The translations under genes and the position numbers were made by a program. Under the pieces are notes generated by a model that worked only from the letters and a program-made list of their open reading frames with translations, did no database searches and was not told the origin of the DNA. Below, one piece after another: positions 1 through 64,000 of a DNA stretch of 64,000 nucleotides. How positions within the stretch are numbered: the first letter of the stretch is position 1; each line of letters begins with the position of its first letter. Source of the stretch: Paenibacillus lactis (GTDB lineage Bacteria; Bacillota; Bacilli; Paenibacillales; Paenibacillaceae); the NCBI RefSeq assembly GCF_017873605.1, contig NZ_JAGGKI010000019.1, positions 1-64,000 of the forward strand. Reading direction: 5' to 3'.

Positions 1-30
1 AATGGTCTTGTTGGTCAAACCTCGATCTCT

Positions 31-55
31 CCACCCGCATAGCGGGTGGTTTTTT
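31..55 (+). terminator. intrinsic terminator, plus strand
   Basis: An 8-bp GC-rich stem (CCACCCGC / GCGGGTGG) with a 3-base loop is followed by a run of T residues. It would end a transcript entering from left of the window. Confidence 0.8.
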
Positions 56-96
56 GTTTCGCACGCTTCGCGAGCTCAACTGGCTAAAGCCGCAAT

Positions 97-120
97 AAAA
101 AAAACGGCCCCGGAGGGCCG
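97..120 (-). terminator. intrinsic terminator after ylbG
   Basis: On the minus strand the stem CGGCCCTCCGGGGCCG is followed by eight T residues. It lies about 80 bases past the ylbG stop and probably ends the ylbF-ylbG transcript. Confidence 0.85.
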
Positions 121-200
121 CTAATCCGCTGCTGTTGCAACCAGTGGTTGCCTTATGTCGTTTCTGTCCTCAAACTGCGCCTGCAAGCTTCGTCTCCGGT

Positions 201-464
201 CTATGGACCGTAGAACTTCGCCTTGTCAGGACCTTTGCTGTTATATTCCGTCTTTATCTCGTTCCGGTAAGAGCGCTCGATCTTACGTACGTAAGATAAT
301 CTCCGGATATTCTTCATCGTTTCCTCGGCACGGTCCGCGTTGACGTACATCACAACGTAATGCATCCGGCGTGAAATATAATGCACGCTGCCGTACTTCT
401 CCAGATTCCTCGCTGCCTTGACATCGCTGACCCATATAATAAAACCGGTACGTTCCGCCAACAT
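201..464 (-). CDS. ylbG: YlbG family protein (DUF2129)
   Basis: An 87-residue cytosolic protein of the YlbG/UPF0298 family, found throughout Bacillales. I recognise the family from its N-terminus (AERTGFIIWVSDVKAARNLEKYG) and the central YISRRMHYVVMYVN segment; length is normal. It has no established biochemical role. The ATG at 464 is chosen because a GAGG box sits eight bases upstream. It lies directly downstream of ylbF, the same order as in Bacillus subtilis, with a 47-base gap, so the two are probably co-transcribed and ended by the hairpin at 97-120. Confidence 0.9.
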   Translation of the reverse strand: MLAERTGFIIWVSDVKAARNLEKYGSVHYISRRMHYVVMYVNADRAEETMKNIRRLSYVRKIERSYRNEIKTEYNSKGPDKAKFYGP

Positions 465-511
465 CCTAAGGTCCTCGCCTCGCTTTCATTCTCTTATCGG
501 CTCGCAGCGCT

Positions 512-949
512 TTAGCCGCACTGGCAGGCGCCGCCGCTGCCGCAGCCCTTCTTCGGAAGAGGATCGTTGCTAGGGACCTTGATGCTGCTCGAAACCGAGA
601 AGGCAATTCGCTCGGACATTGAGTGCAGAAGATCATCCAGATTCTTCTCCGCCTGTTTGAACCGGGCGACCGGCTCAAAGGCTTCCAGCTCCGCCTCCAC
701 CTTGCTGACCTCATCCTTCGCCGAATGGTAGTTCGGATGGAAGTGACCGAACCGCTGCGTCTCCTCGAACAGCTCCTTCTTGGCTTCCAGCTTCTTGATC
801 AGGCTCTGGATGGCCGGGTCTCGCTCAACCGCCTGCTTCCAATATAAGTAATCCGCCACTTCGACGGAAGCATTAATCATATCGCCGATCTCGTAGGCAT
901 AGGTGAGCACCTCGGCCATATCGATCGTGTTTATTTCCGATACGCTCAT
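512..949 (-). CDS. ylbF: YlbF family RNA-processing regulator
   Basis: A 145-residue YlbF homologue. In B. subtilis YlbF forms a complex with YmcA and YaaT that binds iron-sulfur clusters, supports RNase Y-dependent mRNA maturation, and influences sporulation, competence and biofilm formation. The helical core containing QRFGHFHPNYHSAK matches the family, and the C-terminus ends in a cysteine-rich tail (CGSGGACQCG) typical of YlbF. The start at 949 (MSVSEIN) gives a length close to B. subtilis YlbF (149 residues); an ATG at 994 would add 15 residues and also has a purine-rich upstream box, so the start is not settled. Confidence 0.88.
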   Translation of the reverse strand: MSVSEINTIDMAEVLTYAYEIGDMINASVEVADYLYWKQAVERDPAIQSLIKKLEAKKELFEETQRFGHFHPNYHSAKDEVSKVEAELEAFEPVARFKQAEKNLDDLLHSMSERIAFSVSSSIKVPSNDPLPKKGCGSGGACQCG

Positions 950-1045
950 GAACTCATCCCGCTTCTCTATTAGATTCGTCCCTTGCTTGTGCATTCGTGG
1001 ACTCTTCCATCATAGCATAACGTGCGTCTCTTAAGAAGGGGGAAT

Positions 1046-2809
1046 TCATACGCTTCCAGGGATAAGCAAGCGCATTTCTCTCCATTGTCCTTCGCTAAGC
1101 TGCACGATCGACTCCGGGCCGTCAGCGCCAGGGGGAAACAGGGCGCCTGTTATTGTCCAGGGGTTTCGCCCCAGCTCGCGCGGAATGAATTCCATTCGTC
1201 TGCCGTTGATCGAAATTTCCAGTTTTACGGATAAAGCGAGCGCCTGCTCCATCATTTGCTTGGCCGTCGAGCTGTGGTAAGCCCGCCAATCCTTCGTCCA
1301 CATGGCAGGAATCCGCGTCAAATCCGGGAGCAGAGAGCGAATATCCGGCAACCGCTCATCCACCTCGTCAGGCTCGTTCTCCGCTTCGCCAATGCTGCCA
1401 GCCCGCTCCGTGATCACAGCCGCTGCGGAATCAAGGGACCAAGGCAGCGGATATCGACTGCTCCCACCATCGGCACCATCGGCAAGGTCCGCGTTACCCA
1501 GCTGAAGCCGGTGGCCCGGGCGGTTTTCCGAATCGTCCGCTCCCATGCCCCACTGGACGATCGCGGTCCGGACATGGTCAGGGAATCCGGCCGCCGCCCC
1601 TTTCTCGAGCAGTTGGATGATCTGCTCCGGGCCGATGCCTGCCCTTGCGGCCTCCATGACCGAGTCGCGGGTCAGCCGATAAACGGACATGACGTCATCC
1701 GATAACCGTTCCGTAAACAGCGCAGCCTGAAATCTAAGCGTATAAGGAACGTCGGGCGGGATCAGGATATCGAAATCGGGCTGAATATACAACCGGCCGC
1801 TTCCTGCTTCGCTGTTTGCGAAACCTCCGAATAACGCAGGGAGCGGCGTCATGCGCCATCGAAACACGATCCTTCCGTCATCATTCTCTCCGAGGTCGAT
1901 GTACCCGCAGCCTGCCAGCAAACGAAGCCATGGGAAGGCTTCCCCGGCGTGTAAACGGCTAATGGTGCCGGCACCATCTTCCTTCTGACTGCCGTCATGG
2001 CTGTCCGACAGCAGCAGGCCCGGATCGATCCACCGCCCGCAAGTCAAGGACGGATCGCACAGACGCCAGACGAAATGCTGGTAGGCCGGATTCTCCGGAG
2101 TGCAGCGCTCCATAAGAATGAAGAGGATCCTGTTATCCATCGCTTCGCGCGAAAGCTCCAGCCATTCTCCAAGAGCCCGGCGATCAATGATCAGCCCGTG
2201 CCGCTGGATGGCGGCAAGCCCGAGAGACTGGATGGCGGCAAGCCCGAGAGACTGGAGCAGGTCAAGAATAAGCGCTATTTGAGGCGGATACGCTTCATGC
2301 TGAGTGAACCGGAGCACTGCTGGATCCAAATCGTTTGGAGAAAGGGCTGCGATCTCCTCCAGCCGCCGGATATGCTTTTTGTGCAGCACGCCACGGGAAG
2401 TAACGGCCAAAGAGGTTTTCTCCGCATATACCAGCGTATTGAATACATCAAGCGATATGCCGGCTCTTCCTTCCTGCAGCAGCTTGGAAGGTTCTCCCGC
2501 GGACGGAACTGCCTGCAAACCGCCAAACGACGATTGAAGGAATCCGAGCTTATGAAACGGAATGCAGTACTCCCACTCGTTCCATCCTTTGCTTGCCGCC
2601 TTAATCCATCCCCGCCTCCGTAAGAGCAGCACCCCAAGCTGCACCTCCGCGCCGCTCAAACGCGGAATGATCAGCGTGCGCAAATGGTCGTCGCTAAATG
2701 GCCTCCCGGCGAACCTGCGCCAAATGAAGGAAAGCACTGTGCGCTCCAGGGGACGCAGCTGATCCAGGCTGGCCGTTCCTCCCCTTTCATGATCCCCCAT
2801 CGCCGTCAT
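1046..2809 (-). CDS. helicase-associated protein, XPB partner
   Basis: A 587-residue protein whose start overlaps the stop of the XPB-type helicase by four bases (ATGA), so the two are translationally coupled. The N-terminal third is winged-helix-like (LRPLERTVLSFIWRR). The middle, with LYIQPDFDILIPP followed by a helical stretch, resembles the XPB/Ssl2 helicase-associated domain (Helicase_C_3 type). I see no nuclease motif or Walker motif. Archaeal XPB is partnered by the nuclease Bax1; this protein is not recognisably Bax1. By position it is likely the bacterial XPB cofactor, role unknown. A perfect eight-residue duplication (SLGLAAIQ twice) lies near residue 190. No terminator is evident in the short gap before ylbF. 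Confidence 0.75.
   Translation of the reverse strand: MTAMGDHERGGTASLDQLRPLERTVLSFIWRRFAGRPFSDDHLRTLIIPRLSGAEVQLGVLLLRRRGWIKAASKGWNEWEYCIPFHKLGFLQSSFGGLQAVPSAGEPSKLLQEGRAGISLDVFNTLVYAEKTSLAVTSRGVLHKKHIRRLEEIAALSPNDLDPAVLRFTQHEAYPPQIALILDLLQSLGLAAIQSLGLAAIQRHGLIIDRRALGEWLELSREAMDNRILFILMERCTPENPAYQHFVWRLCDPSLTCGRWIDPGLLLSDSHDGSQKEDGAGTISRLHAGEAFPWLRLLAGCGYIDLGENDDGRIVFRWRMTPLPALFGGFANSEAGSGRLYIQPDFDILIPPDVPYTLRFQAALFTERLSDDVMSVYRLTRDSVMEAARAGIGPEQIIQLLEKGAAAGFPDHVRTAIVQWGMGADDSENRPGHRLQLGNADLADGADGGSSRYPLPWSLDSAAAVITERAGSIGEAENEPDEVDERLPDIRSLLPDLTRIPAMWTKDWRAYHSSTAKQMMEQALALSVKLEISINGRRMEFIPRELGRNPWTITGALFPPGADGPESIVQLSEGQWREMRLLIPGSV
2204..2251. repeat. 24-bp perfect tandem duplication in CDS
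   Basis: Two identical 24-bp units lie head to tail inside the helicase-associated gene and encode SLGLAAIQ twice. The unit length is a multiple of three, so the reading frame is kept. This is the signature of a recent slippage or unequal-exchange event. Confidence 0.9.
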
Positions 2810-4626
2810 GGGCTTGACGCCTCCCTTCTGCCCGCCGGTCTCGGTTCTTTGCGACCCGAAGTCTGCTTCGCATGCACAGGGGCGGGGACCGCCCCCTCCA
2901 TGACGGTCATCGTCCGATACTCGTAGCCCTGCTCAATCAAGAACATACGGCGACGCAGCGCAAAAAACTCCTCACGGCTGTCCTCCGTTACGAGCGTATA
3001 GAAATGCGCCTTATTCTCACCTTGCTTGGGCCGCAGCAGTCTCCCCAAACGCTGGGCTTCTTCCTGACGCGAGCCGTAGCTGCCGGAAACCTCGATAGCC
3101 ACCGACGCATCCGGCAGATCCACCGCAAAATTGGCAACCTTGGAGACGACGAGCAGCCGGGTCTCCCCGCTGCGAAAAGCGGCATACCAGGCATGCCGTT
3201 CGTTCTGCGCCATCCGCCCGGTAATGAGCGGCGCCTGCAGCCGATCGGCAATGGCTTTCAGCTGATCCAGGTACTGGCCGATGATGAGGATCTGTGCCCC
3301 CGGATGGCGCTCGACAAGCCGGATAAGGGTTGACAGCTTGGACGGATTTTCGGCCGCGAGCCGATACTGCTCTCTCTTTCCTGCAGCCAGGTATTTCTCT
3401 TTCAGATGCGAAGTCATCGGCACCTTAACCTCCAGGCAGTCCACCTCGGCGATCCACCCCTGATCCTCGAGCTCCTTCCACGGCATCTCATACCGCTTCG
3501 GACCGATCAGCGAAAATACATCATGCTCCCGTCCATCCTCCCGAATCAGCGTCGCGGTCAGACCCAGACGGCGTGTGGCCTGGATATCGGCGGTAGCTCG
3601 AAATACCGGGGCGGGCAGCAGATGAACCTCATCGTATATGATCAGCCCCCAGCGGCGCTCATTGAACAGCTTCATATGGAGCTGCTCGTCCCCCTTGCCC
3701 GGCCGATGCGTCAATATCTGATACGTGGCGACGGTGACCGGCCGGACTTCTTTCCGATGTCCGGAATATTCGCCGATGTCCTCCGGGGTCAGCGTCGTTT
3801 TCCTTAACAGCTCATCGACCCACTGCCTGACCGAGGTTGTATTGGACGTGAGGATCAGCGTCTCGCACTGCAGCTCGCGCATTGCCGCCATGCCGATCAC
3901 CGTCTTCCCCGCCCCGCAAGGCAGCACGATCACGCCGCTGCCCCCTGAACCCCCGGCATCCCGAATGGATGCGGCCGCCTCACGCTGGTAATCGCGAAGC
4001 CGAAAGCCTTGCACCTTCTCCTCCTTCCGGGGATCGGAAGCTTCCGGCAGGCTTTCGTTGCCTGGAGTTGCGGCCAACGGATCGGTTTCTCCCCGCCACC
4101 GGATGTCCAAATACTGCCCGTCCTGATACCCCGCATGGTCCAGGACAGGATAGCCGAGACGCGTCAGCTCCTGCTTCAATAAGCCCCGCCGGTCCGCCGG
4201 GACCTCCGCCTCCTTGGATGAGCGGAAGTCGAGCCCGATGTCCGCCAGCGTGCGCAGGCTCCGCAGCTCGTTCAGCAGCGACTCGCTGACACTGCGCAGA
4301 AGCAGGCGCTGCTCCTTGTCCGGATGCGGCAGCAGCGACAGCTGCCCGTAACGGCTGACAAGCTGTCGAATTTCGGCCAGAACCTGTACCGGAACCTCCC
4401 ATCTGGCCAGCCCCTGCAGGCTGGAGCAGATCGTTTCGGCGCTCTTTCCGCTGGCGGCGGCATTCCAGAGCGATAAGGGGGTAATGCGATATGTATGAAA
4501 CGACGAAGGACTTTTGACCAGATCGGCATACTGCGACAGCTGCCGGCGGGCCTGCTCGAATTCGGGGTGTGCGGTCTCAAGCAGAATGGTCCGATCCCTT
4601 TGGACGATGCATGGCTTTGGGTTCAT
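2806..4626 (-). CDS. XPB/ERCC3-type DEAD/DEAH-box DNA helicase
   Basis: A 606-residue superfamily 2 helicase of the XPB (ERCC3/Ssl2/Rad25) type, expected to unwind or translocate on double-stranded DNA during repair. Visible motifs in order: Walker A (LPCGAGKT, about residue 237), a DEVH box (IIYDEVHLL), TAT (LTATLIREDGRE) which includes the XPB-specific RED signature, and a motif VI-like QRLGRLLRP. About 210 residues before the helicase core resemble the N-terminal extension of XPB proteins. The ATG at 4626 follows AAAGGAGGAG. It is the first gene of a two-gene unit with the coupled partner at 1046-2809 and is separated from the upstream amidohydrolase by a terminator. Confidence 0.88.
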   Translation of the reverse strand: MNPKPCIVQRDRTILLETAHPEFEQARRQLSQYADLVKSPSSFHTYRITPLSLWNAAASGKSAETICSSLQGLARWEVPVQVLAEIRQLVSRYGQLSLLPHPDKEQRLLLRSVSESLLNELRSLRTLADIGLDFRSSKEAEVPADRRGLLKQELTRLGYPVLDHAGYQDGQYLDIRWRGETDPLAATPGNESLPEASDPRKEEKVQGFRLRDYQREAAASIRDAGGSGGSGVIVLPCGAGKTVIGMAAMRELQCETLILTSNTTSVRQWVDELLRKTTLTPEDIGEYSGHRKEVRPVTVATYQILTHRPGKGDEQLHMKLFNERRWGLIIYDEVHLLPAPVFRATADIQATRRLGLTATLIREDGREHDVFSLIGPKRYEMPWKELEDQGWIAEVDCLEVKVPMTSHLKEKYLAAGKREQYRLAAENPSKLSTLIRLVERHPGAQILIIGQYLDQLKAIADRLQAPLITGRMAQNERHAWYAAFRSGETRLLVVSKVANFAVDLPDASVAIEVSGSYGSRQEEAQRLGRLLRPKQGENKAHFYTLVTEDSREEFFALRRRMFLIEQGYEYRTMTVMEGAVPAPVHAKQTSGRKEPRPAGRREASSP

Positions 4627-4676
4627 CGTCTACTCCTCCTTTTGCATGAATTTGCGGCAAGGGTCTTCCAGCTCCT

Positions 4677-4722
4677 AAAAAAAGGAAGTCCACATCCAAA
4701 CAAACATTGGATCTGAACTTCC
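4677..4722 (-). terminator. intrinsic terminator after amidohydrolase gene
   Basis: On the minus strand GGAAGTT...GACTTCC arms, extended by ATCCAA/TTGGAT, form a long hairpin followed by seven T residues. It separates the amidohydrolase from the helicase unit. Confidence 0.85.
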
Positions 4723-4789
4723 CCTTATAATCTATAGGATTGCCAAAAAACGTCCATTCATGCGCCTGCCGTCAAAGAAGGCAGATTCT

Positions 4790-5959
4790 CTAGCCTTCCT
4801 CCCGGCAGCTTGATACCATCTCCACGAGCAGCCGAACGCCGTACCGCATCGCCTCTTCATCGAAATCAAACATCGGATGGTGATGCGGGTATACCGCTTC
4901 CTTCTGCGGGTTCCCTGCGCCCACGAACATGAAGCAGCCCGGAAGCTCTTGTAGATAGTAAGCAAAATCCTCGGCCGGCATCAGCTTCGGCGACAGCTGC
5001 ACAAACTCGTCTCCGAACACCTTCGGCGCCGTACGGAAGAATCGGGCCGTCTCCTGCTCATCATTCACCAGGGCCGGATAGCCAATCAGATAACGGACCG
5101 ACGATTCCGTGCCATAGGTCTCGGATACGGTGCGGGCCATCATTTCGATCCGCTCACGGATCAGCGTCCGCGTAGCCTCGTCGAACGTGCGCACCGTTCC
5201 CGTAATCCGGCAGGACGATGCGATCACATTCTGCGCTGTGCCTGCCTGCATCGTACCGATCGTGACGACCGCAGGCTGAAGCGGATCGACCGTTCGGCTC
5301 ACGATCGTCTGCAGCTGCATGACAAGCGCGGCCCCGGCTACAAGCGCATCAGCCGTTACATGCGGCATCCCGCCGTGACCGCCGCGGCCGGTAATATCGA
5401 TGAAGAATTCATCGGCTGCGGCCATGAGCGGACCCGGAGCACTCGCTGCGGTGCCGACCGGGAGCGGTGTCCACAGGTGAAGCCCGTAGACCACATCGGC
5501 GCCTTCGATGGCGCCGTCCTTGATCATCTCGATCGCCCCGCCGGGGCACACCTCCTCCGCAGGCTGGAACATGAACCGGATTTCGCCCGGAAGCTCCTCC
5601 CGGTACGTGCTGTAGTAAGCGGCCGCTCCAAGCAGCATGGAGGTATGGCCGTCATGCCCGCAGGCATGCATTACCCCCGGAACTCTGGATTTATATTCAC
5701 AGCTCTTGCCGTCCTCGATCGGCAGGGCGTCCATGTCCGCCCGCAGCACGATCGTTTTTCCCCGCTTGTCGCCTCTTAAAATGCCAATGACGCCGTGACC
5801 GCCGACATCGGTCTTTACCTCGAGGCCGAGCTCCCGCAGCCGGTCCGCAACAAATCTCGAGGTTTCCTTCTCATGAAACGATACTTCCGGATTCATATGT
5901 AAATGACGTCGCCACTCTACCATTCGCGGAAACCACTGTTCCCAAAATGCTTCCTTCAT
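4790..5959 (-). CDS. M20 family amidohydrolase
   Basis: A 389-residue metallo-amidohydrolase of peptidase family M20, subfamily D, which cleaves N-acyl amino acids or similar amides (hippurate, indole-acetyl amino acids or N-acetyl-amino acids). The signature segments are present: RRHLHMNPEVSF near residue 20, a metal-binding MHACGHDGHTSML near residue 100, the QPAEE glutamates near 135, and GLHLW. Substrate cannot be read from sequence. The start is ambiguous: TTG at 5962 and ATG at 5959 are adjacent, with a GGAGG box about 13 bases upstream of the ATG. It lies 33 bases after the NUDIX gene and is probably co-transcribed with it. Confidence 0.88.
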   Translation of the reverse strand: MKEAFWEQWFPRMVEWRRHLHMNPEVSFHEKETSRFVADRLRELGLEVKTDVGGHGVIGILRGDKRGKTIVLRADMDALPIEDGKSCEYKSRVPGVMHACGHDGHTSMLLGAAAYYSTYREELPGEIRFMFQPAEEVCPGGAIEMIKDGAIEGADVVYGLHLWTPLPVGTAASAPGPLMAAADEFFIDITGRGGHGGMPHVTADALVAGAALVMQLQTIVSRTVDPLQPAVVTIGTMQAGTAQNVIASSCRITGTVRTFDEATRTLIRERIEMMARTVSETYGTESSVRYLIGYPALVNDEQETARFFRTAPKVFGDEFVQLSPKLMPAEDFAYYLQELPGCFMFVGAGNPQKEAVYPHHHPMFDFDEEAMRYGVRLLVEMVSSCREEG

Positions 5960-5992
5960 CAAGCTTCATCATCCTCCCCGAACTATGAACGA

Positions 5993-6496
5993 TCATTCGA
6001 TCGAAAAATAACCGTTAAGGCTCCCCAGAAGCAGGCCATGTCCGACCATGGCGTCAACGCCGCCTTGCTGAACCTTTCGGAACACGTCCCGAAGCGGAAC
6101 CCATGCGGCGGCCACATCGTCATCGTCCGGACGGCGGTCCAAAGCGCCTGCCGGCTTCAACACATCCGTAAAATAATAATGCACCTTCCGGTTCGCAAGC
6201 GAAGCCATCGGGTAAGCGCTGCCCATATAGCTAAGATCCTTGCATCGTATGCCCGCTTCCTCCTCCAGTTCGCGCCGGGCGGCCGCAGCAGCCTCTTCCC
6301 CGGGACGGACGGTCCCTCCGGGAAGCTCCCAGGTTATCTCGTCCACCGCTTCCCGATACTGGCGAACCAGCAGCAGGCAGCCTTCATGCATCGCTACCAC
6401 CGAGGCTGACTCCGGCATCTGGTCGAATACAACGATTTCGTGCTGATCGTTCACCTCGACTGCATAATATTCCGTCTTGTACACGGTCCGGTTCAT
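5993..6496 (-). CDS. NUDIX hydrolase, ADP-ribose pyrophosphatase-like
   Basis: A 167-residue NUDIX hydrolase. The full Nudix box GX5EX7REUXEEXGU is present at about residues 61-83 (GTVRPGEE...RRELEEEAGI), preceded by LLLVRQYREAVDEITWELPGG, the arrangement seen in ADP-ribose pyrophosphatases (NudF type). It likely hydrolyses ADP-ribose or another nucleoside diphosphate sugar. The ATG at 6496 (MNRTVYK) is preferred over one at 6532 because a perfect GGAGG lies six bases upstream of it. It sits upstream of the M20 amidohydrolase on the same strand. Confidence 0.88.
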   Translation of the reverse strand: MNRTVYKTEYYAVEVNDQHEIVVFDQMPESASVVAMHEGCLLLVRQYREAVDEITWELPGGTVRPGEEAAAAARRELEEEAGIRCKDLSYMGSAYPMASLANRKVHYYFTDVLKPAGALDRRPDDDDVAAAWVPLRDVFRKVQQGGVDAMVGHGLLLGSLNGYFSIE

Positions 6497-6753
6497 TTGG
6501 CCCTCCGCCTTTCGCTGTATGATATAAACCATATGAATATATAACCGCGCGGATGGAAAGCGTACATTTCAAAACCGATTTGCTCCTCGTTTTATTCTAA
6601 CAGAAAAGAGGAATGCCTGTCGTCACCAAAATATCTTCTGGATACATGGTCTCAAATTGAGGCCGGACGGGCGCTACAGGCTTGCAGAAGTTCCTGAAAC
6701 ATACTATCATATTAAAGAACTTTGCTAGGAATATTAAGGGGGTTTATGACCAC

Positions 6754-7101
6754 ATGATTTTTGAAAATACAGGCTTAGACGGTTTACACAGCGATTTGGC
6801 TTACCTCGACGAATGTGCGGAAAAGGTAGGGTTCATTCGCTGGCAGTGGGAATACTACCGCGCTACATACGATTTGAAAATCGAAGATAAAAAGAACCAG
6901 GCAGAATACTTCCTGCGCATCAACACCCGCGCCGTGGAAGGCAAGCTGGAGAAGCCTGACACCATTCTTAAGATTGAAGCGGTCTACATGGGCAAGGCTA
7001 CCTTCCCTCATGGTCTGGAGTATGAGAGCATGGCTCCTCAGCCGGTTATGAATGTGGCCACCAAGAAGATTCAGGAGCTGAAAGCTCTGCTGGAAGCGTA
7101 G
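6754..7101 (+). CDS. yugN: YugN-like family protein
   Basis: A protein of about 115 residues related to B. subtilis YugN, a conserved cytosolic Bacillales protein without an assigned role. Recognised from the N-terminal MIFENTGLDGLHSDL and the RWQWEYYRATYDLKIED segment. The ATG at 6754 is chosen over an upstream in-frame ATG at 6682 because family members start at this methionine and an AAGGGGG box lies upstream, though its spacing (about 11 bases) is long. The ftsW gene follows after ten bases, suggesting one transcript. Confidence 0.8.
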   Translation: MIFENTGLDGLHSDLAYLDECAEKVGFIRWQWEYYRATYDLKIEDKKNQAEYFLRINTRAVEGKLEKPDTILKIEAVYMGKATFPHGLEYESMAPQPVMNVATKKIQELKALLEA

Positions 7102-7111
7102 TGGTTACGCC

Positions 7112-8329
7112 ATGAATACGACCAAACCTCAGCCGAAGAGAGGCACTCCTGATTTCCAGCTGCTCATCATGACCTTGCTGCTGGTGGGATTCGGACTGAT
7201 TATGGTGTTCAGTTCCAGCTCCAGCTTGACCGTCTTCAATGAGAAATTCAACAACGATCCGCTTTACTTCACGAAGCGTCAGGCCGCCTTTGCCGTTCTG
7301 GGTACCTTTGTCATGTTCGTGGCAATGAACATCAACTACAAGAAATACAAGAAGCTGTTTCTTCCTGTATTTTTTCTAACACTGATCCTGCTTATCTTGG
7401 TCGTAATGCTCGGTAAGACGACCAACGGCGCCGTCAGCTGGTTCCAGCTCGGATCCCTGGGCATTCAGCCTACCGAGCTTGCCAAGATCGCTACGATCGT
7501 GTATCTGTCCGCCTTGATCACGAAGAAAGGGGAACGCATCCGTCAATGGAAGGGCGGATTCTTCCCCGTCCTGATCATCGTGGGCATCGTCGCAGGACTC
7601 ATCATGCTGCAGCCGGATCTCGGCTCCTGCTTCATTCTGGTCGCGACCTGCGGGCTGCTCATCTATGCGGGCGGTGCCAACCTCAAGCATATTCTCGGCT
7701 GTATTTCGCTCGTCGCGCTCGGTTTGGTGCTTACGCTCGGCGTCGGCTCGCTCTTTAACTCGGACGATACTCCCGAGCAAGCCTCCAAGAACTATAAGGT
7801 CGGACGGATCGAGGCGTTTCTGGATCCCTTCAAGGATGAATCGAGTACGGGCTACAACCTGGTTCAATCCCTGATTGCCATCGGCCAAGGCGGTGTCACC
7901 GGAGCAGGTTTCGGCGAGAGCGTGCAGAAGCTGCATTACTTGCCGAACCCCTACAACGACTTTATTTTCTCCGTCATCGGCGAGGAATTCGGCTTTATCG
8001 GCACGGCATTATTTTTACTGTTCTACTTGTATTTCATTATCCGAGGCATTATCGTCTCGCTCCGATGCTCCGATCCTTTCGGGACGCTGACGGGCGTGGG
8101 CATCATGGGCCTCATCGCCATTCAGGCCTTTATCAATATCGGCGGCGTGACCAACACGATTCCGATTACCGGCGTGACCCTTCCGTTTATCAGCTACGGC
8201 GGCTCATCCCTGCTCGTCATGATGCTCAGCATGGGGATTGTCCTCAGCATCTCAAGGGACAGCAACCGGCCGGCGAAGCAGGAACAGGTCAAATCCGTCA
8301 TTAAAAAAGACTACCGGACAGCCCGGTAG
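7112..8329 (+). CDS. ftsW: FtsW/RodA/SpoVE family peptidoglycan polymerase
   Basis: A 405-residue polytopic membrane protein of the SEDS family. FtsW-type proteins are glycosyltransferases that polymerise lipid II into glycan strands together with a class B penicillin-binding protein at the division septum. Around ten hydrophobic segments are visible, with family motifs including QPTELAKIA, MLQPDLGS, GYNLVQSLIAIGQGG, NDFIFSVIGEEFG and PFISYGGSSLL. It could also be a RodA or SpoVE paralogue; the choice of FtsW is by overall similarity. It follows yugN by ten bases and has only a weak ribosome binding site, consistent with coupling. The stop codon is embedded in the terminator. Confidence 0.87.
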   Translation: MNTTKPQPKRGTPDFQLLIMTLLLVGFGLIMVFSSSSSLTVFNEKFNNDPLYFTKRQAAFAVLGTFVMFVAMNINYKKYKKLFLPVFFLTLILLILVVMLGKTTNGAVSWFQLGSLGIQPTELAKIATIVYLSALITKKGERIRQWKGGFFPVLIIVGIVAGLIMLQPDLGSCFILVATCGLLIYAGGANLKHILGCISLVALGLVLTLGVGSLFNSDDTPEQASKNYKVGRIEAFLDPFKDESSTGYNLVQSLIAIGQGGVTGAGFGESVQKLHYLPNPYNDFIFSVIGEEFGFIGTALFLLFYLYFIIRGIIVSLRCSDPFGTLTGVGIMGLIAIQAFINIGGVTNTIPITGVTLPFISYGGSSLLVMMLSMGIVLSISRDSNRPAKQEQVKSVIKKDYRTAR

Positions 8330-8337
8330 TCTTTTTT
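8309..8337 (+). terminator. intrinsic terminator overlapping ftsW stop
   Basis: GACTACCGG / CCGGTAGTC form a nine-bp stem followed by six T residues. The ftsW TAG stop (8327-8329) lies inside the 3' arm, so translating ribosomes could reach into the stem. Confidence 0.9.
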
Positions 8338-8399
8338 ATGTACAATCCATTGTGTTCATTGCTGCAGGGAGAGCCGCTTCCCCTCCCAAGCGTATCGAC

Positions 8400-8786
8400 T
8401 TATTTCGCGCGCTGCGGAAGATCGTCGATTTCGTCATCCTTGAACGCCACGCCTTCGACCTTGACGTTGACCTCAACGACACGAAGGCCGGTCATGCTCT
8501 CGACCGCTTCGCGGACATTCTGCTGAAGCATGCGGCACACTTCATGTATAGGCGTCTCATAGAGCACAATGATGCGCAAATCGATTGCGGCCTCGAGCTG
8601 CCCTACCTCTACCGTAACACCCTTCTGCACATTTTTACCGCTAAGCCGCTTGGCCCAGCCCTCCGACAATCCGCCGGACATCGCTGCAATTCCTGGTGTC
8701 TCCAAGGCTGCCAGTCCGGCAATTTTCGATACGACATCATCCGATATCCGAATTAAACCGTTATCCAGTTGAAGTTGTTCCGTCAT
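8400..8786 (-). CDS. Asp23/Gls24 family envelope stress protein
   Basis: A 128-residue Asp23/Gls24 family protein (YloU/AmaP-associated type). Family members are abundant cytosolic or membrane-associated proteins linked to cell-envelope homeostasis. Recognised from GLIRISDDVVSKIAGLAALETPGIAAM at the N-terminus (given here only as a family hallmark) and the VNVKVEGVAF strand near the C-terminus. Start at 8786 follows a GGAGG-like box. It is a single gene convergent with ftsW and divergent from the calcium antiporter. Confidence 0.88.
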   Translation of the reverse strand: MTEQLQLDNGLIRISDDVVSKIAGLAALETPGIAAMSGGLSEGWAKRLSGKNVQKGVTVEVGQLEAAIDLRIIVLYETPIHEVCRMLQQNVREAVESMTGLRVVEVNVKVEGVAFKDDEIDDLPQRAK

Positions 8787-8976
8787 GCCAAATCCTCCTT
8801 CACCTCATTATCCGTTATTGTAAATCCTAACAGGCCCAAAAAGCAAATGCCCGCATCACAAACACCGGATAATTTTTCAAACAAAATGGGTATATTGTAA
8901 AAAGAACCCCGAGAATCGTCGTTTCGGCTCGTACGATCGCTTCTTCGAATGACAATACAAAAGGCAGGTGTACATT

Positions 8977-10053
8977 ATGAAAAAATGGTTGAGCCCGGCG
9001 CTTCTCATCGTGACCTTTCTGCTCAGCGCAATCGGTCATTATGCAGGGTGGAATTTTACCCTCCAGTTCATCCTTTCTTCCATTTCGGTCATCTTTGTCG
9101 CCGGCTTTCTGGGCAAAGCGACCGAAAGCGTCGCCCATTATGCCGGCCAGCGCCTTGGCGGCTTCCTGAACGCCACCTTCGGCAATGCCGCCGAGCTGAT
9201 CATCGCGATCTTGCTGATTCGTGAAGGCCTGTACGACATGGTTAAGGCGAGCATCACCGGCTCGATCATCGGCAATTTGCTGCTTGTACTCGGTCTGAGC
9301 CTGTTTGCGGGAGGGCTCAAGTTTAAAATCCAGAAATTCAACATGACGCTGGCAGGGCTGAACGGCTCCCTTATGACGCTGGCCATCATCGCACTATTCG
9401 TTCCCGCTGTCTTCTTGAATACCCATTCGATTACGGAAGACGAAACGAAGCTGCTCAGCCTGATCGTCGCAGGAATTCTGATCGTCTCCTACATAGCATG
9501 GCTCGGCTTCTCCATGATCACGCATAAGGAGTACTTGGCGGATGTCAGCGAAGATAAGAGCGATCAGGATGCGCTTGCACATGAACAAGAACCGACCTGG
9601 TCGAAGGGACGCTCCGTTCTGTATCTCATCATTGCAACGGTTATGGTCGCCTTCGTCAGTGAATGGCTTGTCGGCGTGCTGGAGCCGATCAGCCACGAAT
9701 ACGGTCTCAGCGAGCTGTTTATCGGTGCATTTCTGGTAGCCATCATCGGTAACGCGGCTGAGCACAGCGCAGCGATCATGCTGGCACTGAAGAACAAGAT
9801 CAGCGCCGCCGTGGAAATTGCGGTCGGCAGCAGCCTGCAAATCGCCCTGTTTGTCGCCCCTGTCCTTGTGTTCGTCAGCTTCTTTATGGGCGACACCATG
9901 GATCTCGTATTCACGACGCTCGAGCTTGTGGCCATCGGCGTTGCCGTATTCATAGCCAGATCCATCACCCAGGACGGCGCCTCCAACTGGTACGAGGGCT
10001 TGCTGCTATTAGCTGTCTATATCATCCTTGGCGTGTCCTTCTTCCTAGTATAG
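8977..10053 (+). CDS. Ca2+/H+ antiporter (CAX family)
   Basis: A 358-residue cation/proton exchanger expected to export Ca2+ in exchange for H+ across the cytoplasmic membrane. Eleven or so hydrophobic segments are present, in two inverted halves, each containing the family signature: GNAAELIIAI near residue 75 and GNAAEHSAAI near residue 255. An acidic loop (DVSEDKSDQD) joins the halves. It resembles B. subtilis YfkE. The ATG at 8977 is chosen over a GTG at 8968 because AAGGCAGG lies eight bases upstream of it. Monocistronic, with a hairpin downstream. Confidence 0.88.
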   Translation: MKKWLSPALLIVTFLLSAIGHYAGWNFTLQFILSSISVIFVAGFLGKATESVAHYAGQRLGGFLNATFGNAAELIIAILLIREGLYDMVKASITGSIIGNLLLVLGLSLFAGGLKFKIQKFNMTLAGLNGSLMTLAIIALFVPAVFLNTHSITEDETKLLSLIVAGILIVSYIAWLGFSMITHKEYLADVSEDKSDQDALAHEQEPTWSKGRSVLYLIIATVMVAFVSEWLVGVLEPISHEYGLSELFIGAFLVAIIGNAAEHSAAIMLALKNKISAAVEIAVGSSLQIALFVAPVLVFVSFFMGDTMDLVFTTLELVAIGVAVFIARSITQDGASNWYEGLLLLAVYIILGVSFFLV

Positions 10054-10121
10054 CCTTTGGGACGCGTCATTTGATTGGCCGCAGGATTCTCCGCCGTTAA
10101 CTAACGTCCCATAACATACCA

Positions 10122-10160
10122 AGAGGCTGTCCGGGTCAATAGACCATTCGGACAGCCTCT
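10122..10160. terminator. hairpin between convergent genes, probable bidirectional terminator
   Basis: AGAGGCTGTCCG and CGGACAGCCTCT form a perfect 12-bp stem between the convergent antiporter and ylaN genes. Flanking T tracts are short on both sides, so termination strength is uncertain. Confidence 0.65.
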
Positions 10161-10188
10161 TCTATGTATGCGCCTGTACAAGTACAGG

Positions 10189-10476
10189 CTATTCGGATTG
10201 ATTCATGGCTTCGTACAGGAGCGCCAGATTGCGTTCGAGCTTGCTGATCAGCTGCTTCCCTGTACTTTCCGGAAGAAGTCCGGCCCGTACCGCAAAATCG
10301 ACCTCTTTCGAAAAACCGTACATTTGGGTATCCAGCACTTCCTCATAGAGAGGGCAATAACGGGTCGCCAGATTCTCCATCTGTACTTCAATAAGCTTTA
10401 GGATTTTATCTGCATCTTCATGTAGAAGACTGATCGCTTTAAGATTCAGCTGTTCCTGTAGATCAGATGAAGTCAT
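10189..10476 (-). CDS. ylaN: YlaN family protein (UPF0358)
   Basis: A 95-residue YlaN-family protein. The segment DADKILKLIEVQMENLATRYCPLYEEVLDTQM is family-diagnostic (cited in parts: KILKLIEVQM and CPLYEEVLDTQMYGFS). In Staphylococcus aureus YlaN has been described as an iron(II)-binding protein that relieves Fur repression; in B. subtilis it is linked to cell shape and iron. The ATG at 10476 follows TAGGGGGGAAGATC. The open frame extends 57 codons further upstream but that part runs through the next terminator and is not coding. Confidence 0.88.
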   Translation of the reverse strand: MTSSDLQEQLNLKAISLLHEDADKILKLIEVQMENLATRYCPLYEEVLDTQMYGFSKEVDFAVRAGLLPESTGKQLISKLERNLALLYEAMNQSE

Positions 10477-10582
10477 GATCTTCCCCCCTATGTCCAAAAT
10501 CACAGCACAGTTACTATCTTTAATATTAGTCGAAATCGCGGAGCAATACAAGGACCTGAAAAAAATAGACCCCCTGCTAACG

Positions 10583-10615
10583 AAAAAACACCCTTCCATT
10601 CGGTGGAAGGGTGTT
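10583..10615 (-). terminator. intrinsic terminator after HPr-like gene
   Basis: On the minus strand AACACCCTTCCA / TGGAAGGGTGTT form a 12-bp stem with a five-base loop, followed by T residues. It lies ten bases past the HPr-like stop codon. Confidence 0.9.
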
Positions 10616-10624
10616 CTTCGGCTG

Positions 10625-10870
10625 TTATTCAGCCACGACGGAGACATTCAAGCCATGCTTGTTAAATACGTCGATCATTGCTTGTTTAGCTTCGTCAGCA
10701 TCAGGTCCGTGTACATGCAGCTCGTAGCTTTGGTTGCTCACCAGCGTGGTGAACAGGCCCAAAATACTCTTCACGTCGATGTACTTGTTCTCCGCCTGCA
10801 AGACGATGGAGGACGAGAACTTACTGGCCGTTTGCGAAATTTCTACGATCGCTGTGTTGTTATTGGACAT
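10625..10870 (-). CDS. HPr-like protein lacking the active-site histidine
   Basis: An 81-residue protein with an HPr fold signature. QTASKF aligns with the helix 1 end of HPr, and DVKSILGL contains the regulatory serine position (Ser35 here, equivalent to HPr Ser46). Aligning on these, the protein starts about eleven residues late: the first beta strand and the GIHARPA segment with phosphorylatable His15 are absent, and Asn4 falls at the His15 position. It therefore cannot be a PEP phosphocarrier. B. subtilis Crh also lacks His15 but keeps strand 1. The start is firm: GGAGGGATTCGT precedes the ATG and upstream codons soon reach a stop. Monocistronic. Confidence 0.8.
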   Translation of the reverse strand: MSNNNTAIVEISQTASKFSSSIVLQAENKYIDVKSILGLFTTLVSNQSYELHVHGPDADEAKQAMIDVFNKHGLNVSVVAE

Positions 10871-10967
10871 ACGAATCCCTCCGTAACTTTTAGGATCTGA
10901 AAAAATATCTCACATTGCACCTTCATGATACATTGAATCCGTTTTCTTATGCAACCTATTTTCCAAT

Positions 10968-12083
10968 CTATTTAAGATTTTCCGGATTTAGCGCCTCCAG
11001 CTCCGGAATGACGAACAATCCGTCTTTGCGGATCAGCCGATCGTCGAAATAGATTTCACCGCCGCCGTACTCCGGACGCTGAATCAGCACAAGGTCCCAG
11101 TGAATGGAGGAACGGTTGCCGTTGTCTGTTACATCATATGCCTGCCCCGGCGTAAAATGCAGGCTGCCGGCGATTTTCTCGTCGAACAGAATATCCTTCA
11201 TCGGCGTTAAAATATACGGATTGAAGCCGATGGCGAATTCTCCGATGTATCTCGCCCCTTCATCCGAATCCAGAATCTCGTTCAGGCGTTTCGTGTCGCT
11301 GCCCGTCGCCTCTACGATTTTACCGTTTTCGAAACGGAATTTGATGTTTTCAAAGGTGACGCCGTTATACAGCGTCGGAGTATTGTATGCGATCGTCCCG
11401 TTTACCGAATCCCGTACGGGCGCGGTATATACTTCTCCGTCCGGAATGTTCTTCTGGCCGGAGCACTTTTCGGCACCGATATTTTTGATGGAGAAGGTAA
11501 GATCCGTGCCCGGACCAACGATGCGGACCTTATCGGTCTTTCTCATCAGCTCTGCAAGCGGATCCTGGGCGCGGTCCATTTTGGAATAATCCAGGTTGCA
11601 GACGTCGAAATAGAAGTCCTCAAACGCCTCGGTGCTGGTGTTGGCTAGCTGCGCCATGCTGGCATTCGGATATCGGAGCACCACCCACTTCGTGTGCTTG
11701 ACGCGCTCTTCGCTATGTACCGGATGTGAATATAGTGCGTTATAGAGCTTCATATTCTCTTCAGGCACATCGGCCAAATCGTTCACGTTCTCGCCTGCCC
11801 GAATCCCGATGTAGCAGTCCATCTTCTTCATACGGGCGACATCGAACTCCGCCCACAGCTCAAGCTGCTCCTTGCTTGCATGTTTCAGCATGGCGCGCTG
11901 AACGGTACGGTCGGTCAATTGCACGAACGGACGTCCACCATGCTTGGATACCTCTTCGATGATTGCATTCAGCAAATCCCGTTCCGAGCCGATCATTTCG
12001 ATCAGCACATTTTCACCCGGCTGCATGTCGACCGAGTAGGTCACGAGATTATGAGCCAGCTTCTGAATTCTGGGGTCACGCAT
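10968..12083 (-). CDS. M29 family metallo-aminopeptidase
   Basis: A 371-residue aminopeptidase of family M29 (thermophilic aminopeptidase T / AmpS type), a cytosolic cobalt- or zinc-dependent enzyme removing N-terminal residues from peptides. Family landmarks are GTDLTFSI, GEVYTAPV, the GEFAIGFNP glutamate region, and a C-terminal SIHWDL..., with length as usual. Start at 12083 is preceded by AAGGAGGACTAGACAT. It appears monocistronic; no terminator could be assigned confidently downstream. Confidence 0.9.
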   Translation of the reverse strand: MRDPRIQKLAHNLVTYSVDMQPGENVLIEMIGSERDLLNAIIEEVSKHGGRPFVQLTDRTVQRAMLKHASKEQLELWAEFDVARMKKMDCYIGIRAGENVNDLADVPEENMKLYNALYSHPVHSEERVKHTKWVVLRYPNASMAQLANTSTEAFEDFYFDVCNLDYSKMDRAQDPLAELMRKTDKVRIVGPGTDLTFSIKNIGAEKCSGQKNIPDGEVYTAPVRDSVNGTIAYNTPTLYNGVTFENIKFRFENGKIVEATGSDTKRLNEILDSDEGARYIGEFAIGFNPYILTPMKDILFDEKIAGSLHFTPGQAYDVTDNGNRSSIHWDLVLIQRPEYGGGEIYFDDRLIRKDGLFVIPELEALNPENLK

Positions 12084-12210
12084 ATGTCTAGTCCTCCTTA
12101 TGTTGAGACCGTTGCCAAAAATTGAACAGCGGTAAATTTATACCTCATTGTAGCACGCACTGCCGCCCTCCGTCAGCTATAGGATGCAGAATTGCTGCTC
12201 TTCCCGCATA

Positions 12211-13065
12211 TCAATAGCCAATAAATGTAACGTCGGATAAGAGCGCCTCGGTTCTCGCCTTGCCGGACCGGTCCACATAGGACACCGACCTCTCCATCGT
12301 CATGCGGATCGGCAGCTGTGACCGCTTATCGATCGTCAGATGACAGATAGAGGCAGCCTCCGCTTGATCAAGCATTCGGGTCAATTCCTCATGGTCCCGC
12401 TCCCATACGGCTTTCAGCCGGGCCCGGACTTTGGGATCCTCACTGTACAGCGGGTCACCCTTCCGCTGCATTCGCTCGAGAAGCAGTTTCATCTGTCCTT
12501 GAAGCGATCGCTTCGTCATATTGGCCGCGGCCTCCGGCGACAGCTCAATCCGGAGCACCTTCGTCCCCCTGGCCGCGCCCAGCTCCGCAGATATTTTCTT
12601 ATCAGATTCTCCAATATATTCAAGCTGCTCCAGCGGATTGAGCCGGGTCATCCACAACTCCTCCGCCTGCCCGGAGGTAAGCGCATTCCATTTGCCCTCC
12701 TTGCGCTTCAGTGAGACGGTCATTCCATCCGTCGAATAAACCGAATCGCCTGTCGCCTGCTGTAGACTCCCTTTCGAAGTCTTATCCTGTATCGTACGCC
12801 CCGGTGTTCTCGAGGACAACGTTAAATTCGTATGGTTCTGCAGCTTGCCTTCGAAAGCAAGCGTCTGCTGGAACAAGCCGCTCTCCTCCGTCCGGATCGC
12901 AGCCTCCCCTTTAAAAGCGAAATTATCAACCCCGGATAACCCAGCCAATGCCCGTTTGAAAGAATCCTCCGGACTTAGACTATCCTGCCATGCGCAGGCA
13001 GGCAGGCTTAACAGCAACAGGGCGGTACAGAGCATGCCCCGCACGACCCGCAGTTTTTTCCACAT
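12211..13065 (-). CDS. predicted lipoprotein, function unknown
   Basis: A 284-residue secreted protein. A basic N-terminus (MWKKLRVVRG) is followed by a hydrophobic stretch and a lipobox ending LPAC, with Cys24 as the lipidation site. The mature part is hydrophilic with repeated beta-like segments (LAFEGKLQNHTNLTLSS) and a C-terminal LPIRMTMERSVSYVDRSGK region. This outline resembles LolA-like or DUF-type Paenibacillus lipoproteins with a large beta-sheet, but I do not recognise the family. The start at 13065 is preferred because AAAGG lies nine bases upstream; in-frame ATGs at 13071 and 13089 have poorer boxes. Confidence 0.7.
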   Translation of the reverse strand: MWKKLRVVRGMLCTALLLLSLPACAWQDSLSPEDSFKRALAGLSGVDNFAFKGEAAIRTEESGLFQQTLAFEGKLQNHTNLTLSSRTPGRTIQDKTSKGSLQQATGDSVYSTDGMTVSLKRKEGKWNALTSGQAEELWMTRLNPLEQLEYIGESDKKISAELGAARGTKVLRIELSPEAAANMTKRSLQGQMKLLLERMQRKGDPLYSEDPKVRARLKAVWERDHEELTRMLDQAEAASICHLTIDKRSQLPIRMTMERSVSYVDRSGKARTEALLSDVTFIGY

Positions 13066-13253
13066 GATCATCAGCCTTTCATTTGTCATGCTCTTAGGCT
13101 ATCTTGCAGGGCACGACATTATGCAGCCGTGAATCAAAAGCGCAGCCTTGCATCTTATTAACAGACCGGTATACCCATTAGCGGCCGGGTTGTTAAAAGA
13201 GCTTTCGGGACCGTTGGTCTGGGCCTGAACTTCCTGAATGTCAGGAGGATAAT

Positions 13254-13290
13254 AAAACGAGGCTATCCCCTCTTACGGGACAGCCTCGTT
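13254..13290 (-). terminator. intrinsic terminator at end of GGDEF gene
   Basis: On the minus strand AACGAGGCT / AGCCTCGTT plus GTCCC / GGGAT form a long stem followed by TTTTATT. The GGDEF stop codon touches the 5' arm. Confidence 0.8.
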
Positions 13291-15269
13291 CATACCGTTT
13301 CGGCTTTCTCGACAACAATGCGATTCCTGCCGTTCTTCTTGGCTTCATACAAAGCCATATCCGCTCTATAAAACAATGATTCCACGCTGATCTTGTTGTT
13401 CGTCCAGTTCCATTCCGAAATTCCGCAGGATACCGTCACTCTCGGATCCGTTTCCTCGGCAACCCTGGTGCGTATCCGCTCCGCCACCTGCACGGCTTGT
13501 TGAATTTCGATGCCGGGCAGATATACCGCCAGCTCCTCTCCGCCCCAACGGGCCGGAATGTCGCTGTGACGGATCGTGCTCTTGACGATGTTGCTGACCT
13601 GCTTCAATATTTTGTCGCCCCGCTGGTGGCCGAATGTATCATTCACCTGTTTGAACTGGTCGATATCAATAACGATGAGGGCTCCGCAAAAATCACGGTT
13701 CTGGCATTCATAGATCACTTCGTCGAGATAATGCCTTGCATACAGCTCGGTCAGCATGTCCCGGTTCGCCATTCTGCGGACCTCGGCGTGCAGGAAGGCA
13801 TTCCCGATCGCCAGGCCGATGTGGCTGGTCAGCGCCTGAAGCAGGCGGTAGCTGTCATAGGAAAAATAATGCCGTTTGGCATGGGTCAGCAGCACGACGC
13901 CCCGAACCTCGCCGTTCACCGTTAGCGGCGTCGCAATCATCGAGCTCGAGTTCGTGGTCTCCATCAGCTTCGATTCGGCCGGCCGCTCTTCATTGTAATC
14001 CGATAGAATCAGCGGCTCCTTCGAATGATATACGAGGCCGCCGAGGCCATAATCCTTCTCGAAGACTTCCTTCGCCAGCCATTCCGCATTGCAGGACACC
14101 ACTTCAAGGCCGCCGAGCTCCGCATTGTATATTAGAATGCAGCAATAGTCCGCCTCAAGGATCTTAAGCAGCTCATGGTTCGCGAATTGGAATATCTCCG
14201 CCAAATGCAGGCTTTTGTTCAGCCTCTGCGTCAGCTCATTGATCATCCGCAGCTCATGGATCATCAGGTTGGACTGCTCATACAGCTTAGCATTCTCAAA
14301 CGCGGTCCCCGCAGCGTCGGCCATCATCCCCAGCAGCTCAAGGTCCATATCCGGCAGCACCGGCTTGTCCACCTCGATATGCAGAACCCCGTAAACCCCC
14401 TGCTTGCCGCCCATCGGTATTCCGATCTCGACGGTGTTCTGCGACTCGGGATGCTCGCGGATCGTTAGGGTGCCCTCCATAAAGGTCCGGACATATACAT
14501 CCTCCTGCCAATGCTGAAGAAGCAGGGGTCGGACGAGCGGATGGCTGCTCTCATGGTCCTGGGACATGAACAGCTCCACTTTCGCTTCCGGATACAACGC
14601 AAGCACGCTTTCGATCGCCTCGCTTAACACGCTGTGAACATCGATCTGGACATGCATGCGCTTCACGTACTGAAACAGCACCGAACGACGGTAAGCTTCA
14701 AGCTTGGCATGGTCATGAACCCGCACAAGATCATTAACAAACATGGATTCGAATTTCCGGTAGAAGCATGTCCGAAACAGAAGCGCCTGGGACTCCGTCA
14801 CCATCAGCGCCAGCTCTTCCCCCGCAGAGCCGGGCGACACGCTGACCATCACAGCGAACAAGTCGCCCTCGCTTCGTGTAAACAGCGGCACCGAGCATAC
14901 GACACTGCCTTCGTACAGGCCGGGATTCATTCCGGATGCGGGCATCTTGTCGCTCAATGACCGGTGCACGGCTCCGTCTTCCCCGGCAGCAAAATATTCC
15001 CTTAGCCCAGAATCCCCTGACAGCCATGCCCCTTGATGAGACAGAACGGCCCACCTGAACTTCTTTAATGCTTCTGCACCTGCGTTTTCCTTCTGCCACT
15101 CCGAATAGCTCTTTTCGATTAGCGTTTGAAGATAGGGATAATCATAAGCGGTTATATCCAATCCCTGAAGGGACAGACCGGACTTGCTTCCAGCGTTACG
15201 CCCGGCATCATTGAACATGTCCGCATAACCGGGCGGTCTTTCGTACACTTTCGGTTGTTCCTCTGACAT
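13290..15269 (-). CDS. GAF-domain diguanylate cyclase
   Basis: A 659-residue cytosolic protein without membrane segments. About 490 residues of sensory region contain at least two GAF-like domains (around residues 190-330 and 350-495). The C-terminal GGDEF domain carries ARWGGEEL at about residue 575, an active-site form, with an RHSD inhibitory I-site five residues before it, so it should synthesise cyclic di-GMP from two GTP and be feedback-inhibited. No EAL domain is present. GAF ligand is unknown. Start at 15269 follows AAAGGAGCGCCCAAT. It is monocistronic. Confidence 0.87.
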   Translation of the reverse strand: MSEEQPKVYERPPGYADMFNDAGRNAGSKSGLSLQGLDITAYDYPYLQTLIEKSYSEWQKENAGAEALKKFRWAVLSHQGAWLSGDSGLREYFAAGEDGAVHRSLSDKMPASGMNPGLYEGSVVCSVPLFTRSEGDLFAVMVSVSPGSAGEELALMVTESQALLFRTCFYRKFESMFVNDLVRVHDHAKLEAYRRSVLFQYVKRMHVQIDVHSVLSEAIESVLALYPEAKVELFMSQDHESSHPLVRPLLLQHWQEDVYVRTFMEGTLTIREHPESQNTVEIGIPMGGKQGVYGVLHIEVDKPVLPDMDLELLGMMADAAGTAFENAKLYEQSNLMIHELRMINELTQRLNKSLHLAEIFQFANHELLKILEADYCCILIYNAELGGLEVVSCNAEWLAKEVFEKDYGLGGLVYHSKEPLILSDYNEERPAESKLMETTNSSSMIATPLTVNGEVRGVVLLTHAKRHYFSYDSYRLLQALTSHIGLAIGNAFLHAEVRRMANRDMLTELYARHYLDEVIYECQNRDFCGALIVIDIDQFKQVNDTFGHQRGDKILKQVSNIVKSTIRHSDIPARWGGEELAVYLPGIEIQQAVQVAERIRTRVAEETDPRVTVSCGISEWNWTNNKISVESLFYRADMALYEAKKNGRNRIVVEKAETV

Positions 15270-15522
15270 ATTGGGCGCTCCTTTGTACCATTATAAAGGC
15301 CTGTCTAAGACATTGGCGTCCATAAATTGTATTTAATATATGTAAGGATTCCATTCTTGCTGAAAGACATCTAGATATAAACGACTACATAATCCAATCT
15401 TATATTACTCTTTTCTACCCATTTTTGCATTAACTTTTCTGCATTCATCGCAATATTTTTAGGTCCATGGTCCTATCGACAAAATTAGACAAACTCCTTT
15501 CAACCTTTTCGATAGGTTAAGC
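15270..15522. other. intergenic, no gene seen
   Basis: An AT-rich stretch between the divergent GGDEF gene and the rpsD promoter. It must contain the GGDEF gene promoter but I could not assign one with confidence. I see no open reading frame with a ribosome binding site. Confidence 0.5.
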
Positions 15523-15550
15523 TTGACTTTAAGTCATTACTTCATATAAT
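15523..15550 (+). promoter_or_regulatory. rpsD promoter
   Basis: TTGACT (15523-15528), a 16-base spacer, then a perfect TATAAT (15545-15550). A start around 15557 gives a leader of about 190 nt in front of rpsD. Confidence 0.8.
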
Positions 15551-15556
15551 ATTTAT

Positions 15557-15747
15557 TGTTGAGTAAGAATGCAATGCATTCGATGAATTTGGGCGGAAAC
15601 GTTGTGTCACCCTCACGTTATTTGTTACTGTCGGGACAGCGGCTGAACTTTCCTGGCAGATCTTCCGGGCTTAACTGGTTAGAGCAAACAAATACGGCGC
15701 AAATAGAGCCCTAATGAAATTTATTTAAAAAAGGAGTCTATATAACA
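15557..15747 (+). promoter_or_regulatory. rpsD leader, probable S4 autoregulatory RNA
   Basis: A transcribed leader of about 190 nt precedes rpsD. In Bacillales S4 represses its own translation by binding a structured leader of this size. The length, position and GC-rich central part (around 15590-15690) fit; I did not fold it against the family model, so assignment rests on position. Confidence 0.6.
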
Positions 15748-16350
15748 ATGGCACGTTACACCGGTCCTAAATTTAAATTGAGCCGCCGTCTGGGAATCTC
15801 CCTGAGCGGTACAGGTAAAGAATTAGCAAAACGCCCTTTCCCTCCTGGACAACATGGTCCTAACCAACGGAGAAAAGTCAGCAACTACGGCATGCAGCTT
15901 CAAGAAAAGCAAAAGCTGCGCCACATGTACGGCTTGGGCGAGAAGCAATTCCGCACCCTGTTCGATAAAGCAACCAGCATGAAAGGGATCGCGGGTGAGA
16001 ACTTCATGTTCCTGCTTGAAAGCCGTTTGGACAACCTCGTGTATCGTCTTGGCTTCAGCAATTCCCGTGCAGGTGCCCGTCAGCTCGTTGCTCACGGTCA
16101 TGTAACTGTAAACGGCAAGAAAGTTGATATCGCCTCTTACTCCGTAAGCATTGGCGATGTAATCGGTCTTCGTGAAAGAAGCCGCAACCTTACTTCCGTT
16201 AAAGAAGCACTGGCTAACCGCGTACATTTGCCTGCTTACCTTGAGTTCGACGAAACTGCATTGGAAGGGAAATATATCCGTCTTCCAGAGCGTTCCGAGC
16301 TTTCCCAAGATATCGACGAGAAGCAAATCGTCGAATTCTACAACCGCTAA
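15748..16350 (+). CDS. rpsD: 30S ribosomal protein S4
   Basis: A 200-residue S4 protein, a primary 16S rRNA binder that starts 30S body assembly and, in Bacillales, represses its own gene. The sequence opens [19 protein letters not shown], and the S4 RNA-binding domain lies at about residues 90-155 ([21 protein letters not shown] region, then [12 protein letters not shown]). The four-cysteine zinc knuckle of some S4 variants is absent. Ribosome binding site is AAAAAAGGAG. Monocistronic, as in B. subtilis, with a strong promoter and terminator. Confidence 0.97.
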
Positions 16351-16365
16351 GATTCTGCGGAGCCC

Positions 16366-16406
16366 AAGAAACCTGAAAGCCATAGCGGCCTTCAGGTTTC
16401 TTTTTT
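16366..16406 (+). terminator. rpsD intrinsic terminator
   Basis: AAGAAACCTGAA / TTCAGGTTTCTT form a 12-bp stem followed by six T residues, 15 bases past the rpsD stop. Confidence 0.92.
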
Positions 16407-16859
16407 GTTGCCGGCTTTCCCATTCATTACCTCAATATGCAGCGTCGAAGCTGCTGCCACCCACGATCCTCTCGAGCCTTCCCCTGCCCTCCCCGTCCCT
16501 GCTGGTTTCGAATCCATCCTTGATTCCAATTCATGCTTGTTTCCAATCCATTTGTTTCGCGTCCATGCTTGTTCCCCGCCCCTCTCCGTCCGTATTTTGA
16601 GCCAGGAGCTGTCGATTGGCGGTTCATGCGGCCTGAGTCGACTGCTCGCGTTAACCGTTTTCCCCGTCTGTTTGCTCCGCGATCGGCCGCTAGCAGCGCC
16701 TCCTTGAAGCCTCCTTGGTGTGGTAATAAATGCATCCAGCATTTAAGCATTCCAAAATAAATCATTCTTCTTTAAAAAAGGACATTCTATAAAGGACAAA
16801 TGATTCAAACCCTTCGATTTATGCTATAATAGGTGCGTTAAAAAGGAGGAGTATCATTC
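16407..16859. repeat. gene-free spacer with degenerate direct repeats
   Basis: About 450 bases without a credible gene. Between roughly 16500 and 16580 short degenerate units recur (CATGCTTGTT at two places, TCCAAT at two places) at a spacing near 33 bases. Open frames on both strands here have no ribosome binding site and low-complexity translations. At the right end a TATAAT (16825-16830) probably serves the penicillin-binding protein gene. Confidence 0.45.
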
Positions 16860-19800
16860 ATGGTTGAGGAGAAAAAACAGGGTTCCGGAAAACAGAAAAA
16901 ACCGCGAAAACGTTCCTTTCTGCGGGTTTTCGGATCTGTCATCGGATGGCTTTTTATTATAGGCCTGACAGGTGTGTTGTTCGCCGGAGGAGCCGTTGCG
17001 GGCTATGTCACCTCGATCGTTAAGGATGAGCCTGTAAGGTCGCGGGCACTCATCGAGAAGACGATGAACGATAATGCCATTACCGGGTTTGCCTACTTCC
17101 GTGACGGCTCGCCGATCGGGCAGCTCAGGACGGAAGAAGACAGACGACCTGTCGAATTTGAAGAAATTCCCCAAATCGTTAAAGATGCCGTCATATCCAT
17201 AGAAGACAACCGTTTTTATACACATAAGGGTGTTGACATAAAAGGCACTGCGCGCGCAGTTAAAGAACGTTTGCTGAACGAGCCGGTCCAGACCGGGGGA
17301 AGCACGCTGACCCAACAGCTTGCAAGACTGACCTTCCTCAGCCGTGACCGCACGGATAACCGGAAGGTGAAGGAAATGCTGCTGGCGATGCGTATGGAGC
17401 GGTTTCTAAGCAAGGATCAGATTTTGACCGCCTATTTGAACAAGGTGCCTTACGGCAACGGTTCAAGCGGTTACCAGGTGTTCGGTATCAAAGCTGCCGC
17501 TAAAGGGATATTCAACATCAACAAGCTGGAGGACCTGAATATCGCCCAGGCTGCTTATCTTGCCGGCCTGCCGCAGCTTCCATCCTCCTACTCTGCCTTT
17601 AACGGGAAGGGCGAATTTGATGAAAAGGCCTTCAAACGGGCGATAGATCGCCAGCATCGGGTGCTGGACAGCATGCTCAAGGAAGGCAAAATTACGCAGG
17701 CGGAATATCGCGAAGCGCTGGACTTCGATATTAAGGGAGCGCTGGCACCGCGGACGCAGAAGGCTTATGTGACTTATCCGTATCTCATGATGGAAGTGGA
17801 ACGCCAGGCATCCGATATTTTGGCACAGCTGGAACTCGAGGGTTCTGCCAATGACCGCAAAGAGAAAAAAGATGAGGAAACACCGGATTTGCTGACCGGC
17901 GGGTATCGAGTATATACAACGATTGACCGCACGGTATACCGCACGATGCGCGCCATTGCGGAAGATGACAGCAACTTCTTCCCGGACAGCGAGAAGGGCG
18001 TGGAGCAAACGGGCGCGATGATGATCGACAACAAAACCGGAGCCATCCTCGGCATGATCGAAGGGCGTGATTTCAACATCGAGCAGATGAACCACGCCAC
18101 CCAGATGAAACGACAGCCGGGCTCGGCCATGAAGCCGATCGCCGCTTATTTGCCGGCGCTTGAATCCGGAGCGATTCAGCCGGCCAGCGTTGTGGATGAC
18201 TCACCCATCATTTTGAAAGATTACTCGAAAGTGTATCATATACCGAAGAACGCATACACCGGCTACAGAGGCCTGATGACGGCCCGGCAAGCGCTGAACG
18301 ATTCCACCAACACGGTCGCGTTGAAACTGTTCAACAACACCGTCGGTATCGACAATGCCTGGGCATTCTCCAAAAAGCTCGGCATCACCACGCTGGAGGA
18401 GAAGGATTACTCCGCAGCGACGGGCGTACTGGGCGGCCTTAGTCGGGGCGTAACCGTCGAAGAGCTGACGAATGCATACAGCTCCATCGGCAATAAAGGA
18501 AGATTCAACGATGCTTTTATGATCGAGAAGATCGTCGATTCCAAAGGGAATATCGTCTACAAGCACGAAGTGAAGCCGGAGCAAGTGTTCTCCGAGCAAA
18601 CAGCCTATCTCATGACCGACATGATGCGTACCGTCATTACGAACGGTACCGGAAGCAAGGTCCGGGATACGTATAAGAAATTCAATGAAATTCCGATTGT
18701 CGGCAAAACCGGCTCTACGCAGAACTACGGTGATGTCTGGTTCATGGGCTATTCGCCTGACATCACGCTGGGCGTCTGGGTCGGCTACAAGGAGCAAAAG
18801 CATGTGCTCGTCGGAGATCAGCGGAAGCATGCCCAGAGCATCTGGGCGAAAATTATGAATGAGGTCACCGACGTTAAGCCTGAGCTGTTCCCGACGAAGA
18901 GCTTTGAGAAGCCGGAGGGTATCATCTCCAAGACCGTATCCGCGTACAGCGGGAAAGTGCCTACGGCGCTAACCGACCGATTCGTTACGGATATTTTCAA
19001 CGCCAAATATGTACCGACCGAGCCGGACGATGGCATTGCCAAGGCTAAATACATTACCTATCGCGGCGTGAATTACATTCCGCAGGAAGCAACTCCGCTC
19101 GATATGCTCAAAGAGCAGATCGTCGTTAAACGGGAGAAGCCGATCGATGAGCTGATCCAAGAGCTCGAGAATGCGCTGAAGGTGATGAAGGGAGAACGCA
19201 GACCGCTGGAATACTATCTTCCGCAAGACGCCAAGAAAGGCATGCCGACCAAGATCGATCCGAGAAAAGATGACGGAAGGGCGCCTACGCCGCCGAAAAA
19301 CGTTCATTACAACATCGGCAGCGGAGCGATCAGCTTCAGCGCGAGCGGCTCGCCGGACGTCGTAGGCTATCGCCTCTATAAATCGGTCAACGGCAGCCCG
19401 TTCACCCATCAAGGCCAGGTTGTTCTGGCCGATGGCAATTACGTCTTCTCCGGCCTGGGATCCGACGGCCTGTTTGCCTCGTATTACGTAGTGGCGGTGG
19501 ATGTGGCCGGCAATGCTTCCGAGCCTAGCACGATCGTAGGTACCGGCGCACCGGGCTTTACCACCTCGGAAGAGGCGGATCCGGAGGAAGACCTCGGCAC
19601 GGATGAAGGGCTAACCGAAGAGGTTCCGGAGGATGACCTGGGCTCCGAAGGCGTTACTGCTCCTCCGGCAGCTCCCGGGCAGCCAACGATAACCGCTACG
19701 CCGGATGGCTTCACGGCCAAATGGAGCGGCAATGCGCCGGAGGAAGAGGTCATCGCCTATAACATTTACTACAGTCCGAACAGTGACGGGAACTATCAAG

Positions 19801-19934
19801 TTCTCGGCACAAGCAAAAGCACCGACTATTATTACGTAGGCGGGCCGATGAGCGGTACGTTTCGAGTGACTGCCGTGAATTCGGCCGGGGAATCAGCACC
19901 TTCGCCAACCGTCTATTTCGAGAAAACCGAATAA
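16860..19934 (+). CDS. class A penicillin-binding protein 1A with FN3-like tail
   Basis: A 1024-residue bifunctional peptidoglycan synthase. Order: basic cytosolic N-terminus, one membrane anchor (about residues 23-50), GT51 glycosyltransferase (SIEDNRFYTHKGVD near 115, GGSTLTQQLARL near 145), transpeptidase with SxxK (SAMK near 421), SxN (DSTN near 481) and KTGS (GKTGST near 615). Then a Pro-rich linker, a fibronectin type III-like domain (about 805-890), an acidic linker (EEADPEEDLG) and a second FN3-like domain to the end. FN3 tails are common in Paenibacillaceae PBP1 proteins. Start at 16860 follows AAGGAGGAG; monocistronic. Confidence 0.93.
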   Translation: MVEEKKQGSGKQKKPRKRSFLRVFGSVIGWLFIIGLTGVLFAGGAVAGYVTSIVKDEPVRSRALIEKTMNDNAITGFAYFRDGSPIGQLRTEEDRRPVEFEEIPQIVKDAVISIEDNRFYTHKGVDIKGTARAVKERLLNEPVQTGGSTLTQQLARLTFLSRDRTDNRKVKEMLLAMRMERFLSKDQILTAYLNKVPYGNGSSGYQVFGIKAAAKGIFNINKLEDLNIAQAAYLAGLPQLPSSYSAFNGKGEFDEKAFKRAIDRQHRVLDSMLKEGKITQAEYREALDFDIKGALAPRTQKAYVTYPYLMMEVERQASDILAQLELEGSANDRKEKKDEETPDLLTGGYRVYTTIDRTVYRTMRAIAEDDSNFFPDSEKGVEQTGAMMIDNKTGAILGMIEGRDFNIEQMNHATQMKRQPGSAMKPIAAYLPALESGAIQPASVVDDSPIILKDYSKVYHIPKNAYTGYRGLMTARQALNDSTNTVALKLFNNTVGIDNAWAFSKKLGITTLEEKDYSAATGVLGGLSRGVTVEELTNAYSSIGNKGRFNDAFMIEKIVDSKGNIVYKHEVKPEQVFSEQTAYLMTDMMRTVITNGTGSKVRDTYKKFNEIPIVGKTGSTQNYGDVWFMGYSPDITLGVWVGYKEQKHVLVGDQRKHAQSIWAKIMNEVTDVKPELFPTKSFEKPEGIISKTVSAYSGKVPTALTDRFVTDIFNAKYVPTEPDDGIAKAKYITYRGVNYIPQEATPLDMLKEQIVVKREKPIDELIQELENALKVMKGERRPLEYYLPQDAKKGMPTKIDPRKDDGRAPTPPKNVHYNIGSGAISFSASGSPDVVGYRLYKSVNGSPFTHQGQVVLADGNYVFSGLGSDGLFASYYVVAVDVAGNASEPSTIVGTGAPGFTTSEEADPEEDLGTDEGLTEEVPEDDLGSEGVTAPPAAPGQPTITATPDGFTAKWSGNAPEEEVIAYNIYYSPNSDGNYQVLGTSKSTDYYYVGGPMSGTFRVTAVNSAGESAPSPTVYFEKTE

Positions 19935-19949
19935 AGACATCAACGAAGC

Positions 19950-20008
19950 CGCTTCTTTCGAAAGAACCGCATCCTTCCGGGTGCGCTTTCGTTAGAAGCG
20001 TTTTTTTT
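19950..20008 (+). terminator. intrinsic terminator after PBP1A gene
   Basis: A long, interrupted stem (CGCTTCT/AGAAGCG, CGAAAG/CTTTCG, and a CGCAT-type inner stem) is followed by eight T residues. Confidence 0.9.
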
Positions 20009-20141
20009 ATGCTGTGCACGGTGTCATGATGACTGCTCCACGATGCTCAGCGTCTCGCTTGGACGACAAGCCTAGACGTGTTACTGCAGACAGCGGACCA
20101 CATTTCAATTCATTTGCCTCGGGGCGCCTCCTTTTTTTCAT
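20007..20141 (-). CDS. possible 44-residue basic small protein
   Basis: An open frame of 44 codons on the minus strand beginning MKKRRRPEANELK. It is listed because GGAGG sits exactly seven bases before its ATG, an ideal Bacillales ribosome binding site. The acsA terminator at 20215-20256 insulates it from upstream transcription, so it would need a promoter in the 75 bases between. The peptide is basic at the N-terminus, has two cysteines and no membrane segment. I do not recognise it. Its 3' end overlaps the PBP1A terminator on the other strand. It may be spurious. Confidence 0.4.
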   Translation of the reverse strand: MKKRRRPEANELKCGPLSAVTRLGLSSKRDAEHRGAVIMTPCTA

Positions 20142-20214
20142 GCAATCACCTCCCCGTTCCCACGTTCAGGACGCGATAATTCGGCATCCATTGTCCGATT
20201 CACGTGTTCACATC

Positions 20215-20256
20215 AAAAAAAGCTGACTCCCACTGTAGGATCAGTGGCAAGTCAGC
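20215..20256 (-). terminator. acsA intrinsic terminator
   Basis: On the minus strand GCTGACTTGCCACTG / CAGTGGGAGTCAGC form a 14-bp class stem followed by seven T residues, starting about 25 bases past the acsA stop. Confidence 0.92.
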
Positions 20257-20279
20257 CTGTTGTGCACTAGGTTATGATA

Positions 20280-22007
20280 TTAATCCTCGATGGTGGACAA
20301 ATCCCCGGTCGGCAGATCCAGCTCCCAGGCTTTCAATACCCGGCGCATAATTTTGCCTGACCGTGTCTTCGGCAGCTTATCCTTAAACTCAATCTCGCGC
20401 GGAGCGGCATGAGCGGACAGTCCCTCTTTTACAAAACGGTAGATTTCATCCTTAAGCTCCTGGGAAGGCGTATATCCTTCGCGCAGGGAGATAAACGCTT
20501 TAATGATTTCGCCGCGGGTTACGTCCGGCTTCCCGATGACGCCCGCCTCCGCTACGGCCGGGTGCTCAACCAGCTTGCTCTCGACCTCGAACGGCCCGAT
20601 GCGCTCGCCGGAAGAATTGATGACATCATCGATTCGGCCTTGGAACCAGAAGTAGCCTTCTTCATCCATATACGCCGTATCGCCGGAGATATACCAGCCC
20701 GGAATGCGGAAGTATTCTTCATACTTGGCCGGGTTGTTCCAGACCTTTCTCATCATGGACGGCCAAGGCGTCTTGATGGCCAGATTGCCCATCGTATATG
20801 GAGCAACCTCGTTCCCCTGATCATCCAGAATCGCGGCTGTAATGCCTGGAAGCGGACGCCCCATGGATCCCGGCTTGATCGCCATGCTCGGATAGTTGCA
20901 GATCAGCTGCCCGCCGGTCTCGGTCATCCACCATGTATCGTGTATCCGCTGCTTGTAAGCTTTATAGCCCCACCGTACCACCTCAGGGTTCAGCGGCTCT
21001 CCTACGGACAATACGTGCCGCAGATGGCTCAGGTCGAATTGGTCGATGAGATCCGAGCCTGCTCCCATGAGCATCCGGAAGGCGGTCGGGGCGCTGTACC
21101 ACACCGTCACCTTGTTCTTCTCCAGCGTGCCGTACCAGTCCTGCGGACTGAACCGGCCGCCGCGAATCACATTCGTAACGCCGTGCAGCCACGGTGCAAA
21201 AATGCCATAAGAGGTACCTGTTACCCAGCCCGGGTCAGCCGTACACCAGTATATATCGTCTTCTCTCAGATCCAGAACGACCTTGCCGGTATAATAATGC
21301 TGAATCATGGCATTCTGCACATGATAGACGCCCTTTGGTTTCCCCGTCGAGCCCGAAGTATAATGCATGATCAATCCGTCTTCCCGCTCCAGCCACTCGA
21401 GCTCGAGCTCACTGGACGCGGATTCCATCTCCCGGAAATAAGAGATCAGCTGCGGATCCTCTTCCTCCAGATCCCCAACCACGAAGATATGCTTCAGCTC
21501 AGGCAGCTCGTCACGCTTGACGCGCGGCAGTAGAGCAGGCGTCGTGACCAAGGCTACGGCACCGCTGTCCTCCAGTCGGTCCTTCACCGCCGTCTCCATA
21601 AAGGCTTCGAACAATGGCCCTACTACGGCGCCGACCTTCAGAATTCCCAGCAGACTCGCGTAGAGCTCCGGGCTCCGCGGCATGAAAATAAAGACTCTGT
21701 CGCCTTTTCCGATCCCGTACTTACGAAGTACATTGCCAAATTTGTCGGACTGCTCTTTCATCTCGGAATAGGTAATCGCTTCGTCTTTTGTCGCATCGCT
21801 GTACAAAAGCGCGATCTTATCCCCTTTTCCCTCCGCTACATGACGGTCGATGGCTTCATAAGCCATGTTGACTTTCCCCGTCTCGTACCATGTAAAATGT
21901 CTCTCGATCGTATCCCATGAAAACTCGGAACGTGCTTCCTCGTAGCTCTTCATATTGGAATGCGAGACTTCACTTGGTAAAATTTCGCTATGCGTCTGAT
22001 TCATCAT
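20280..22007 (-). CDS. acsA: acetyl-CoA synthetase
   Basis: A 575-residue AMP-forming acyl-CoA ligase that converts acetate, ATP and CoA to acetyl-CoA. The AMP-binding P-loop (YTSGSTGKPKG, near residue 215), the WWMTETGG motif near 360, and the C-terminal KTRSGKIMRR, whose lysine is the acetylation site controlled by AcuA, are present. Length is that of B. subtilis AcsA (572). It is divergent from acuA, the same arrangement as in B. subtilis, which supports the assignment. Start at 22007 follows GAGGAGGATGTT. A cre-like site lies 38 bases upstream of the start codon, suggesting CcpA repression. Confidence 0.95.
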   Translation of the reverse strand: MMNQTHSEILPSEVSHSNMKSYEEARSEFSWDTIERHFTWYETGKVNMAYEAIDRHVAEGKGDKIALLYSDATKDEAITYSEMKEQSDKFGNVLRKYGIGKGDRVFIFMPRSPELYASLLGILKVGAVVGPLFEAFMETAVKDRLEDSGAVALVTTPALLPRVKRDELPELKHIFVVGDLEEEDPQLISYFREMESASSELELEWLEREDGLIMHYTSGSTGKPKGVYHVQNAMIQHYYTGKVVLDLREDDIYWCTADPGWVTGTSYGIFAPWLHGVTNVIRGGRFSPQDWYGTLEKNKVTVWYSAPTAFRMLMGAGSDLIDQFDLSHLRHVLSVGEPLNPEVVRWGYKAYKQRIHDTWWMTETGGQLICNYPSMAIKPGSMGRPLPGITAAILDDQGNEVAPYTMGNLAIKTPWPSMMRKVWNNPAKYEEYFRIPGWYISGDTAYMDEEGYFWFQGRIDDVINSSGERIGPFEVESKLVEHPAVAEAGVIGKPDVTRGEIIKAFISLREGYTPSQELKDEIYRFVKEGLSAHAAPREIEFKDKLPKTRSGKIMRRVLKAWELDLPTGDLSTIED

Positions 22008-22044
22008 AACATCCTCCTCATTCTCAAATCAGTCTCGTCCTGGT

Positions 22045-22058
22045 GGACAGCGCTTTCA
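22045..22058 (-). promoter_or_regulatory. cre-like CcpA site in acsA leader
   Basis: The minus-strand sequence TGAAAGCGCTGTCC matches 12 of 14 positions of the cre consensus TGWAARCGYTWNCW. It lies in the acsA leader downstream of the predicted promoter, a position compatible with roadblock repression. acsA is a known CcpA target in B. subtilis. Confidence 0.6.
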
Positions 22059-22207
22059 AATTGAATTGAATGAAACATTGGAAGTTGCACATTGCGCTTG
22101 CGGCGGGTCGTCACGTTGCCTCCGATTATCGAGCAATTAACCCTAGGGATTCGTTAAGCCAACTCCTGTTGTCAATGTTATAATTGTGAAGGTTTTATGT
22201 CGAAGTG

Positions 22208-22237
22208 ATTATATCATATGTTATGTTTTCCTGTCAT
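22208..22237 (-). promoter_or_regulatory. probable acsA promoter
   Basis: On the minus strand ATGACA (22237-22232), an 18-base spacer and TATAAT (22213-22208). This implies a leader of nearly 200 nt before acsA. The -35 differs from consensus in one base. Confidence 0.55.
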
Positions 22238-22299
22238 TGCTTTTCATTTTTTTATTTTTTTGCTATAAGTAGGGTATGGAAATGAAAGGAGCGTAACGG

Positions 22300-22932
22300 A
22301 TGGAACACTGCAAGCTTTACCAGTCTCATGTTTTGTTTCCTGAAGACCGCCGCCTGATCATCGAAGGACCTGTACCTCCCGAGCAGTTATCCAAGCTTAC
22401 GATGCACCCTGATCTAAAGGCGTTTCGCCGTCCTGCGGAGCAGCATGAGGCATTGGTGGAAATTGCAGGCCTCCCCGAGGGCAGAATTATTATCACGCGG
22501 GACCGCGATAGGATTGTAGGATATGTAACCTTCCATTACCCCGATGAGCAAGAACGGTGGTCTGAAGGGAAGATGGAAGATTTAATTGAGCTGGGGGCGA
22601 TCGAAGTCGCTAGTGACTATCGCTCGATGGGCCTCGGCCAGCAGATGATCAAAACCGCATTCGAGGAAGACCAGATGGAGCGGTATATCGTATTTACGAC
22701 CGAATATTACTGGCATTGGGATCTTAAGGGGAGCGGCTTGAACGTATGGGACTACCGCAAAATGATGGAACGGCTGATGAAGGTAGTGGATATGGAATGG
22801 TACGCGACCGACGATCCGGAAATATGCTCCCATCCTGCCAACTGTCTTATGGTAAGGATCGGCCGACAAGTCCCGCTGTCATCGCAGGAGCAGTTCGACC
22901 GCATTCGCTTCAGGCAGCGCTTTATGTACTAA
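22300..22932 (+). CDS. acuA: protein acetyltransferase AcuA
   Basis: A 210-residue GNAT-family acetyltransferase closely matching B. subtilis AcuA, which acetylates the catalytic lysine of AcsA and switches it off. Shared segments include EQHEALVEIAGLPEGRIII, GNAT-core DLIELGAIEVASDYR, YWHWDLKG and SHPANCLM. Start at 22300 follows GAAAGGAGCGTAACGG. In B. subtilis acuA is followed by acuB and acuC, the latter a deacetylase; here the gene stands alone, ended by a terminator and then the convergent mtnN gene. The reversing deacetylase must be elsewhere or be a sirtuin. Confidence 0.95.
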   Translation: MEHCKLYQSHVLFPEDRRLIIEGPVPPEQLSKLTMHPDLKAFRRPAEQHEALVEIAGLPEGRIIITRDRDRIVGYVTFHYPDEQERWSEGKMEDLIELGAIEVASDYRSMGLGQQMIKTAFEEDQMERYIVFTTEYYWHWDLKGSGLNVWDYRKMMERLMKVVDMEWYATDDPEICSHPANCLMVRIGRQVPLSSQEQFDRIRFRQRFMY

Positions 22933-22941
22933 GAAACCAAT

Positions 22942-22971
22942 ATATCCCCGGGGGCTTACCCTCGGGGATAT
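22942..22971 (+). terminator. acuA terminator hairpin
   Basis: ATATCCCCG / CGGGGATAT form a nine-bp stem ten bases past acuA. The T tract after it is weak. Confidence 0.65.
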
Positions 22972-23031
22972 TGATTCTGCGGGCAGGTCCGCTGCGTTCA
23001 TCCTAGCCTAAGCTAAGAGACCTCACGCTTC

Positions 23032-23733
23032 TTAAAGCCTCGACAGCATATGATTTACAATCTCGTGGGATCGCTTGGAAGCTTTCACCGTAAACTCCGG
23101 GAAATTGACGTGGGCCGAGCCGTCGGCTTTGTCCGACATCGATCTAATGACAACATACGGCACCGCATTCATGTGGCATACTTGAGCTACCGCAGAGCCC
23201 TCCATTTCCGCACACGCCCCGTTAAGCTCGCTGTACAGCATCTGCACGGTATCCCGGCTTGCGATAAACTGGTCGCCGGACAGGACTTTGCCGACGATAT
23301 AATGCCCGCCCGCCAGCTCCTTGCACGCTTCCTCGGCAAGCGTTATCAGCGCTTGATCCGCCGGGAAATCGGACACCTCCTGGTAAGGGATGACCCCTTT
23401 CGAATAACCGAGCGGCGTCACATCCATATCATGCTGCATGCATGAGGACGAAATGACGATATCGCCTATGTTAAGCTCCGGGTGGAGGGCACCGGCAACA
23501 CCGGTAAACACAATCTTCGACACGCCAAAGGCATCGATTAAGATTTGGGTTGTAACCGCAGCGTTCACCTTGCCGACGCCGCTCTTGCATACGACCACCT
23601 GCTTGCCGTGAATGGTCCCGGCGGCATAGGAAACGCCTGCTTTCACCGTTGTATCCTTATTCTCCAGCTGCTGCAGCAGCAATTCGATTTCTTCGTCCAT
23701 GGCCCCGATCAGACCGATTACCTGTGTTGACAT
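23032..23733 (-). CDS. mtnN: 5'-methylthioadenosine/S-adenosylhomocysteine nucleosidase
   Basis: A 233-residue nucleosidase that splits methylthioadenosine and S-adenosylhomocysteine into adenine and a thioribose or ribosyl-homocysteine, feeding methionine salvage and AI-2 precursor supply. Recognised from IGLIGAMDEEIELLL, KSGVGKVNAA, FTGVAGAL, the substrate-binding AEMEGSAVAQV and catalytic RSMSDKADGSA (Asp near residue 198). The start at 23733 (MSTQV) follows GGAGGGGTACAGGA. The gene follows ccpA on the same strand but a terminator lies between. Confidence 0.94.
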   Translation of the reverse strand: MSTQVIGLIGAMDEEIELLLQQLENKDTTVKAGVSYAAGTIHGKQVVVCKSGVGKVNAAVTTQILIDAFGVSKIVFTGVAGALHPELNIGDIVISSSCMQHDMDVTPLGYSKGVIPYQEVSDFPADQALITLAEEACKELAGGHYIVGKVLSGDQFIASRDTVQMLYSELNGACAEMEGSAVAQVCHMNAVPYVVIRSMSDKADGSAHVNFPEFTVKASKRSHEIVNHMLSRL

Positions 23734-23777
23734 TCCTGTACCCCTCCGCAAATGATATTCGAAAATGCTTTCAGCAG

Positions 23778-23809
23778 AAAAAAGCCCCTTGATTTCAGGA
23801 GCTTTTTTT
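23778..23809 (-). terminator. ccpA intrinsic terminator
   Basis: On the minus strand AGCTCCT / AGGGGCT with flanking A and T tracts form a classic terminator 40 bases past the ccpA stop. The T tract on both sides would allow action in either direction. Confidence 0.88.
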
Positions 23810-23850
23810 CAAATTTATGGATGCCTCGATCCGATGCATCCATTTCAAGC

Positions 23851-24861
23851 CTACTCGTTTACATGGCTTACCGACAGACGCAGAATCGTCTCGTGCGGCA
23901 AAATCACGCGTGGATTCTCCACATTTTCCTTTTTCATCAGTTTGGTCAGCAGCCGCATCGCCACCGCACCAAGATCATACATCGGTTGAGCCACGGTTGT
24001 CAGCTGAGGACGAACCATGGAGGCCATACGGATATTGTCCACGCTGATGATCGAGAAATCATCCGGAACCTTGTAGCCTTCATCCTGGATGCTGTGGATG
24101 GCGCCGATCGCCATCTCATCGGTAGCCGCAAAAATAGCCGTCGGCTTCTTCTTCAGCCCGAGGAAATATTTCATCGCTTCAACGCCGGATTCATAGCGAT
24201 AGTTGCCAATACGGACCAAATCCTCTTGATATTCGATACCGGCAGCTTCCAGCGCCTTCTTGTATCCCTGGAAGCGGGCATAGCCGTTCGCTGGATCCTG
24301 AAGGGTGCCGCTGATCATCGCGATCTCACGATGTCCGTGCCGGATCAAGGTGTTCACCGCATCAAATGCAGCCTGCTCATGGTCGATATCTACCGACGGA
24401 TAGGAGCCCTTCTCATCGCTGGTGGCACACAGGACAATCGGAACAGCGGAGGTCTGGAACGCCTGGATATGCTCGTCCGTCACGGTTCCGCCCATGAACA
24501 GGAGCCCGTCCACTTGCTTCTCGAGCAAGGTGTTAATGACGCGGATCTCCTTCTCCTTCCGCTTATCGGCATTACACAAGATGATATTATAGTGGTACAT
24601 ATTCGCAATATCCTCGATACCGCGGGCAATTTCCGCAAAGATCGAGTTCGAAATATCAGGGATTACAACGCCTACGGTTGTCGTCTTCTTGCTCGCCAGG
24701 CCTCTGGCTACCGCATTCGGACGATATCCCAAACGTTCAATCGCTTCGTAAACTTTCTTCCGGGTCTGAGGCTTTACGTTCGGGTTATTGTTAACAACCC
24801 GGGATACCGTCGCCATGGAAACGCCTGCTTCGCGCGCAACATCGTAAATGGTTACCGTCAA
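23851..24861 (-). CDS. ccpA: catabolite control protein A
   Basis: A 336-residue LacI/GalR repressor, the master regulator of carbon catabolite repression, active when bound to HPr(Ser-P) or Crh(Ser-P). The helix-turn-helix [20 protein letters not shown] and the hinge [14 protein letters not shown] are nearly identical to B. subtilis CcpA, followed by the periplasmic-binding-protein-like core. The start is taken as TTG at 24861: GGAGAGAAGG lies just upstream, and the resulting N-terminus (four residues to TIYDV) fits B. subtilis CcpA. Earlier in-frame TTG (24882) and ATG (24876) lack a ribosome binding site. Likely partner in the acsA cre site. Confidence 0.93.
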
Positions 24862-25404
24862 ATTCCTTCTCTCCATTGCCAATAGATTTTCATTCGTTCA
24901 ATACCAATTGAATTTATGATACGACAAATTACTGCTTCATGCAATGACACGGCAATTCATGCCGTTTCAATCGGGTGGTCAGCGCTTCAGTCGTAATATG
25001 GGAATGGATGTATGCCAGACTGGCGCTCCTTCTACACAAGTATAACTTGAACTTGAGGCGATTCATGTCGGATGCCAAGATCCTCTGCTGCCTGGTACGA
25101 TACCGGACGGATCGCGGGTGGCCTAAGTCAAATCATAGCCATGCTGCCCGCTGGGACGCTAAAGCAAGACTGCCTTCGCTTCCCGTAGATTCACGCACAC
25201 AATTGGGCATCCGGTACTATGCTTGAACAATAGCAAGGGTCTTCTATCCGTAGAATCAAGCGCGGCGCGTAATTGTTTAATAGTAGTCATTTTCGACAAC
25301 GACGCCGTAGGATATACATTCCCTATCATTGTATTGAAGTTCCTACCCTCTATCCTAACAAAAAGTGCGTGAAAAATCCAACAACCACGAAAATTTTCTG
25401 AAAA
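24862..25404. other. intergenic, about 540 bases, no gene seen
   Basis: Between ccpA and the hypothetical zinc-ribbon gene. An 83-codon open frame at 24975-25226 (plus) has no ribosome binding site and an arginine-rich translation, so I do not call it. The ccpA promoter must lie at the left end. No terminator-like hairpin was found for the gene ending at 25405. Confidence 0.5.
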
Positions 25405-25923
25405 TTATCTGGCGAAATAGCCTGAATTTTCAGGAATCAGCGTTTTCAAAGCGCTAAGTTGCTCCAAACGTCCTTCGATTTGCTTCATCCACTCCTCATC
25501 CTTCATTCCTTGCGCACAGCAAAACAGGTCCAGCAGCATATTGATCCTTTCGTCAAAAGCCTCCCTGCAGCGTGCTTGCAGCTCTTGGTCCTCTTCATCC
25601 ACCGTTGATTCATCCACGTATGTACGGAACACCTCCCGCAGAACGTAAGCCGCTTCATTAACGTCCGCGAACGAAACCCTTAGTCTCTCGGCGCCATGGC
25701 CCAGTGATGCAATATATCGAAGCAGATGCGGTTTAATCAGTGGAAGCAGCTCATACTTCTTGCAGGCCTGGCAGGAGTATACTGGTACATGGCATATTCG
25801 GATCCTTTTTTCATGAATCAGCTTTCGCAGTTCCAACCTCATCGATTGTCCGCAGTTACAGGTTTTGAACAAATCGCCCACCCCAAATCTAACAACATAA
25901 TCTTTTTCAAACTCTATTGTCAC
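25405..25923 (-). CDS. hypothetical protein with CxC...CxxC zinc site
   Basis: A 172-residue cytosolic protein I do not recognise. The N-terminal 60 residues hold a CNCG and a CQAC cysteine pair (about residues 23-25 and 50-53), resembling a YgiT-type zinc ribbon. The rest is predicted helical and acidic, with a second CC pair near residue 135 (FCCAQG). Start is a GTG at 25923 with AGGTGA seven bases upstream. It stands alone between two intergenic spaces. It could be a small regulatory or metal-sensing protein; nothing in the context decides. Confidence 0.7.
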   Translation of the reverse strand: MTIEFEKDYVVRFGVGDLFKTCNCGQSMRLELRKLIHEKRIRICHVPVYSCQACKKYELLPLIKPHLLRYIASLGHGAERLRVSFADVNEAAYVLREVFRTYVDESTVDEEDQELQARCREAFDERINMLLDLFCCAQGMKDEEWMKQIEGRLEQLSALKTLIPENSGYFAR

Positions 25924-26139
25924 AAATCTGTCACCTAAATTAGTTCTATTCGACTATCATACCAGAGATTCCTTCAAAAATGTGATAATGCTTTATTTAC
26001 CAAATATGTATCCGATTTCTTGATCGGTGTGCGGACGTGACGGTTTCCATGAAACCTCAGCCGATCTTTGTTACAATGATGAAGAGATCGCAGCCTGTGC
26101 TGAAGTCAAGAGGTGCACACGGGAAAGGAGCTTATAACG

Positions 26140-26670
26140 ATGACAAGACTATCAGGAAAAAAAGTCATTGCGCTTGTGGATGAAGAATTCGAGGATCTGG
26201 AATTATGGTACCCGGTATACCGGGTTCGTGAGGAAGGGGCCGAGGTTCATCTTGCCGGTGCCGAAAAAGGAAAAACGTATATCGGCAAATATGGCGTGCC
26301 TGCCACAGCCGAATACGGTTTCGATGAGCTGGACAGCAGCGATTACGACGGAATCCTCGTACCGGGCGGATGGGCGCCGGACAAGCTGCGCCGTTATGGC
26401 AAAGTGCTCCAGCTGGTTCAGGAAATGCATGCGGCCAAGAAACCGATCGGCCAGATCTGCCATGCGGGCTGGGTCCTCATTTCTGCCAAAATATTAAACG
26501 GCGTCACCGTCACGTCCACGCCGGGGATCCGGGATGATATGGAGAACGCCGGCGCGATCTGGAAGGATGAAGCGGTCGTGACTGACGGCCACATCATATC
26601 CGCCCGCCGCCCGCCGGATTTGCCGCCATACGGCAAGGCCTTTTGCGATGCGCTCGCCGAACGCGGGTAA
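26140..26670 (+). CDS. DJ-1/PfpI family protein
   Basis: A 176-residue member of the DJ-1/PfpI class I glutamine amidotransferase-like superfamily, related to general stress protein 18 (YfkM) and deglycases or chaperones. The nucleophile elbow GQICHAGWVL carries the cysteine (about residue 106) and the acidic residue near FEDLELWYP (residue 18 region) is conserved. The start at 26140 follows AAAGGAG; an upstream GTG at 26113 lacks a box. Monocistronic with a long downstream hairpin. Confidence 0.88.
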   Translation: MTRLSGKKVIALVDEEFEDLELWYPVYRVREEGAEVHLAGAEKGKTYIGKYGVPATAEYGFDELDSSDYDGILVPGGWAPDKLRRYGKVLQLVQEMHAAKKPIGQICHAGWVLISAKILNGVTVTSTPGIRDDMENAGAIWKDEAVVTDGHIISARRPPDLPPYGKAFCDALAERG

Positions 26671-26696
26671 GCTTCGTCCATCTATCCCTAAACACT

Positions 26697-26759
26697 AAAG
26701 CCGCCTGTTTCGAATGCGATTCCCTTCTTGAAAATCGCATGAAACAGGCGGCTTTTGAT
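26697..26759 (+). terminator. long terminator hairpin after PfpI gene
   Basis: AAAGCCGCCTGTTTC / GAAACAGGCGGCTTT plus an inner ATGCGATT / AATCGCAT stem give more than 20 paired bases followed by TTTTGATT. Confidence 0.88.
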
Positions 26760-26928
26760 TATTATAGCCACGATATACTCGTTTTGATCGGCTATGCTCT
26801 AATGACTCCATTTGCTTCTATATCCCGGACTACGCTCCCTATGCCCTAAGGTTTTCCGTACGTCCGTTATAGCTTGTCCTTCGAAAAAAGAGTCGCACGA
26901 TAGAGCCGGACTACGTGGAGGGAAGCTC

Positions 26929-28692
26929 CTATGAAGCCGAACTGTCGGTGCCGCTGCCTCCGCTTGCAAAGCTGCATCGCTCGGCAAATGTATTCAGCCG
27001 TTCCTCCACAGCCGTGTTGGTCCGCAGCTTGAAGCAGGCAGCCGCCTCCTTCTTCGCCTCCGCCGCATTGGTATTCAGAATACGGTGCTTCACGCGCAGC
27101 AGCGATTGCGGCGACATGCTGAGGTCTTTAACGCCCAGCTCAAGCCAGATTGGAATCGCCCGCTCATCTCCGGCAAGCTCCCCGCATACGCTGACCGGAA
27201 TCCCCGCCTGATGCGCCGCTTCAACCGTCGTCCGGAGCATGCGCAAGACAGCCGGATGAAAGGGATGGTACATATGGGCGATCTGCTCGTTCATCCTGTC
27301 CACGGCCAACACATATTGAACCAAATCATTCGTTCCGATGCTGAAGAAGTCCGCTTCCTCCGCCAACAGATCCGCAATGGCCACCGCTGCCGGCACTTCG
27401 ATCATGATGCCTACTTTGATATTCGGATCATAAGCGATGCCACGGCGGTCAAGATCCGCCATCGCTTGATGGAGAATCCCGTTGGCCTGCCGGATCTCTT
27501 CGACCGACGAAATCATCGGATACATGATTTTGACATTGCCGAAGGCGCTGGCCCGAAGAATCGCAGCCAGCTGGGTTTGAAACAGCTCCGTGCGATCCAG
27601 GCAGATCCGGATGGCGCGGTAGCCCAGGAACGGATTATCCTCCTCCGGCAGCGAGAAATAATCAAGCTGCTTGTCACCGCCGATATCAAAGGTGCGAATG
27701 ACGACGGAGGACTGCCCGGCCTTCTCCACAACATGACGGTAGACCTCGAACTGCTCCTCCTCCGTCGGGAAGCTGTGGCGGTCCATATACAGAAATTCCG
27801 TCCGGAACAAGCCCACTCCTTTAGCCCCGTTCTGCAGAGCGATATCAAGCTCCTTCACCGAGCTCATGTTGGCAGCCAGGTTAAAGAACGTCCCGTCTTT
27901 GGTGACGGCATCCACCGTGGCCAGCAGCTGGAGCTGCTCTTTACGCTTCCGCTGCTCGTCGCGAATGCCTTCATAACGCTCCAAAGTCAGCGGATCCGGT
28001 TCAAGGTAAAGATGCCCTGCATCCCCATCCACAATAAGCAGCTCACCGGTCTGGATCGGCTTCTCCAGCTTGTTCTCGATGCCGGATACCATCGGGATGC
28101 CGAGGGCACGGGCCATAATTGCAGAATGGGAGGTTTTGCCCCCGGTCAAGGTGACAATCCCGAGAACATGGGACGGATTGAGATGAACCAGCTGGGACGG
28201 CGAGAGCTCCTTGGCAACCAGGATATAAGGCTGCGTGTCGGAAGGCAGCTTAACCTCCGGCGCACCGAGCAGATGCTTCAGCAGCCGGTTGCCTACATCC
28301 TTGATATCCAGCGCCCGTTCCTTCATGTATTCGTCGTCAAGCAAATCGAACATGGAGACAAAATGGTCAATCGCCTCTTTAACCGCCACTTCGGCCGCCT
28401 TGTACTGACGTTCGATGATCCCTTGGATTTCGTTCATGAACACCGGATCGTCCAGGATGGCCAGATGCGCGTCAAATATTTGCGACTCCTCGTGCCCCAC
28501 CATTTCTTTGAATTCATTCTTGATGTATTCGATTTCGTTCTTGGAGGTTCGTATGCCTTCATATAGACGCTCGAACTCTTTGGCCAAATCGACGGCGTCC
28601 AATTCGGAATCCGGAAGATCCAGCTCCCAATGCGGCAATACGAAAGCCTTTCCGATCGCTACGCCTGTTGCTGCGCCAATGCCTTGTATCAT
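26929..28692 (-). CDS. ptsI: PTS enzyme I (phosphoenolpyruvate-protein phosphotransferase)
   Basis: A 587-residue enzyme I, which takes phosphate from PEP and passes it to HPr. Present are the phosphohistidine segment LTGGKTSHSAIMARALGIP (His near residue 190), the PEP-binding RTEFLYMDR, GTNDLVQYVLAVDR, and the C-terminal cysteine motif VSVCGELAGD. The start overlaps the stop of the upstream PTS transporter by four bases (ATGA), so the pair is translationally coupled. Unusually no ptsH lies beside it; the only HPr-like gene in the window lacks the histidine. Length slightly exceeds the usual 570-575, with a Ser/Gly-rich tail. Confidence 0.95.
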   Translation of the reverse strand: MIQGIGAATGVAIGKAFVLPHWELDLPDSELDAVDLAKEFERLYEGIRTSKNEIEYIKNEFKEMVGHEESQIFDAHLAILDDPVFMNEIQGIIERQYKAAEVAVKEAIDHFVSMFDLLDDEYMKERALDIKDVGNRLLKHLLGAPEVKLPSDTQPYILVAKELSPSQLVHLNPSHVLGIVTLTGGKTSHSAIMARALGIPMVSGIENKLEKPIQTGELLIVDGDAGHLYLEPDPLTLERYEGIRDEQRKRKEQLQLLATVDAVTKDGTFFNLAANMSSVKELDIALQNGAKGVGLFRTEFLYMDRHSFPTEEEQFEVYRHVVEKAGQSSVVIRTFDIGGDKQLDYFSLPEEDNPFLGYRAIRICLDRTELFQTQLAAILRASAFGNVKIMYPMISSVEEIRQANGILHQAMADLDRRGIAYDPNIKVGIMIEVPAAVAIADLLAEEADFFSIGTNDLVQYVLAVDRMNEQIAHMYHPFHPAVLRMLRTTVEAAHQAGIPVSVCGELAGDERAIPIWLELGVKDLSMSPQSLLRVKHRILNTNAAEAKKEAAACFKLRTNTAVEERLNTFAERCSFASGGSGTDSSAS

Positions 28693-30572
28693 GTTTCTCT
28701 ACCCCCAGCGTTACTCTCATTTAATACGACGGACATGACGGATGACTGTCCTTTCTTGACCGATTTGAACGGAGCATAGCTCCAGGATCTGACCTTATCC
28801 GGATTCGTGATCACCATCGGCGTAGCCAGCGATGCGGCGTGGGCCTTCAGATACGCCAGGTCGAATTTGACCAGCAGCTGGCCGGGCTCGACCGTATCCC
28901 CTTCGCTGACGACAGCCGTAAACGGCCCCTTCAGCTGGGAGGTATCGATGCCGATATGGATCAACACCTCAAGACCATCCGGGGTGGAAATCCCGATGGC
29001 ATGCATCGTCGGATACACATGCATCACCGTACCGTATACCGGAGAGACGAGCTCCCCCTTCTCGGGTATAAATGCCACCCCGTTGCCAACCAGCTTGGCG
29101 GCGAAAATATCGTCCGGCACTTCGTCAATCGGCAGCATGCGTCCTTGTACCGGAGCGCTGAACAGCACCCGCGGCAGATCCTGCTGCATCAGCTTGTTAA
29201 TTTCCTCGCGGATCAGCTCGGAGTAGGTCCCGAACACCACTTGCACATTGCCCCCGCCAAGCTTGATAATGCCTGCCGAGCCAAGCAGCTTGAGCGCGTC
29301 GGAATCGATCTGGCGGTCATTATACACGGTCAATCTTAACCGGGTCATGCAGGACTGAACCTGTACAATATTGTCCTTGCCCCCCAGCGCTTCCAGAATG
29401 AGCGGCGCCTGATACGGAATATCTCCGGCCCGTCCTTCCAGAGCCGAGCCTTCCTCGCGCCCCGGCGTCGGAATTTCGAAGGTCCGAATCGCCCAGCGGA
29501 ACAGAAAATAATAGACCAGCCCGTATACGATGCCGATCGGTATGATCATCCAGGCATTCTGTGACAGGTGGTAGTTGAGCACATAGTCGATGAAGCCTGC
29601 CGAATACGAAAAGCCGTGATGGATATCAAACATGTACGTAAGCACCATGGCGAAGCCCGCCATCAGTGCGTGCAGCACATACAGATAAGGAGAGGCGAAT
29701 AAAAACGCGAACTCGATCTGCTCCGATACCCCGGTCAAAAAACAGACGAGGGCCGAACGCATAAACGTTTTCTTTACCTTCGGCTTTAAATCCTCGCGCG
29801 CCTCCTGGATGATTGCAAATGCGATAGCCGGCAGCGCAAACATCATGATCGGAAACAGTCCGGCCATGAAATCGCCTGCCGTCGGATCGCCGGCGAAGAA
29901 CCGCGGCAGATCCCCCTGAACAATCGTGCCGTCACTGGTCTCGTACGTTCCAAGCTGGAACCAATATACATTATTCAGCAAATGGTGCAGGCCGAATGCC
30001 GTAAGCACCCGGTACAGGATGCCGTACAGGAACAAACCGAAAGCGCCCATATGCACCGTCAGCTCGTAGAAGGAGTCCAGACCGCGCTGCACGATCGGAG
30101 CCATCCCCAGCATGAACCATGCGAACACGGCGGAGAACAGCCCCATGAACAACAGCACGAAGCGGGATCCTCCGAAGAATTGGATCGCCTCAGGCAATTT
30201 AATATGCTTGAAGCGGTTATAGACATATCCGGATAGCACACCAAAAATGATCCCGATCAAGGTGGAGGGCTGAACGCCTCCATCCCCCAGACGGGAAATC
30301 ACCTGATCATATATAAACATGCCGGCCAGAGCCGCAAGACCTGCAGGCCCTCCCTGGTTCGAGAGCCCCCAGGCAACCCCGATGGCAAATAAATACGGCA
30401 TATAATAAAACACGCCGTGTCCCGCCGCTTGGGCAATCTCGCCCAAAGTTCCGAAGCCCCAGGCCGCCCACGGCAGACTGCCCACGCTAAGCAGGAGAGC
30501 TGCGGCCGGAAGCGCCATTGTAGGGAGCATAACGGCTCTGCCCAGCTGCTGCAACGATCCCAACCAATTCAA
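28689..30572 (-). CDS. PTS IICBA transporter, N-acetylglucosamine/glucose family
   Basis: A 627-residue fused sugar permease. Order: membrane EIIC (residues about 1-360), EIIB with phosphocysteine in VQSCMTRLRL (near 408), EIIA with phosphohistidine in EVLIHIGIDT (near 560). The EIIC segments GLHHLLNNVYWFQLG, GDLPRFFAGDPTAG and FPIMMFALP, and TPGRE after the EIIC, resemble E. coli NagE more than PtsG, so N-acetylglucosamine is a likely substrate; glucose is possible. TTG start at 30572 with GGAGGG seven bases upstream. Coupled to ptsI by a four-base overlap; its own TTGACA promoter lies just upstream. Confidence 0.88.
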   Translation of the reverse strand: MNWLGSLQQLGRAVMLPTMALPAAALLLSVGSLPWAAWGFGTLGEIAQAAGHGVFYYMPYLFAIGVAWGLSNQGGPAGLAALAGMFIYDQVISRLGDGGVQPSTLIGIIFGVLSGYVYNRFKHIKLPEAIQFFGGSRFVLLFMGLFSAVFAWFMLGMAPIVQRGLDSFYELTVHMGAFGLFLYGILYRVLTAFGLHHLLNNVYWFQLGTYETSDGTIVQGDLPRFFAGDPTAGDFMAGLFPIMMFALPAIAFAIIQEAREDLKPKVKKTFMRSALVCFLTGVSEQIEFAFLFASPYLYVLHALMAGFAMVLTYMFDIHHGFSYSAGFIDYVLNYHLSQNAWMIIPIGIVYGLVYYFLFRWAIRTFEIPTPGREEGSALEGRAGDIPYQAPLILEALGGKDNIVQVQSCMTRLRLTVYNDRQIDSDALKLLGSAGIIKLGGGNVQVVFGTYSELIREEINKLMQQDLPRVLFSAPVQGRMLPIDEVPDDIFAAKLVGNGVAFIPEKGELVSPVYGTVMHVYPTMHAIGISTPDGLEVLIHIGIDTSQLKGPFTAVVSEGDTVEPGQLLVKFDLAYLKAHAASLATPMVITNPDKVRSWSYAPFKSVKKGQSSVMSVVLNESNAGGRET

Positions 30573-30596
30573 GGCGAGCCCTCCTTTCTATCCTTG

Positions 30597-30625
30597 ATGG
30601 TAAGCGTTCCACCTCTTTTTGTCAA
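30597..30625 (-). promoter_or_regulatory. promoter of the PTS operon
   Basis: On the minus strand a perfect TTGACA (30625-30620), a 17-base spacer and TACCAT (30602-30597). It places the start only about 20 bases before the transporter ribosome binding site. Confidence 0.6.
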
Positions 30626-30648
30626 AAAGAAAACCGCACCCCCACACG

Positions 30649-30741
30649 AAAAAGCAAGTCCTGCTTGATCGAACCAAAAACAATCAGGATTCGCGATTGT
30701 GCCGCATCCTTGACTGCCGGTTACTCTCTCGCAAGACTTGC
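30649..30741 (-). terminator. long-range hairpin ending in T tract
   Basis: On the minus strand GCAAGTCTTGC (30741-30731) can pair over 66 bases with GCAGGACTTGC (30664-30654), followed by five T residues. The intervening bases contain two mutually exclusive small stems. It most simply terminates the CoA-binding protein gene, whose stop is 30 bases upstream, but the nested layout resembles an attenuator. Confidence 0.5.
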
Positions 30742-30770
30742 CCTTCTTCCATCCACTCGAAATAAAAAAA

Positions 30771-31193
30771 TTATTTGCCGCGCAGGGCGATCGAATCCTC
30801 TACCTTAATGCAGCGGTCCATGACCGCGATCATGCCGTTCTCCTCGGCGATCGCTGCCGCCTCCTCGCTGATGATGCCCTGCTGCAGCCAGAGCACTTTG
30901 GCGCCGATCTCTGCAGCTTCCCGTGCCACGTCGGCGCAATATTCGCTCCGCCGGAATACATTCACGATCGTTACAGGCTCCGGTATGTCCTTCAAGGAAG
31001 GATAGCATTTCTCCCCAAGAATTTCGTCTGCTCCGGGATTTACCGGAATGATCCGGTACCCCCGGCTTTGCATAGCCGCAGCTACCATATGGGAAGTGCG
31101 GTCCGGGCGGTCGGACAGGCCGACTACGGCGATGTTGCCTGCATTTTTCAAGATATCCGCAATTTGCTCGCGGCTCGGATTTTCAAATGCCAT
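30771..31193 (-). CDS. CoA-binding (YccU-like) protein
   Basis: A 140-residue Rossmann-fold CoA-binding protein of the YccU family. The N-terminal IAVVGLSDRPDRTSHMVA nucleotide-binding loop and IPVNPGADEILGEKCYPSL are characteristic; a conserved WLQQGI motif follows. Its cellular role is not established. Start at 31193 follows AAAGGTGGTAACCATCCC. It lies 48 bases after aroA, on the same strand, and is likely in the same transcript. Confidence 0.88.
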   Translation of the reverse strand: MAFENPSREQIADILKNAGNIAVVGLSDRPDRTSHMVAAAMQSRGYRIIPVNPGADEILGEKCYPSLKDIPEPVTIVNVFRRSEYCADVAREAAEIGAKVLWLQQGIISEEAAAIAEENGMIAVMDRCIKVEDSIALRGK

Positions 31194-31241
31194 GGGATGG
31201 TTACCACCTTTCGGAGTTTTTCGAATGGCTCTTTGCTACCC

Positions 31242-32534
31242 TTATTTTACCCATTCCACATCGGCCCCAAGCGCCTTCAGATGATCGAAATACTGCGGGT
31301 AGGATTTGGCGACATGATGCGCGTCCCGAATTCGCAGCGGCTGCTTGGAGCGAAGCCCCACCACCGTCAAAGCCATAATTACGCGGTGATCATAGTGGGC
31401 ATTAATTTCGACACCGCCCTCGACGCCTTCCGGACGGCCGTGAACGATAATCTCAGCTTGACGTTCTTCCACATTAGCGCCTGCCTTTCGCAGCTCCGTC
31501 AAATAATCCGTAATTCGGTCACATTCCTTGTACCGAAGATTCTCAACATTGTAAAAACGGGAGGTGCCTTCAGCAAACACGGCGGCCGCCACCATCGCCA
31601 GCACCGCGTCCGTCGCCGTGTCCCCGTCAAATTCCAGCGCTTTGAGCCGCCCGTTCCCTTGGACGCGCACATTGCCGTTCTCGTGCGTAAGAGGAACCTG
31701 CATCATGCGGAGCACGTCGATGATCGCGCGCTCCCCTTGCTTGCTGTCCTCCGCGAGGTTGCGGATCGTTACGTCCGATTCCGTTACTGCTGCTGCGGCA
31801 AGGACTGCGGCGGAACCCGGATAGTCGCCTTGAACCGTGTAGATCTGCGCTTTGTAGGACTGGCCGCCCGGAACCCGGAAGAACATGTAGTCCTCGTCCG
31901 CATGGATCATAATCCCGGCCTGCTCCAGCACTTCCAGCGTCTGACCGACAACCACCTTCGACTTCAGATCCCCGGTCACCGTAATCTCGCTGTCCTCGGC
32001 AAGCAGCGGCGTCAGGAACAGCAGGGCGCTCAAATACTGCGAGCTGACCTCGCCGGAGACGGTAATGCGTCCGCCCTTCGGGCTGCCTCCGCGAATCGTG
32101 ATCGGCAGCTTCCCGTCATTATGCTCCACCTGTACGCCCAGTTGCCCGAGCGCATCGATCAAGTCATCATGCGGACGCTTCCCTAGCGATTCCGGATATG
32201 TGTTTACAAACGTAACCTCTTCGGACAAAGCCGCTACGCCCATTAAGAAACGCAGCACCGCTCCGGCATTCCCTACATTCAATTCCTTCACGTTTCGCGG
32301 CGATTTGCCGAAGCCGGTAATGACCGCCTTCTCATCGTCCTCCTCGAGGACGGCTCCAAGATCTTGGATGCAGCGTCTCATCGCATCGCTGTCCTCGCTG
32401 TGAGCCGGATAATAAACCGTGCTCGTTCCTTCGGCCAGCGCGGCTGCAAGCAGGTAGCGCGTCGTGTAGTTTTTGGACGACAACGCCCCGATCTCGCCTT
32501 GTAGTTTGGGAGTAGGCCTTACAATGATATCCAT
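31242..32534 (-). CDS. aroA: EPSP synthase, divergent active-site loop
   Basis: A 430-residue 3-phosphoshikimate 1-carboxyvinyltransferase, the shikimate-pathway step that transfers enolpyruvate from PEP. Family motifs include LSSKNYTTRYLLAAALAEGTS (catalytic Lys retained), SGEVSSQYLSALL, DYPGSAAVLAAA, RYKECDRI and DHRVIMA. The loop normally LGNAGTAMRPL is here VGNAGAVLRFL: the threonine and proline positions at which mutations give glyphosate tolerance in E. coli (Thr97, Pro101) are Ala and Phe, while the arginine is kept. Start at 32534 (MDIIV) follows AAGGAG. It is followed by the CoA-binding gene; aroK lies nearby on the same strand. Confidence 0.87.
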   Translation of the reverse strand: MDIIVRPTPKLQGEIGALSSKNYTTRYLLAAALAEGTSTVYYPAHSEDSDAMRRCIQDLGAVLEEDDEKAVITGFGKSPRNVKELNVGNAGAVLRFLMGVAALSEEVTFVNTYPESLGKRPHDDLIDALGQLGVQVEHNDGKLPITIRGGSPKGGRITVSGEVSSQYLSALLFLTPLLAEDSEITVTGDLKSKVVVGQTLEVLEQAGIMIHADEDYMFFRVPGGQSYKAQIYTVQGDYPGSAAVLAAAAVTESDVTIRNLAEDSKQGERAIIDVLRMMQVPLTHENGNVRVQGNGRLKALEFDGDTATDAVLAMVAAAVFAEGTSRFYNVENLRYKECDRITDYLTELRKAGANVEERQAEIIVHGRPEGVEGGVEINAHYDHRVIMALTVVGLRSKQPLRIRDAHHVAKSYPQYFDHLKALGADVEWVK

Positions 32535-32710
32535 AATATGTATCTCTCCTTGTATATAGTATAGCGCTTGTACGCTGTTTTCCAAATGATCCTAAGGCAG
32601 TCGATTGACAGAGAAATCGCCGCTTGGTTATCATTGTTCATATCACTTTTAAATTTTCCGGCGGCCCGTTTGCTCGGGACGTTATCATTTTGCAGAAAAG
32701 AGGTCAACTG

Positions 32711-33016
32711 ATGAAACCGATTCCCCAGATGGAAACTTCTGAGCTTAGACGCCGTCTTCACAACGGCGAGCAAGTGTACATGATCGATGTCCGGGAAGAC
32801 GAGGAAGTGGCAGCCGGCATGATCAACGGCGCCAAGCATATCCCGATGGGCGAAATCCCCGCCAGGCTCGATGAGATCCCTCGAAATGAAGAGGTCGTCA
32901 TTATATGCCGCAGCGGCGGACGCAGCCAGCATGTGTGCGAATTTCTGAGCCATCAAGGAATTCATAATGTGATCAACCTGAAAGGCGGCATGCTTCAGTG
33001 GCATGAAGAGGAGTAG
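32711..33016 (+). CDS. rhodanese-like domain protein
   Basis: A 101-residue single-domain rhodanese, able to carry sulfane sulfur as a persulfide. The active-site loop CRSGGRS is present (Cys near residue 65), with YMIDVREDEEVAAGMI at the N-terminus. No signal peptide, so cytosolic. Start at 32711 follows AGAGG; an open frame extends 29 codons upstream but is not preceded by a better box. It is divergent from aroA and convergent with aroK. Confidence 0.9.
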   Translation: MKPIPQMETSELRRRLHNGEQVYMIDVREDEEVAAGMINGAKHIPMGEIPARLDEIPRNEEVVIICRSGGRSQHVCEFLSHQGIHNVINLKGGMLQWHEEE

Positions 33017-33034
33017 CCGCTCATTGTCTGCAGG

Positions 33035-33066
33035 AAGGCGGGGGAAGCTACAGTTTCCCCCGCCTT
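33035..33066. terminator. hairpin between rhodanese gene and aroK
   Basis: AAGGCGGGGGAA / TTCCCCCGCCTT form a perfect 12-bp stem between the two convergent genes. T tracts are weak on both sides. Confidence 0.7.
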
Positions 33067-33140
33067 GTTGTCTCTCCCGCTAGAACACTTCACATTTTCC
33101 CTGGAACAGGCTCTTTATCATCCGACCAGCACTGATCATC

Positions 33141-33653
33141 TTAGCCGCGGTAATGCATTAAAATCTCAGCCGCGACTTCATCCGCCGTCAGCCCTGCGGT
33201 ATCCACCATCAGATCGGCAAAACGATATTTATCGGCTCTTTCCATTAGGATGCTCTGCACTCGCTCCTCTACATTGCCCGCAAGCAGCGGCCGGTTGGCA
33301 TCGCCCCGGACCCGTTCCACAATCGTATCGGCATCCGCCGTCAATGCGACGACCCAGCCTCCCCGCTTCATCGCCTCGCAATTCTCGGGACGGAGCACCG
33401 CTCCCCCTCCGGTAGCGATGATCTGGCTCGTCCGATGCAGCACCTCGCGAAGCGCCGCCGTCTCGATATCCCGGAAACAGCCCTCTCCGTCCGCTGCGAA
33501 TATATCCGGAATGCTTTTACCGGCCATTCTCTCAATCTCGGCATCAAGATCGACCAGCGAATAGTTCAGATGATCGGCGACGAGACGCCCTACGGTTGAC
33601 TTCCCCGTTCCCATCATCCCGATCAAGATGATGTTCCCGCTCCTTGTATTCAA
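33141..33653 (-). CDS. aroK: shikimate kinase
   Basis: A 170-residue shikimate kinase that phosphorylates shikimate with ATP, two steps before AroA. Walker A is GMMGTGKST near residue 12; the shikimate-binding DLDAEIERMAGKSIPDIF, the Arg-containing FRDIE, GGGAV and RPLLAG lid follow. The start is taken as TTG at 33653, with GGGGTG five bases upstream; other in-frame candidates are weaker. It lies in the same orientation as aroA but separated by the opposite-strand rhodanese gene. Confidence 0.92.
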   Translation of the reverse strand: MNTRSGNIILIGMMGTGKSTVGRLVADHLNYSLVDLDAEIERMAGKSIPDIFAADGEGCFRDIETAALREVLHRTSQIIATGGGAVLRPENCEAMKRGGWVVALTADADTIVERVRGDANRPLLAGNVEERVQSILMERADKYRFADLMVDTAGLTADEVAAEILMHYRG

Positions 33654-33876
33654 TGCTACACCCCATTTGCTGCTTCACTATAAAGTTGTTCATATCATAC
33701 CATAGCCCGAAAACTTTCGACAATGGATCTGACTTACTGGCTTACTGGCTTACTGAACAACACGCCGCTTTAGTAAGGGTAACTGATAAATCTAACAGAA
33801 AGTCTAGTTTGGACATCCGGATCATATACTGAAATGGAAGAATACAAGAATGAAAGAAAGGAGGAACCGCGTCCAT

Positions 33877-34239
33877 ATGTCCGACCACCGTTCCTCGATC
33901 GCTTCGGCGCCCTTGCGTATCCGCCGGATCCTCGATCCCTCCTATCCTCTATGCAGAGAGGATGTGGTTTGGGTGCTGCATTTTGTACAAAAAAAAGTGG
34001 CTTCGAAGGATCCAGCCCTGCTGGATCTTTCAAAGCCACGATTGCTGCAAAACTTCTACAGCTATTGCGAAGCCGCACTGCTCCTGTTCGGAAGCGGAAG
34101 CCATGTCCACGCCCAAAGCGGCGACATTCGCACTTGCCTGCTGGAGGCCATGCACGGACTTTCGGAGCTGCAGGAGGCGTTAGCCCCCTCTCCGGTCCGC
34201 AAACCTCAGCTTCTCCCTCCGGCGGAGGAGGGGAATTGA
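33877..34239 (+). CDS. hypothetical protein, overlaps antisense terminator
   Basis: A 120-codon frame starting MSDHRSS with AAAGGAGG about 12 bases upstream. The translation is balanced, with helical segments DVVWVLHFVQKK and FYSYCEAALLLFG, and a C-terminal proline-rich tail. I do not recognise it. A complication is that a strong minus-strand terminator (33989-34039) lies inside it, encoding VASKDPALLDLSKPR on this strand. Alternative overlapping frames in this region have low-complexity translations. It may be a real small protein or a non-coding spacer between aroK and gndA. Confidence 0.5.
   Translation: MSDHRSSIASAPLRIRRILDPSYPLCREDVVWVLHFVQKKVASKDPALLDLSKPRLLQNFYSYCEAALLLFGSGSHVHAQSGDIRTCLLEAMHGLSELQEALAPSPVRKPQLLPPAEEGN
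33989..34039 (-). terminator. very strong minus-strand terminator, probably for gndA
   Basis: A 19-base inverted repeat (arms 33997-34015 and 34021-34039, two imperfect positions, five-base loop) is followed on the minus strand by eight T residues. The nearest upstream minus-strand gene is gndA, whose stop is 243 bases away. Confidence 0.88.
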
Positions 34240-34281
34240 CCTCCTCCTGGTGAGACGACAAGCTCATCTTGCCATGGACAA

Positions 34282-35691
34282 TTACTCCATCCAGTTGTAG
34301 TGGAACGTTCCTTCCTTGTCTACACGCTTGAACGTATGCGCCCCGAAGTAATCGCGCTGAGCCTGAAGCAGGTTCGCCGGAAGGTTCGCCGTACGGTAGC
34401 TGTCGTAGTAAGCCAGCGCACTGGAGAAGCCAGGAACAGGAATACCGAGCGATACCGCGGATGCCACGACTTTACGCCATGCATCTTGGTACGATTCGAT
34501 AATTTCTTTGAAGAACGGATCGAGCAGAAGGTTCTTCAGCTCCGGATTGTTCTCATAAGCGTCCGTGATGTTCTGCAGGAAGCGGGAGCGGATAATGCAG
34601 CCGCCGCGCCAGATTTTAGCAAGATTGCCGTACTGCAGATTCCAGCCGTACTCATCGGATGCAACGCGGAGCTGAGCGAAGCCTTGCGCGTAAGATACGA
34701 TTTTGCTTGCGAACAGCGCTTTGCGGACATTTTCGATAAATTCCGCTTTGTCGCCGTCGAATGGAGCGGTTTTCGGACCATTCAAAATTTTGCTTGCCGC
34801 AACGCGCTCGTCCTTCATCGCGGAAAGGAAGCGGGAGAATACGGATTCCGTAATCATAGAGAGCGGCACGCCAAGATCCAGGGAGCTTTGGCTTGTCCAT
34901 TTGCCCGTGCCTTTTTGTCCGGCTGTATCCAGGATGACATCCACCATCGGCTTGCCTGTTTCTTCGTCGTATTTGGAGAAAATGTCGGCGGTAATCTCGA
35001 TCAGATAGCTGTCGAGCTCGCCTTTATTCCATTCCGTGAAGATTTCATGAAGATCCTTCGCATTCAGACCAAGCACGTCTTTCAGCAATTGGTATGCTTC
35101 ACAAATCAGCTGCATATCTCCATACTCGATGCCGTTGTGAACCATCTTCACATAATGTCCGGCACCGTCAGGACCGATATATGTACAGCAAGGTTCATCG
35201 TTCACTTTAGCGGAAATGGCCGTCAGGATCGGCTCAACCAGCTTGTATGCACTTTCTTGTCCGCCAGGCATGATCGATGGACCTTTCAGGGCGCCTTCTT
35301 CGCCGCCGGATACCCCAGCACCGATGAAGTTAAAGCCTTTCTCGGCCAATTCCTTGCTGCGGCGCTGCGTGTCCGGGAAGTAGGCGTTACCGCCGTCGAT
35401 AATGATATCGCCTTTGTCCAAGTGCGGGATCAGCTGCTCGATGGTAGCATCCGTAGCTTGTCCGGCTTGAACCATAATCAGAATTTTGCGGGGCTTCTCA
35501 AGGGAATCCACGAATTCCTCGATCGAATAGGTGCCTTTAACCTGCTTGCCGACGGTTTCCTTCAGCATGTCCTCCGTTTTTTGCGGAGAGCGGTTATATA
35601 CAGAAACGGTAAAACCTTTGCTTTCGATGTTCAAGGCCAGGTTTTTACCCATGACAGCAAGGCCGATGACACCGATTTGTTGTTTTGACAT
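34282..35691 (-). CDS. gndA: 6-phosphogluconate dehydrogenase, decarboxylating
   Basis: A 469-residue enzyme of the oxidative pentose phosphate pathway, oxidising 6-phosphogluconate to ribulose 5-phosphate and CO2. N-terminal Rossmann motif [19 protein letters not shown]-selective YNRS, catalytic region [19 protein letters not shown] and [14 protein letters not shown] are all intact, and the C-terminal [12 protein letters not shown] is present. It closely resembles B. subtilis GndA, the NADP-dependent form. Start at 35691 (MSKQQIG) has GGAG six bases upstream. Monocistronic. Confidence 0.96.
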
Positions 35692-35914
35692 CTGGTTCTC
35701 CATCCTTTACTCCAGTATATTTTATAAGCAACCCAATCCCTATCGGGATGATTACATTATTCTCATTTTAACGTTTTTCTGTGGAGAAGTGAACCCCTGT
35801 AACAAAAACGTCGATCGCCGGCTTCAAGGGGATCACCTGCGAACGCGCGCGAAAACACCCCTTTTGACTCGGAGTGTTGTTCGTGCTTTTGGCATGGAAC
35901 TATGAAAATGGGAC

Positions 35915-36511
35915 TTACCACTCAAGCCTCATCAGCTCTAAGGCAAGCTCCTTCAATCTCTGCTTGCAGCTCATGATCTTCTCCTTGTCGCCCGCTTGCA
36001 TCGCTTCATACAGCTTCTCCAGCTCATCATCGGTCTCCAGCCTGCACAGCAGCAGTCTTCGTTCCCCTTCGTCCGATTCGAATAATCGCATCATTTCCTG
36101 CTCTGTCATCGGCGTCCCCTTCTGGAACAGGACGCGCTGGCGATAGCCCGTAATCTCCACAAGGCGGATAACTTCGCCGAACAGTATATTTTCGATTAAA
36201 ATTTGCCGGTCCTTGAAGCGTTTGACGACAGCGTGCCCTCGGGTATTCTCGATCAGCTTCTCCATCCATTCCGCCAGCCTCGGATCCCGGATCATGTAAT
36301 CGCCGACCAGTTTAAACCCGCTGCCTGTGCGCTGAAACCGAAGCTTTACCAGCTTGCGTCCTGTCCGGATTGATATGATAAACTGCGACTCATTCTCGCT
36401 CCAATACAGTGAGTATCCTTCTTGGATCAGTTCCTTGATCAGGTCCTGGATATGCCGGCGATCAAACCGGAGCTCCAGGTTGCAATACTCCACTTCCTCG
36501 CTCTTATTCAC
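35915..36511 (-). CDS. hypothetical protein, conserved-looking
   Basis: A 198-residue soluble protein I do not recognise. The N-terminal half is mixed alpha/beta (GYSLYWSENESQFIISIRTGRK, seen in parts), the C-terminal 60 residues are predicted helical and rich in Glu, Lys and Leu, with MTEQEMMRLFESDEGE near residue 135. No signal peptide, membrane segment or catalytic motif is evident. Start is GTG at 36511 with GGAGGGAGTGCC upstream, which makes it a confident gene. It lies between gndA and the divergent yktB gene. Confidence 0.75.
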   Translation of the reverse strand: MNKSEEVEYCNLELRFDRRHIQDLIKELIQEGYSLYWSENESQFIISIRTGRKLVKLRFQRTGSGFKLVGDYMIRDPRLAEWMEKLIENTRGHAVVKRFKDRQILIENILFGEVIRLVEITGYRQRVLFQKGTPMTEQEMMRLFESDEGERRLLLCRLETDDELEKLYEAMQAGDKEKIMSCKQRLKELALELMRLEW

Positions 36512-36707
36512 GGCACTCCCTCCTCCGGTTTACTACCGATCACAAAACGACGGTGAAGATTCCCCCTCTTGCACAGCTTTTTGACGTTGTCTTATCTATA
36601 TCTTATACTCCATCTTATGTAACGGTAACTTGGTTTATTGACTATTTTTCCCCAGATGAAATTACAGTGAAGCTTATGCCCATCATGCGGGAAGTACGGG
36701 TCAGCTA

Positions 36708-36716
36708 TGGTATAAT
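36708..36716 (+). promoter_or_regulatory. extended -10 promoter of yktB gene
   Basis: TGGTATAAT forms an extended -10 element about 60 bases before yktB; the -35 region is weak, as expected for this class. Confidence 0.5.
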
Positions 36717-36778
36717 AAGGTATTGGAAAGAGCTAGTATAGGTCATATGAAGATACTTAACAGGAGGATTTCACATAG

Positions 36779-37408
36779 ATGACAACAGCGTTCACAGGAT
36801 TTAACGATCAAGATTTCGACGTATTCTCCGTCCCTGGGCTCGAAGCTCGAATGGAAGCGCTCATCGAGCACGTTCGGCCAAAGCTGGAGTTGATCGGAGC
36901 GGAGCTGGCCCCCCTTGTTTCCGCTCTCGCAGGCGAGGACATGTTCGTTCATGTTGCGAAGCATGCCAGACGCAAGGTTAACCCCCCGATCGATACATGG
37001 GTCGCCTGGGCTGCCAATAAGCGCGGCTACAAAGCGCTCCCTCATTTTGAAGTGGGTCTCTTCGGCACGCATCTGTTTGTTATTTTTGCGATCATTTACG
37101 AAAGCCCGAACAAAGCCGTGTTCGCAGCCAACCTTGAAGCGAAGCTGAAGAAGACGATCAAAGCGCTGCCGGGTCATTTCTATTGGTCTATGGACCATAT
37201 GAACCCCGAGGGAACGCCCCATCAATCGATGAGCCAAGGCGACTTCGAGAAGCTTATTCATAAGCTGAAGGAGGTCAAGAAGGCTGAAGTGATGTGCGGA
37301 CTTCGCATCCCGCGCGAGGAAGCGGTCAAGCTGAGCGGGGACAAGCTGCTGGAGAAGGTCCAGGAGACCTTCGAGACGCTTCTGCCGCTTTACAAAATGT
37401 CGTTTTGA
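36779..37408 (+). CDS. yktB: YktB family protein (DUF1054)
   Basis: A 209-residue protein of the YktB/UPF0637 family, widespread in Bacillales without a known role. Recognised from FTGFNDQDFDVFSVPGLEARM at the N-terminus and AGEDMFVHVAKHARRKVNPPIDTW, WVAWAANKRGYKALPHFEVGLF. Length is normal. Start at 36779, AGGAGG about 12 bases upstream. Monocistronic with a clear terminator. Confidence 0.92.
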   Translation: MTTAFTGFNDQDFDVFSVPGLEARMEALIEHVRPKLELIGAELAPLVSALAGEDMFVHVAKHARRKVNPPIDTWVAWAANKRGYKALPHFEVGLFGTHLFVIFAIIYESPNKAVFAANLEAKLKKTIKALPGHFYWSMDHMNPEGTPHQSMSQGDFEKLIHKLKEVKKAEVMCGLRIPREEAVKLSGDKLLEKVQETFETLLPLYKMSF

Positions 37409-37429
37409 TCGCAGGATCATCATTCGAAA

Positions 37430-37454
37430 GGGCTGCTTGAGCAGCTCTTTTTTT
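37430..37454 (+). terminator. yktB intrinsic terminator
   Basis: GGGCTGCT / AGCAGCTC form an eight-bp stem with a two-base loop, followed by seven T residues. Confidence 0.9.
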
Positions 37455-37559
37455 CGTGCTTGAAAACTTCTTGCATTCCCCCCCCATTTTGCTATACTCA
37501 ATTTTGCTTATATAAAAGCAGTAACCGACAAATATTAACCATACACATAAGGAAAGGTT

Positions 37560-39047
37560 GTGACAGCGTCAATGGACCATAGCCGTACACCGCTCTTCAC
37601 CGCACTCAAGGAACACGCGGCCAAAAACCCGGTTCAATTTCACATTCCGGGGCATAAGAAGGGCTTAGGCACCGATGCCGAGTTTAGAGAATTTATAGGG
37701 GATAACACCCTTTCCATAGATCTGATCAACATCGCGCCGCTGGACGACCTGCATCAGCCTACCGGTGTTATCGAAGAGGCCCAGAAGCTGGCCGCCGACG
37801 CCTTTGGCGCGGACCATACGTTTTTCAGCGTACAAGGGACAAGCGGGGCGATCATGACCATGATCATGTCCGTATGTGCCCCGGGGGATAAAATTATCGT
37901 TCCCCGCAACGTGCATAAATCCGTTTTGTCCGCCATCATTTTCACCGGGGCCAAGCCCGTATTCGTATCCCCGGCTCAGGACCCCAACGTCGGGATCGAC
38001 CACGGGATTACGATCAGCTCGGTGCGCAAAGCACTGAAGCGCCATCCGGACGCCAAAGCCGTCTTAGTCATCAACCCGACCTATTTCGGCGTCAGCGCCA
38101 ATCTGAAGGAAATTGTCGATCTTGCCCACAGCTACAACGTGCCGGTTCTGGTGGACGAAGCACATGGCGTGCTGATCCATTTCCATGAAGAGCTTCCGAT
38201 GTCCGCTATGGAAGCAGGCGCCGACATGGCTGCGACCAGCGTCCATAAGCTCGGCGGCTCCATGACGCAAAGCTCGGTGCTGAACGTCAACACGAAGAAC
38301 GGCTATATTAATCCGTATCGGGTGCAGACCATCATCAGCATGCTGACGACGACCTCGACCTCCTATATCCTGCTTGCATCGCTGGATACGTCACGCCGCA
38401 ATTTGGCGCTGCACGGGAAGGAAATGGCTGCGAGAACGATCGAGCTCGCACAGTATGCCCGTCGTCAGATCAACGAGATTGAGGGGCTATATTGCTTCGG
38501 GGATGAAATTCTGGGCAGCGAGGCGACTTACTCCTATGACCCGACCAAGCTGACGATCCATGTCCGCCATCTGGGCATTACCGGGTACGAGACCGAGAAC
38601 TGGCTCCGCGATCATTATAATATCGAAGTAGAGCTCAGCGATATGTACAACATCCTGTGCCTCATTACCCCGGGGGATAACCGGGATACGATCGATACGC
38701 TGCTGACCGCTCTGCGCGAGCTGTCCAACGAATATATTCATGTGAATGAAATCAATGAGCTTGTTGTGAAGACACCGGAGATTCCGCAGCTGTCGCTTAT
38801 CCCGCGCGATGCCTTCTACGGGGACACCGAGATCATTCCATTTAAAGAATCGGCCGGACGGATCATCGCCGAATTTATTTATGTCTATCCGCCGGGAATC
38901 CCGATCCTGCTGCCGGGTGAAGTTATTTCCCAGGAAAACATCGACTACATTATCGATCACGTCGAGGTCGGACTCCCGGTGAAAGGCCCTGAGGACCGCA
39001 GCATTCAGAATGTTAAGGTTATTGTAGAAGCCGATCCGATCTTCTAA
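37560..39047 (+). CDS. speA: arginine decarboxylase
   Basis: A 495-residue PLP enzyme of the Orn/Lys/Arg decarboxylase group III, near-colinear with B. subtilis SpeA, which makes agmatine from arginine for polyamine synthesis. Shared blocks include QFHIPGHKKG, PLDDLHQPTG, FFSVQGTSGAIMT, VLVDEAHGV, the PLP lysine in SVHKLGGSMTQSS (near residue 238) and SDMYNILCLITPGD. Start is the GTG at 37560 with AAGGA six bases upstream; an ATG at 37572 has poor spacing. Followed by a strong terminator; no speE or speB nearby. Confidence 0.92.
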   Translation: MTASMDHSRTPLFTALKEHAAKNPVQFHIPGHKKGLGTDAEFREFIGDNTLSIDLINIAPLDDLHQPTGVIEEAQKLAADAFGADHTFFSVQGTSGAIMTMIMSVCAPGDKIIVPRNVHKSVLSAIIFTGAKPVFVSPAQDPNVGIDHGITISSVRKALKRHPDAKAVLVINPTYFGVSANLKEIVDLAHSYNVPVLVDEAHGVLIHFHEELPMSAMEAGADMAATSVHKLGGSMTQSSVLNVNTKNGYINPYRVQTIISMLTTTSTSYILLASLDTSRRNLALHGKEMAARTIELAQYARRQINEIEGLYCFGDEILGSEATYSYDPTKLTIHVRHLGITGYETENWLRDHYNIEVELSDMYNILCLITPGDNRDTIDTLLTALRELSNEYIHVNEINELVVKTPEIPQLSLIPRDAFYGDTEIIPFKESAGRIIAEFIYVYPPGIPILLPGEVISQENIDYIIDHVEVGLPVKGPEDRSIQNVKVIVEADPIF

Positions 39048-39070
39048 TGAAACTTATTTTACGCTAGTCT

Positions 39071-39099
39071 AACCCGGAGCAGGTTTGCTCCGGGTTTTT
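39071..39099 (+). terminator. speA intrinsic terminator
   Basis: AACCCGGAGCA / TGCTCCGGGTT form an 11-bp stem followed by T residues, 24 bases past the speA stop. Confidence 0.92.
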
Positions 39100-39367
39100 G
39101 TCCTTTACCATCCATTTAACCAGCGTGATCAGGGACCATAGTCTCTCCTTTTTGCAAATAACACGGGCTAATGACACTGGCCGTTTGAATCACCCGAGGG
39201 CTTTGCTTAACGGAAGGCTATGTCCTTCTCCTCAATTTTCCCCTCCCTCTATCCAATTTCATCCGGCATTTACAGTAGCGATGTATAATAAGTTTGGAAC
39301 CGCTTCATCCATCCATATCATGGTTATTTGTTCTTCCAGCATCTATTCATAGAAGGGAGATTTGTTG
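39100..39367. other. intergenic upstream of secreted phosphatase gene
   Basis: No gene seen. TATAAT at 39284-39289 is the best -10 candidate for the next gene; its -35 is unclear. Confidence 0.45.
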
Positions 39368-40204
39368 ATGAAAAAACAAGTAGTTTCGCTCTTCACTGCC
39401 CTGCTGCTTATGTCCATGCTTCCATTCGGCGCTCAGGCCGCGGACAACGGATATGGAGGCAAGGTGCCGGCAACCGTTATGTCGTACAACATCCACCATG
39501 GCGTCGGCCTGGATAATCAATTAAGTCTCGAACGGATTGCAGGAGTCATCCGGGATGCCGGAGCGGACATCGTCGGTCTGCAGGAAGTGGACCGGTTCTA
39601 TGGGGAGCGAAGCGGCTTCCAGGATCAAGCCAAAGAATTGGCTGAATTGCTTGGCTATCATTATGCTTACGGGGCAAACCTGGATTTGGCTCCAGCCGAA
39701 GGACAGACTGAGAACCGTCAGTACGGAACCGCGATTCTTAGCAAATATCCGATCCTGAAGTCCGAAAACGTATGGCTTAGCAGCTTCGGCAAGGAGCAAC
39801 GCGGTGTATTGCATGCCGTGATCAATGTACGAGGAGTCCATGTCAATGTATATAACACGCACCTTGGCCTTGATGTAACGAGCCGTTTGGCGCAGGCGCA
39901 GGAAATCGTCGATCTCGCTTCGACCTCCGCCTCCGATGGTCCGGCCCTGCTGCTTGGTGATCTGAACGCCGAGCCTGCAAGCGAGGAAGTTGGGCTATTG
40001 CTGAACAGCGGCTTATTCGTCGACAGCTTCCAAGGCATCGAGGACGCCTATACTTTTCCGGTTCGCAACCCGTCGGTGACGATTGACTATATTTTAACCT
40101 CTCCCGGCGTTTCGCACGCAAACCAGCGTGTCATCCACACAGAGGCATCAGATCATTTGCCGATCGTGACGGAGGTCGTCTTCGCAAGAAAGGGCGGCCA
40201 TTAA
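39368..40204 (+). CDS. secreted endonuclease/exonuclease/phosphatase family protein
   Basis: A 278-residue exported member of the EEP superfamily (DNase I, sphingomyelinase and inositol phosphatase-like hydrolases). Signal peptide with MKKQVVSLFTALLLMS core and an AQA cleavage site. Catalytic blocks: SYNIHHG near residue 41, QEVDRF near 73, YNTHLGL near 160, GDLNAEP near 195, TIDYIL and SDHLPI near the C-terminus. Metal-dependent phosphodiesterase activity is expected; substrate is unknown. Start at 39368 follows GGGAG; the upstream TTG TTG in frame is less likely. Monocistronic. Confidence 0.88.
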   Translation: MKKQVVSLFTALLLMSMLPFGAQAADNGYGGKVPATVMSYNIHHGVGLDNQLSLERIAGVIRDAGADIVGLQEVDRFYGERSGFQDQAKELAELLGYHYAYGANLDLAPAEGQTENRQYGTAILSKYPILKSENVWLSSFGKEQRGVLHAVINVRGVHVNVYNTHLGLDVTSRLAQAQEIVDLASTSASDGPALLLGDLNAEPASEEVGLLLNSGLFVDSFQGIEDAYTFPVRNPSVTIDYILTSPGVSHANQRVIHTEASDHLPIVTEVVFARKGGH

Positions 40205-40311
40205 CGATACTGTAATCTGGAGGTGTGGCACAAATACTTATCACTAACCTGATGGAGTGAACGCATAGAGCGGCGCATACCAGGATGAAATCCGGTTCCT
40301 TTATCGAACGC

Positions 40312-40351
40312 AAAAACAGGCCGCTTCCGGGAGATCTCCCAGAGGCAGCCT
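40312..40351 (-). terminator. terminator after DUF1292 gene
   Basis: On the minus strand an imperfect stem (AGGCTGCCTCTGGGAG with its partner) is followed by GTTTTTG, about 25 bases past the DUF1292 stop. Confidence 0.7.
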
Positions 40352-40374
40352 GCTTTCTTGCTCCTATGCGGATA

Positions 40375-40698
40375 TTATTCCTGATTCGCTGCAGCGACCA
40401 GCTCGTTATAAGCGGCCTCTACTTCGTTCCATTCCGCTTCGTCCTCGATATTGTAAAGAACCATTTCCTCGTTCTCTTCTTCCATACGCAGGATGACGCC
40501 GTCCGCTTCCGGATTGTCGCGCTCAAGCAGCAGTGCATAAAGCTTCTCGCCCACATCAAAGGTTTCTACGAGAACCATTTCCACTTCTTTGCCCTGCTCA
40601 TCCGTCAATGTAAGCACAAACTCCTCATGATCATGGTCGTGGTCATGATCGTGACCGCAGCCGCAAGCATCTCCGTGTTCGTGTTTGTGTTCGCTCAT
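40375..40698 (-). CDS. DUF1292 protein with histidine-rich N-terminus
   Basis: A 107-residue DUF1292 protein (YrzB type), usually a small soluble acidic protein. The DUF1292 core is at about residues 28-90 (FVLTLTDEQGKEVEMVLVE, YALLLERDNPEADGV). The N-terminal 24 residues are unusual: alternating His and Asp with CGCGHDHDHDHDHEE after HKHEHGDA, ten or so potential metal ligands. This looks like a metal-binding or sensing tail, as in nickel or zinc chaperones. Start at 40698 follows GAGGTTTTTTCA. Function unknown. Confidence 0.85.
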   Translation of the reverse strand: MSEHKHEHGDACGCGHDHDHDHDHEEFVLTLTDEQGKEVEMVLVETFDVGEKLYALLLERDNPEADGVILRMEEENEEMVLYNIEDEAEWNEVEAAYNELVAAANQE

Positions 40699-40796
40699 TG
40701 AAAAAACCTCACTTCGGGTTAAATTATCATACTTTCGTATCGTATCACGTAAGGCTTCTTCAGGTCAATTTTTCCTGAGGCGGCCACAACCTGCGT

Positions 40797-41351
40797 TTAG
40801 TTCAGCGCCGTGATCACCTTTTCGGCAACCTTGACGAAGCCGGAATCGGGTTTAACCTGGACATAAAAGCCGACCGAGTATTTGCCTGACGTTTTAAAGT
40901 CATACGTAAAATCATAGGTGCGGAACCAAAAATTGTCCTTCCGGTCTTGAACGACCTGGGATTGAATATCCTTGACATGACCGGATGGGTCTTCGATCGC
41001 AACCTTCACCGCATGGATATCGTTATTCAGGCTGTCGACCTGGCTGAATACGTTGAATTTCAGCTTGCCCCTGTTGACGTTCCCGAATACAGTGTCCCCT
41101 TTGAACAGGAAAATATGCACATTAGGTTTAATCACTTCGACATTACCTGTCTTCGAATTCCAGTCCACGGCACCGTCAAACTCCCGCACCGGCACGTAGG
41201 TTTTGCCGTCGATCACATAACCGCCGTCCTTTAATTCGCGTCCGTTGAGCCATACCCGGACACGCTCTTGTACGGAATCCGCAAATAAAAGCGTACTGCC
41301 ACCCATTAACGAAAGGACCAGAACGCACGCCATCACTTTCTTCCACTTCAT
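40797..41351 (-). CDS. exported protein with copper amine oxidase-like stalk domain
   Basis: A 184-residue secreted protein with a signal peptide (MKWKKVMACVLVLSLMGGSTLLFA). The mature N-terminus (RVWLNGRELKDGGYVIDGKTYVPVREF) is a stalk domain of the copper-amine-oxidase N-terminal type common in Paenibacillus cell-surface proteins. The remaining 110 residues are beta-rich without recognised catalytic residues. Start at 41351 is chosen because an upstream GGGGGGAACGG box is present and the methionine is followed by basic residues. Likely an envelope protein of unknown role. Confidence 0.8.
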   Translation of the reverse strand: MKWKKVMACVLVLSLMGGSTLLFADSVQERVRVWLNGRELKDGGYVIDGKTYVPVREFDGAVDWNSKTGNVEVIKPNVHIFLFKGDTVFGNVNRGKLKFNVFSQVDSLNNDIHAVKVAIEDPSGHVKDIQSQVVQDRKDNFWFRTYDFTYDFKTSGKYSVGFYVQVKPDSGFVKVAEKVITALN

Positions 41352-41579
41352 CTTATCCGTTCCCCCCAATAGCTCATCATGTTGTTATATGTGTATACTA
41401 CAACCCAAATAACAAGTTGCGCTCTGTCCAGCAGTTTGTGGAAAAAAATTTGTCTAATTTTGTTGATGAAACTACCGCCTAAGAAGGTATTTAAAGACCG
41501 TGTACTTCCGCCCTGGTTTCGGTACAATATAAAGTAGCTTGCCAGGATTTTCACATCATACATCAGGAGGTTACGCACA

Positions 41580-42317
41580 TTGACTTTGAAATTGCAAATG
41601 CTTGGCACCGGCGGTGCGTTTGCCAAGCAGTACTACAACAATAACGCGCTGATTGATGACAACGGGTATACGCTGATGGTCGATTGCGGGATTACAGCCC
41701 CTATGGCGTTGCACCAGCTCGGGGCTACGTTCAATGACATCGATGCGGTGCTGATCACCCACATTCATGGGGACCATGTCGGCGGTTTGGAGGAGCTTGC
41801 TTTTATCACAAAGCTGCAATACAAGCGCAAGCTTCCGCTCTACATCGGCGAAGCGCTTGTCCAGCCGCTGTGGGAGAACACCTTGCGGGGCGGCATGTAT
41901 CAAGAAGGTCAAATCACCTCGCTGGACGATATCTTTGACGTCCATCCGCTGAAGCCGGGGGTAAAGACGGATATTTCGTCCGGATTGTCCGTGGAGCTGA
42001 TTCAAACCCGGCATATCCCGGGGAAGAGCAGCTATTCGCTTTATTTGAATGAACGGATTTTTTACAGCGCCGATATGGTATTCGATCCTGCGCTGCTTCG
42101 TACACTGGTACAGGACCGGGGGTGCGAGGTAATTCTGCATGAGTGTCAGCTGCAGGGGCCGGGCGAGGTCCACACCACGCTGGAGGAGCTGCTTAGTCTG
42201 CCGGAGAATATTCAAGAACGCACTTATCTAATGCACTATGGGGACAATGCCAAAGATTATATCGGCAAGACCGGATTGATGGAATTTCTGGAGCAGCAGC
42301 GCATCTACGAGTTATAG
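41580..42317 (+). CDS. MBL fold metallo-hydrolase
   Basis: A 245-residue metallo-beta-lactamase fold hydrolase. The metal-binding HIHGDH is at about residues 60-65, with a further metal Asp in the MVDCGIT strand and YSADM; a C-terminal LMHYGDN gives the last histidine. Closest in outline to RNase Z / YhfI-like members. TTG start at 41580 with AGGAGG nine bases upstream. It is followed after 140 bases by the DUF3892 gene; no terminator is seen between. Confidence 0.88.
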
Positions 42318-42426
42318 GTCGAAACGGGAAAAGAGATTCCAAGCTGTCTGAGGCTTGAATATCCGCAGCAGACCGACGGAAGATTCAGAATACTGCATGG
42401 TTTTGGGGTGCATAGATAGGATCGGA

Positions 42427-42447
42427 CCCGGGAACTCTATACCCGGG
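42427..42447 (+). promoter_or_regulatory. hairpin over the ribosome binding site of DUF3892 gene
   Basis: Two CCCGGG hexamers nine bases apart can pair, and the 3' hexamer includes the first GGG of the GGGAGG ribosome binding site at 42445-42450. This could limit translation. Confidence 0.45.
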
Positions 42448-42459
42448 AGGCGATATATC

Positions 42460-42693
42460 ATGGAAAACAATTCTCAAGAAGTCGTAGGCGTACGGAAAAA
42501 CGGCGATGGCGATATCGTCGAGCTGAAGCTCGAGGACGGAACGGTCGTCGATTACAAAACAGCCCAGCAAATGGCGAAGAATAAACAAATCAAGAATGTG
42601 AATGTATTTCGCGGACGTGACGGTGACGAGCATCTCCGTTCGAATGCCGATGGCGATCCAAGCAACAATTTGGACAATCTGCCGACATTCTAA
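42460..42693 (+). CDS. DUF3892 small protein
   Basis: A 77-residue DUF3892 family protein, found in Bacillales and probably DNA- or stress-associated but uncharacterised. Recognised from VGVRKNGDGDIVELKLEDG and the central TAQQMAKNKQIKNVNVFRGRDG. Start at 42460, GGGAGG seven bases upstream; that box is inside the hairpin described above. Convergent with the GNAT gene. Confidence 0.82.
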   Translation: MENNSQEVVGVRKNGDGDIVELKLEDGTVVDYKTAQQMAKNKQIKNVNVFRGRDGDEHLRSNADGDPSNNLDNLPTF

Positions 42694-42703
42694 AAGATCG
42701 ATA

Positions 42704-42735
42704 AAGAGGCCCTGCGATCCAACGCTGGGCCTCTT
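42704..42735. terminator. bidirectional terminator between convergent genes
   Basis: AAGAGGCCC / GGGCCTCTT form a nine-bp stem between the DUF3892 and GNAT genes, with CTTCTTC after it on the plus strand. Confidence 0.75.
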
Positions 42736-42758
42736 CTTCATGCCAGGGATGAGCAGGA

Positions 42759-43202
42759 TTACAGCTCTTTTTTCATCCGAACATGGGGAATCCCCGCATC
42801 GTCGAACGGTTCATCCGATATCGTCTCGTATCCGAGCTTACGGTAAAACGGCTCTGCCTGTACTTGGGCATCCAGCACTGCATAAGGCAGCTTCAGCTCC
42901 CGAGCCTGCGTTTCTAATGCCATCATCAGCACCCGGCCGATGCCTTTGGAGCGGAACGGCTTGCGGACGGCGATCCGCTGCATTTTCGCCGAATCCTTAT
43001 TATAGTAGGTCAAACGGCCGGTTGCGGCATACTGCCCTTCCGATTTGATCAATACATGCCAGGCCTCCGCATCCAACCGGTCATAATCGTCAATCTCCAG
43101 ATCAATCGGCACCTTCTGCTCCAGCACGAACACATCTTTACGGATGTCCAGTGCTTGCTCCAGCTGCTCCTCGGTCGTCACATTAATAATCTCTGCTGCC
43201 AC
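42759..43202 (-). CDS. GNAT family N-acetyltransferase
   Basis: A 147-residue acetyltransferase of the ElaA/GNAT type. The acetyl-CoA binding region RIAVRKPFRSKGIGRVLM is intact near residue 75-95, followed by LDAQVQAEPFYRKLGY. Target unknown. The start is taken as GTG at 43202, nine bases after GAGGT; a GTG three codons upstream (43211) overlaps the box. Convergent with the DUF3892 gene. Confidence 0.85.
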   Translation of the reverse strand: MAAEIINVTTEEQLEQALDIRKDVFVLEQKVPIDLEIDDYDRLDAEAWHVLIKSEGQYAATGRLTYYNKDSAKMQRIAVRKPFRSKGIGRVLMMALETQARELKLPYAVLDAQVQAEPFYRKLGYETISDEPFDDAGIPHVRMKKEL

Positions 43203-43334
43203 TTGATTCACACCTCTTTATGTAGATTCGTCTATCGGAACCCTCTATCTTTATCAGATCGAAATATTATACAAAAGATTTGATTTCCTGTATAGTAGAA
43301 GCTAACGTCTTCTTAGAAAGGAGCTAGGCCGAGC

Positions 43335-43445
43335 ATGGGAATCGGAGGCACGATTTTTGTAGCCGCTATCATTGCCGTCCTCATCATTTTTCCAGTATTC
43401 TGGGCAATAAAGAAGGGTTACTCCCGCAAATGGGATGAGGAATAG
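43335..43445 (+). CDS. 36-residue single-span membrane peptide
   Basis: A small open frame encoding MGIGGTIFVAAIIAVL, continuing to a C-terminal KKGYSRKWDEE tail. One transmembrane helix (about residues 6-25) followed by charged residues gives a plausible topology. AAAGGAG about 11 bases upstream of the ATG supports translation. I do not recognise it; such peptides often modulate membrane complexes. Confidence 0.55.
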   Translation: MGIGGTIFVAAIIAVLIIFPVFWAIKKGYSRKWDEE

Positions 43446-43579
43446 ATAACTTGGTTAAATTGCGGCCGCCAGCCTTGTGGCCGGCGGTTACCGAACATCC
43501 GCGCTTGCACGTTATGACAAGGAACCGATCGAGTAGCGGGACTACCGCTCCTCTGATGAACGATTGATGCCAAACGGAA

Positions 43580-43843
43580 TCAATGGGTCAGCTCGGGCAG
43601 CGTTGGATCGGATTCAAGCGTTGACATCGGTTCGGGACGAAGCTCCCCATCCCTTGAATATACTTCGTTTTGAACCGAACGGCTGTATACATCCAGCAGA
43701 ACGGGAGCCGAAGGCGAGTTCAAGGGCTCAAGCTGAACCGACGTCCGTTCCGGAACGCTGCATCCGCTGACGACTGCGATGGTGGTTAGGGTTACAGCAG
43801 CAACCGCGATTCGATTCATGCTGAAGTAAGCTGCTTGTTTCAT
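43580..43843 (-). CDS. small predicted lipoprotein
   Basis: An 87-residue exported protein with a lipobox ending VSGC (Cys28) after a hydrophobic segment (AVAAVTLTTIAVVSGC). The mature part is 59 residues, proline- and serine-rich, without recognised motifs. Start at 43843 is preferred (GGAG ten bases upstream). It may be an envelope-tethered spacer protein. Function unknown. Confidence 0.65.
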   Translation of the reverse strand: MKQAAYFSMNRIAVAAVTLTTIAVVSGCSVPERTSVQLEPLNSPSAPVLLDVYSRSVQNEVYSRDGELRPEPMSTLESDPTLPELTH

Positions 43844-43924
43844 GGAATTCACGCTCCTGTTTATGGAAAAATGGCACTTTTCCTAGTCTGAACCGAAACG
43901 TCCTATTTTATAACGAAAAAACCG

Positions 43925-43953
43925 TTGACAGCCAGCTTGTCTGCTGGTAATAT
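43925..43953 (+). promoter_or_regulatory. tRNA-Val promoter
   Basis: A perfect TTGACA (43925-43930), 17-base spacer, and TAATAT (43948-43953) lie just upstream of the tRNA gene. Confidence 0.75.
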
Positions 43954-43984
43954 ATGAATTACCTCAATTTTTTATTTTATTTCT

Positions 43985-44057
43985 GATCTGTTAGCTCAGC
44001 TGGGAGAGCACCATCTTGACAGGGTGGGGGTCAGTGGTTCGAGCCCACTACAGATCA
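43985..44057 (+). tRNA. tRNA-Val (GAC)
   Basis: A complete cloverleaf: acceptor GATCTGT / ACAGATC, D-arm GCTC...GAGC, anticodon stem CCATC / GGTGG with loop TTGACAG giving anticodon GAC (valine), T-arm AGTGG...CCACT with TTCGAGC. Discriminator A; the 3' CCA is not encoded (TCA follows). Confidence 0.92.
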
Positions 44058-44064
44058 TCACCGA

Positions 44065-44092
44065 GAGCCCTTGCGTAGCAAGGGTTCTTTTG
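44065..44092 (+). terminator. tRNA intrinsic terminator
   Basis: GAGCCCTTGC / GCAAGGGTTC form a ten-bp stem with a three-base loop, followed by TTTTG. Confidence 0.9.
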
Positions 44093-44293
44093 TTTTATCT
44101 CATTCACTCACCAGTCCAGAAATGTCGAATTGGTGCCGAAAGGGTTTTATTGAGGGTAAAGTAAATCTGTTGTTCATTGGGCTTTACCCCATATCTCAAA
44201 CAAATTTGTCGATCCGGGTGAATGGCAGGTTCTTTTCCTGATATGTTTGCGCGGTAAGTTGACACATCACTCATCCCGTTAATCAAATCCCAT

Positions 44294-44323
44294 AAAAAAA
44301 GCACCCGATTAGGTGCTTTTTTT
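44294..44323. terminator. bidirectional terminator
   Basis: AAAAAAAGCACC / GGTGCTTTTTTT around a six-base loop. The T tracts on both strands would allow termination in either direction; it ends transcription of the dihydrofolate-reductase-like gene on the minus strand. Confidence 0.85.
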
Positions 44324-44449
44324 ATATGACACACGATTTCCCGTCAAGGAGTAGAAGGGCACTAGATAAAGCTAAAGTTGTACTTCCTTTGTATTTACAA
44401 ATTCAGCACTCGTAAGTATAGCGCAGCTCTTTCTGGTGCATACAGACTC

Positions 44450-45013
44450 TCAATATATAATCTGATAAGTAGGCACGATCACTCCGCTTTCATAAGACTT
44501 GATGTCAGTTAATTTCAAATTGATTTTCTTCTTGCTGGCTCCAAACAACGGAATGCCTTCACCAAGAATGATGGGATTGACCTTCAAAATCAACGTGTCA
44601 ATCAATTGGTGGTCGAGGAGCTTTCCGGCCAGATTTCCTCCTCCGCATAACCATATTTTTTTCTGCTGATCCGTAGTTTCCTGTTTTAGCCTCGTACAAA
44701 ACGACACCACATCCTCTTTGACAAGCTCCACTTGCTCATTGGATTCAAATTCCATTTGATTCGAGAAAATATAATGCTTCAGTCCAGGATGAGCCGCCTG
44801 CGCAATTCCGGAAGGTTCACCCGGCTTCAATCCATATTGAAATCCATATTCATATGTTTTTCTACCCATCAATACAGCATGATACTGCCGGACACTTTCG
44901 AAGAAATCACCGCCGTCATCCGCATACAGAAATACGGAATCATCCGCAACGCTATTTTTGTCCGCAATGAACAGATCAGCAGTTACGGCAACATGATACA
45001 CCAGTTCAATCAT
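44450..45013 (-). CDS. dihydrofolate reductase family protein (RibD C-terminal type)
   Basis: A 187-residue protein of the RibD C-terminal / dihydrofolate-reductase-like family, an NADPH-binding reductase fold. Segments VLMGRKTYEYG near residue 47 and KIWLCGGGNLAGKLLDHQLID near 120 mark the nucleotide-binding site; a PIILGEGIPLF loop follows. Not the standard housekeeping FolA. Start at 45013 follows AAGGGTGGTATCCT. It stands alone in a gene-poor stretch. Confidence 0.87.
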   Translation of the reverse strand: MIELVYHVAVTADLFIADKNSVADDSVFLYADDGGDFFESVRQYHAVLMGRKTYEYGFQYGLKPGEPSGIAQAAHPGLKHYIFSNQMEFESNEQVELVKEDVVSFCTRLKQETTDQQKKIWLCGGGNLAGKLLDHQLIDTLILKVNPIILGEGIPLFGASKKKINLKLTDIKSYESGVIVPTYQIIY

Positions 45014-45198
45014 AGGATACCACCCTTCTAATGGTCAGTACTTCCACAACATGGAGCCGATTTGATTCTCACTCATTGGTATTTGGTATTTCGACATCGA
45101 GAAGTCGATCCCTGCATTTCCCAAATAAATTATAAACCCAACGCTCTTCGGCAACGGAATCATATCATACACCTTCTTCCTGCGTTCTTATGTAAAAG

Positions 45199-45224
45199 AA
45201 AAAGCCGCCTAAGGGCAGCTTTTT
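45199..45224. terminator. bidirectional hairpin
   Basis: AAAAAGC / GCTTTTT with inner GCC / GGC pairing, between the minus-strand ligase gene and the DHFR-like gene. The neighbouring 45014-45342 stretch contains no gene. Confidence 0.65.
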
Positions 45225-45342
45225 ATCCTTTCAATCTCCTTCAGTTGTATCTCCGTTATAAGTTATTTCAGGTCAAGTAATCCCTTCTATTTTTCCTTAC
45301 AGCCATAGGTTTGATAAGAAGAGGGGATTTTCCTTCTGCTAT

Positions 45343-46200
45343 TCAAATGACAAATTCAACAAACGCCGGCGACCGCAGCATGCCTGCCTTGGTCCAGTTC
45401 CGGGTTTTCACCTTCGCCCGGATCCGTGGTTTCAGGTGAACGAAATTTTTATCCTCACCCGTTACAAGCTGCTGGCTCACTCCGTAAAAGGCTCGTTTGG
45501 CCTTCGGCGGCACGCCCAGCTCGACAATACCAGTCGGCCGCAGACGCCCGTTTTCCGTCATCACAGTCGTTAACCAACCGAATTCTTCTTTCCGGTAGCC
45601 GGTGATAAACACTTCGGCATAGGTCCAATTGATGACCTTCTGCCAGGCTGGTGATCGGCGACTCTCGTACCGGCTGCCCTGAAGCTTCCCGACCATCCCC
45701 TCGAGCTCCTGGGCCCTCATTTGCCCAAACAGTGCCTCTCCTGCTCCCTCCACAAAGGGTATGATACCGAAGTGTCTGTTCGGCATGCTGATGCCTGCCA
45801 GAATCTCTTTACGCCTCAGCAGGGGCAACTCTCGAAGGTCCTGCCCCTTGTATCTCAGGATGTCGAACGCAACATAGGTCACTGGCGATATGTCCATTAG
45901 CTGCCGGATACGCTGCTCCTTCTTGGCCTGGAACCGGGTCATGACGTTTTCGAAGTCAACCAGCCCCGTCTGCGGATCGGTACAAGCAACCTCACCATCC
46001 AGAAGGATATCATGTTCAAACGGCTTCAGAAGCTCGGGATACTGCCGCGTGCAGCATGTCTCATGCCGGGTATACAACTGGATTCGGCCGTCCTCCTGGG
46101 AGAACAGGAGCCGGTGCCCGTCGATTTTGGGCTCAAATATATAATCATTGTGGCTAAATGGGCCACTTGCTGTCTCTAATAACATCGGGCTAATAAACAT
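45343..46200 (-). CDS. ATP-dependent DNA ligase, stand-alone
   Basis: A 285-residue ATP-dependent DNA ligase of the LigD/Ku-associated type. The adenylation motif EPKIDGHR carries Lys25, followed by LLDGEVACTDPQTG (motif III region), LEGMVGKLQGSRYESRRS (motif IV/V region) and a short OB-like C-terminal part. No polymerase or phosphoesterase domain is fused, and no ku gene is in the window. Start at 46200 follows GAGAGGTGTTCCT. It may seal breaks in non-homologous end joining if a ku gene exists elsewhere. Confidence 0.88.
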   Translation of the reverse strand: MFISPMLLETASGPFSHNDYIFEPKIDGHRLLFSQEDGRIQLYTRHETCCTRQYPELLKPFEHDILLDGEVACTDPQTGLVDFENVMTRFQAKKEQRIRQLMDISPVTYVAFDILRYKGQDLRELPLLRRKEILAGISMPNRHFGIIPFVEGAGEALFGQMRAQELEGMVGKLQGSRYESRRSPAWQKVINWTYAEVFITGYRKEEFGWLTTVMTENGRLRPTGIVELGVPPKAKRAFYGVSQQLVTGEDKNFVHLKPRIRAKVKTRNWTKAGMLRSPAFVEFVI

Positions 46201-46682
46201 AGGAACACCTCTCCATCGATTATACCTTTTGGCATGTTCTATGAGAGGCGGTAAGTATTGTAAATCACAACATGAATATCATCCAAAACTCTTTGTTCGG
46301 GAACAGCACGAATGGACGACAATCTTTAACCAATCCTTTCAGCGGGGGGGATCAAGTATAAAGAGGCTAGACCGTCATTCTCACACCACACTTGCAGCAG
46401 GAAACTGAAGAAGTATTCGGAGTTAAGTTTATACATTAATGATCACAAAGATTTGTTGGCACGTGCTCATATCCCCCATTTCACAGTTGATAGGGATTTA
46501 GGGACAAGAGGGTAACAAAAGACGGCTCTGCTCTCCTTTTTGATCCATTTTCTTTGGACTCATCTGCCCTCATTCCTATGCGTCTAGTATCATACCGAAT
46601 GCCGTATATACCTTCGTAGCTGTTATAATTACCTTATAGTAATTGAATCCGAATCCAAAGATAATTCTGGAGGTTTCTCAAA
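46201..46682. other. intergenic, about 480 bases, no gene seen
   Basis: Gene-poor AT-rich sequence with no terminator or repeat I could identify. An 86-codon plus-strand open frame starting at 46148 lacks a ribosome binding site. Confidence 0.5.
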
Positions 46683-46772
46683 ATGAAACTTATCACTCTG
46701 GTTTTTCCATTTATAGCCACGATACTGCTCGTATGGATTGTTATGATCCTCTTAAAGCGCATGAAAAAATAA
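46683..46772 (+). CDS. 29-residue single-span membrane peptide
   Basis: A short frame starting MKLITLVFPFIATILL and ending KRMKK. A hydrophobic span of about 20 residues followed by basic residues fits a membrane peptide. GGAGG lies nine bases before the ATG, the best evidence for translation. I do not recognise it. It lies alone in a gene-poor zone together with the frameshifted small membrane gene downstream. Confidence 0.5.
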   Translation: MKLITLVFPFIATILLVWIVMILLKRMKK

Positions 46773-47128
46773 AAAACTCACAACTGAACCATCCCGACGG
46801 GGTACTTATTCGTATGTAGCTATGACCATGAACTATTTCTTTGTCCTGTACAGCTCTCCAAAAGTGACTCCTTTCTATCCCTCCGATGGGTCAATAATTA
46901 GAAGAACAATCCCATGCAAAACCGTTTCTTAAACGCTCTAACCCTTATCCCCCTTCTTATAGCTTCCTAATCCTTATTCTTCTTCCTTCACATCGCCCTT
47001 CCTCAAGAAATCTGACGGCAAGGCTGCATCCATTATTAATCACCGAAACAACTTCCTCAAAAATGCATAACCAATCCCGCTTAACAGGCGTTCTAAACGA
47101 TAAAGAGTATGGCGGGAGGAACTCAATC
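46773..47128. other. intergenic, about 350 bases, no gene seen
   Basis: No promoter, terminator or gene could be supported here. Confidence 0.45.
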
Positions 47129-47340
47129 ATGGATCTGCTCTTATATGCAGGTATTGCTTGCATCCTGGTAACGGGGCTCTTATCTGGCGCATGGACGACG
47201 GGATACCAGCAAAGGGGGAACTTTTATGCGGATTCGAAGGATGATCGGACATCAAAAAAGAAAGCGGCCAATGGGTTCTTTATAGCCGAGCCGGGATCGT
47301 ATTACTATCAGCGGCCGGGATTGTGTATCTTTTTAAATGA
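47129..47340 (+). pseudogene. small two-span membrane protein (DUF5316-like), frameshifted
   Basis: Start MDLLLYAGIACILVTGLLSG follows GGGAGG. The first hydrophobic segment and the hydrophilic RGNFYADSKDDRTSKK stretch resemble DUF5316 proteins, which end in a second membrane span. In this frame the continuation is a poor sequence (NGFFIAEPGSYYY). One base inserted in the six-A run at 47254-47259 would instead give SRAGIVLLSAAGIVYLFK and a stop at 47338-47340, a proper second span. So the gene is either a pseudogene, a sequencing error in a homopolymer, or slippage-expressed. Confidence 0.6.
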
Positions 47341-47462
47341 TCATAAAAGCACCCCCGCTTCCACATAACCATTTAATGTTCCAACGATCCTGCTCCTCAC
47401 CTACTTTCCAGCCTATTATGGATCCTTCAAAAAAAGATTGTTAGGTGTATCCATAACAAACA

Positions 47463-47488
47463 GGAGCCGGATACATGCATCCGGCTCC
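47463..47488 (-). terminator. agr operon terminator
   Basis: GGAGCCGGAT / ATCCGGCTCC form a ten-bp stem about 50 bases past agrD; the minus strand continues TGTTTGTT. Strong stem, modest T tract. Confidence 0.75.
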
Positions 47489-47536
47489 TTGTCAGGATGT
47501 TTCAAGGGGAGACAGCAGGAGTCCCCTGCCGTCACT

Positions 47537-47677
47537 TCATTTCAGCAATTCTTCCGGTGTCTCGCCGCGGTACACAAATAAAGGGCTTGCGGAATTGACA
47601 ACAAACACCGAAACCATCGTCAGGGCCGATGCGACACCGCTATAGAAGCGGTGTTTCGCTTTGCCGATCCGGGACAT
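47537..47677 (-). CDS. agrD: AgrD-like cyclic peptide signal precursor (Ser type)
   Basis: A 46-residue precursor. An N-terminal amphipathic part (MSRIGKAKHRFYSGVAS) precedes a hydrophobic stretch and the signal region SASPLFVY, then the charged C-terminal RGETPEELLK whose P-E-E-L matches the AgrB recognition tail. AgrD precursors normally contain a cysteine for a thiolactone; there is none here. Ser31 would give a lactone, with ring Ser31-Pro-Leu-Phe-Val or one residue longer. Serine-based agr-type peptides are known (Staphylococcus intermedius, Enterococcus Fsr). The ATG follows GGAGGAGG, and the gene overlaps agrB by 38 bases, the usual agrBD arrangement. Confidence 0.78.
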   Translation of the reverse strand: MSRIGKAKHRFYSGVASALTMVSVFVVNSASPLFVYRGETPEELLK

Positions 47678-48206
47678 AAGAGCCTCCTCCTCTCCATTGA
47701 ACTAAACTGACCGCTTGGATGAAAAATACGATCGCTAACGTTGGAGATTGAATCACAATATTCACCGCCACAATCAAACAGCTGATCAGGCGAAGTTTAG
47801 GGTAATGCACGCTGGATATACGGGATTGGTCCTTAATTCGGCTCGGGGCAAAGCGGATGACAAGCAGCAAGCTTGCCAAGTTCAGAAGTTGTATGTATAA
47901 AAGGCCCGGCTCGAGAAAGGACACCAGGGTGAACAATCCGGTTGTCACGGCAATGCATGCGGCTCCGGATTTCAAATGCATCCCTCCCGAGAACTGCCGC
48001 AGGACGGCAAAGCCGATCAGGGATAGAGCCGCCTGCCCCGTATTGCCGGTCAACCATGCGATCAGCATCGTTAGCGATACGATCAGCACCACATTTAACA
48101 CAATGGCAACAGCATGTGCCAAGACGGGGAGAGTCGATTTATGGTCGGGTACTTGTCGTTTGATCCTCTCTGCGATCCGTTTGGCGGTTTCCTCTAACAA
48201 CATGGC
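47640..48206 (-). CDS. agrB: AgrB-like accessory gene regulator protease
   Basis: A 188-residue polytopic membrane peptidase, the length of AgrB (about 189), which cleaves the AgrD C-terminus and forms the cyclic peptide. The catalytic pair is intact: FSGGMHLKSGAAC puts His76 and Cys83 seven residues apart, as His77 and Cys84 in Staphylococcus aureus. About five or six hydrophobic segments follow. Start at 48206 follows GGAGGAGCGG. It overlaps the upstream membrane protein gene by 68 bases and agrD by 38. Confidence 0.88.
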   Translation of the reverse strand, partial: AMLLEETAKRIAERIKRQVPDHKSTLPVLAHAVAIVLNVVLIVSLTMLIAWLTGNTGQAALSLIGFAVLRQFSGGMHLKSGAACIAVTTGLFTLVSFLEPGLLYIQLLNLASLLLVIRFAPSRIKDQSRISSVHYPKLRLISCLIVAVNIVIQSPTLAIVFFIQAVSLVQWRGGGSYVPDRQSETPLL

Positions 48207-48822
48207 GATCCCGCTCCTCCGATTGGATGGCATAGTACAAGAAGATTCCAAAAGTACTGGCAAAGAAAACAAAATGAAGCCACAAATGGTTCAGATAAAA
48301 CAAGATGGCGACCAAGACGAGCACGATCGCGATGAGGACAATCAAGAGAACATGCTCGAATTTCAAACGTGTCCTCTCGATATTAAAATGAAAGCCGATA
48401 CCGAGTTTATACATGACCCAGGCGGCCAACAGTCCTGTTCCTGCACTCAGCACCTGAAGAATGTATCCGTCAACATGATCGGTTTGCACAGTCTCAACCG
48501 AGCCGAATATCAAGGACAAATAGGCAACCTGAATCACGGCATACAGCATGTAACCGATCATCGTGCAAACGGCAGACCAGATGACAGGAATCTTGATAAT
48601 GGTCGAGTATAAGAACAGGAAGATCAGAAGGGTAATTAACGGAACTAGAAAATCCAAATGATACTCATTGCGCAAGATCAGGCTTTGAACATTCGCCAAG
48701 GTCATAACCAGCAGAGCTTGACCCAGGTGCTGGGATATGGGGATCCGCAGCAGGCTCATGATCAGCCAATGAATCGCCAGTGTTTCTAATGTTGAAAAAA
48801 ACATAAATAAGACAGCTTCCAT
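48139..48822 (-). CDS. membrane protein resembling the sensor half of AgrC, no kinase
   Basis: A 227-residue protein with about six or seven hydrophobic segments and a short hydrophilic tail (RHVVRGNRQTDRREDQ). Its layout resembles the N-terminal membrane sensor of AgrC-type histidine kinases. No DHp or ATPase region follows: the frame stops at 48139, and no kinase is encoded downstream. Start at 48822, GGAGG eleven bases upstream. It overlaps agrB by 68 bases, so the three genes form one tightly packed unit. It could be a kinase-less receptor, an export helper or an immunity-type protein; only position and topology support these. Confidence 0.7.
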   Translation of the reverse strand: MEAVLFMFFSTLETLAIHWLIMSLLRIPISQHLGQALLVMTLANVQSLILRNEYHLDFLVPLITLLIFLFLYSTIIKIPVIWSAVCTMIGYMLYAVIQVAYLSLIFGSVETVQTDHVDGYILQVLSAGTGLLAAWVMYKLGIGFHFNIERTRLKFEHVLLIVLIAIVLVLVAILFYLNHLWLHFVFFASTFGIFLYYAIQSEERDRHVVRGNRQTDRREDQTTSTRP

Positions 48823-49557
48823 ACAGGACAATTCCTCCTTGCAGCTTAAGAATGGTTAAATGATTCTACGCCACTCCTCAACCCGAACCCTGGAGCCTGC
48901 CAACAATCCCACCACCGAATTCGTGATGCCGGCTGAAGAAAAGACATGTGGATATCGAATCGAGACGTCACATATGATGCATGTTCTTGAGGCCTATTCC
49001 GGTGGCGACTACCGCTTTCTTAAAAATGCCGGGAATCTCTGATGGAAAGCACAAATCAATAAACATGTATCGATGTTGAAGTTTGGCATAAATGTTAGCT
49101 TGTCCAGAACATATTCCATTGAACTGACCCTGACGACCCTCACTTCATTCACTGTGAAAATCTAAGTATGATTATATAAGGCAATGCTGCAGATTTAACA
49201 GGTAATTTAATACAAATGTGGCGTCAGAAGAGCAATCTGTAGAAATGTATCCCTCTCGGAAGACGAAGAAGATGATTTCGTGAAGGCTGAAACCATGGAG
49301 CGTGAAATGATGTTGGTAAATATAAAAGATGCAAACCGGTTGCAAGAGACTTAGCAGGATATCCTTATACCTATTATACAAGAACATGTGTTCCCATTCA
49401 ATCCTATTCAATCTTTTTGCACGAACAATTTCACATCTGGAAAATACCGTATCTGCACAATAACTACCGCCGAGATGGGCTTCTCGGCTTGCGTTCAGCC
49501 CGGTGGATAGGAGATAGCTTAGTATCGCTTATCCCATTTATCAGTTACGATATAAAG
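48823..49557. other. intergenic, about 730 bases, no gene seen
   Basis: Upstream of the agr unit. A 79-codon minus-strand frame at 49172-49411 lacks a ribosome binding site. The agr promoter must lie near the left end but I could not assign it with confidence. Confidence 0.5.
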
Positions 49558-49595
49558 AAAAAGTGCCCTGAAGCACGACTCTGCTTCTAGGACAC
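49558..49595 (-). terminator. terminator after ABC exporter operon
   Basis: On the minus strand GTGTCCTAGAAGC / GCTTCAGGGCAC form an imperfect stem followed by five T residues. It lies beyond the ABC permease, whose 3' end runs into the convergent plus-strand gene. Confidence 0.7.
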
Positions 49596-49624
49596 CCGAT
49601 TTCATTTGAAAGGCGTGTTCATAT

Positions 49625-49915
49625 ATGCGTTTCCGAAAATCCGCCGCCATCCTTTTTCTCTTGGCCATTCTCCTGTCCGGCATCGGAACAAGCTATGCCA
49701 TGGATTCCCGCCCGATCGACAACGAAACGGAACAGAGGCTCCGTGACGCCTATAACCTGGAGGCACCGACAGAGGACCTGTTGCCCAGCTTCCGGAGCGA
49801 GGGTGACTTCGGATTTACTCCGGATGCTCCCCTCTTCCTGCCCGAACTCATGAAATATACCTTCCATCCCATTCTGATCTTCATTCAAGAATGCTTGTTC
49901 GGCCGGCCTTGGTGA
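49625..49915 (+). CDS. small exported protein, unknown
   Basis: A 96-residue protein with a signal peptide (MRFRKSAAILFLLAILLSG then SYAMD). The mature part is acidic with DNETEQRLRDAYNLEAPTED and a hydrophobic C-terminal YTFHPILIFIQECLF. It is preceded by AAAGG. Its last 35 bases overlap the 3' end of the convergent ABC permease gene. I do not recognise it. Confidence 0.55.
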   Translation: MRFRKSAAILFLLAILLSGIGTSYAMDSRPIDNETEQRLRDAYNLEAPTEDLLPSFRSEGDFGFTPDAPLFLPELMKYTFHPILIFIQECLFGRPW

Positions 49916-51542
49916 AAAGCTTCGTCCACAGCCATCCGTTCGCGAACAGCAGCAGAAGGATATAGGCCGGAGCTCCGAACGGAACCGTGCTGCTGGCATA
50001 ATGCAATCCTCCAAGTCCGCCCAGCACCGGAAATGACAGCAACACGATCCAGCCGTCTTTTTGCTGGGTAACGCTAAAGGCTCTCGCAAACGGCGGCGTC
50101 CGCAGCATGGCTTTGGCAGCTACAGGAATGAGCGCAAGCCCGGTCAGCAGGATGATGACCAAATCCCAAACGATCCGCATGCCGAACAGGCTCAGGAAGA
50201 TCGCAGCATTGACCGCAAACAGCGGCAAAAACATTTTCACGGCATACGCCTTGAGCGTTCCCCTGTAGAGAGGTCCCAGCGATGAGAGCGGTGCTGCGCG
50301 AAATAGCCAGAACGCTTTTGGTTTACCGGAGTATTTCAGCATCATCACGGTCGTTATGACCATGACCAGCATAGCGTATAGGACGTAAAAGGATGACCCC
50401 GACCGGATTTCCGCCAGTGTCGAGCCCCTGAGCGCCGTAAAGAAAAACAAATAGGGCAAAATCATCGATAAGCCGAGCGAAGGATAAACCTTAAGCTTAA
50501 ATTCCCGTTCGCTCTTCATCATGCTGGCCGACAATCGGAAGCATGCCTGTTCTTCACGCGTCCTGCAGAACCATCTGGCAAGCGCCCGGTCCGCGCGTCC
50601 CCGTTCCTTTCCCGATCCCGCGTCACTGTGCGACAGCTTCTCCAGAAATAATTCAAATGACGGGATATAGCGGAGATAGATAAGCAGCAGCGCGACAGGG
50701 CCGGCTACGGCCATAAGCGAGAAAGCGATAATCCAAGGGTCCGTTTCCCCGCCAAGCAGCCACGCAAACGGGGCCGCGAACCAAACCGGTGGAAGCAGCA
50801 GCTGCCACCAAGCCGGCGTAAATGAAATATTGAAATCAACCAGCTCGAACGAACGGATCACGAACTGATAACCGATGGCTATGACCGCGGACAGGCCAAT
50901 CTGAACGTAATTGATCAAATCCTTGAGCTTTTCCCCGTCCCAGTACTTGAGCAGCAGCAGATAAACAAGCGTCGTAACCGCCAAGATGAGGAGATTCATC
51001 AGAATAAGCTCGATAAGATAAATCAGGAAGAACATCACGCCGTTGATCAATAAGCCGGTCACGAGCGAAGCGGCCGACAGCGAGGCTGTGAGCAGCAGCA
51101 TATATATGCCCGCATGGATGGATCTTGCAAGACCGACCGTACGCCCGTCTACCGGCTTCGTCATGAGTATGCTCCGGTCGCGCACATCCAGCAGCACCGA
51201 CGAAAAGTCCGAAATCATGGAGGTCATAATGAAAAACATGAGGATGGCAGCCACGACACTCATTGCCATCATATAGTTTGGATCGCTAATGTACACGAAC
51301 GGCGCGAGTACGATCCCCATCAAGCCGTACAGCCACAGGGATCGAATGAACAGGTTCTTATCCGCATCTTCCTCCTTCCGGTTCGTATTCGATAAGATGA
51401 TGGGCACCCGGCGCGAATCCATCAGCAGCTTCACCTGCAAAATGCGGCGCAGCATCCCGTAATCGGCACCCATTCGGGTCAGGATCCCTTTGAATTTATC
51501 CAGCAGCAGCAGCGTCCGAAAGGACGGTTCCTGCGGCAGCAT
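49881..51542 (-). CDS. ABC-2 type exporter permease
   Basis: A 553-residue membrane protein with about twelve hydrophobic segments, an unfused ABC-2 type permease of the putative ABC exporter class (YthQ-like). It pairs with the ATPase gene just upstream; its ATG at 51542 begins immediately after the ATPase stop, with GGGAGG upstream. An earlier in-frame start at 51593 would overlap the ATPase. Cargo is unknown. It is the last gene of a TetR-GNAT-ABC operon and ends convergently with the small exported protein gene. Confidence 0.82.
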   Translation of the reverse strand: MLPQEPSFRTLLLLDKFKGILTRMGADYGMLRRILQVKLLMDSRRVPIILSNTNRKEEDADKNLFIRSLWLYGLMGIVLAPFVYISDPNYMMAMSVVAAILMFFIMTSMISDFSSVLLDVRDRSILMTKPVDGRTVGLARSIHAGIYMLLLTASLSAASLVTGLLINGVMFFLIYLIELILMNLLILAVTTLVYLLLLKYWDGEKLKDLINYVQIGLSAVIAIGYQFVIRSFELVDFNISFTPAWWQLLLPPVWFAAPFAWLLGGETDPWIIAFSLMAVAGPVALLLIYLRYIPSFELFLEKLSHSDAGSGKERGRADRALARWFCRTREEQACFRLSASMMKSEREFKLKVYPSLGLSMILPYLFFFTALRGSTLAEIRSGSSFYVLYAMLVMVITTVMMLKYSGKPKAFWLFRAAPLSSLGPLYRGTLKAYAVKMFLPLFAVNAAIFLSLFGMRIVWDLVIILLTGLALIPVAAKAMLRTPPFARAFSVTQQKDGWIVLLSFPVLGGLGGLHYASSTVPFGAPAYILLLLFANGWLWTKLFTKAGRTSILE

Positions 51543-51543
51543 A

Positions 51544-52329
51544 TCAAGAGCCCTCCCGAATGATCGAAACGAACCGGTCCGCAATCGCTCCATGGTTATG
51601 GAATCCGGTCAGCTGGTTGAACACCTCTTCCAAGGAACCTTCCTGCGACTGCTGCTGCAGCTCCTTAAACGTTCCGTCCGCTACAACGCGGCTATCGGCA
51701 AGCAGCACGATCCGGCTGCTGATCTTCTCCACGACGTCCATAATGTGAGAGGAGTAAAATATCGTTGTGCCCGCGGCCGACAGCTTGGCCAAAATTTCTT
51801 TGACCACCATGACGCTGTTCGCATCCAAGCCGCTCAGCGGCTCATCCAGAAACAACAGATCCGGGTCATGAAGAAGGCTGGATATGAGCAGCACCTTCTG
51901 GCGCATCCCTTTGGAAAAGGTAGCAATCCGCGAGTGATAGACCTTTCCCAGATCAAAACACTCCATCAACCTTTCTGCCTTCTCATAGGCTTCCTCGTAC
52001 GAAAGCCCGTACAGCTCGCCGGTAAACGTCAAATACTCCGCCGGCGTCAGCTGATCGTACAGCTCCGCGACCTCGGGCACATATCCGATTCTCCGCTTGT
52101 ACTCGACGCTGCCATCGGCAATATCCTGCCCAAAGATCCGGACCGTTCCGGTATATCCCTCCACCAAGCCAAGCATAATCTTGACGGTAGTGCTCTTCCC
52201 GGCCCCGTTCGGACCGATATACCCGATCATCTCGCCCCGGCGCACATGAAGATCAATTCCGTTAAGCACGTAGCGTCCATCATATTTCATCCTCAGATCC
52301 TGAATCGACAGCACTTCTTCCGTAGACAT
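51544..52329 (-). CDS. ABC transporter ATP-binding protein
   Basis: A 261-residue ABC ATPase. Walker A GPNGAGKST near residue 40, Q-loop region, signature FSKGMRQKV near 135, Walker B LLFLDEPLSGLDANS near 155 and H-loop SSHIMD are all intact. It should power the adjacent permease. The start at 52329 (MSTEEV) follows AGGAG. It lies 71 bases after the GNAT gene; the permease ATG follows its stop directly. Confidence 0.9.
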   Translation of the reverse strand: MSTEEVLSIQDLRMKYDGRYVLNGIDLHVRRGEMIGYIGPNGAGKSTTVKIMLGLVEGYTGTVRIFGQDIADGSVEYKRRIGYVPEVAELYDQLTPAEYLTFTGELYGLSYEEAYEKAERLMECFDLGKVYHSRIATFSKGMRQKVLLISSLLHDPDLLFLDEPLSGLDANSVMVVKEILAKLSAAGTTIFYSSHIMDVVEKISSRIVLLADSRVVADGTFKELQQQSQEGSLEEVFNQLTGFHNHGAIADRFVSIIREGS

Positions 52330-52400
52330 GATTTTTCGTTCTCCTGTTCCCCCATAATTTTTAACGCATGCCTTTACCTTATTATGGAAGATGATCAAAA

Positions 52401-52940
52401 TCAACCTTTCTTGACATATTCGCTTTGCAAAATTCCCATATAGATGATGTCATGCCAGCTCCCGCCCCGGAACAGGCTCTGTCTCGCACTGCCTTCACGC
52501 GTGAAGCCAGCCTTCTCGTACAAACGAATCGCCCGTTGATTAAACGAGAATACGCGCAATCCCAGCCGGTGCAGATTCATTTCAAGGAAGGCATAATCCA
52601 GCAGGAGCCGCATCGCTTCGGCGCCGTACCCCTGCCCCCAGCAGTCTTTGTCTCCGATGTCGAGGATGCATTCCGCGTTGCGGTTCTTGAGGTCGATCTG
52701 GATAAGCGACATGATGCCGATCGGCTTGCCCGACTCCTTCAGCAGGAGCAGATAGCTTTTCGACGAGGCTGAGCCCATGATGACATGCTGCACAAAATCT
52801 CTGGTTTCCTCCATCGTGTACGCGTCCAGGAATGGACTCGTCGATTCCATAACCTCCTGGTCGTTTCTCCATGCATGATAGAGCTCGGCATCTTCCATGG
52901 TCATTTTTCGGCAAACCAAACGTTCGGATTGGAATAGCAT
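52401..52940 (-). CDS. GNAT acetyltransferase, RimJ/RimL-like
   Basis: A 179-residue acetyltransferase of the ribosomal-protein-alanine type. FQSERLVCRKMTMEDAELYHAWRND opens it, and the acetyl-CoA site is WGQGYGAEAMRLLLDYAF near residue 105. Target unknown. ATG at 52940 follows AGGAGAG and starts four bases after the TetR stop, so the pair is co-translated. It is the second gene of the operon. Confidence 0.87.
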   Translation of the reverse strand: MLFQSERLVCRKMTMEDAELYHAWRNDQEVMESTSPFLDAYTMEETRDFVQHVIMGSASSKSYLLLLKESGKPIGIMSLIQIDLKNRNAECILDIGDKDCWGQGYGAEAMRLLLDYAFLEMNLHRLGLRVFSFNQRAIRLYEKAGFTREGSARQSLFRGGSWHDIIYMGILQSEYVKKG

Positions 52941-52944
52941 TTTT

Positions 52945-53601
52945 TCACTCTCCTATGGATAAATCGCGATAACCATCCGTACTCGAGGGCTTCAGCATTA
53001 GCTTCAGTGTGTTCCGGAACACATCCAGCTGCTGTTCCGCCCAGGTCGCATCCGGTCCAAGCTGATACGTATCCAGCATCAGGCCGTTGAGAAAAGAGAG
53101 GATATACCCCGCAAGGCTCCGCGCATCCTGCAGCGGCTGGAACTCCCCCCGCTCCTCCCCGGCCCGAATCACCCGGCTGATCGCATCGACGGCATTCTCG
53201 TAACGCTGCCGGATATACGGATAATGCTTCTTGTCCTTCACATAGGCGGAGGAGAGAAAGAACTCTGCCCGCGCCCGCACCAGCGAATGCTGAAGCTTCA
53301 TCAGATCCTGCTCGATTTCACCCAGCCACTTCATGAGCATCCCCCACACCGGGGACTGCAGTTCCGGCCCGGTCCACTGAAACAGCTCCTCATCGTCATA
53401 TCGCAGCACTTCCATGAAGACATGCTCAAGATTGTCAAAATAAGCATACAGCGCACCGCGCGATATGCCGGCCTCATCCATAATGTCCTGCATGACGGCA
53501 TGGGCGAAGCCTTTCCGGATGAAGACGCGTCTTGCGGCAGCCGCGATCTCCCGCTTCTTCGTTTCTTTGTACTCGTCGCTAACCCTCGGGCACATGGGCA
53601 T
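52945..53601 (-). CDS. TetR/AcrR family transcriptional regulator
   Basis: A 218-residue regulator. The helix-turn-helix region (IAAAARRVFIRKGFAHAVMQDIMDEAGISRGALYAYF, in parts) lies at about residues 12-50; the C-terminal ligand domain is unassigned. Start at 53601 (MPMCPRVS) follows GGAGATGAA. A perfect palindrome and a related half-palindrome lie 22-72 bases upstream, the expected autoregulatory operators. It precedes a GNAT gene and the ABC exporter genes, so it likely controls export of the operon's cargo or drug resistance. Confidence 0.9.
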   Translation of the reverse strand: MPMCPRVSDEYKETKKREIAAAARRVFIRKGFAHAVMQDIMDEAGISRGALYAYFDNLEHVFMEVLRYDDEELFQWTGPELQSPVWGMLMKWLGEIEQDLMKLQHSLVRARAEFFLSSAYVKDKKHYPYIRQRYENAVDAISRVIRAGEERGEFQPLQDARSLAGYILSFLNGLMLDTYQLGPDATWAEQQLDVFRNTLKLMLKPSSTDGYRDLSIGE

Positions 53602-53622
53602 TTCATCTCCATTTTTTAAAAT

Positions 53623-53638
53623 AGACATTATTGTCGTT
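53623..53638. promoter_or_regulatory. second operator-like site
   Basis: AGACATTATTGTCGTT resembles the perfect palindrome 16 bases away (shared GACAT / TGTCGTT halves). Likely a second TetR-binding site. Confidence 0.6.
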
Positions 53639-53653
53639 ATTAGCATTCAGTAT

Positions 53654-53673
53654 AAACGACATTGATGTCGTTT
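53654..53673. promoter_or_regulatory. perfect palindromic TetR operator
   Basis: A 20-bp sequence with perfect nine-base arms (AAACGACAT / ATGTCGTTT) separated by two bases, directly upstream of the TetR gene and downstream of the divergent L,D-transpeptidase region. Confidence 0.8.
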
Positions 53674-53820
53674 TCAATCAAGAACGGACCATTCTTTGAA
53701 AACGGCTTGTTCTATGAATGGCTTCCGACAAATCCGTCAACATTCGCGAAATGCTGCATATATATGGGGGAGAGCGAAAAGAGGTGATGCAACATCATAA
53801 GGGGGATCTACCGCGTACTC

Positions 53821-54297
53821 GTGTTTGCGCTTCTGCTGATTTTTCTTCTCCCGTCAGGAGCCCACGCCGCTTCCGGACAGAAGCTGGACAGCAAATACAC
53901 CCGGTACGCACAGTTCATCGTCATTGACAAATCCAGCAACAAACTGATGTATTACGAAAAAGGCAAGCTGATTAAATCGTTTTCCGTAGCCACAGGAAAA
54001 AAGCCCTCCTATACGCCGGAAGGCCTGTTCAAGATTCACGAGAAGGTGAAGAACCGCCCCTATTACAAGGAACGCATCAAGGGCGGCGATCCGCGGAATC
54101 CGCTCGGAGCCCGCTGGCTTGGCATTAATGTAAAAATAAACGGAAAAGTCAGCTATGCATACGCGATTCATGGAACGAATAACCCCGGCTCCATAGGCAA
54201 GTACGTCTCCGCAGGCTGCATCCGCATGCATAATAAAGACGTCATCTGGCTGTATGACCGGGTTAAGATGAGCACGCCCGTCCTCATTCAAAAATAA
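53821..54297 (+). CDS. L,D-transpeptidase (YkuD domain), exported
   Basis: A YkuD-family enzyme that forms or modifies 3-3 peptidoglycan cross-links. Catalytic HGTN...SAGCIRM is intact near residues 115-137. Hydrophobic FALLLIFLLPSGAHA gives a signal peptide. The 5' end is problematic: the GTG at 53821 has no good ribosome binding site. Reading the GGGGG at 53801-53805 as four Gs would join an ATG at 53787 (MQHHKGIYRVL), making a longer signal peptide. So the true start, or a homopolymer indel, is uncertain. It is divergent from the TetR gene. Confidence 0.82.
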   Translation: MFALLLIFLLPSGAHAASGQKLDSKYTRYAQFIVIDKSSNKLMYYEKGKLIKSFSVATGKKPSYTPEGLFKIHEKVKNRPYYKERIKGGDPRNPLGARWLGINVKINGKVSYAYAIHGTNNPGSIGKYVSAGCIRMHNKDVIWLYDRVKMSTPVLIQK

Positions 54298-54396
54298 TAC
54301 CGTTTTTACCCCAAAGCCGGACGTGACCTGTAATCGCGTACGGCTTTTTAAATATGTTGAATGCTGCTTTGCCCGCTTCGCATTCCAGGCTGGTGC

Positions 54397-54780
54397 CTAG
54401 GAGCCGTATTCGGCTCCGAATTCGATGATATTCCGGTCCGGGTCCAATACGAAGATTTGGGCAAAACCTGCTACGCTGTCGGGGCTAGCCACATATTCAA
54501 CGCCCATCCGGTCAAGCCACGTCTTCGTTTCGCTGTAGCTCTTCACCCAGATCGAAAAATGACCGTCCGTCGTATCGATTCCCCGTTCCCGCAGCGTGTC
54601 GCTGATCGGATGCTCCAGCAAATGCAGCTGCTGATCGCCAACCTCATACCATATTCCCTTCGATTGAAACGGCGGACGCGGGATTTCCCGGAACTTCAGG
54701 ATATCCGAGTAGAATGCCCTTGCCTTGTCCAAATCCCTGACCGCCAAGCTGACATGATGAATTCGCTCGAATTGAATCAT
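54397..54780 (-). CDS. VOC family (glyoxalase-like) protein
   Basis: A 127-residue glyoxalase/bleomycin-resistance fold protein. IHHVSLAVRDLDKARAFYSDIL opens the first beta-alpha-beta unit and a second module ends with VLDPDRNIIEFGAEYG. Metal ligands include His near residues 8 and 56 and Glu near the C-terminus. Substrate unknown. Start at 54780 follows AAGGAGGGG. Monocistronic. Confidence 0.85.
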   Translation of the reverse strand: MIQFERIHHVSLAVRDLDKARAFYSDILKFREIPRPPFQSKGIWYEVGDQQLHLLEHPISDTLRERGIDTTDGHFSIWVKSYSETKTWLDRMGVEYVASPDSVAGFAQIFVLDPDRNIIEFGAEYGS

Positions 54781-54893
54781 GAATGATATCCCCTCCTTGC
54801 AATTGTGCATTTGATTGTATGATTGTTCATTGTACAGGAAAACTTATATAACGTTAATGACCCGCAAAGGAATTACAGAGGAGGAGCGAGTAG

Positions 54894-55055
54894 ATGGATA
54901 TTCACACGAATGAATATAAAATCGCTGCGTTAAACGGAAACGAAGGCACCTTGAAGGCGATTGAAGATGCGGAAACGAAAATTGCGGAGCTCACCGGCAA
55001 GGAGATTACGCTGATCGCCTACGAGAAAAAGCAGGACGGCAGCGAACAGCAGTAG
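54894..55055 (+). CDS. small conserved-looking protein, 53 residues
   Basis: A 53-codon frame beginning MDIHTNEYKIAALNGNE and ending in EKKQDGSEQQ. Composition is that of a soluble, acidic, helix-rich protein. GGAGGAGCGAG lies upstream of the ATG. I do not recognise a family. It is followed by a terminator. Confidence 0.6.
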   Translation: MDIHTNEYKIAALNGNEGTLKAIEDAETKIAELTGKEITLIAYEKKQDGSEQQ

Positions 55056-55121
55056 GCTTATTTTGTCCTAAGAGACGAGCTGAACCATAAGAGCTTTTGA
55101 AAAATCCGTCCCGTTTAACGA

Positions 55122-55177
55122 ATAAGGAGCTGCCCCTAAGCCAGGTTTTACGAAACCCGGATAGGCACAGCTCCTTT
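55122..55177. terminator. hairpin at end of mannosidase cluster
   Basis: AAGGAGCTG / CAGCTCCTT with an inner CCGG-type stem. It lies between the small plus-strand gene and the end of the glycoside hydrolase operon and could end both. Confidence 0.65.
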
Positions 55178-55269
55178 ATTCATATGCGGCAAAGCCCGAG
55201 CTACTGCATTCGCAGACGGGCCTTGCCCTTGACAACGCATCGCTTCATGCTCAACGGTGAGTTTCTTGC

Positions 55270-58008
55270 TTAGCGGGCGGTCTTTATGCCCAAAGTGACG
55301 ATTTCATAAGGTTTGACCGTCATGGAATAGCTTCCGTCTGTGCTGAAGGCTTGAACATCGCCCTCATCCTCCAGAATCGTACTCTTATAGACGCCTTCGC
55401 AAGCCAGTTCGGATTGCAGCCCGAGCTCTGCTTGCGTACCGGCCATGTTGAACCAGCGCAGCATCAGGTCGCCCGTCCGTTCGCTGATCTTCATCGAAGA
55501 GAAGGCCAGCTCCCGGTCGCTGCGGCTCCAGCCGAGCGGCGCGTACGTCGTCGGAATCGATCCTTCATGAATGCCGGTCTGTGCGGCCGTCCAAGGCACC
55601 TGGAACTGGTATGCTTCGGCGTAGGCGCCGGAGCCGATGCCATCGCCCTGATGCGGGATGACCTCCATGCGAACGGTGAATTCGCCGATGCACTGGGCTT
55701 CCGGCGTAGGGAAGTAGCCCCAGTCGCCAAGCTCGCCTACGGAACGAAGCAGCGTCACCGCAATCGTGTTGCGCCCGTCGCGCAGCACCTCGTATTCATT
55801 CAAGCCCTGATTCGCCACGGTAAGTCCGGCCTCCGAAGTGCTTACATCGACAAATGCCTGCTGGTGGGCCGTATTGCTCGGATTGGTCCACTCCTCTGCC
55901 GGCACATTGCTGCGCTCGGCAACCTCGAACATCGAGTCGACCAAATGGGTCTTCGTCTCTAGATCGGTCGGGAACAAGGCGCGCACGCGATGATCCTTCG
56001 CCCGGTTATCGAGGGTGGCCTCAATTTCAACCCCGCGGCCGCTCTTGTTCAGAGCAACGACGGTACGAATCTTCACCGGAACCGTCTCGGTGACCCGCTG
56101 TGCCTTGCGCTGCGGGTAGTATACAAGCTCGATCTGCTCCGCTTCCAATCTGCTGTCCGCCGATGCCGGGACTTCCCAGTCATGCACAATCTCGATGGCA
56201 GCCCGGTACGGCGTATCCTCTACCACCCGGATCTGCGCAGGTAGACCTTTCGTCGTAAGCGCTGCTTCGCCGTTCGGCTGTTTGTACATGTATTCGTTGC
56301 CGATGTCCCCGGTATCCTCATAAACGCCGAGGTCGCGGTACACCTGTCCGCCCTTTTTATCGGTCAAGGTAAAGGATCCGTCTGCAGCAATTTCAACCTT
56401 CAGCCATGCGTTCTCCAATACGTTCTCTCCGCTGATCAGCGAAGCTCCCTCCGGAGCGGCTGCACCGCTCTTGACCCAAGCGTACGTAGCGAAGCCGACA
56501 GCTGGCACTTCACTTGCCTCGAAGGTCAATCTGACCCTGCGCGCCATGTACGGCTGACGGAACCGGTCGTCCGGCAAATCGTAGCCGAACTGCACGCCGA
56601 GATCCTCCACCGTGCAAGGCAATGCCTCGCCCTTGTCATTAACGAGTACGCGGCCCGACAGGTCCAGTTCCTTCATCCGGCGGCTCGTTTCTTCCAGCGT
56701 AAAGCCTTCGCGGAAATAGAGGCGCCCCGCGTCAAGCTCGATCGTAACCGTTCCGCTGCGGCTCCAGCCGGTCGTATTCCATACGACCAGCGGCAGTGCA
56801 TCCTCGCCATACTGCGTGAAAGCCGATGTATCCACCGAATCCGCAATCACGCGCACGCTGTCCGCTACGATCGATTCCGCCACGTGACGGCTCTTCTCAA
56901 AGCGCGTCACCATTTCGCGGTGAACCTCGTCCACGCTGCAGCCGCAGATGCTGTCATGCGGATGATTCTGCATCAGCGTCTTCCAGGCATACGTGAACAG
57001 GTGGTGCGGGTACTCCAGGCCGAGCAGGCTTGCATGGGATGCAAGCGGCTCCGCAACCTTCTCAAGCAAAGTCTGCCCTCGCTGGTTCATCTGCTTCAGG
57101 TAGACGCGCGCCGAGGCAGTGTTGACCAGGGTGCCCCAGCCGTCCGTCCGCTGGCTGCGCAGCTCGCCCTTCACGGAGGACAAATCCTCAGGCAGCTTGT
57201 CCCGCAATGCCTTCAAATAATCGTCGAAGTTCGAATGGATGAACTCCGTGTCCGGATACAGCTTTCTTGCCGTGCGGATCGCTTCCGCAAGATCGCGCTG
57301 GATCGGCTGATGGTCGCACCCGTTCATGTATAGCAGCTCCGGCGTCGATGCATATTTCTCGGCATCTGCCAGCTTGCGGTCCCAGAATTTGCGGGCTTCC
57401 TCTTCATCCACGGGAACCTCGTTTCCGTTGCTGTACCAGTTCGCGAACAGAATGCCCAGCACCTTGGAGCCGTCCGGGCTCTCCCACATTAATTCGGAGA
57501 ACGACGACTCATAGCCGCCGTCGGAGACGGTGTTATTGAAGCCCGTCGGCTTCACGCCGCGTCCGAAAAAGGCATTGTCGATCCCGGATTGACGCATCAG
57601 CTGCGGGATTTGTCCCGTCAGCCCGAACGTATCCGGGAAGTAACCGATTTTCGCCACGGAGCCGTAGCGTGCCGCATCCTGGTGCCCGATCTGCATGTTC
57701 CGCACGTTGGCTTCGCTGCTTGTCAGGAACGCATCCTGCAGAATATACCACGGGCCGATGATGATGCGGCCGTCCGCGATCAGCTTCAGCAGCTGCTCCT
57801 TCTTCTCGGGTCTAACCTGCAGATAGTCCTCGATGATGATGGTCTGGCCGTCAAGGAAGAAGCTGCGGTACTCGGAATCCTTCTCCATCGTCTCCAGCAG
57901 GCTGTCCATCAGCTGAATCAGCCGGACGTGATGCTTCTCATACGGCAGATACCACTCTCGATCCCAGTGCGTATGTGAAATGATATGTGCTTTTCTCGAT
58001 TGTTCCAT
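55270..58008 (-). CDS. GH38 alpha-mannosidase
   Basis: A 912-residue GH38 retaining alpha-mannosidase, zinc-dependent, active on alpha-mannosides. The N-terminal zinc site HTHWDREWYLP, the nucleophile region YFPDTFGLTGQIPQL near residue 125 and NHPHDSICGCSVDEVH near 355 are intact. No signal peptide, so cytosolic. Start at 58008 follows AAGGGGGACGCGAGAG. It is the last gene of a four-enzyme unit; the gap to the upstream gene is 23 bases. Related to MngB/YbgG-type and Streptococcus GH38 enzymes. Confidence 0.9.
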   Translation of the reverse strand: MEQSRKAHIISHTHWDREWYLPYEKHHVRLIQLMDSLLETMEKDSEYRSFFLDGQTIIIEDYLQVRPEKKEQLLKLIADGRIIIGPWYILQDAFLTSSEANVRNMQIGHQDAARYGSVAKIGYFPDTFGLTGQIPQLMRQSGIDNAFFGRGVKPTGFNNTVSDGGYESSFSELMWESPDGSKVLGILFANWYSNGNEVPVDEEEARKFWDRKLADAEKYASTPELLYMNGCDHQPIQRDLAEAIRTARKLYPDTEFIHSNFDDYLKALRDKLPEDLSSVKGELRSQRTDGWGTLVNTASARVYLKQMNQRGQTLLEKVAEPLASHASLLGLEYPHHLFTYAWKTLMQNHPHDSICGCSVDEVHREMVTRFEKSRHVAESIVADSVRVIADSVDTSAFTQYGEDALPLVVWNTTGWSRSGTVTIELDAGRLYFREGFTLEETSRRMKELDLSGRVLVNDKGEALPCTVEDLGVQFGYDLPDDRFRQPYMARRVRLTFEASEVPAVGFATYAWVKSGAAAPEGASLISGENVLENAWLKVEIAADGSFTLTDKKGGQVYRDLGVYEDTGDIGNEYMYKQPNGEAALTTKGLPAQIRVVEDTPYRAAIEIVHDWEVPASADSRLEAEQIELVYYPQRKAQRVTETVPVKIRTVVALNKSGRGVEIEATLDNRAKDHRVRALFPTDLETKTHLVDSMFEVAERSNVPAEEWTNPSNTAHQQAFVDVSTSEAGLTVANQGLNEYEVLRDGRNTIAVTLLRSVGELGDWGYFPTPEAQCIGEFTVRMEVIPHQGDGIGSGAYAEAYQFQVPWTAAQTGIHEGSIPTTYAPLGWSRSDRELAFSSMKISERTGDLMLRWFNMAGTQAELGLQSELACEGVYKSTILEDEGDVQAFSTDGSYSMTVKPYEIVTLGIKTAR

Positions 58009-58031
58009 CTCTCGCGTCCCCCTTGTTACCG

Positions 58032-61000
58032 CTAGGATACGGTAATTTCAACTTCACGTTCCCGATAGACTGCCAGCAGCGCGCCGGCTGCATCGACCGC
58101 GAACAATACCGAACGATCCGCCTCAAGCGTAAACGAATAGCTGCGTCCCGTCGCCGGATCCATCACTTCAACCGGAGCGTCCCACGACTGCTCCGACCCG
58201 AATACGAAGAGCGCACCTTTATCAAACGATAGCTTCCGGCCATAAACGCCGGACCACTCGCCGCCCTGCTTCCATACCAGTCCCGTATCCGGACCGGACA
58301 GCTCCAGCGCATATCGGTACAGCGCAACGAGCGTATCGGTTCGGTCATTCAGTTCTACCGGCAGCGGACACCAGAGGAGTTGTCCCTGTCCGAGCTTCAC
58401 TTCCTGCACCGGATATCCGGCAGCCGAACCTGAAGCGCTGCCCGCAATGCCTGCGGCCGGCACTTCCTTCGCCAGCTCGGCAATCTTTCGGTGGCCGTAG
58501 GATACGGCCATCAGCCGATCGCCGATGCGGACGCTTTCCTCGCGGCGGACGTTAGCCAGCTCACGTACACCGAGCTCGTCGGCTAGACGGTTCACGGGAT
58601 GCCAATATGCGTCCAGCCCGATCGGACCGGTTACCAGAAGCGTTGCACCCGTACTTTTAACGATGTCGATCAGCTCGTCGAAAGCCTGGTCCTCCACATT
58701 ATGGGCGCTTGGCAGAATGATCAGCTTCACCGGCTGATCCCGCAGGGAGCTAAGATCGTATTCGCCGACGGCGCGGAACGGCGCGTTCAGCTCATAAGCC
58801 AGTGCCCGCGTCGCCTTGGTCGTTGCCTCGAAGGCCAGCTTGCGGTTCGAGAAATCGTTCGAGTACGGGAATACCACGGCGGTCTCCTCCAGCTTCCGGC
58901 CGGTAAACAGATCCCGGATTCCGGCCATGAACGCTCCGAAGTCATAGGAGACGTCCGCCTCCGGCTTCTCCGTGCCGTCAGCGCGCAGCGCCCCGATATG
59001 GGATTCATTCGCATTATCCATATAGAAGTTCGTATTCCAGATCCAGTGGATCGCCCCCGCACCTCCCGTGGAGAATGCGTATGCGTATTTACGCTCAAGC
59101 AGGTTCCGCAGCTCGGCTTCGCTCCGCTTCGCCCGGCCGTCAGGGGTTTCCACATACATAATGCCCGTTTCCTGAATCAGATTGGGCTTATCCGGCGTTT
59201 TGGCAAAAATGCCGTCCCAAATCAAATAATCGTTCAGCCACCAGGAATGCACCGTGGTGTAATCCACCGCTTCCGCATAGAAGAACGGGGACGGCCGCTG
59301 CGCGCCGAGGGCCTCGTCCTGCCCCACGGTCACCATATGGTTCGGGCATACATCCTTGATCGTCAAATACAGCTCCTTGGCCCAGCGATTGTGCATCTCC
59401 ATGGAGAACAGCACATAATCGAGCCAGCGCGTGCCCTTCTTGCCTTGGTGCATATCCTGCACATCGAAGTTGATCTCCTCGGGCTCCGGCACAGCCGCCG
59501 CTTCGAATGAAGGAAGCTGCTCAGGCGTCATATTCCAACGCTCCTGAAGCCGATTGATCGAGCCGTGACGCGCCTTCAACCATTCGGCAAAGGCCTGCCG
59601 CTCATAGGAATCCCGCGCGGAACGCGGCCCATCCGAGAAGATGCGCGGAGGATCGAACATGGACGGCTCGTTGATCAAGTCCCAATCCACGTTCTTCGTA
59701 TTCTTGTGTCTTGACACAATCGAGCGGATAAACCGTTTCTGCGCTTCAACGCTGCGCGGATCCAAATAAGGATTCTTGCCTTCCCATGTCTCCGGCGTAA
59801 AGGAGAAGAAGGTGAAGGTCACCTGCAAATCATGCTTTTTCGCCGTCATCAAAAATGCGTCGATCGAGCGCAGCACCTCTTCGGATGCATGTCCGTCGAC
59901 CTGCATCACGTTCCGGTAGGCCGTCCAGATGCCCGTGCGAATCCAGTTAATGCCGGCCTTGCTCATCTGCGCCATATCCCGGTCCCAGACGTCGGTATTC
60001 GGTAGGAACAGGAATTTCCGCGCCACATCGGAGGTCATGTAGGTCATGCCCACCACAGGCAGCGGACGTCCGTCCTTGATAAAATAATCCCGGTTGCAGC
60101 TGACCGGCGTTCCTGCCTGAAGCAGCTCCGCATCCGCTCCCCAGAAGCCCTGTTTCAGCCTGCGAACCTCACCGTCCGGACCTTGGGCTTCACATACGAC
60201 GCGATAAGCGCCCGGCTTGATATCAAGCGGAACCGAAATCCGCTCCACATGGAACTGACCGTTAACGCCTGCTTGATGATCCCGGGTCCAGCGCAATGCT
60301 TCATCCTGCTCATGGGTCACCGTAATGCGGAATGTCCAATCCTGCGGCTCGGCGATAGGCAGAGCGCGTCCCAGTCTCTGCGTCTGCAGTGTAAGGACGG
60401 CGCGCTCGCCGGCTTCATACGAAGCGTAGTTCGGTTTGATCCACAGCTCCGTCACGCCGGCAGCCGTGAATGCAGCCCACCGACGTACCTCCTCTCCCCC
60501 GCCCTCTTCCCAGAAGCGAGGGGAGAGGGGCTGGTTCACCAGAAGCCAGCGGCCGCCGGCGTACGGGCCGCCTACATGCTCCCACAGCACCGCAGGAGCG
60601 GCGACATCGCGGCCCTCGGCCGTCATTCCCTTAAGCAGCGCATAAATGCGGGTGTCCATCGGGCCTGCCGAACCCATTTGATGCGGAAGGTCGCTGCTCT
60701 TGGTTACGTGCGGAACCAGGTTCCATGTATCCGCTACCTGCAGCAGCTCCCGGCTGTTCTCCATCAAGGGAATCTCGTCGCTGGCTTCCAAACGGTCCAC
60801 GCGCCCGCAATCGACCGGCAGCGCTTCATGGATATGCAGCTGCTGATGATAGGCCGTCTGCTCATGCTCGATTATCCAGCGGCCGTCCTCGAAACGTACC
60901 GGGCGCTTGAAAGGCGCGCCCCCGATGCTTACGAGACCGTCTCCGTTCCGAAGGAAATCCAGGATGGAGCGCCATGCGGATTTCGGAAAATACGGAGCGT

Positions 61001-61169
61001 GCAGGTTGACCAGGCTTGCCCCCGGTCCCGCTGCAGACAACGCTTCCGCAAGCTCATCGGCACGGCACACGAGGCCGAACGATTCCAGAACTGCGGCAGA
61101 AGCCGGCAGCCCGGCGGCTTCCGCCGCCGGAAATGCCGGATCATACAATACGATCAGACGCCCGCTCAT
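58032..61169 (-). CDS. large clan GH-A glycoside hydrolase
   Basis: A 1045-residue hydrolase. An N-terminal Rossmann-like region (about residues 1-75, LIVLYDPAFPAAEAAG) and a second glutaminase-like domain (near 820, LLVTGPIGLDAYW) flank a TIM barrel. The catalytic acid/base is Glu in WDLINEPSMF and the nucleophile Glu in LIQETGIMY, as in clan GH-A (GH5/GH42-like). Substrate is not readable; by context a beta-mannoside or mannosyl-containing glycan is likely. The start at 61169 overlaps the GH125 stop by four bases (ATGA). No signal peptide. Confidence 0.78.
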   Translation of the reverse strand: MSGRLIVLYDPAFPAAEAAGLPASAAVLESFGLVCRADELAEALSAAGPGASLVNLHAPYFPKSAWRSILDFLRNGDGLVSIGGAPFKRPVRFEDGRWIIEHEQTAYHQQLHIHEALPVDCGRVDRLEASDEIPLMENSRELLQVADTWNLVPHVTKSSDLPHQMGSAGPMDTRIYALLKGMTAEGRDVAAPAVLWEHVGGPYAGGRWLLVNQPLSPRFWEEGGGEEVRRWAAFTAAGVTELWIKPNYASYEAGERAVLTLQTQRLGRALPIAEPQDWTFRITVTHEQDEALRWTRDHQAGVNGQFHVERISVPLDIKPGAYRVVCEAQGPDGEVRRLKQGFWGADAELLQAGTPVSCNRDYFIKDGRPLPVVGMTYMTSDVARKFLFLPNTDVWDRDMAQMSKAGINWIRTGIWTAYRNVMQVDGHASEEVLRSIDAFLMTAKKHDLQVTFTFFSFTPETWEGKNPYLDPRSVEAQKRFIRSIVSRHKNTKNVDWDLINEPSMFDPPRIFSDGPRSARDSYERQAFAEWLKARHGSINRLQERWNMTPEQLPSFEAAAVPEPEEINFDVQDMHQGKKGTRWLDYVLFSMEMHNRWAKELYLTIKDVCPNHMVTVGQDEALGAQRPSPFFYAEAVDYTTVHSWWLNDYLIWDGIFAKTPDKPNLIQETGIMYVETPDGRAKRSEAELRNLLERKYAYAFSTGGAGAIHWIWNTNFYMDNANESHIGALRADGTEKPEADVSYDFGAFMAGIRDLFTGRKLEETAVVFPYSNDFSNRKLAFEATTKATRALAYELNAPFRAVGEYDLSSLRDQPVKLIILPSAHNVEDQAFDELIDIVKSTGATLLVTGPIGLDAYWHPVNRLADELGVRELANVRREESVRIGDRLMAVSYGHRKIAELAKEVPAAGIAGSASGSAAGYPVQEVKLGQGQLLWCPLPVELNDRTDTLVALYRYALELSGPDTGLVWKQGGEWSGVYGRKLSFDKGALFVFGSEQSWDAPVEVMDPATGRSYSFTLEADRSVLFAVDAAGALLAVYREREVEITVS

Positions 61170-62485
61170 AGAATCCCCGCCTTCATCGCCTGATAGACCA
61201 ACTGCGAGAAGAGGCTGTTGGACCAGGCGAACCATGATCTGGTGAATTCGGACGGATTATCGGCATGGAAGCCTTCGTGCATGAAGCCCGTATCGGCATC
61301 CGTCGCTTCAAGAAGCGCGATCATCTCCAGCTTCTCTTCGGCGGTCTGTGCCGTCAGCCCCTGCATCGATAATGCCATATGCCAGATGTAGCCCGGCGGC
61401 GTATGCGGACTGCCGATGCCTTTGGCCGCGGTGCCCTCGTAATAGAACGGGTTTTCTTTGCTAAGCGCGAACCGGCGGGTGTTCTGATAGATCGGATCAT
61501 CCGCCGTAACGTATCCAAGATACGGAATCGACATCAAGCCCGGCGTTCCCGCATCGTCCATGAGGCAGTAATTGCCGAATCCGTCGGTTTCGTAGGCGTA
61601 GATCGGCCCAAACTCCGGATGACGGTAAATCCCGTACAGCTGAATACCGTGGTCAACGTCGGCTTCAAGGCGCTTCAGCTCGTCCAGGAGCGCCATATCC
61701 CGGAACACCCACTCGGCGAACTCCTGCATTTGGCGCAGGGCAACGACCGCGAACATATTGCCCGGAATATTGTAGTGGAAATCGCATGCGTCATCGCTGG
61801 AGCGGAAGCCGGACCAGATCATGCCCGTATAATTGACCGGCATGCCGAGGCCATCATTGCGAAGAGAATCCGTCGGGATGCCGTTGTTGCGGGTAAACCG
61901 GTACGGCGACTTTTCGAAATGGCGCTGCTCGGTTTTGAACAGCTCCACGATTTTCAGCATTGCGGATTTAAAGTTCGCGTCGAACACGTCCGTAAGTCCC
62001 GTTTCTTTCCAATACAGATAGGCCAGGCGGACGGAGAAGCAAAGCGAGTCGATCTCGAATTTCCGTTCCCACACCCATGGCGACATGTCGGTTACGTCCG
62101 TCGTGTTCCAATGCCAGTCGTTGGCCGACTCATTAAAAGCATTCGCGTAAGGATCGATATGAATATATTGAAAATGACGTTTGATCAACCCGCTCAATAT
62201 ACGCTGGAGCTGCGGATCTTCCTTCGCAAACGGGATATAGTGGACGACCTGCTCCACCGAATCGCGCAGCCACATCGCAGGGATATCGCCAGTGATGACG
62301 AAGGTCGTGCCGTCGTCCATCAGCTTCGTGGTCGTCTCCAGCGTGTTCGGAAAGCAGTTCTTGAAGAGACGCAGCAGCTTCGGACGGTGCGCCAGCTTCT
62401 CCTCGGCTTCCTCTAGCACGGCCTGGATTGATGCCGGCAGCTCGAGTGCAGGCATCGGGATTTTGGGGAGTCTGAATTGTTCCAT
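61166..62485 (-). CDS. GH125 exo-alpha-1,6-mannosidase
   Basis: A 439-residue GH125 enzyme. This family comprises inverting, metal-independent exo-alpha-1,6-mannosidases acting on high-mannose N-glycans. Recognised from TGDIPAMWLRDSVEQV near residue 70, YANAFNESANDWHWNTTDVT, LCFSVRLAYLYWKETG, and CDFHYNIPGNMFAVVALRQM. Length is usual. Start at 62485 follows AAGGAGCCAGAACAAC. Overlaps the next gene, and follows the GH38 gene by 38 bases. Confidence 0.9.
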   Translation of the reverse strand: MEQFRLPKIPMPALELPASIQAVLEEAEEKLAHRPKLLRLFKNCFPNTLETTTKLMDDGTTFVITGDIPAMWLRDSVEQVVHYIPFAKEDPQLQRILSGLIKRHFQYIHIDPYANAFNESANDWHWNTTDVTDMSPWVWERKFEIDSLCFSVRLAYLYWKETGLTDVFDANFKSAMLKIVELFKTEQRHFEKSPYRFTRNNGIPTDSLRNDGLGMPVNYTGMIWSGFRSSDDACDFHYNIPGNMFAVVALRQMQEFAEWVFRDMALLDELKRLEADVDHGIQLYGIYRHPEFGPIYAYETDGFGNYCLMDDAGTPGLMSIPYLGYVTADDPIYQNTRRFALSKENPFYYEGTAAKGIGSPHTPPGYIWHMALSMQGLTAQTAEEKLEMIALLEATDADTGFMHEGFHADNPSEFTRSWFAWSNSLFSQLVYQAMKAGIL

Positions 62486-62523
62486 GTTGTTCTGGCTCCT
62501 TCTTGTTCAGTAATGTGTCGTTC

Positions 62524-64000
62524 CTAGTTCATAGTTCTAAATTTGATCGTTCGGATCTCGTACGGCTTAAATTCAAGCTTCAAGCTGCCGGCTTCGCAAA
62601 CGATCGGTTCAAGCTCCTCTTCAAGCGCATTGGAAAGGTACGCCGCTTCATAAGCGTGAGGCCATTCAAGCCTCACTTCCTCCCGGCCTCCGGCTGATTC
62701 GTAGAGACGCAGAATATAACCGCTGCCGTCCTCTGCCGGCTTAACCGTATCCAGCACGACATGCACGCTTTCCAGCTCGATCCATGAATGAACCGGCGCA
62801 AGGGTGCCTTTCTTCGGACTCGTCTTCAAGCAAGGGAGCTCGTGATTCAGTTCGGCAGCCTTGCGTACAACTCCTGCTTGTCTCCAGTCTCCTTCATGCG
62901 GATAGAGCGAATAAGTGAATACATGCTCGCCCAGATCGGCCGTCTGATCCGGCCATTTCGGTGCTCTTAGGAGCGACAGCCGAATGGTGCTGTCCTGGAT
63001 GTCATAGCCGTACTTGCAGTCATTGATCAAGCTGACGCCGTATCCATGCTCGGATACGTCCGCAAACCGGTGGCCGCACACCTCATATTGAGCCTGTTCC
63101 CAGCTCGTATTCCGGTGGGTCGGGCGTTCGATCGTGCCGAACGGGATTTCATAGGTCGCCTTGTCGGCCACGACGTCGATCGGAAAGCCGACCTTCAGCA
63201 GCTTGTGCGATTCGTTCCAGCTGACATGCGTCTGAAAATCGATTCGCTTGTCATGGTGATACAGGATCATGTCCTGCGTGATGACAGATTCATGGATGCG
63301 CCAGCTAAAGCGCAGCACGTCCTGAACGTCACCTTGATGTGCCAGCTGCTTTCCGATCAGTTCGGCGTCGCCGGCCGGCTGATCTTCATAGCGGGTATCG
63401 ATATCCCACGCATCCCACAGCGTCGGACGGTCATGGAAGAAATGGAAGCGGTTCGCCGACTCGCCCGGCTTCACGATTTCACGCTGCGCTTCCTTGTCCC
63501 ACAGACTCGTAATTTCGCCGCGGTGATTGAACCGGATCCGGTAATATTTCGTCTCCCAAACGTCGCCAAGCTGAATCTGCGCTATTGCAAGCGCCGAACC
63601 CGCATCTCCACCATCCGGTCCATCGTTCGGCTTGTCGTTCCGATCATCGTTCCGTCCATTGATCAAGTCATCATTCGAGCCTTCGCCGGATCCGCTAGCG
63701 CCGGTAGCCTTGAGCCAAATCGTTGTGTATCCAAAGCCCGGAATGGCGGGAACGTAAACATGCATGCTCTTCGGTTCTGCATCCGACTCCCCGGGGATCA
63801 TATCGTACAGAAGCGGCGTTCCGTCCGCATCATGCGGCGCAAATCCGGCAAGCCCCTGATCCTCCGTCAAGGATATGACGGCATTCCGGGTCCATCCGAG
63901 TCCGTTAAATACAACGTAAGGGATTCCTTCCCCTTCGGTATTGATCTGTTCCGCTACCGCCTTCACAGCTGTATGAAGGCTTGTCTGTCCGAGCTTGAAT
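62524..64000 (-). CDS. GH38 alpha-mannosidase, C-terminal part (runs off window)
   Basis: The C-terminal 490 residues of a second GH38-type alpha-mannosidase. The beta-rich C-terminal domains are present and it ends in a TIKFRTMN strand, but the zinc and nucleophile region lies beyond the right edge. The frame is open to base 64000. A low-complexity insert (residues GSNDDLINGRNDDRND and neighbours, plus-strand about 63600-63690) interrupts the domain, rich in Asn, Asp and Gly. First gene of the mannosidase unit seen here. Confidence 0.82.
   Translation of the reverse strand, partial: FKLGQTSLHTAVKAVAEQINTEGEGIPYVVFNGLGWTRNAVISLTEDQGLAGFAPHDADGTPLLYDMIPGESDAEPKSMHVYVPAIPGFGYTTIWLKATGASGSGEGSNDDLINGRNDDRNDKPNDGPDGGDAGSALAIAQIQLGDVWETKYYRIRFNHRGEITSLWDKEAQREIVKPGESANRFHFFHDRPTLWDAWDIDTRYEDQPAGDAELIGKQLAHQGDVQDVLRFSWRIHESVITQDMILYHHDKRIDFQTHVSWNESHKLLKVGFPIDVVADKATYEIPFGTIERPTHRNTSWEQAQYEVCGHRFADVSEHGYGVSLINDCKYGYDIQDSTIRLSLLRAPKWPDQTADLGEHVFTYSLYPHEGDWRQAGVVRKAAELNHELPCLKTSPKKGTLAPVHSWIELESVHVVLDTVKPAEDGSGYILRLYESAGGREEVRLEWPHAYEAAYLSNALEEELEPIVCEAGSLKLEFKPYEIRTIKFRTMN

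Follow-up and report, generated by a model that had tools for sequence, protein, structure and literature searches.

A conserved agr variant without a sensor kinase in Paenibacillus lactis and its relatives

The window analysed here, a stretch of 64,000 nucleotides from Paenibacillus lactis, carries a real and conserved variant of the agr system which is undescribed as far as literature searches show. In textbooks the agr system stands for peptide quorum sensing and is described as a two-component phosphorelay; the window's unit comprises an AgrC-type sensor with no kinase, an AgrB and an AgrD, and in most relatives within the genus these are followed by a stand-alone LytTR protein. The unit is probably a derived member of a kinase-free agr lineage in which the receptor acts directly on the LytTR protein, the latter having been lost in the window's clade. 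This reading is built on gene content, homology, conservation, the absence of LytTR and the selection acting on the remaining genes. The features of the locus are as follows.

48139..48822, minus strand: kinase-less membrane protein of AgrC-sensor type (227 aa, seven predicted long helices), kept beside agrB across the genus
47640..48203, minus strand: agrB (187 aa, catalytic His76 and Cys83, Pfam PF04647 at 61.4 bits)
47537..47677, minus strand: agrD (46 aa, cysteine-free, NCBIfam TIGR04223 at 38.1 bits), conserved in the clade
47573..47587, minus strand: predicted AIP ring Ser31-Pro-Leu-Phe-Val35 (Ser lactone), placed by its distance to PEELLK
48823..48844, minus strand: Shine-Dalgarno-like AAGGAGGAA stretch 5' of the sensor gene, read from the sequence

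The preliminary description had proposed three overlapping genes on the minus strand, and its coordinates proved exact. The sensor gene runs from an ATG at 48822 to a stop at 48139, agrB from an ATG at 48203 to a stop at 47640 and agrD from an ATG at 47677 to a stop at 47537, with overlaps of 65 bases between the sensor gene and agrB and 38 bases between agrB and agrD; Shine-Dalgarno-like stretches are found 5' of all three genes alike. The His76 and Cys83 attributed to AgrB are present when counted from the ATG at 48203, and the catalytic His and Cys are kept in all 48 aligned AgrBs. The score of the window's AgrB against PF04647 compares with a cut-off of 23 bits, and named relatives of this protein were found in P. 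lautus, P. rhizosphaerae, P. cellulositrophicus, P. solani and Paenibacillus sp. XY044 (58-60% identity). The 46-codon agrD is likewise real, since its product scores twice the TIGR04223 cut-off of 19 bits, with no match in Pfam. The membrane protein, for which six or seven spans had been suggested, falls below every Pfam and NCBIfam cut-off. Seven long helices were predicted for it by AlphaFold2 (pLDDT 88.5; a model of 228 residues, with one extra residue ahead of the Met), the last helix occupying residues 181-225 of the model, and the gene ends with that helix.

Profile comparisons relate this membrane protein to the sensor half of AgrC. The sensor-family profile aligned over 218 columns with the sensor halves of 12 AgrC-type kinases (hhalign 97.5%, E 6.4e-12) and also with the sensors of five AgrC-like pseudokinases (98.2%, E 5e-14), these E-values applying to single pairs; the controls gave 1.9% for AgrB (8.8% with the order reversed) and no more than 0.31% for five other hydrophobic clusters. 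The 12 kinases were drawn from 15 with kinase boxes among 20 loci, with L252, L257 and L258 left out because their matches covered the kinase half only, and nine of the 12 adjoin an AgrB. Against homology stands the AgrC found in the genus itself (L110 type), whose sensor gave no match with the profile (0.1%, from a shallow profile); the relationship emerged only when AgrC kinases of greater diversity were compared. A fold search with the sensor model returned nothing significant in the PDB or BFVD. Judged by its sequence, the membrane protein is an AgrC sensor half without the kinase, and the hhalign result of 97.5% supports the earlier suggestion that it resembles this part of AgrC and stops before any kinase.

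Within the genus, AgrB was found in 85 of 100 genomes and the sensor protein in 81, frequencies that exceed chance, and a search of Paenibacillus genomes, as had been suggested at the outset, finds the kinase-less gene conserved beside agrBD. The bacterial loci of the genus yielded 149 distinct sensor genes, or 148 after L187 was dropped because its contig ends there; these 148 include two halves of one broken gene (L115) and a 78-aa fragment (L183). An AgrB and a downstream LytTR protein of at least 90 aa accompany 121 of them, of which L119, L124, L128 and L170 have short AgrB frames only. The standard unit is composed of sensor, AgrB, AgrD and LytTR. A further 17 copies have AgrB with no LytTR, and two have AgrB with a LytTR fragment (L085 and L030), although in L030, which has undetermined bases and lies in a genome that is 72% complete, the fragment may be an assembly gap. 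Six copies have LytTR with no AgrB downstream (one of these, L102, has an AgrB upstream), and two have neither. At five loci (L093, L095, L096, L131 and L166) the sensor and LytTR genes are kept without AgrB, separated by 28-217 bases; these are possibly listeners that make no signal. Tandem arrangements were also observed, with two units in L099, each with sensor, AgrB and LytTR, and two LytTR genes after one unit in L094.

All of the 145 full-length sensors (at least 190 aa) in the genus lack the kinase, and with lengths of 203-271 aa (median 221) there is no room for one in any of them. Truncation of a normal agrC in the window was thereby ruled out, and no intact agrC was found adjoining these genes in sister genomes. 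The sensor family extends to 180 of 296 genomes and 34 of 48 genera in a sample of the order, the longest frame among the matches listed being 324 aa. In a sample of the class, 35 of 398 genomes matched the sensor profile, and two of the matching frames exceed 400 aa. These two are AgrC-like proteins beside AgrB, and one of them, when used as a query, led to further AgrC-type kinases, four of which were scanned and carry SPOB_a and HATPase domains. Some genomes of the genus also hold a complete agr system with AgrC, AgrA, a Cys-type AgrD and a different AgrB (L110, L111 and L116).

The LytTR protein encoded after AgrD is 108-162 aa long (n=127), or 108-153 aa in the 121 complete units. Four such proteins were scanned with Pfam; all four exceeded the LytTR cut-off and none has a receiver. 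The gene order in these relatives is sensor first and LytTR last, with the exception of L134, in which the LytTR gene lies about 2.3 kb upstream. The same order of sensor, AgrB, AgrD and fourth gene was also found in the phages Emery and Abouo (Brevibacillus laterosporus) and Paisley (P. larvae), each of which has a recombinase or integrase annotated near the unit. The fourth proteins of the phages score 22-37 bits against the family LytTR profile, and with the Pfam LytTR model (cut-off 22.6) the Abouo protein reaches 29.4 bits and that of Emery 19.1, below the cut-off. In Paisley, the frame L138:4675-5031, which is annotated as a dipeptidyl aminopeptidase, matches the family LytTR profile at 22 bits, and the annotation is probably wrong. 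Two tandem sensor paralogues ahead of AgrB were observed in phage Emery (L137) and in one bacterial locus (L236).

The small peptide genes are widely kept too: 110 distinct AgrDs, of which three are phage-encoded, were found beside kinase-less units, and agrD is thus conserved well outside the window's genome. Selection of these AgrDs required a P-x-(E/D)-(L/M) motif close to the end of the frame and at least 22 residues in, so the count covers motif-bearing peptides and motif-less ones are missed. They fall into two types, which were defined by residues and then counted, the informative part being that none of the 110 lies outside both. In type A (54 of 110), a Ser (53) or Cys (1) stands ten residues before the P of P-x-E-L, while type B (56 of 110) has a Lys nine residues before that P and no Cys. 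The window's AgrD belongs to type A, with Ser31 and the ring region Ser-Pro-Leu-Phe-Val; judging from its spacing to PEELLK, we take this stretch to be in register with the AIP-I ring of S. aureus, which also has five residues. Within the window's clade the predicted ring hardly varies. An otherwise Ser-type AgrD in L171 has a natural Cys at exactly the ring position, which supports Ser as the ring nucleophile. The window's AgrD is accordingly marked out by its residues as a predicted precursor of a five-residue Ser lactone, S-P-L-F-V. The absence of cysteine, to which attention had been drawn, is real, but it is not exceptional, given the 53 Ser and one Cys among type A peptides. Ser also occupies the ring place in AgrDs beside scanned AgrC kinases (L247, L248 and L253), and the GBAP of E. 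faecalis is a Ser lactone joining Ser3 and Met11 (PMC7028047). In the type B AgrDs (L097, L107, L137-L139 and others), an invariant Lys precedes the presumed cleavage site of AgrB by four residues, and nine of the 56 have a ring region without any Ser, Thr or Cys; the type B product could be linear, or else a lactam closed through the Lys.

The two AgrD types also differ in the boxes upstream of their units, as judged by patterns that were written after the conserved upstream boxes had been inspected. An (A/G)TATAC box ahead of TATAAT was found in 22 of 52 type A units with LytTR (shuffled mean 0.15), and TTGTTG-TATAAT in 44 of 54 type B units (shuffled mean 0.35). Both are absent from the window's clade (0 of 9). 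The region 5' of the sensor gene in the window (48830-49200) is conserved in the clade without the boxes of its LytTR-bearing relatives.

Units that are related to those of the window but retain a degenerate kinase were found elsewhere in the Bacilli. In five loci (L242-L246), the C-terminal half of the sensor protein is related to the catalytic half of the kinases (E 3.5e-15), but none of the five aligned sequences retains the phospho-accepting His of the RHD box, the N-box Asn or the glycine box; a Pfam scan of three of them gave no kinase domain. All five lie beside an AgrB, as in the window, and match the sensor-family profile with HMMER at 17-44 bits. A small peptide with the AgrD motif occurs at four of these loci and an AgrD-like small frame at the fifth. 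They differ from the window in keeping the degenerate kinase domain, and in that three of the five (L242-L244) have an AgrA-type regulator, in which the phosphorylated Asp lines up; the one regulator scanned consists of a receiver plus LytTR. These kinase-dead AgrCs of other Bacilli are plausible intermediates towards the kinase-less sensor. In a tree of 76 AgrBs, a 99/98 branch separates the 59 from kinase-less units, including three phage copies, from the other 17, which come from 12 AgrC and five pseudokinase units; the tree has no outgroup and contains long rows (L102 the longest), and two joins among the AgrC units may be false, the 99/98 branch not being one of them. On this AgrB phylogeny the kinase-less units are one lineage, and the direction of change would have been from kinase to no kinase.

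The window's clade comprises nine genomes (G000, G024, G028, G031, G032, G051, G065, G069 and G070), and a LytTR gene beside agrD is absent from all nine, the window included. Genome-wide searches of the clade with the LytTR profile gave at most one weak match per genome (E 8e-6 to 3e-4) and none in G051. A LytTR remnant was sought at E 0.01 in 14 loci and found only in L085 and L133, with none in the window. The LytTR gene would have been lost in this clade, because the relatives have it. A large gene upstream of the sensor is common to seven of the eight long loci of the clade, and most of these have an ABC-transporter gene farther upstream, an arrangement consistent with vertical descent. 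The median dN/dS values in the clade are 0.07 for the sensor, 0.16 for AgrB and 0.06 for AgrD (Nei-Gojobori, overlaps removed, eight of the nine species), as calculated from pairs with dS below 2, which were 20 of 28 for the sensor, 13 of 28 for AgrB and 24 of 28 for AgrD and which share history and are not independent. Sensors in LytTR-bearing units gave 0.04-0.18 from few comparable pairs, and selection is thus not visibly weaker in the clade without LytTR. The sensor, AgrB and AgrD are retained by selection in the window's clade in the absence of LytTR.

The preliminary description had noted neither an agrA nor a complete agrC nearby, which was confirmed, and searches of the window's genome by LytTR, SPOB_a and the AgrC alignment found no candidate for either. 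The genome has one AgrB only. Its two LytTR genes encode receiver-plus-LytTR regulators, distant from the locus and each beside a frame read as LytS-like, and its only SPOB_a match, which lies beside Obg, reads as Spo0B. None of the 65 matches to the AgrC alignment spans both sensor and kinase; apart from the two candidates named below, they cover catalytic positions only, except for C21 (model positions 151-242) and C10:13834, which is Spo0B-like. Among 10 HATPase_c_5 matches, one was scanned with Pfam, seven were judged by the size and ends of their frames and two are without a locus. Two candidates for a distant AgrC kinase were set aside, namely L032, which was ruled out by its HisKA and 5TM-5TMR_LYT domains, and a frame on C36, which reads as having a VanS-like H-box within a VanR/VanS-like pair with a VanZ-like frame adjoining.

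These searches bear on the earlier proposal that the peptide is sensed by a distant AgrC-type kinase. There is precedent for such an arrangement, as VirS lies away from agrBD in C. perfringens. VirS has been reported there as the receptor for an Agr-like signal (PMC7492741), but in the window's genome the search for an AgrC-type SPOB_a kinase found only the Spo0B-like protein, the AgrC alignment found no sensor joined to a kinase and the only two LytTR regulators each have a LytS-like neighbour, so that a distant kinase is now very improbable. The other route proposed earlier, in which the truncated receptor acts in some other way, fits better with the usual neighbour of the sensor, a LytTR protein without a receiver. 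In this favoured mechanism, AgrB would act as a His/Cys protease on AgrD, cleaving it and forming the Ser lactone ring of five residues. The membrane protein would be the AIP receptor, with the seven helices of an AgrC sensor half minus its kinase, and the stand-alone LytTR protein would represent the output half of AgrA minus its receiver. As suggested by gene content, the receptor most likely controls LytTR directly, either by holding it at the membrane or by activating it on AIP binding, and no phosphate would be passed, as in the LytTR regulatory systems. The sensor is kept with LytTR alone at some loci and with AgrB and AgrD alone at others, and is therefore tied to both ends of the pathway, as expected of a receptor. 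The unit of the window's clade should continue to produce its peptide and probably to bind it, and would act through some other partner. It may tentatively be supposed, as something short of an even chance, that across much of the order and in its phages a bare AgrC sensor binds the AIP and directly frees or activates a bare DNA-binding domain of AgrA, with a third and undescribed output in the window's clade.

The membrane protein may instead be no receptor and aid AgrB in the maturation or export of the AIP. To our knowledge the exporter of AIPs is not settled, and it would suit such a helper that the gene overlaps agrB, that it stays with agrB where LytTR is gone (the 17 of 148 copies, plus the two with a LytTR fragment) and that its dN/dS lies below that of AgrB in the window's clade. 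The homology to AgrC sensors, however, argues for a receptor, a pure exporter would not be kept directly beside LytTR at five loci lacking AgrB, and AgrB units elsewhere lack a separate protein of this kind, having a like sensor built into a kinase instead, as seen for nine of the 12 kinases; a role in maturation or export is thus decidedly unlikely. As no output partner was found in the clade, the unit could have a function there other than sensing. It may for instance serve as a signal or interference unit whose peptide jams or cues neighbours, with the sensor kept for self-protection or titration, which would accord with a conserved AgrD in a genome where no stand-alone LytTR, AgrC or AgrA partner was found. 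Competing peptides usually diversify, however, and the near invariance of the predicted ring in the clade makes this explanation unlikely, too. That the locus is a decaying remnant, in which the loss of LytTR is being followed by that of the other genes, is the least probable of these possibilities; LytTR is indeed absent from the window, with remnants in the relatives L085 and L133, and AgrB is short or missing elsewhere (L119, L124, L128 and L087), but the three open frames and the low dN/dS over eight species speak against decay.

The agrBDCA systems (agr in S. aureus and fsr in E. faecalis) share with the window the His and Cys of AgrB, the PEELL-type C-terminal motif of AgrD and an AgrC-type sensor, and the LytTR output domain is common to them and the relatives of the window. 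The window's lineage differs in having no kinase on the sensor and no receiver on the LytTR protein, in the order sensor-AgrB-AgrD-LytTR and in a Ser as ring residue, and the window itself differs further in having no LytTR. A second likeness is to the LytTR regulatory systems HdrRM and BrsRM, which according to the text consulted (PMC6193735) combine a receiver-less LytTR regulator with a membrane protein without an enzyme domain, as the relatives of the window do. There the regulator gene lies upstream of that of the inhibitor (PMC6193735), whereas in the relatives the sensor is first and AgrB and AgrD lie between; the window, again, lacks the LytTR gene which those systems have. Nor do the direct repeats of the LytTR regulatory systems stand out upstream of the relatives' units. 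Repeats of 9 bp, about 12 bp apart and just before a -35 box, were sought, and a pair matching at 8 of 9 positions with the right spacing was found in 8 of 58 upstream regions, at scattered positions.

In the phages Davies, Emery and Abouo, AgrB, AgrD and AgrC-like membrane proteins lacking the ATPase have been noticed before (PMC3901668), and these cassettes are like the window in belonging to the same lineage, with a kinase-less sensor, AgrB and AgrD. In the portions consulted, that paper names neither a LytTR fourth gene nor a bacterial counterpart, both of which were found in the present analysis, and two further papers mention phage AgrB by name only (PMC4909266 and PMC4168068). AgrB or cyclic-lactone clusters have emerged from genome mining of Paenibacillus sp. 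lzh-N1 (PMC10938842) and Brevibacillus (PMC9867215), in texts where, as far as consulted, 'AgrC' and 'LytTR' respectively are absent. The consulted text of PMC6193735 contains neither 'agrB' nor 'Paenibacillus', and no link to agr was found in it. Searches on Paenibacillus agr, kinase-less AgrC, LytTR with AgrB and phage cassettes gave no title describing the four-gene kinase-free unit among the matches listed, many subscription papers lying outside their scope; among those matches, the nearest literature is PMC3901668 and PMC6193735.

If the proposed mechanism is true, there exists a large lineage with the signal and the sensor of agr, minus the kinase and the receiver, and the AgrC sensor can signal alone. 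We know of no defined peptide ligand for any LytTR regulatory system, and these systems would then gain a defined chemical ligand. They have been put forward as a potential new class of sensory system (PMC6193735). The lineage would also offer a natural experiment, with LytTR kept without AgrB in some loci and AgrB and AgrD kept without LytTR in others, and the output of the unit in the window's clade would be its most interesting part.
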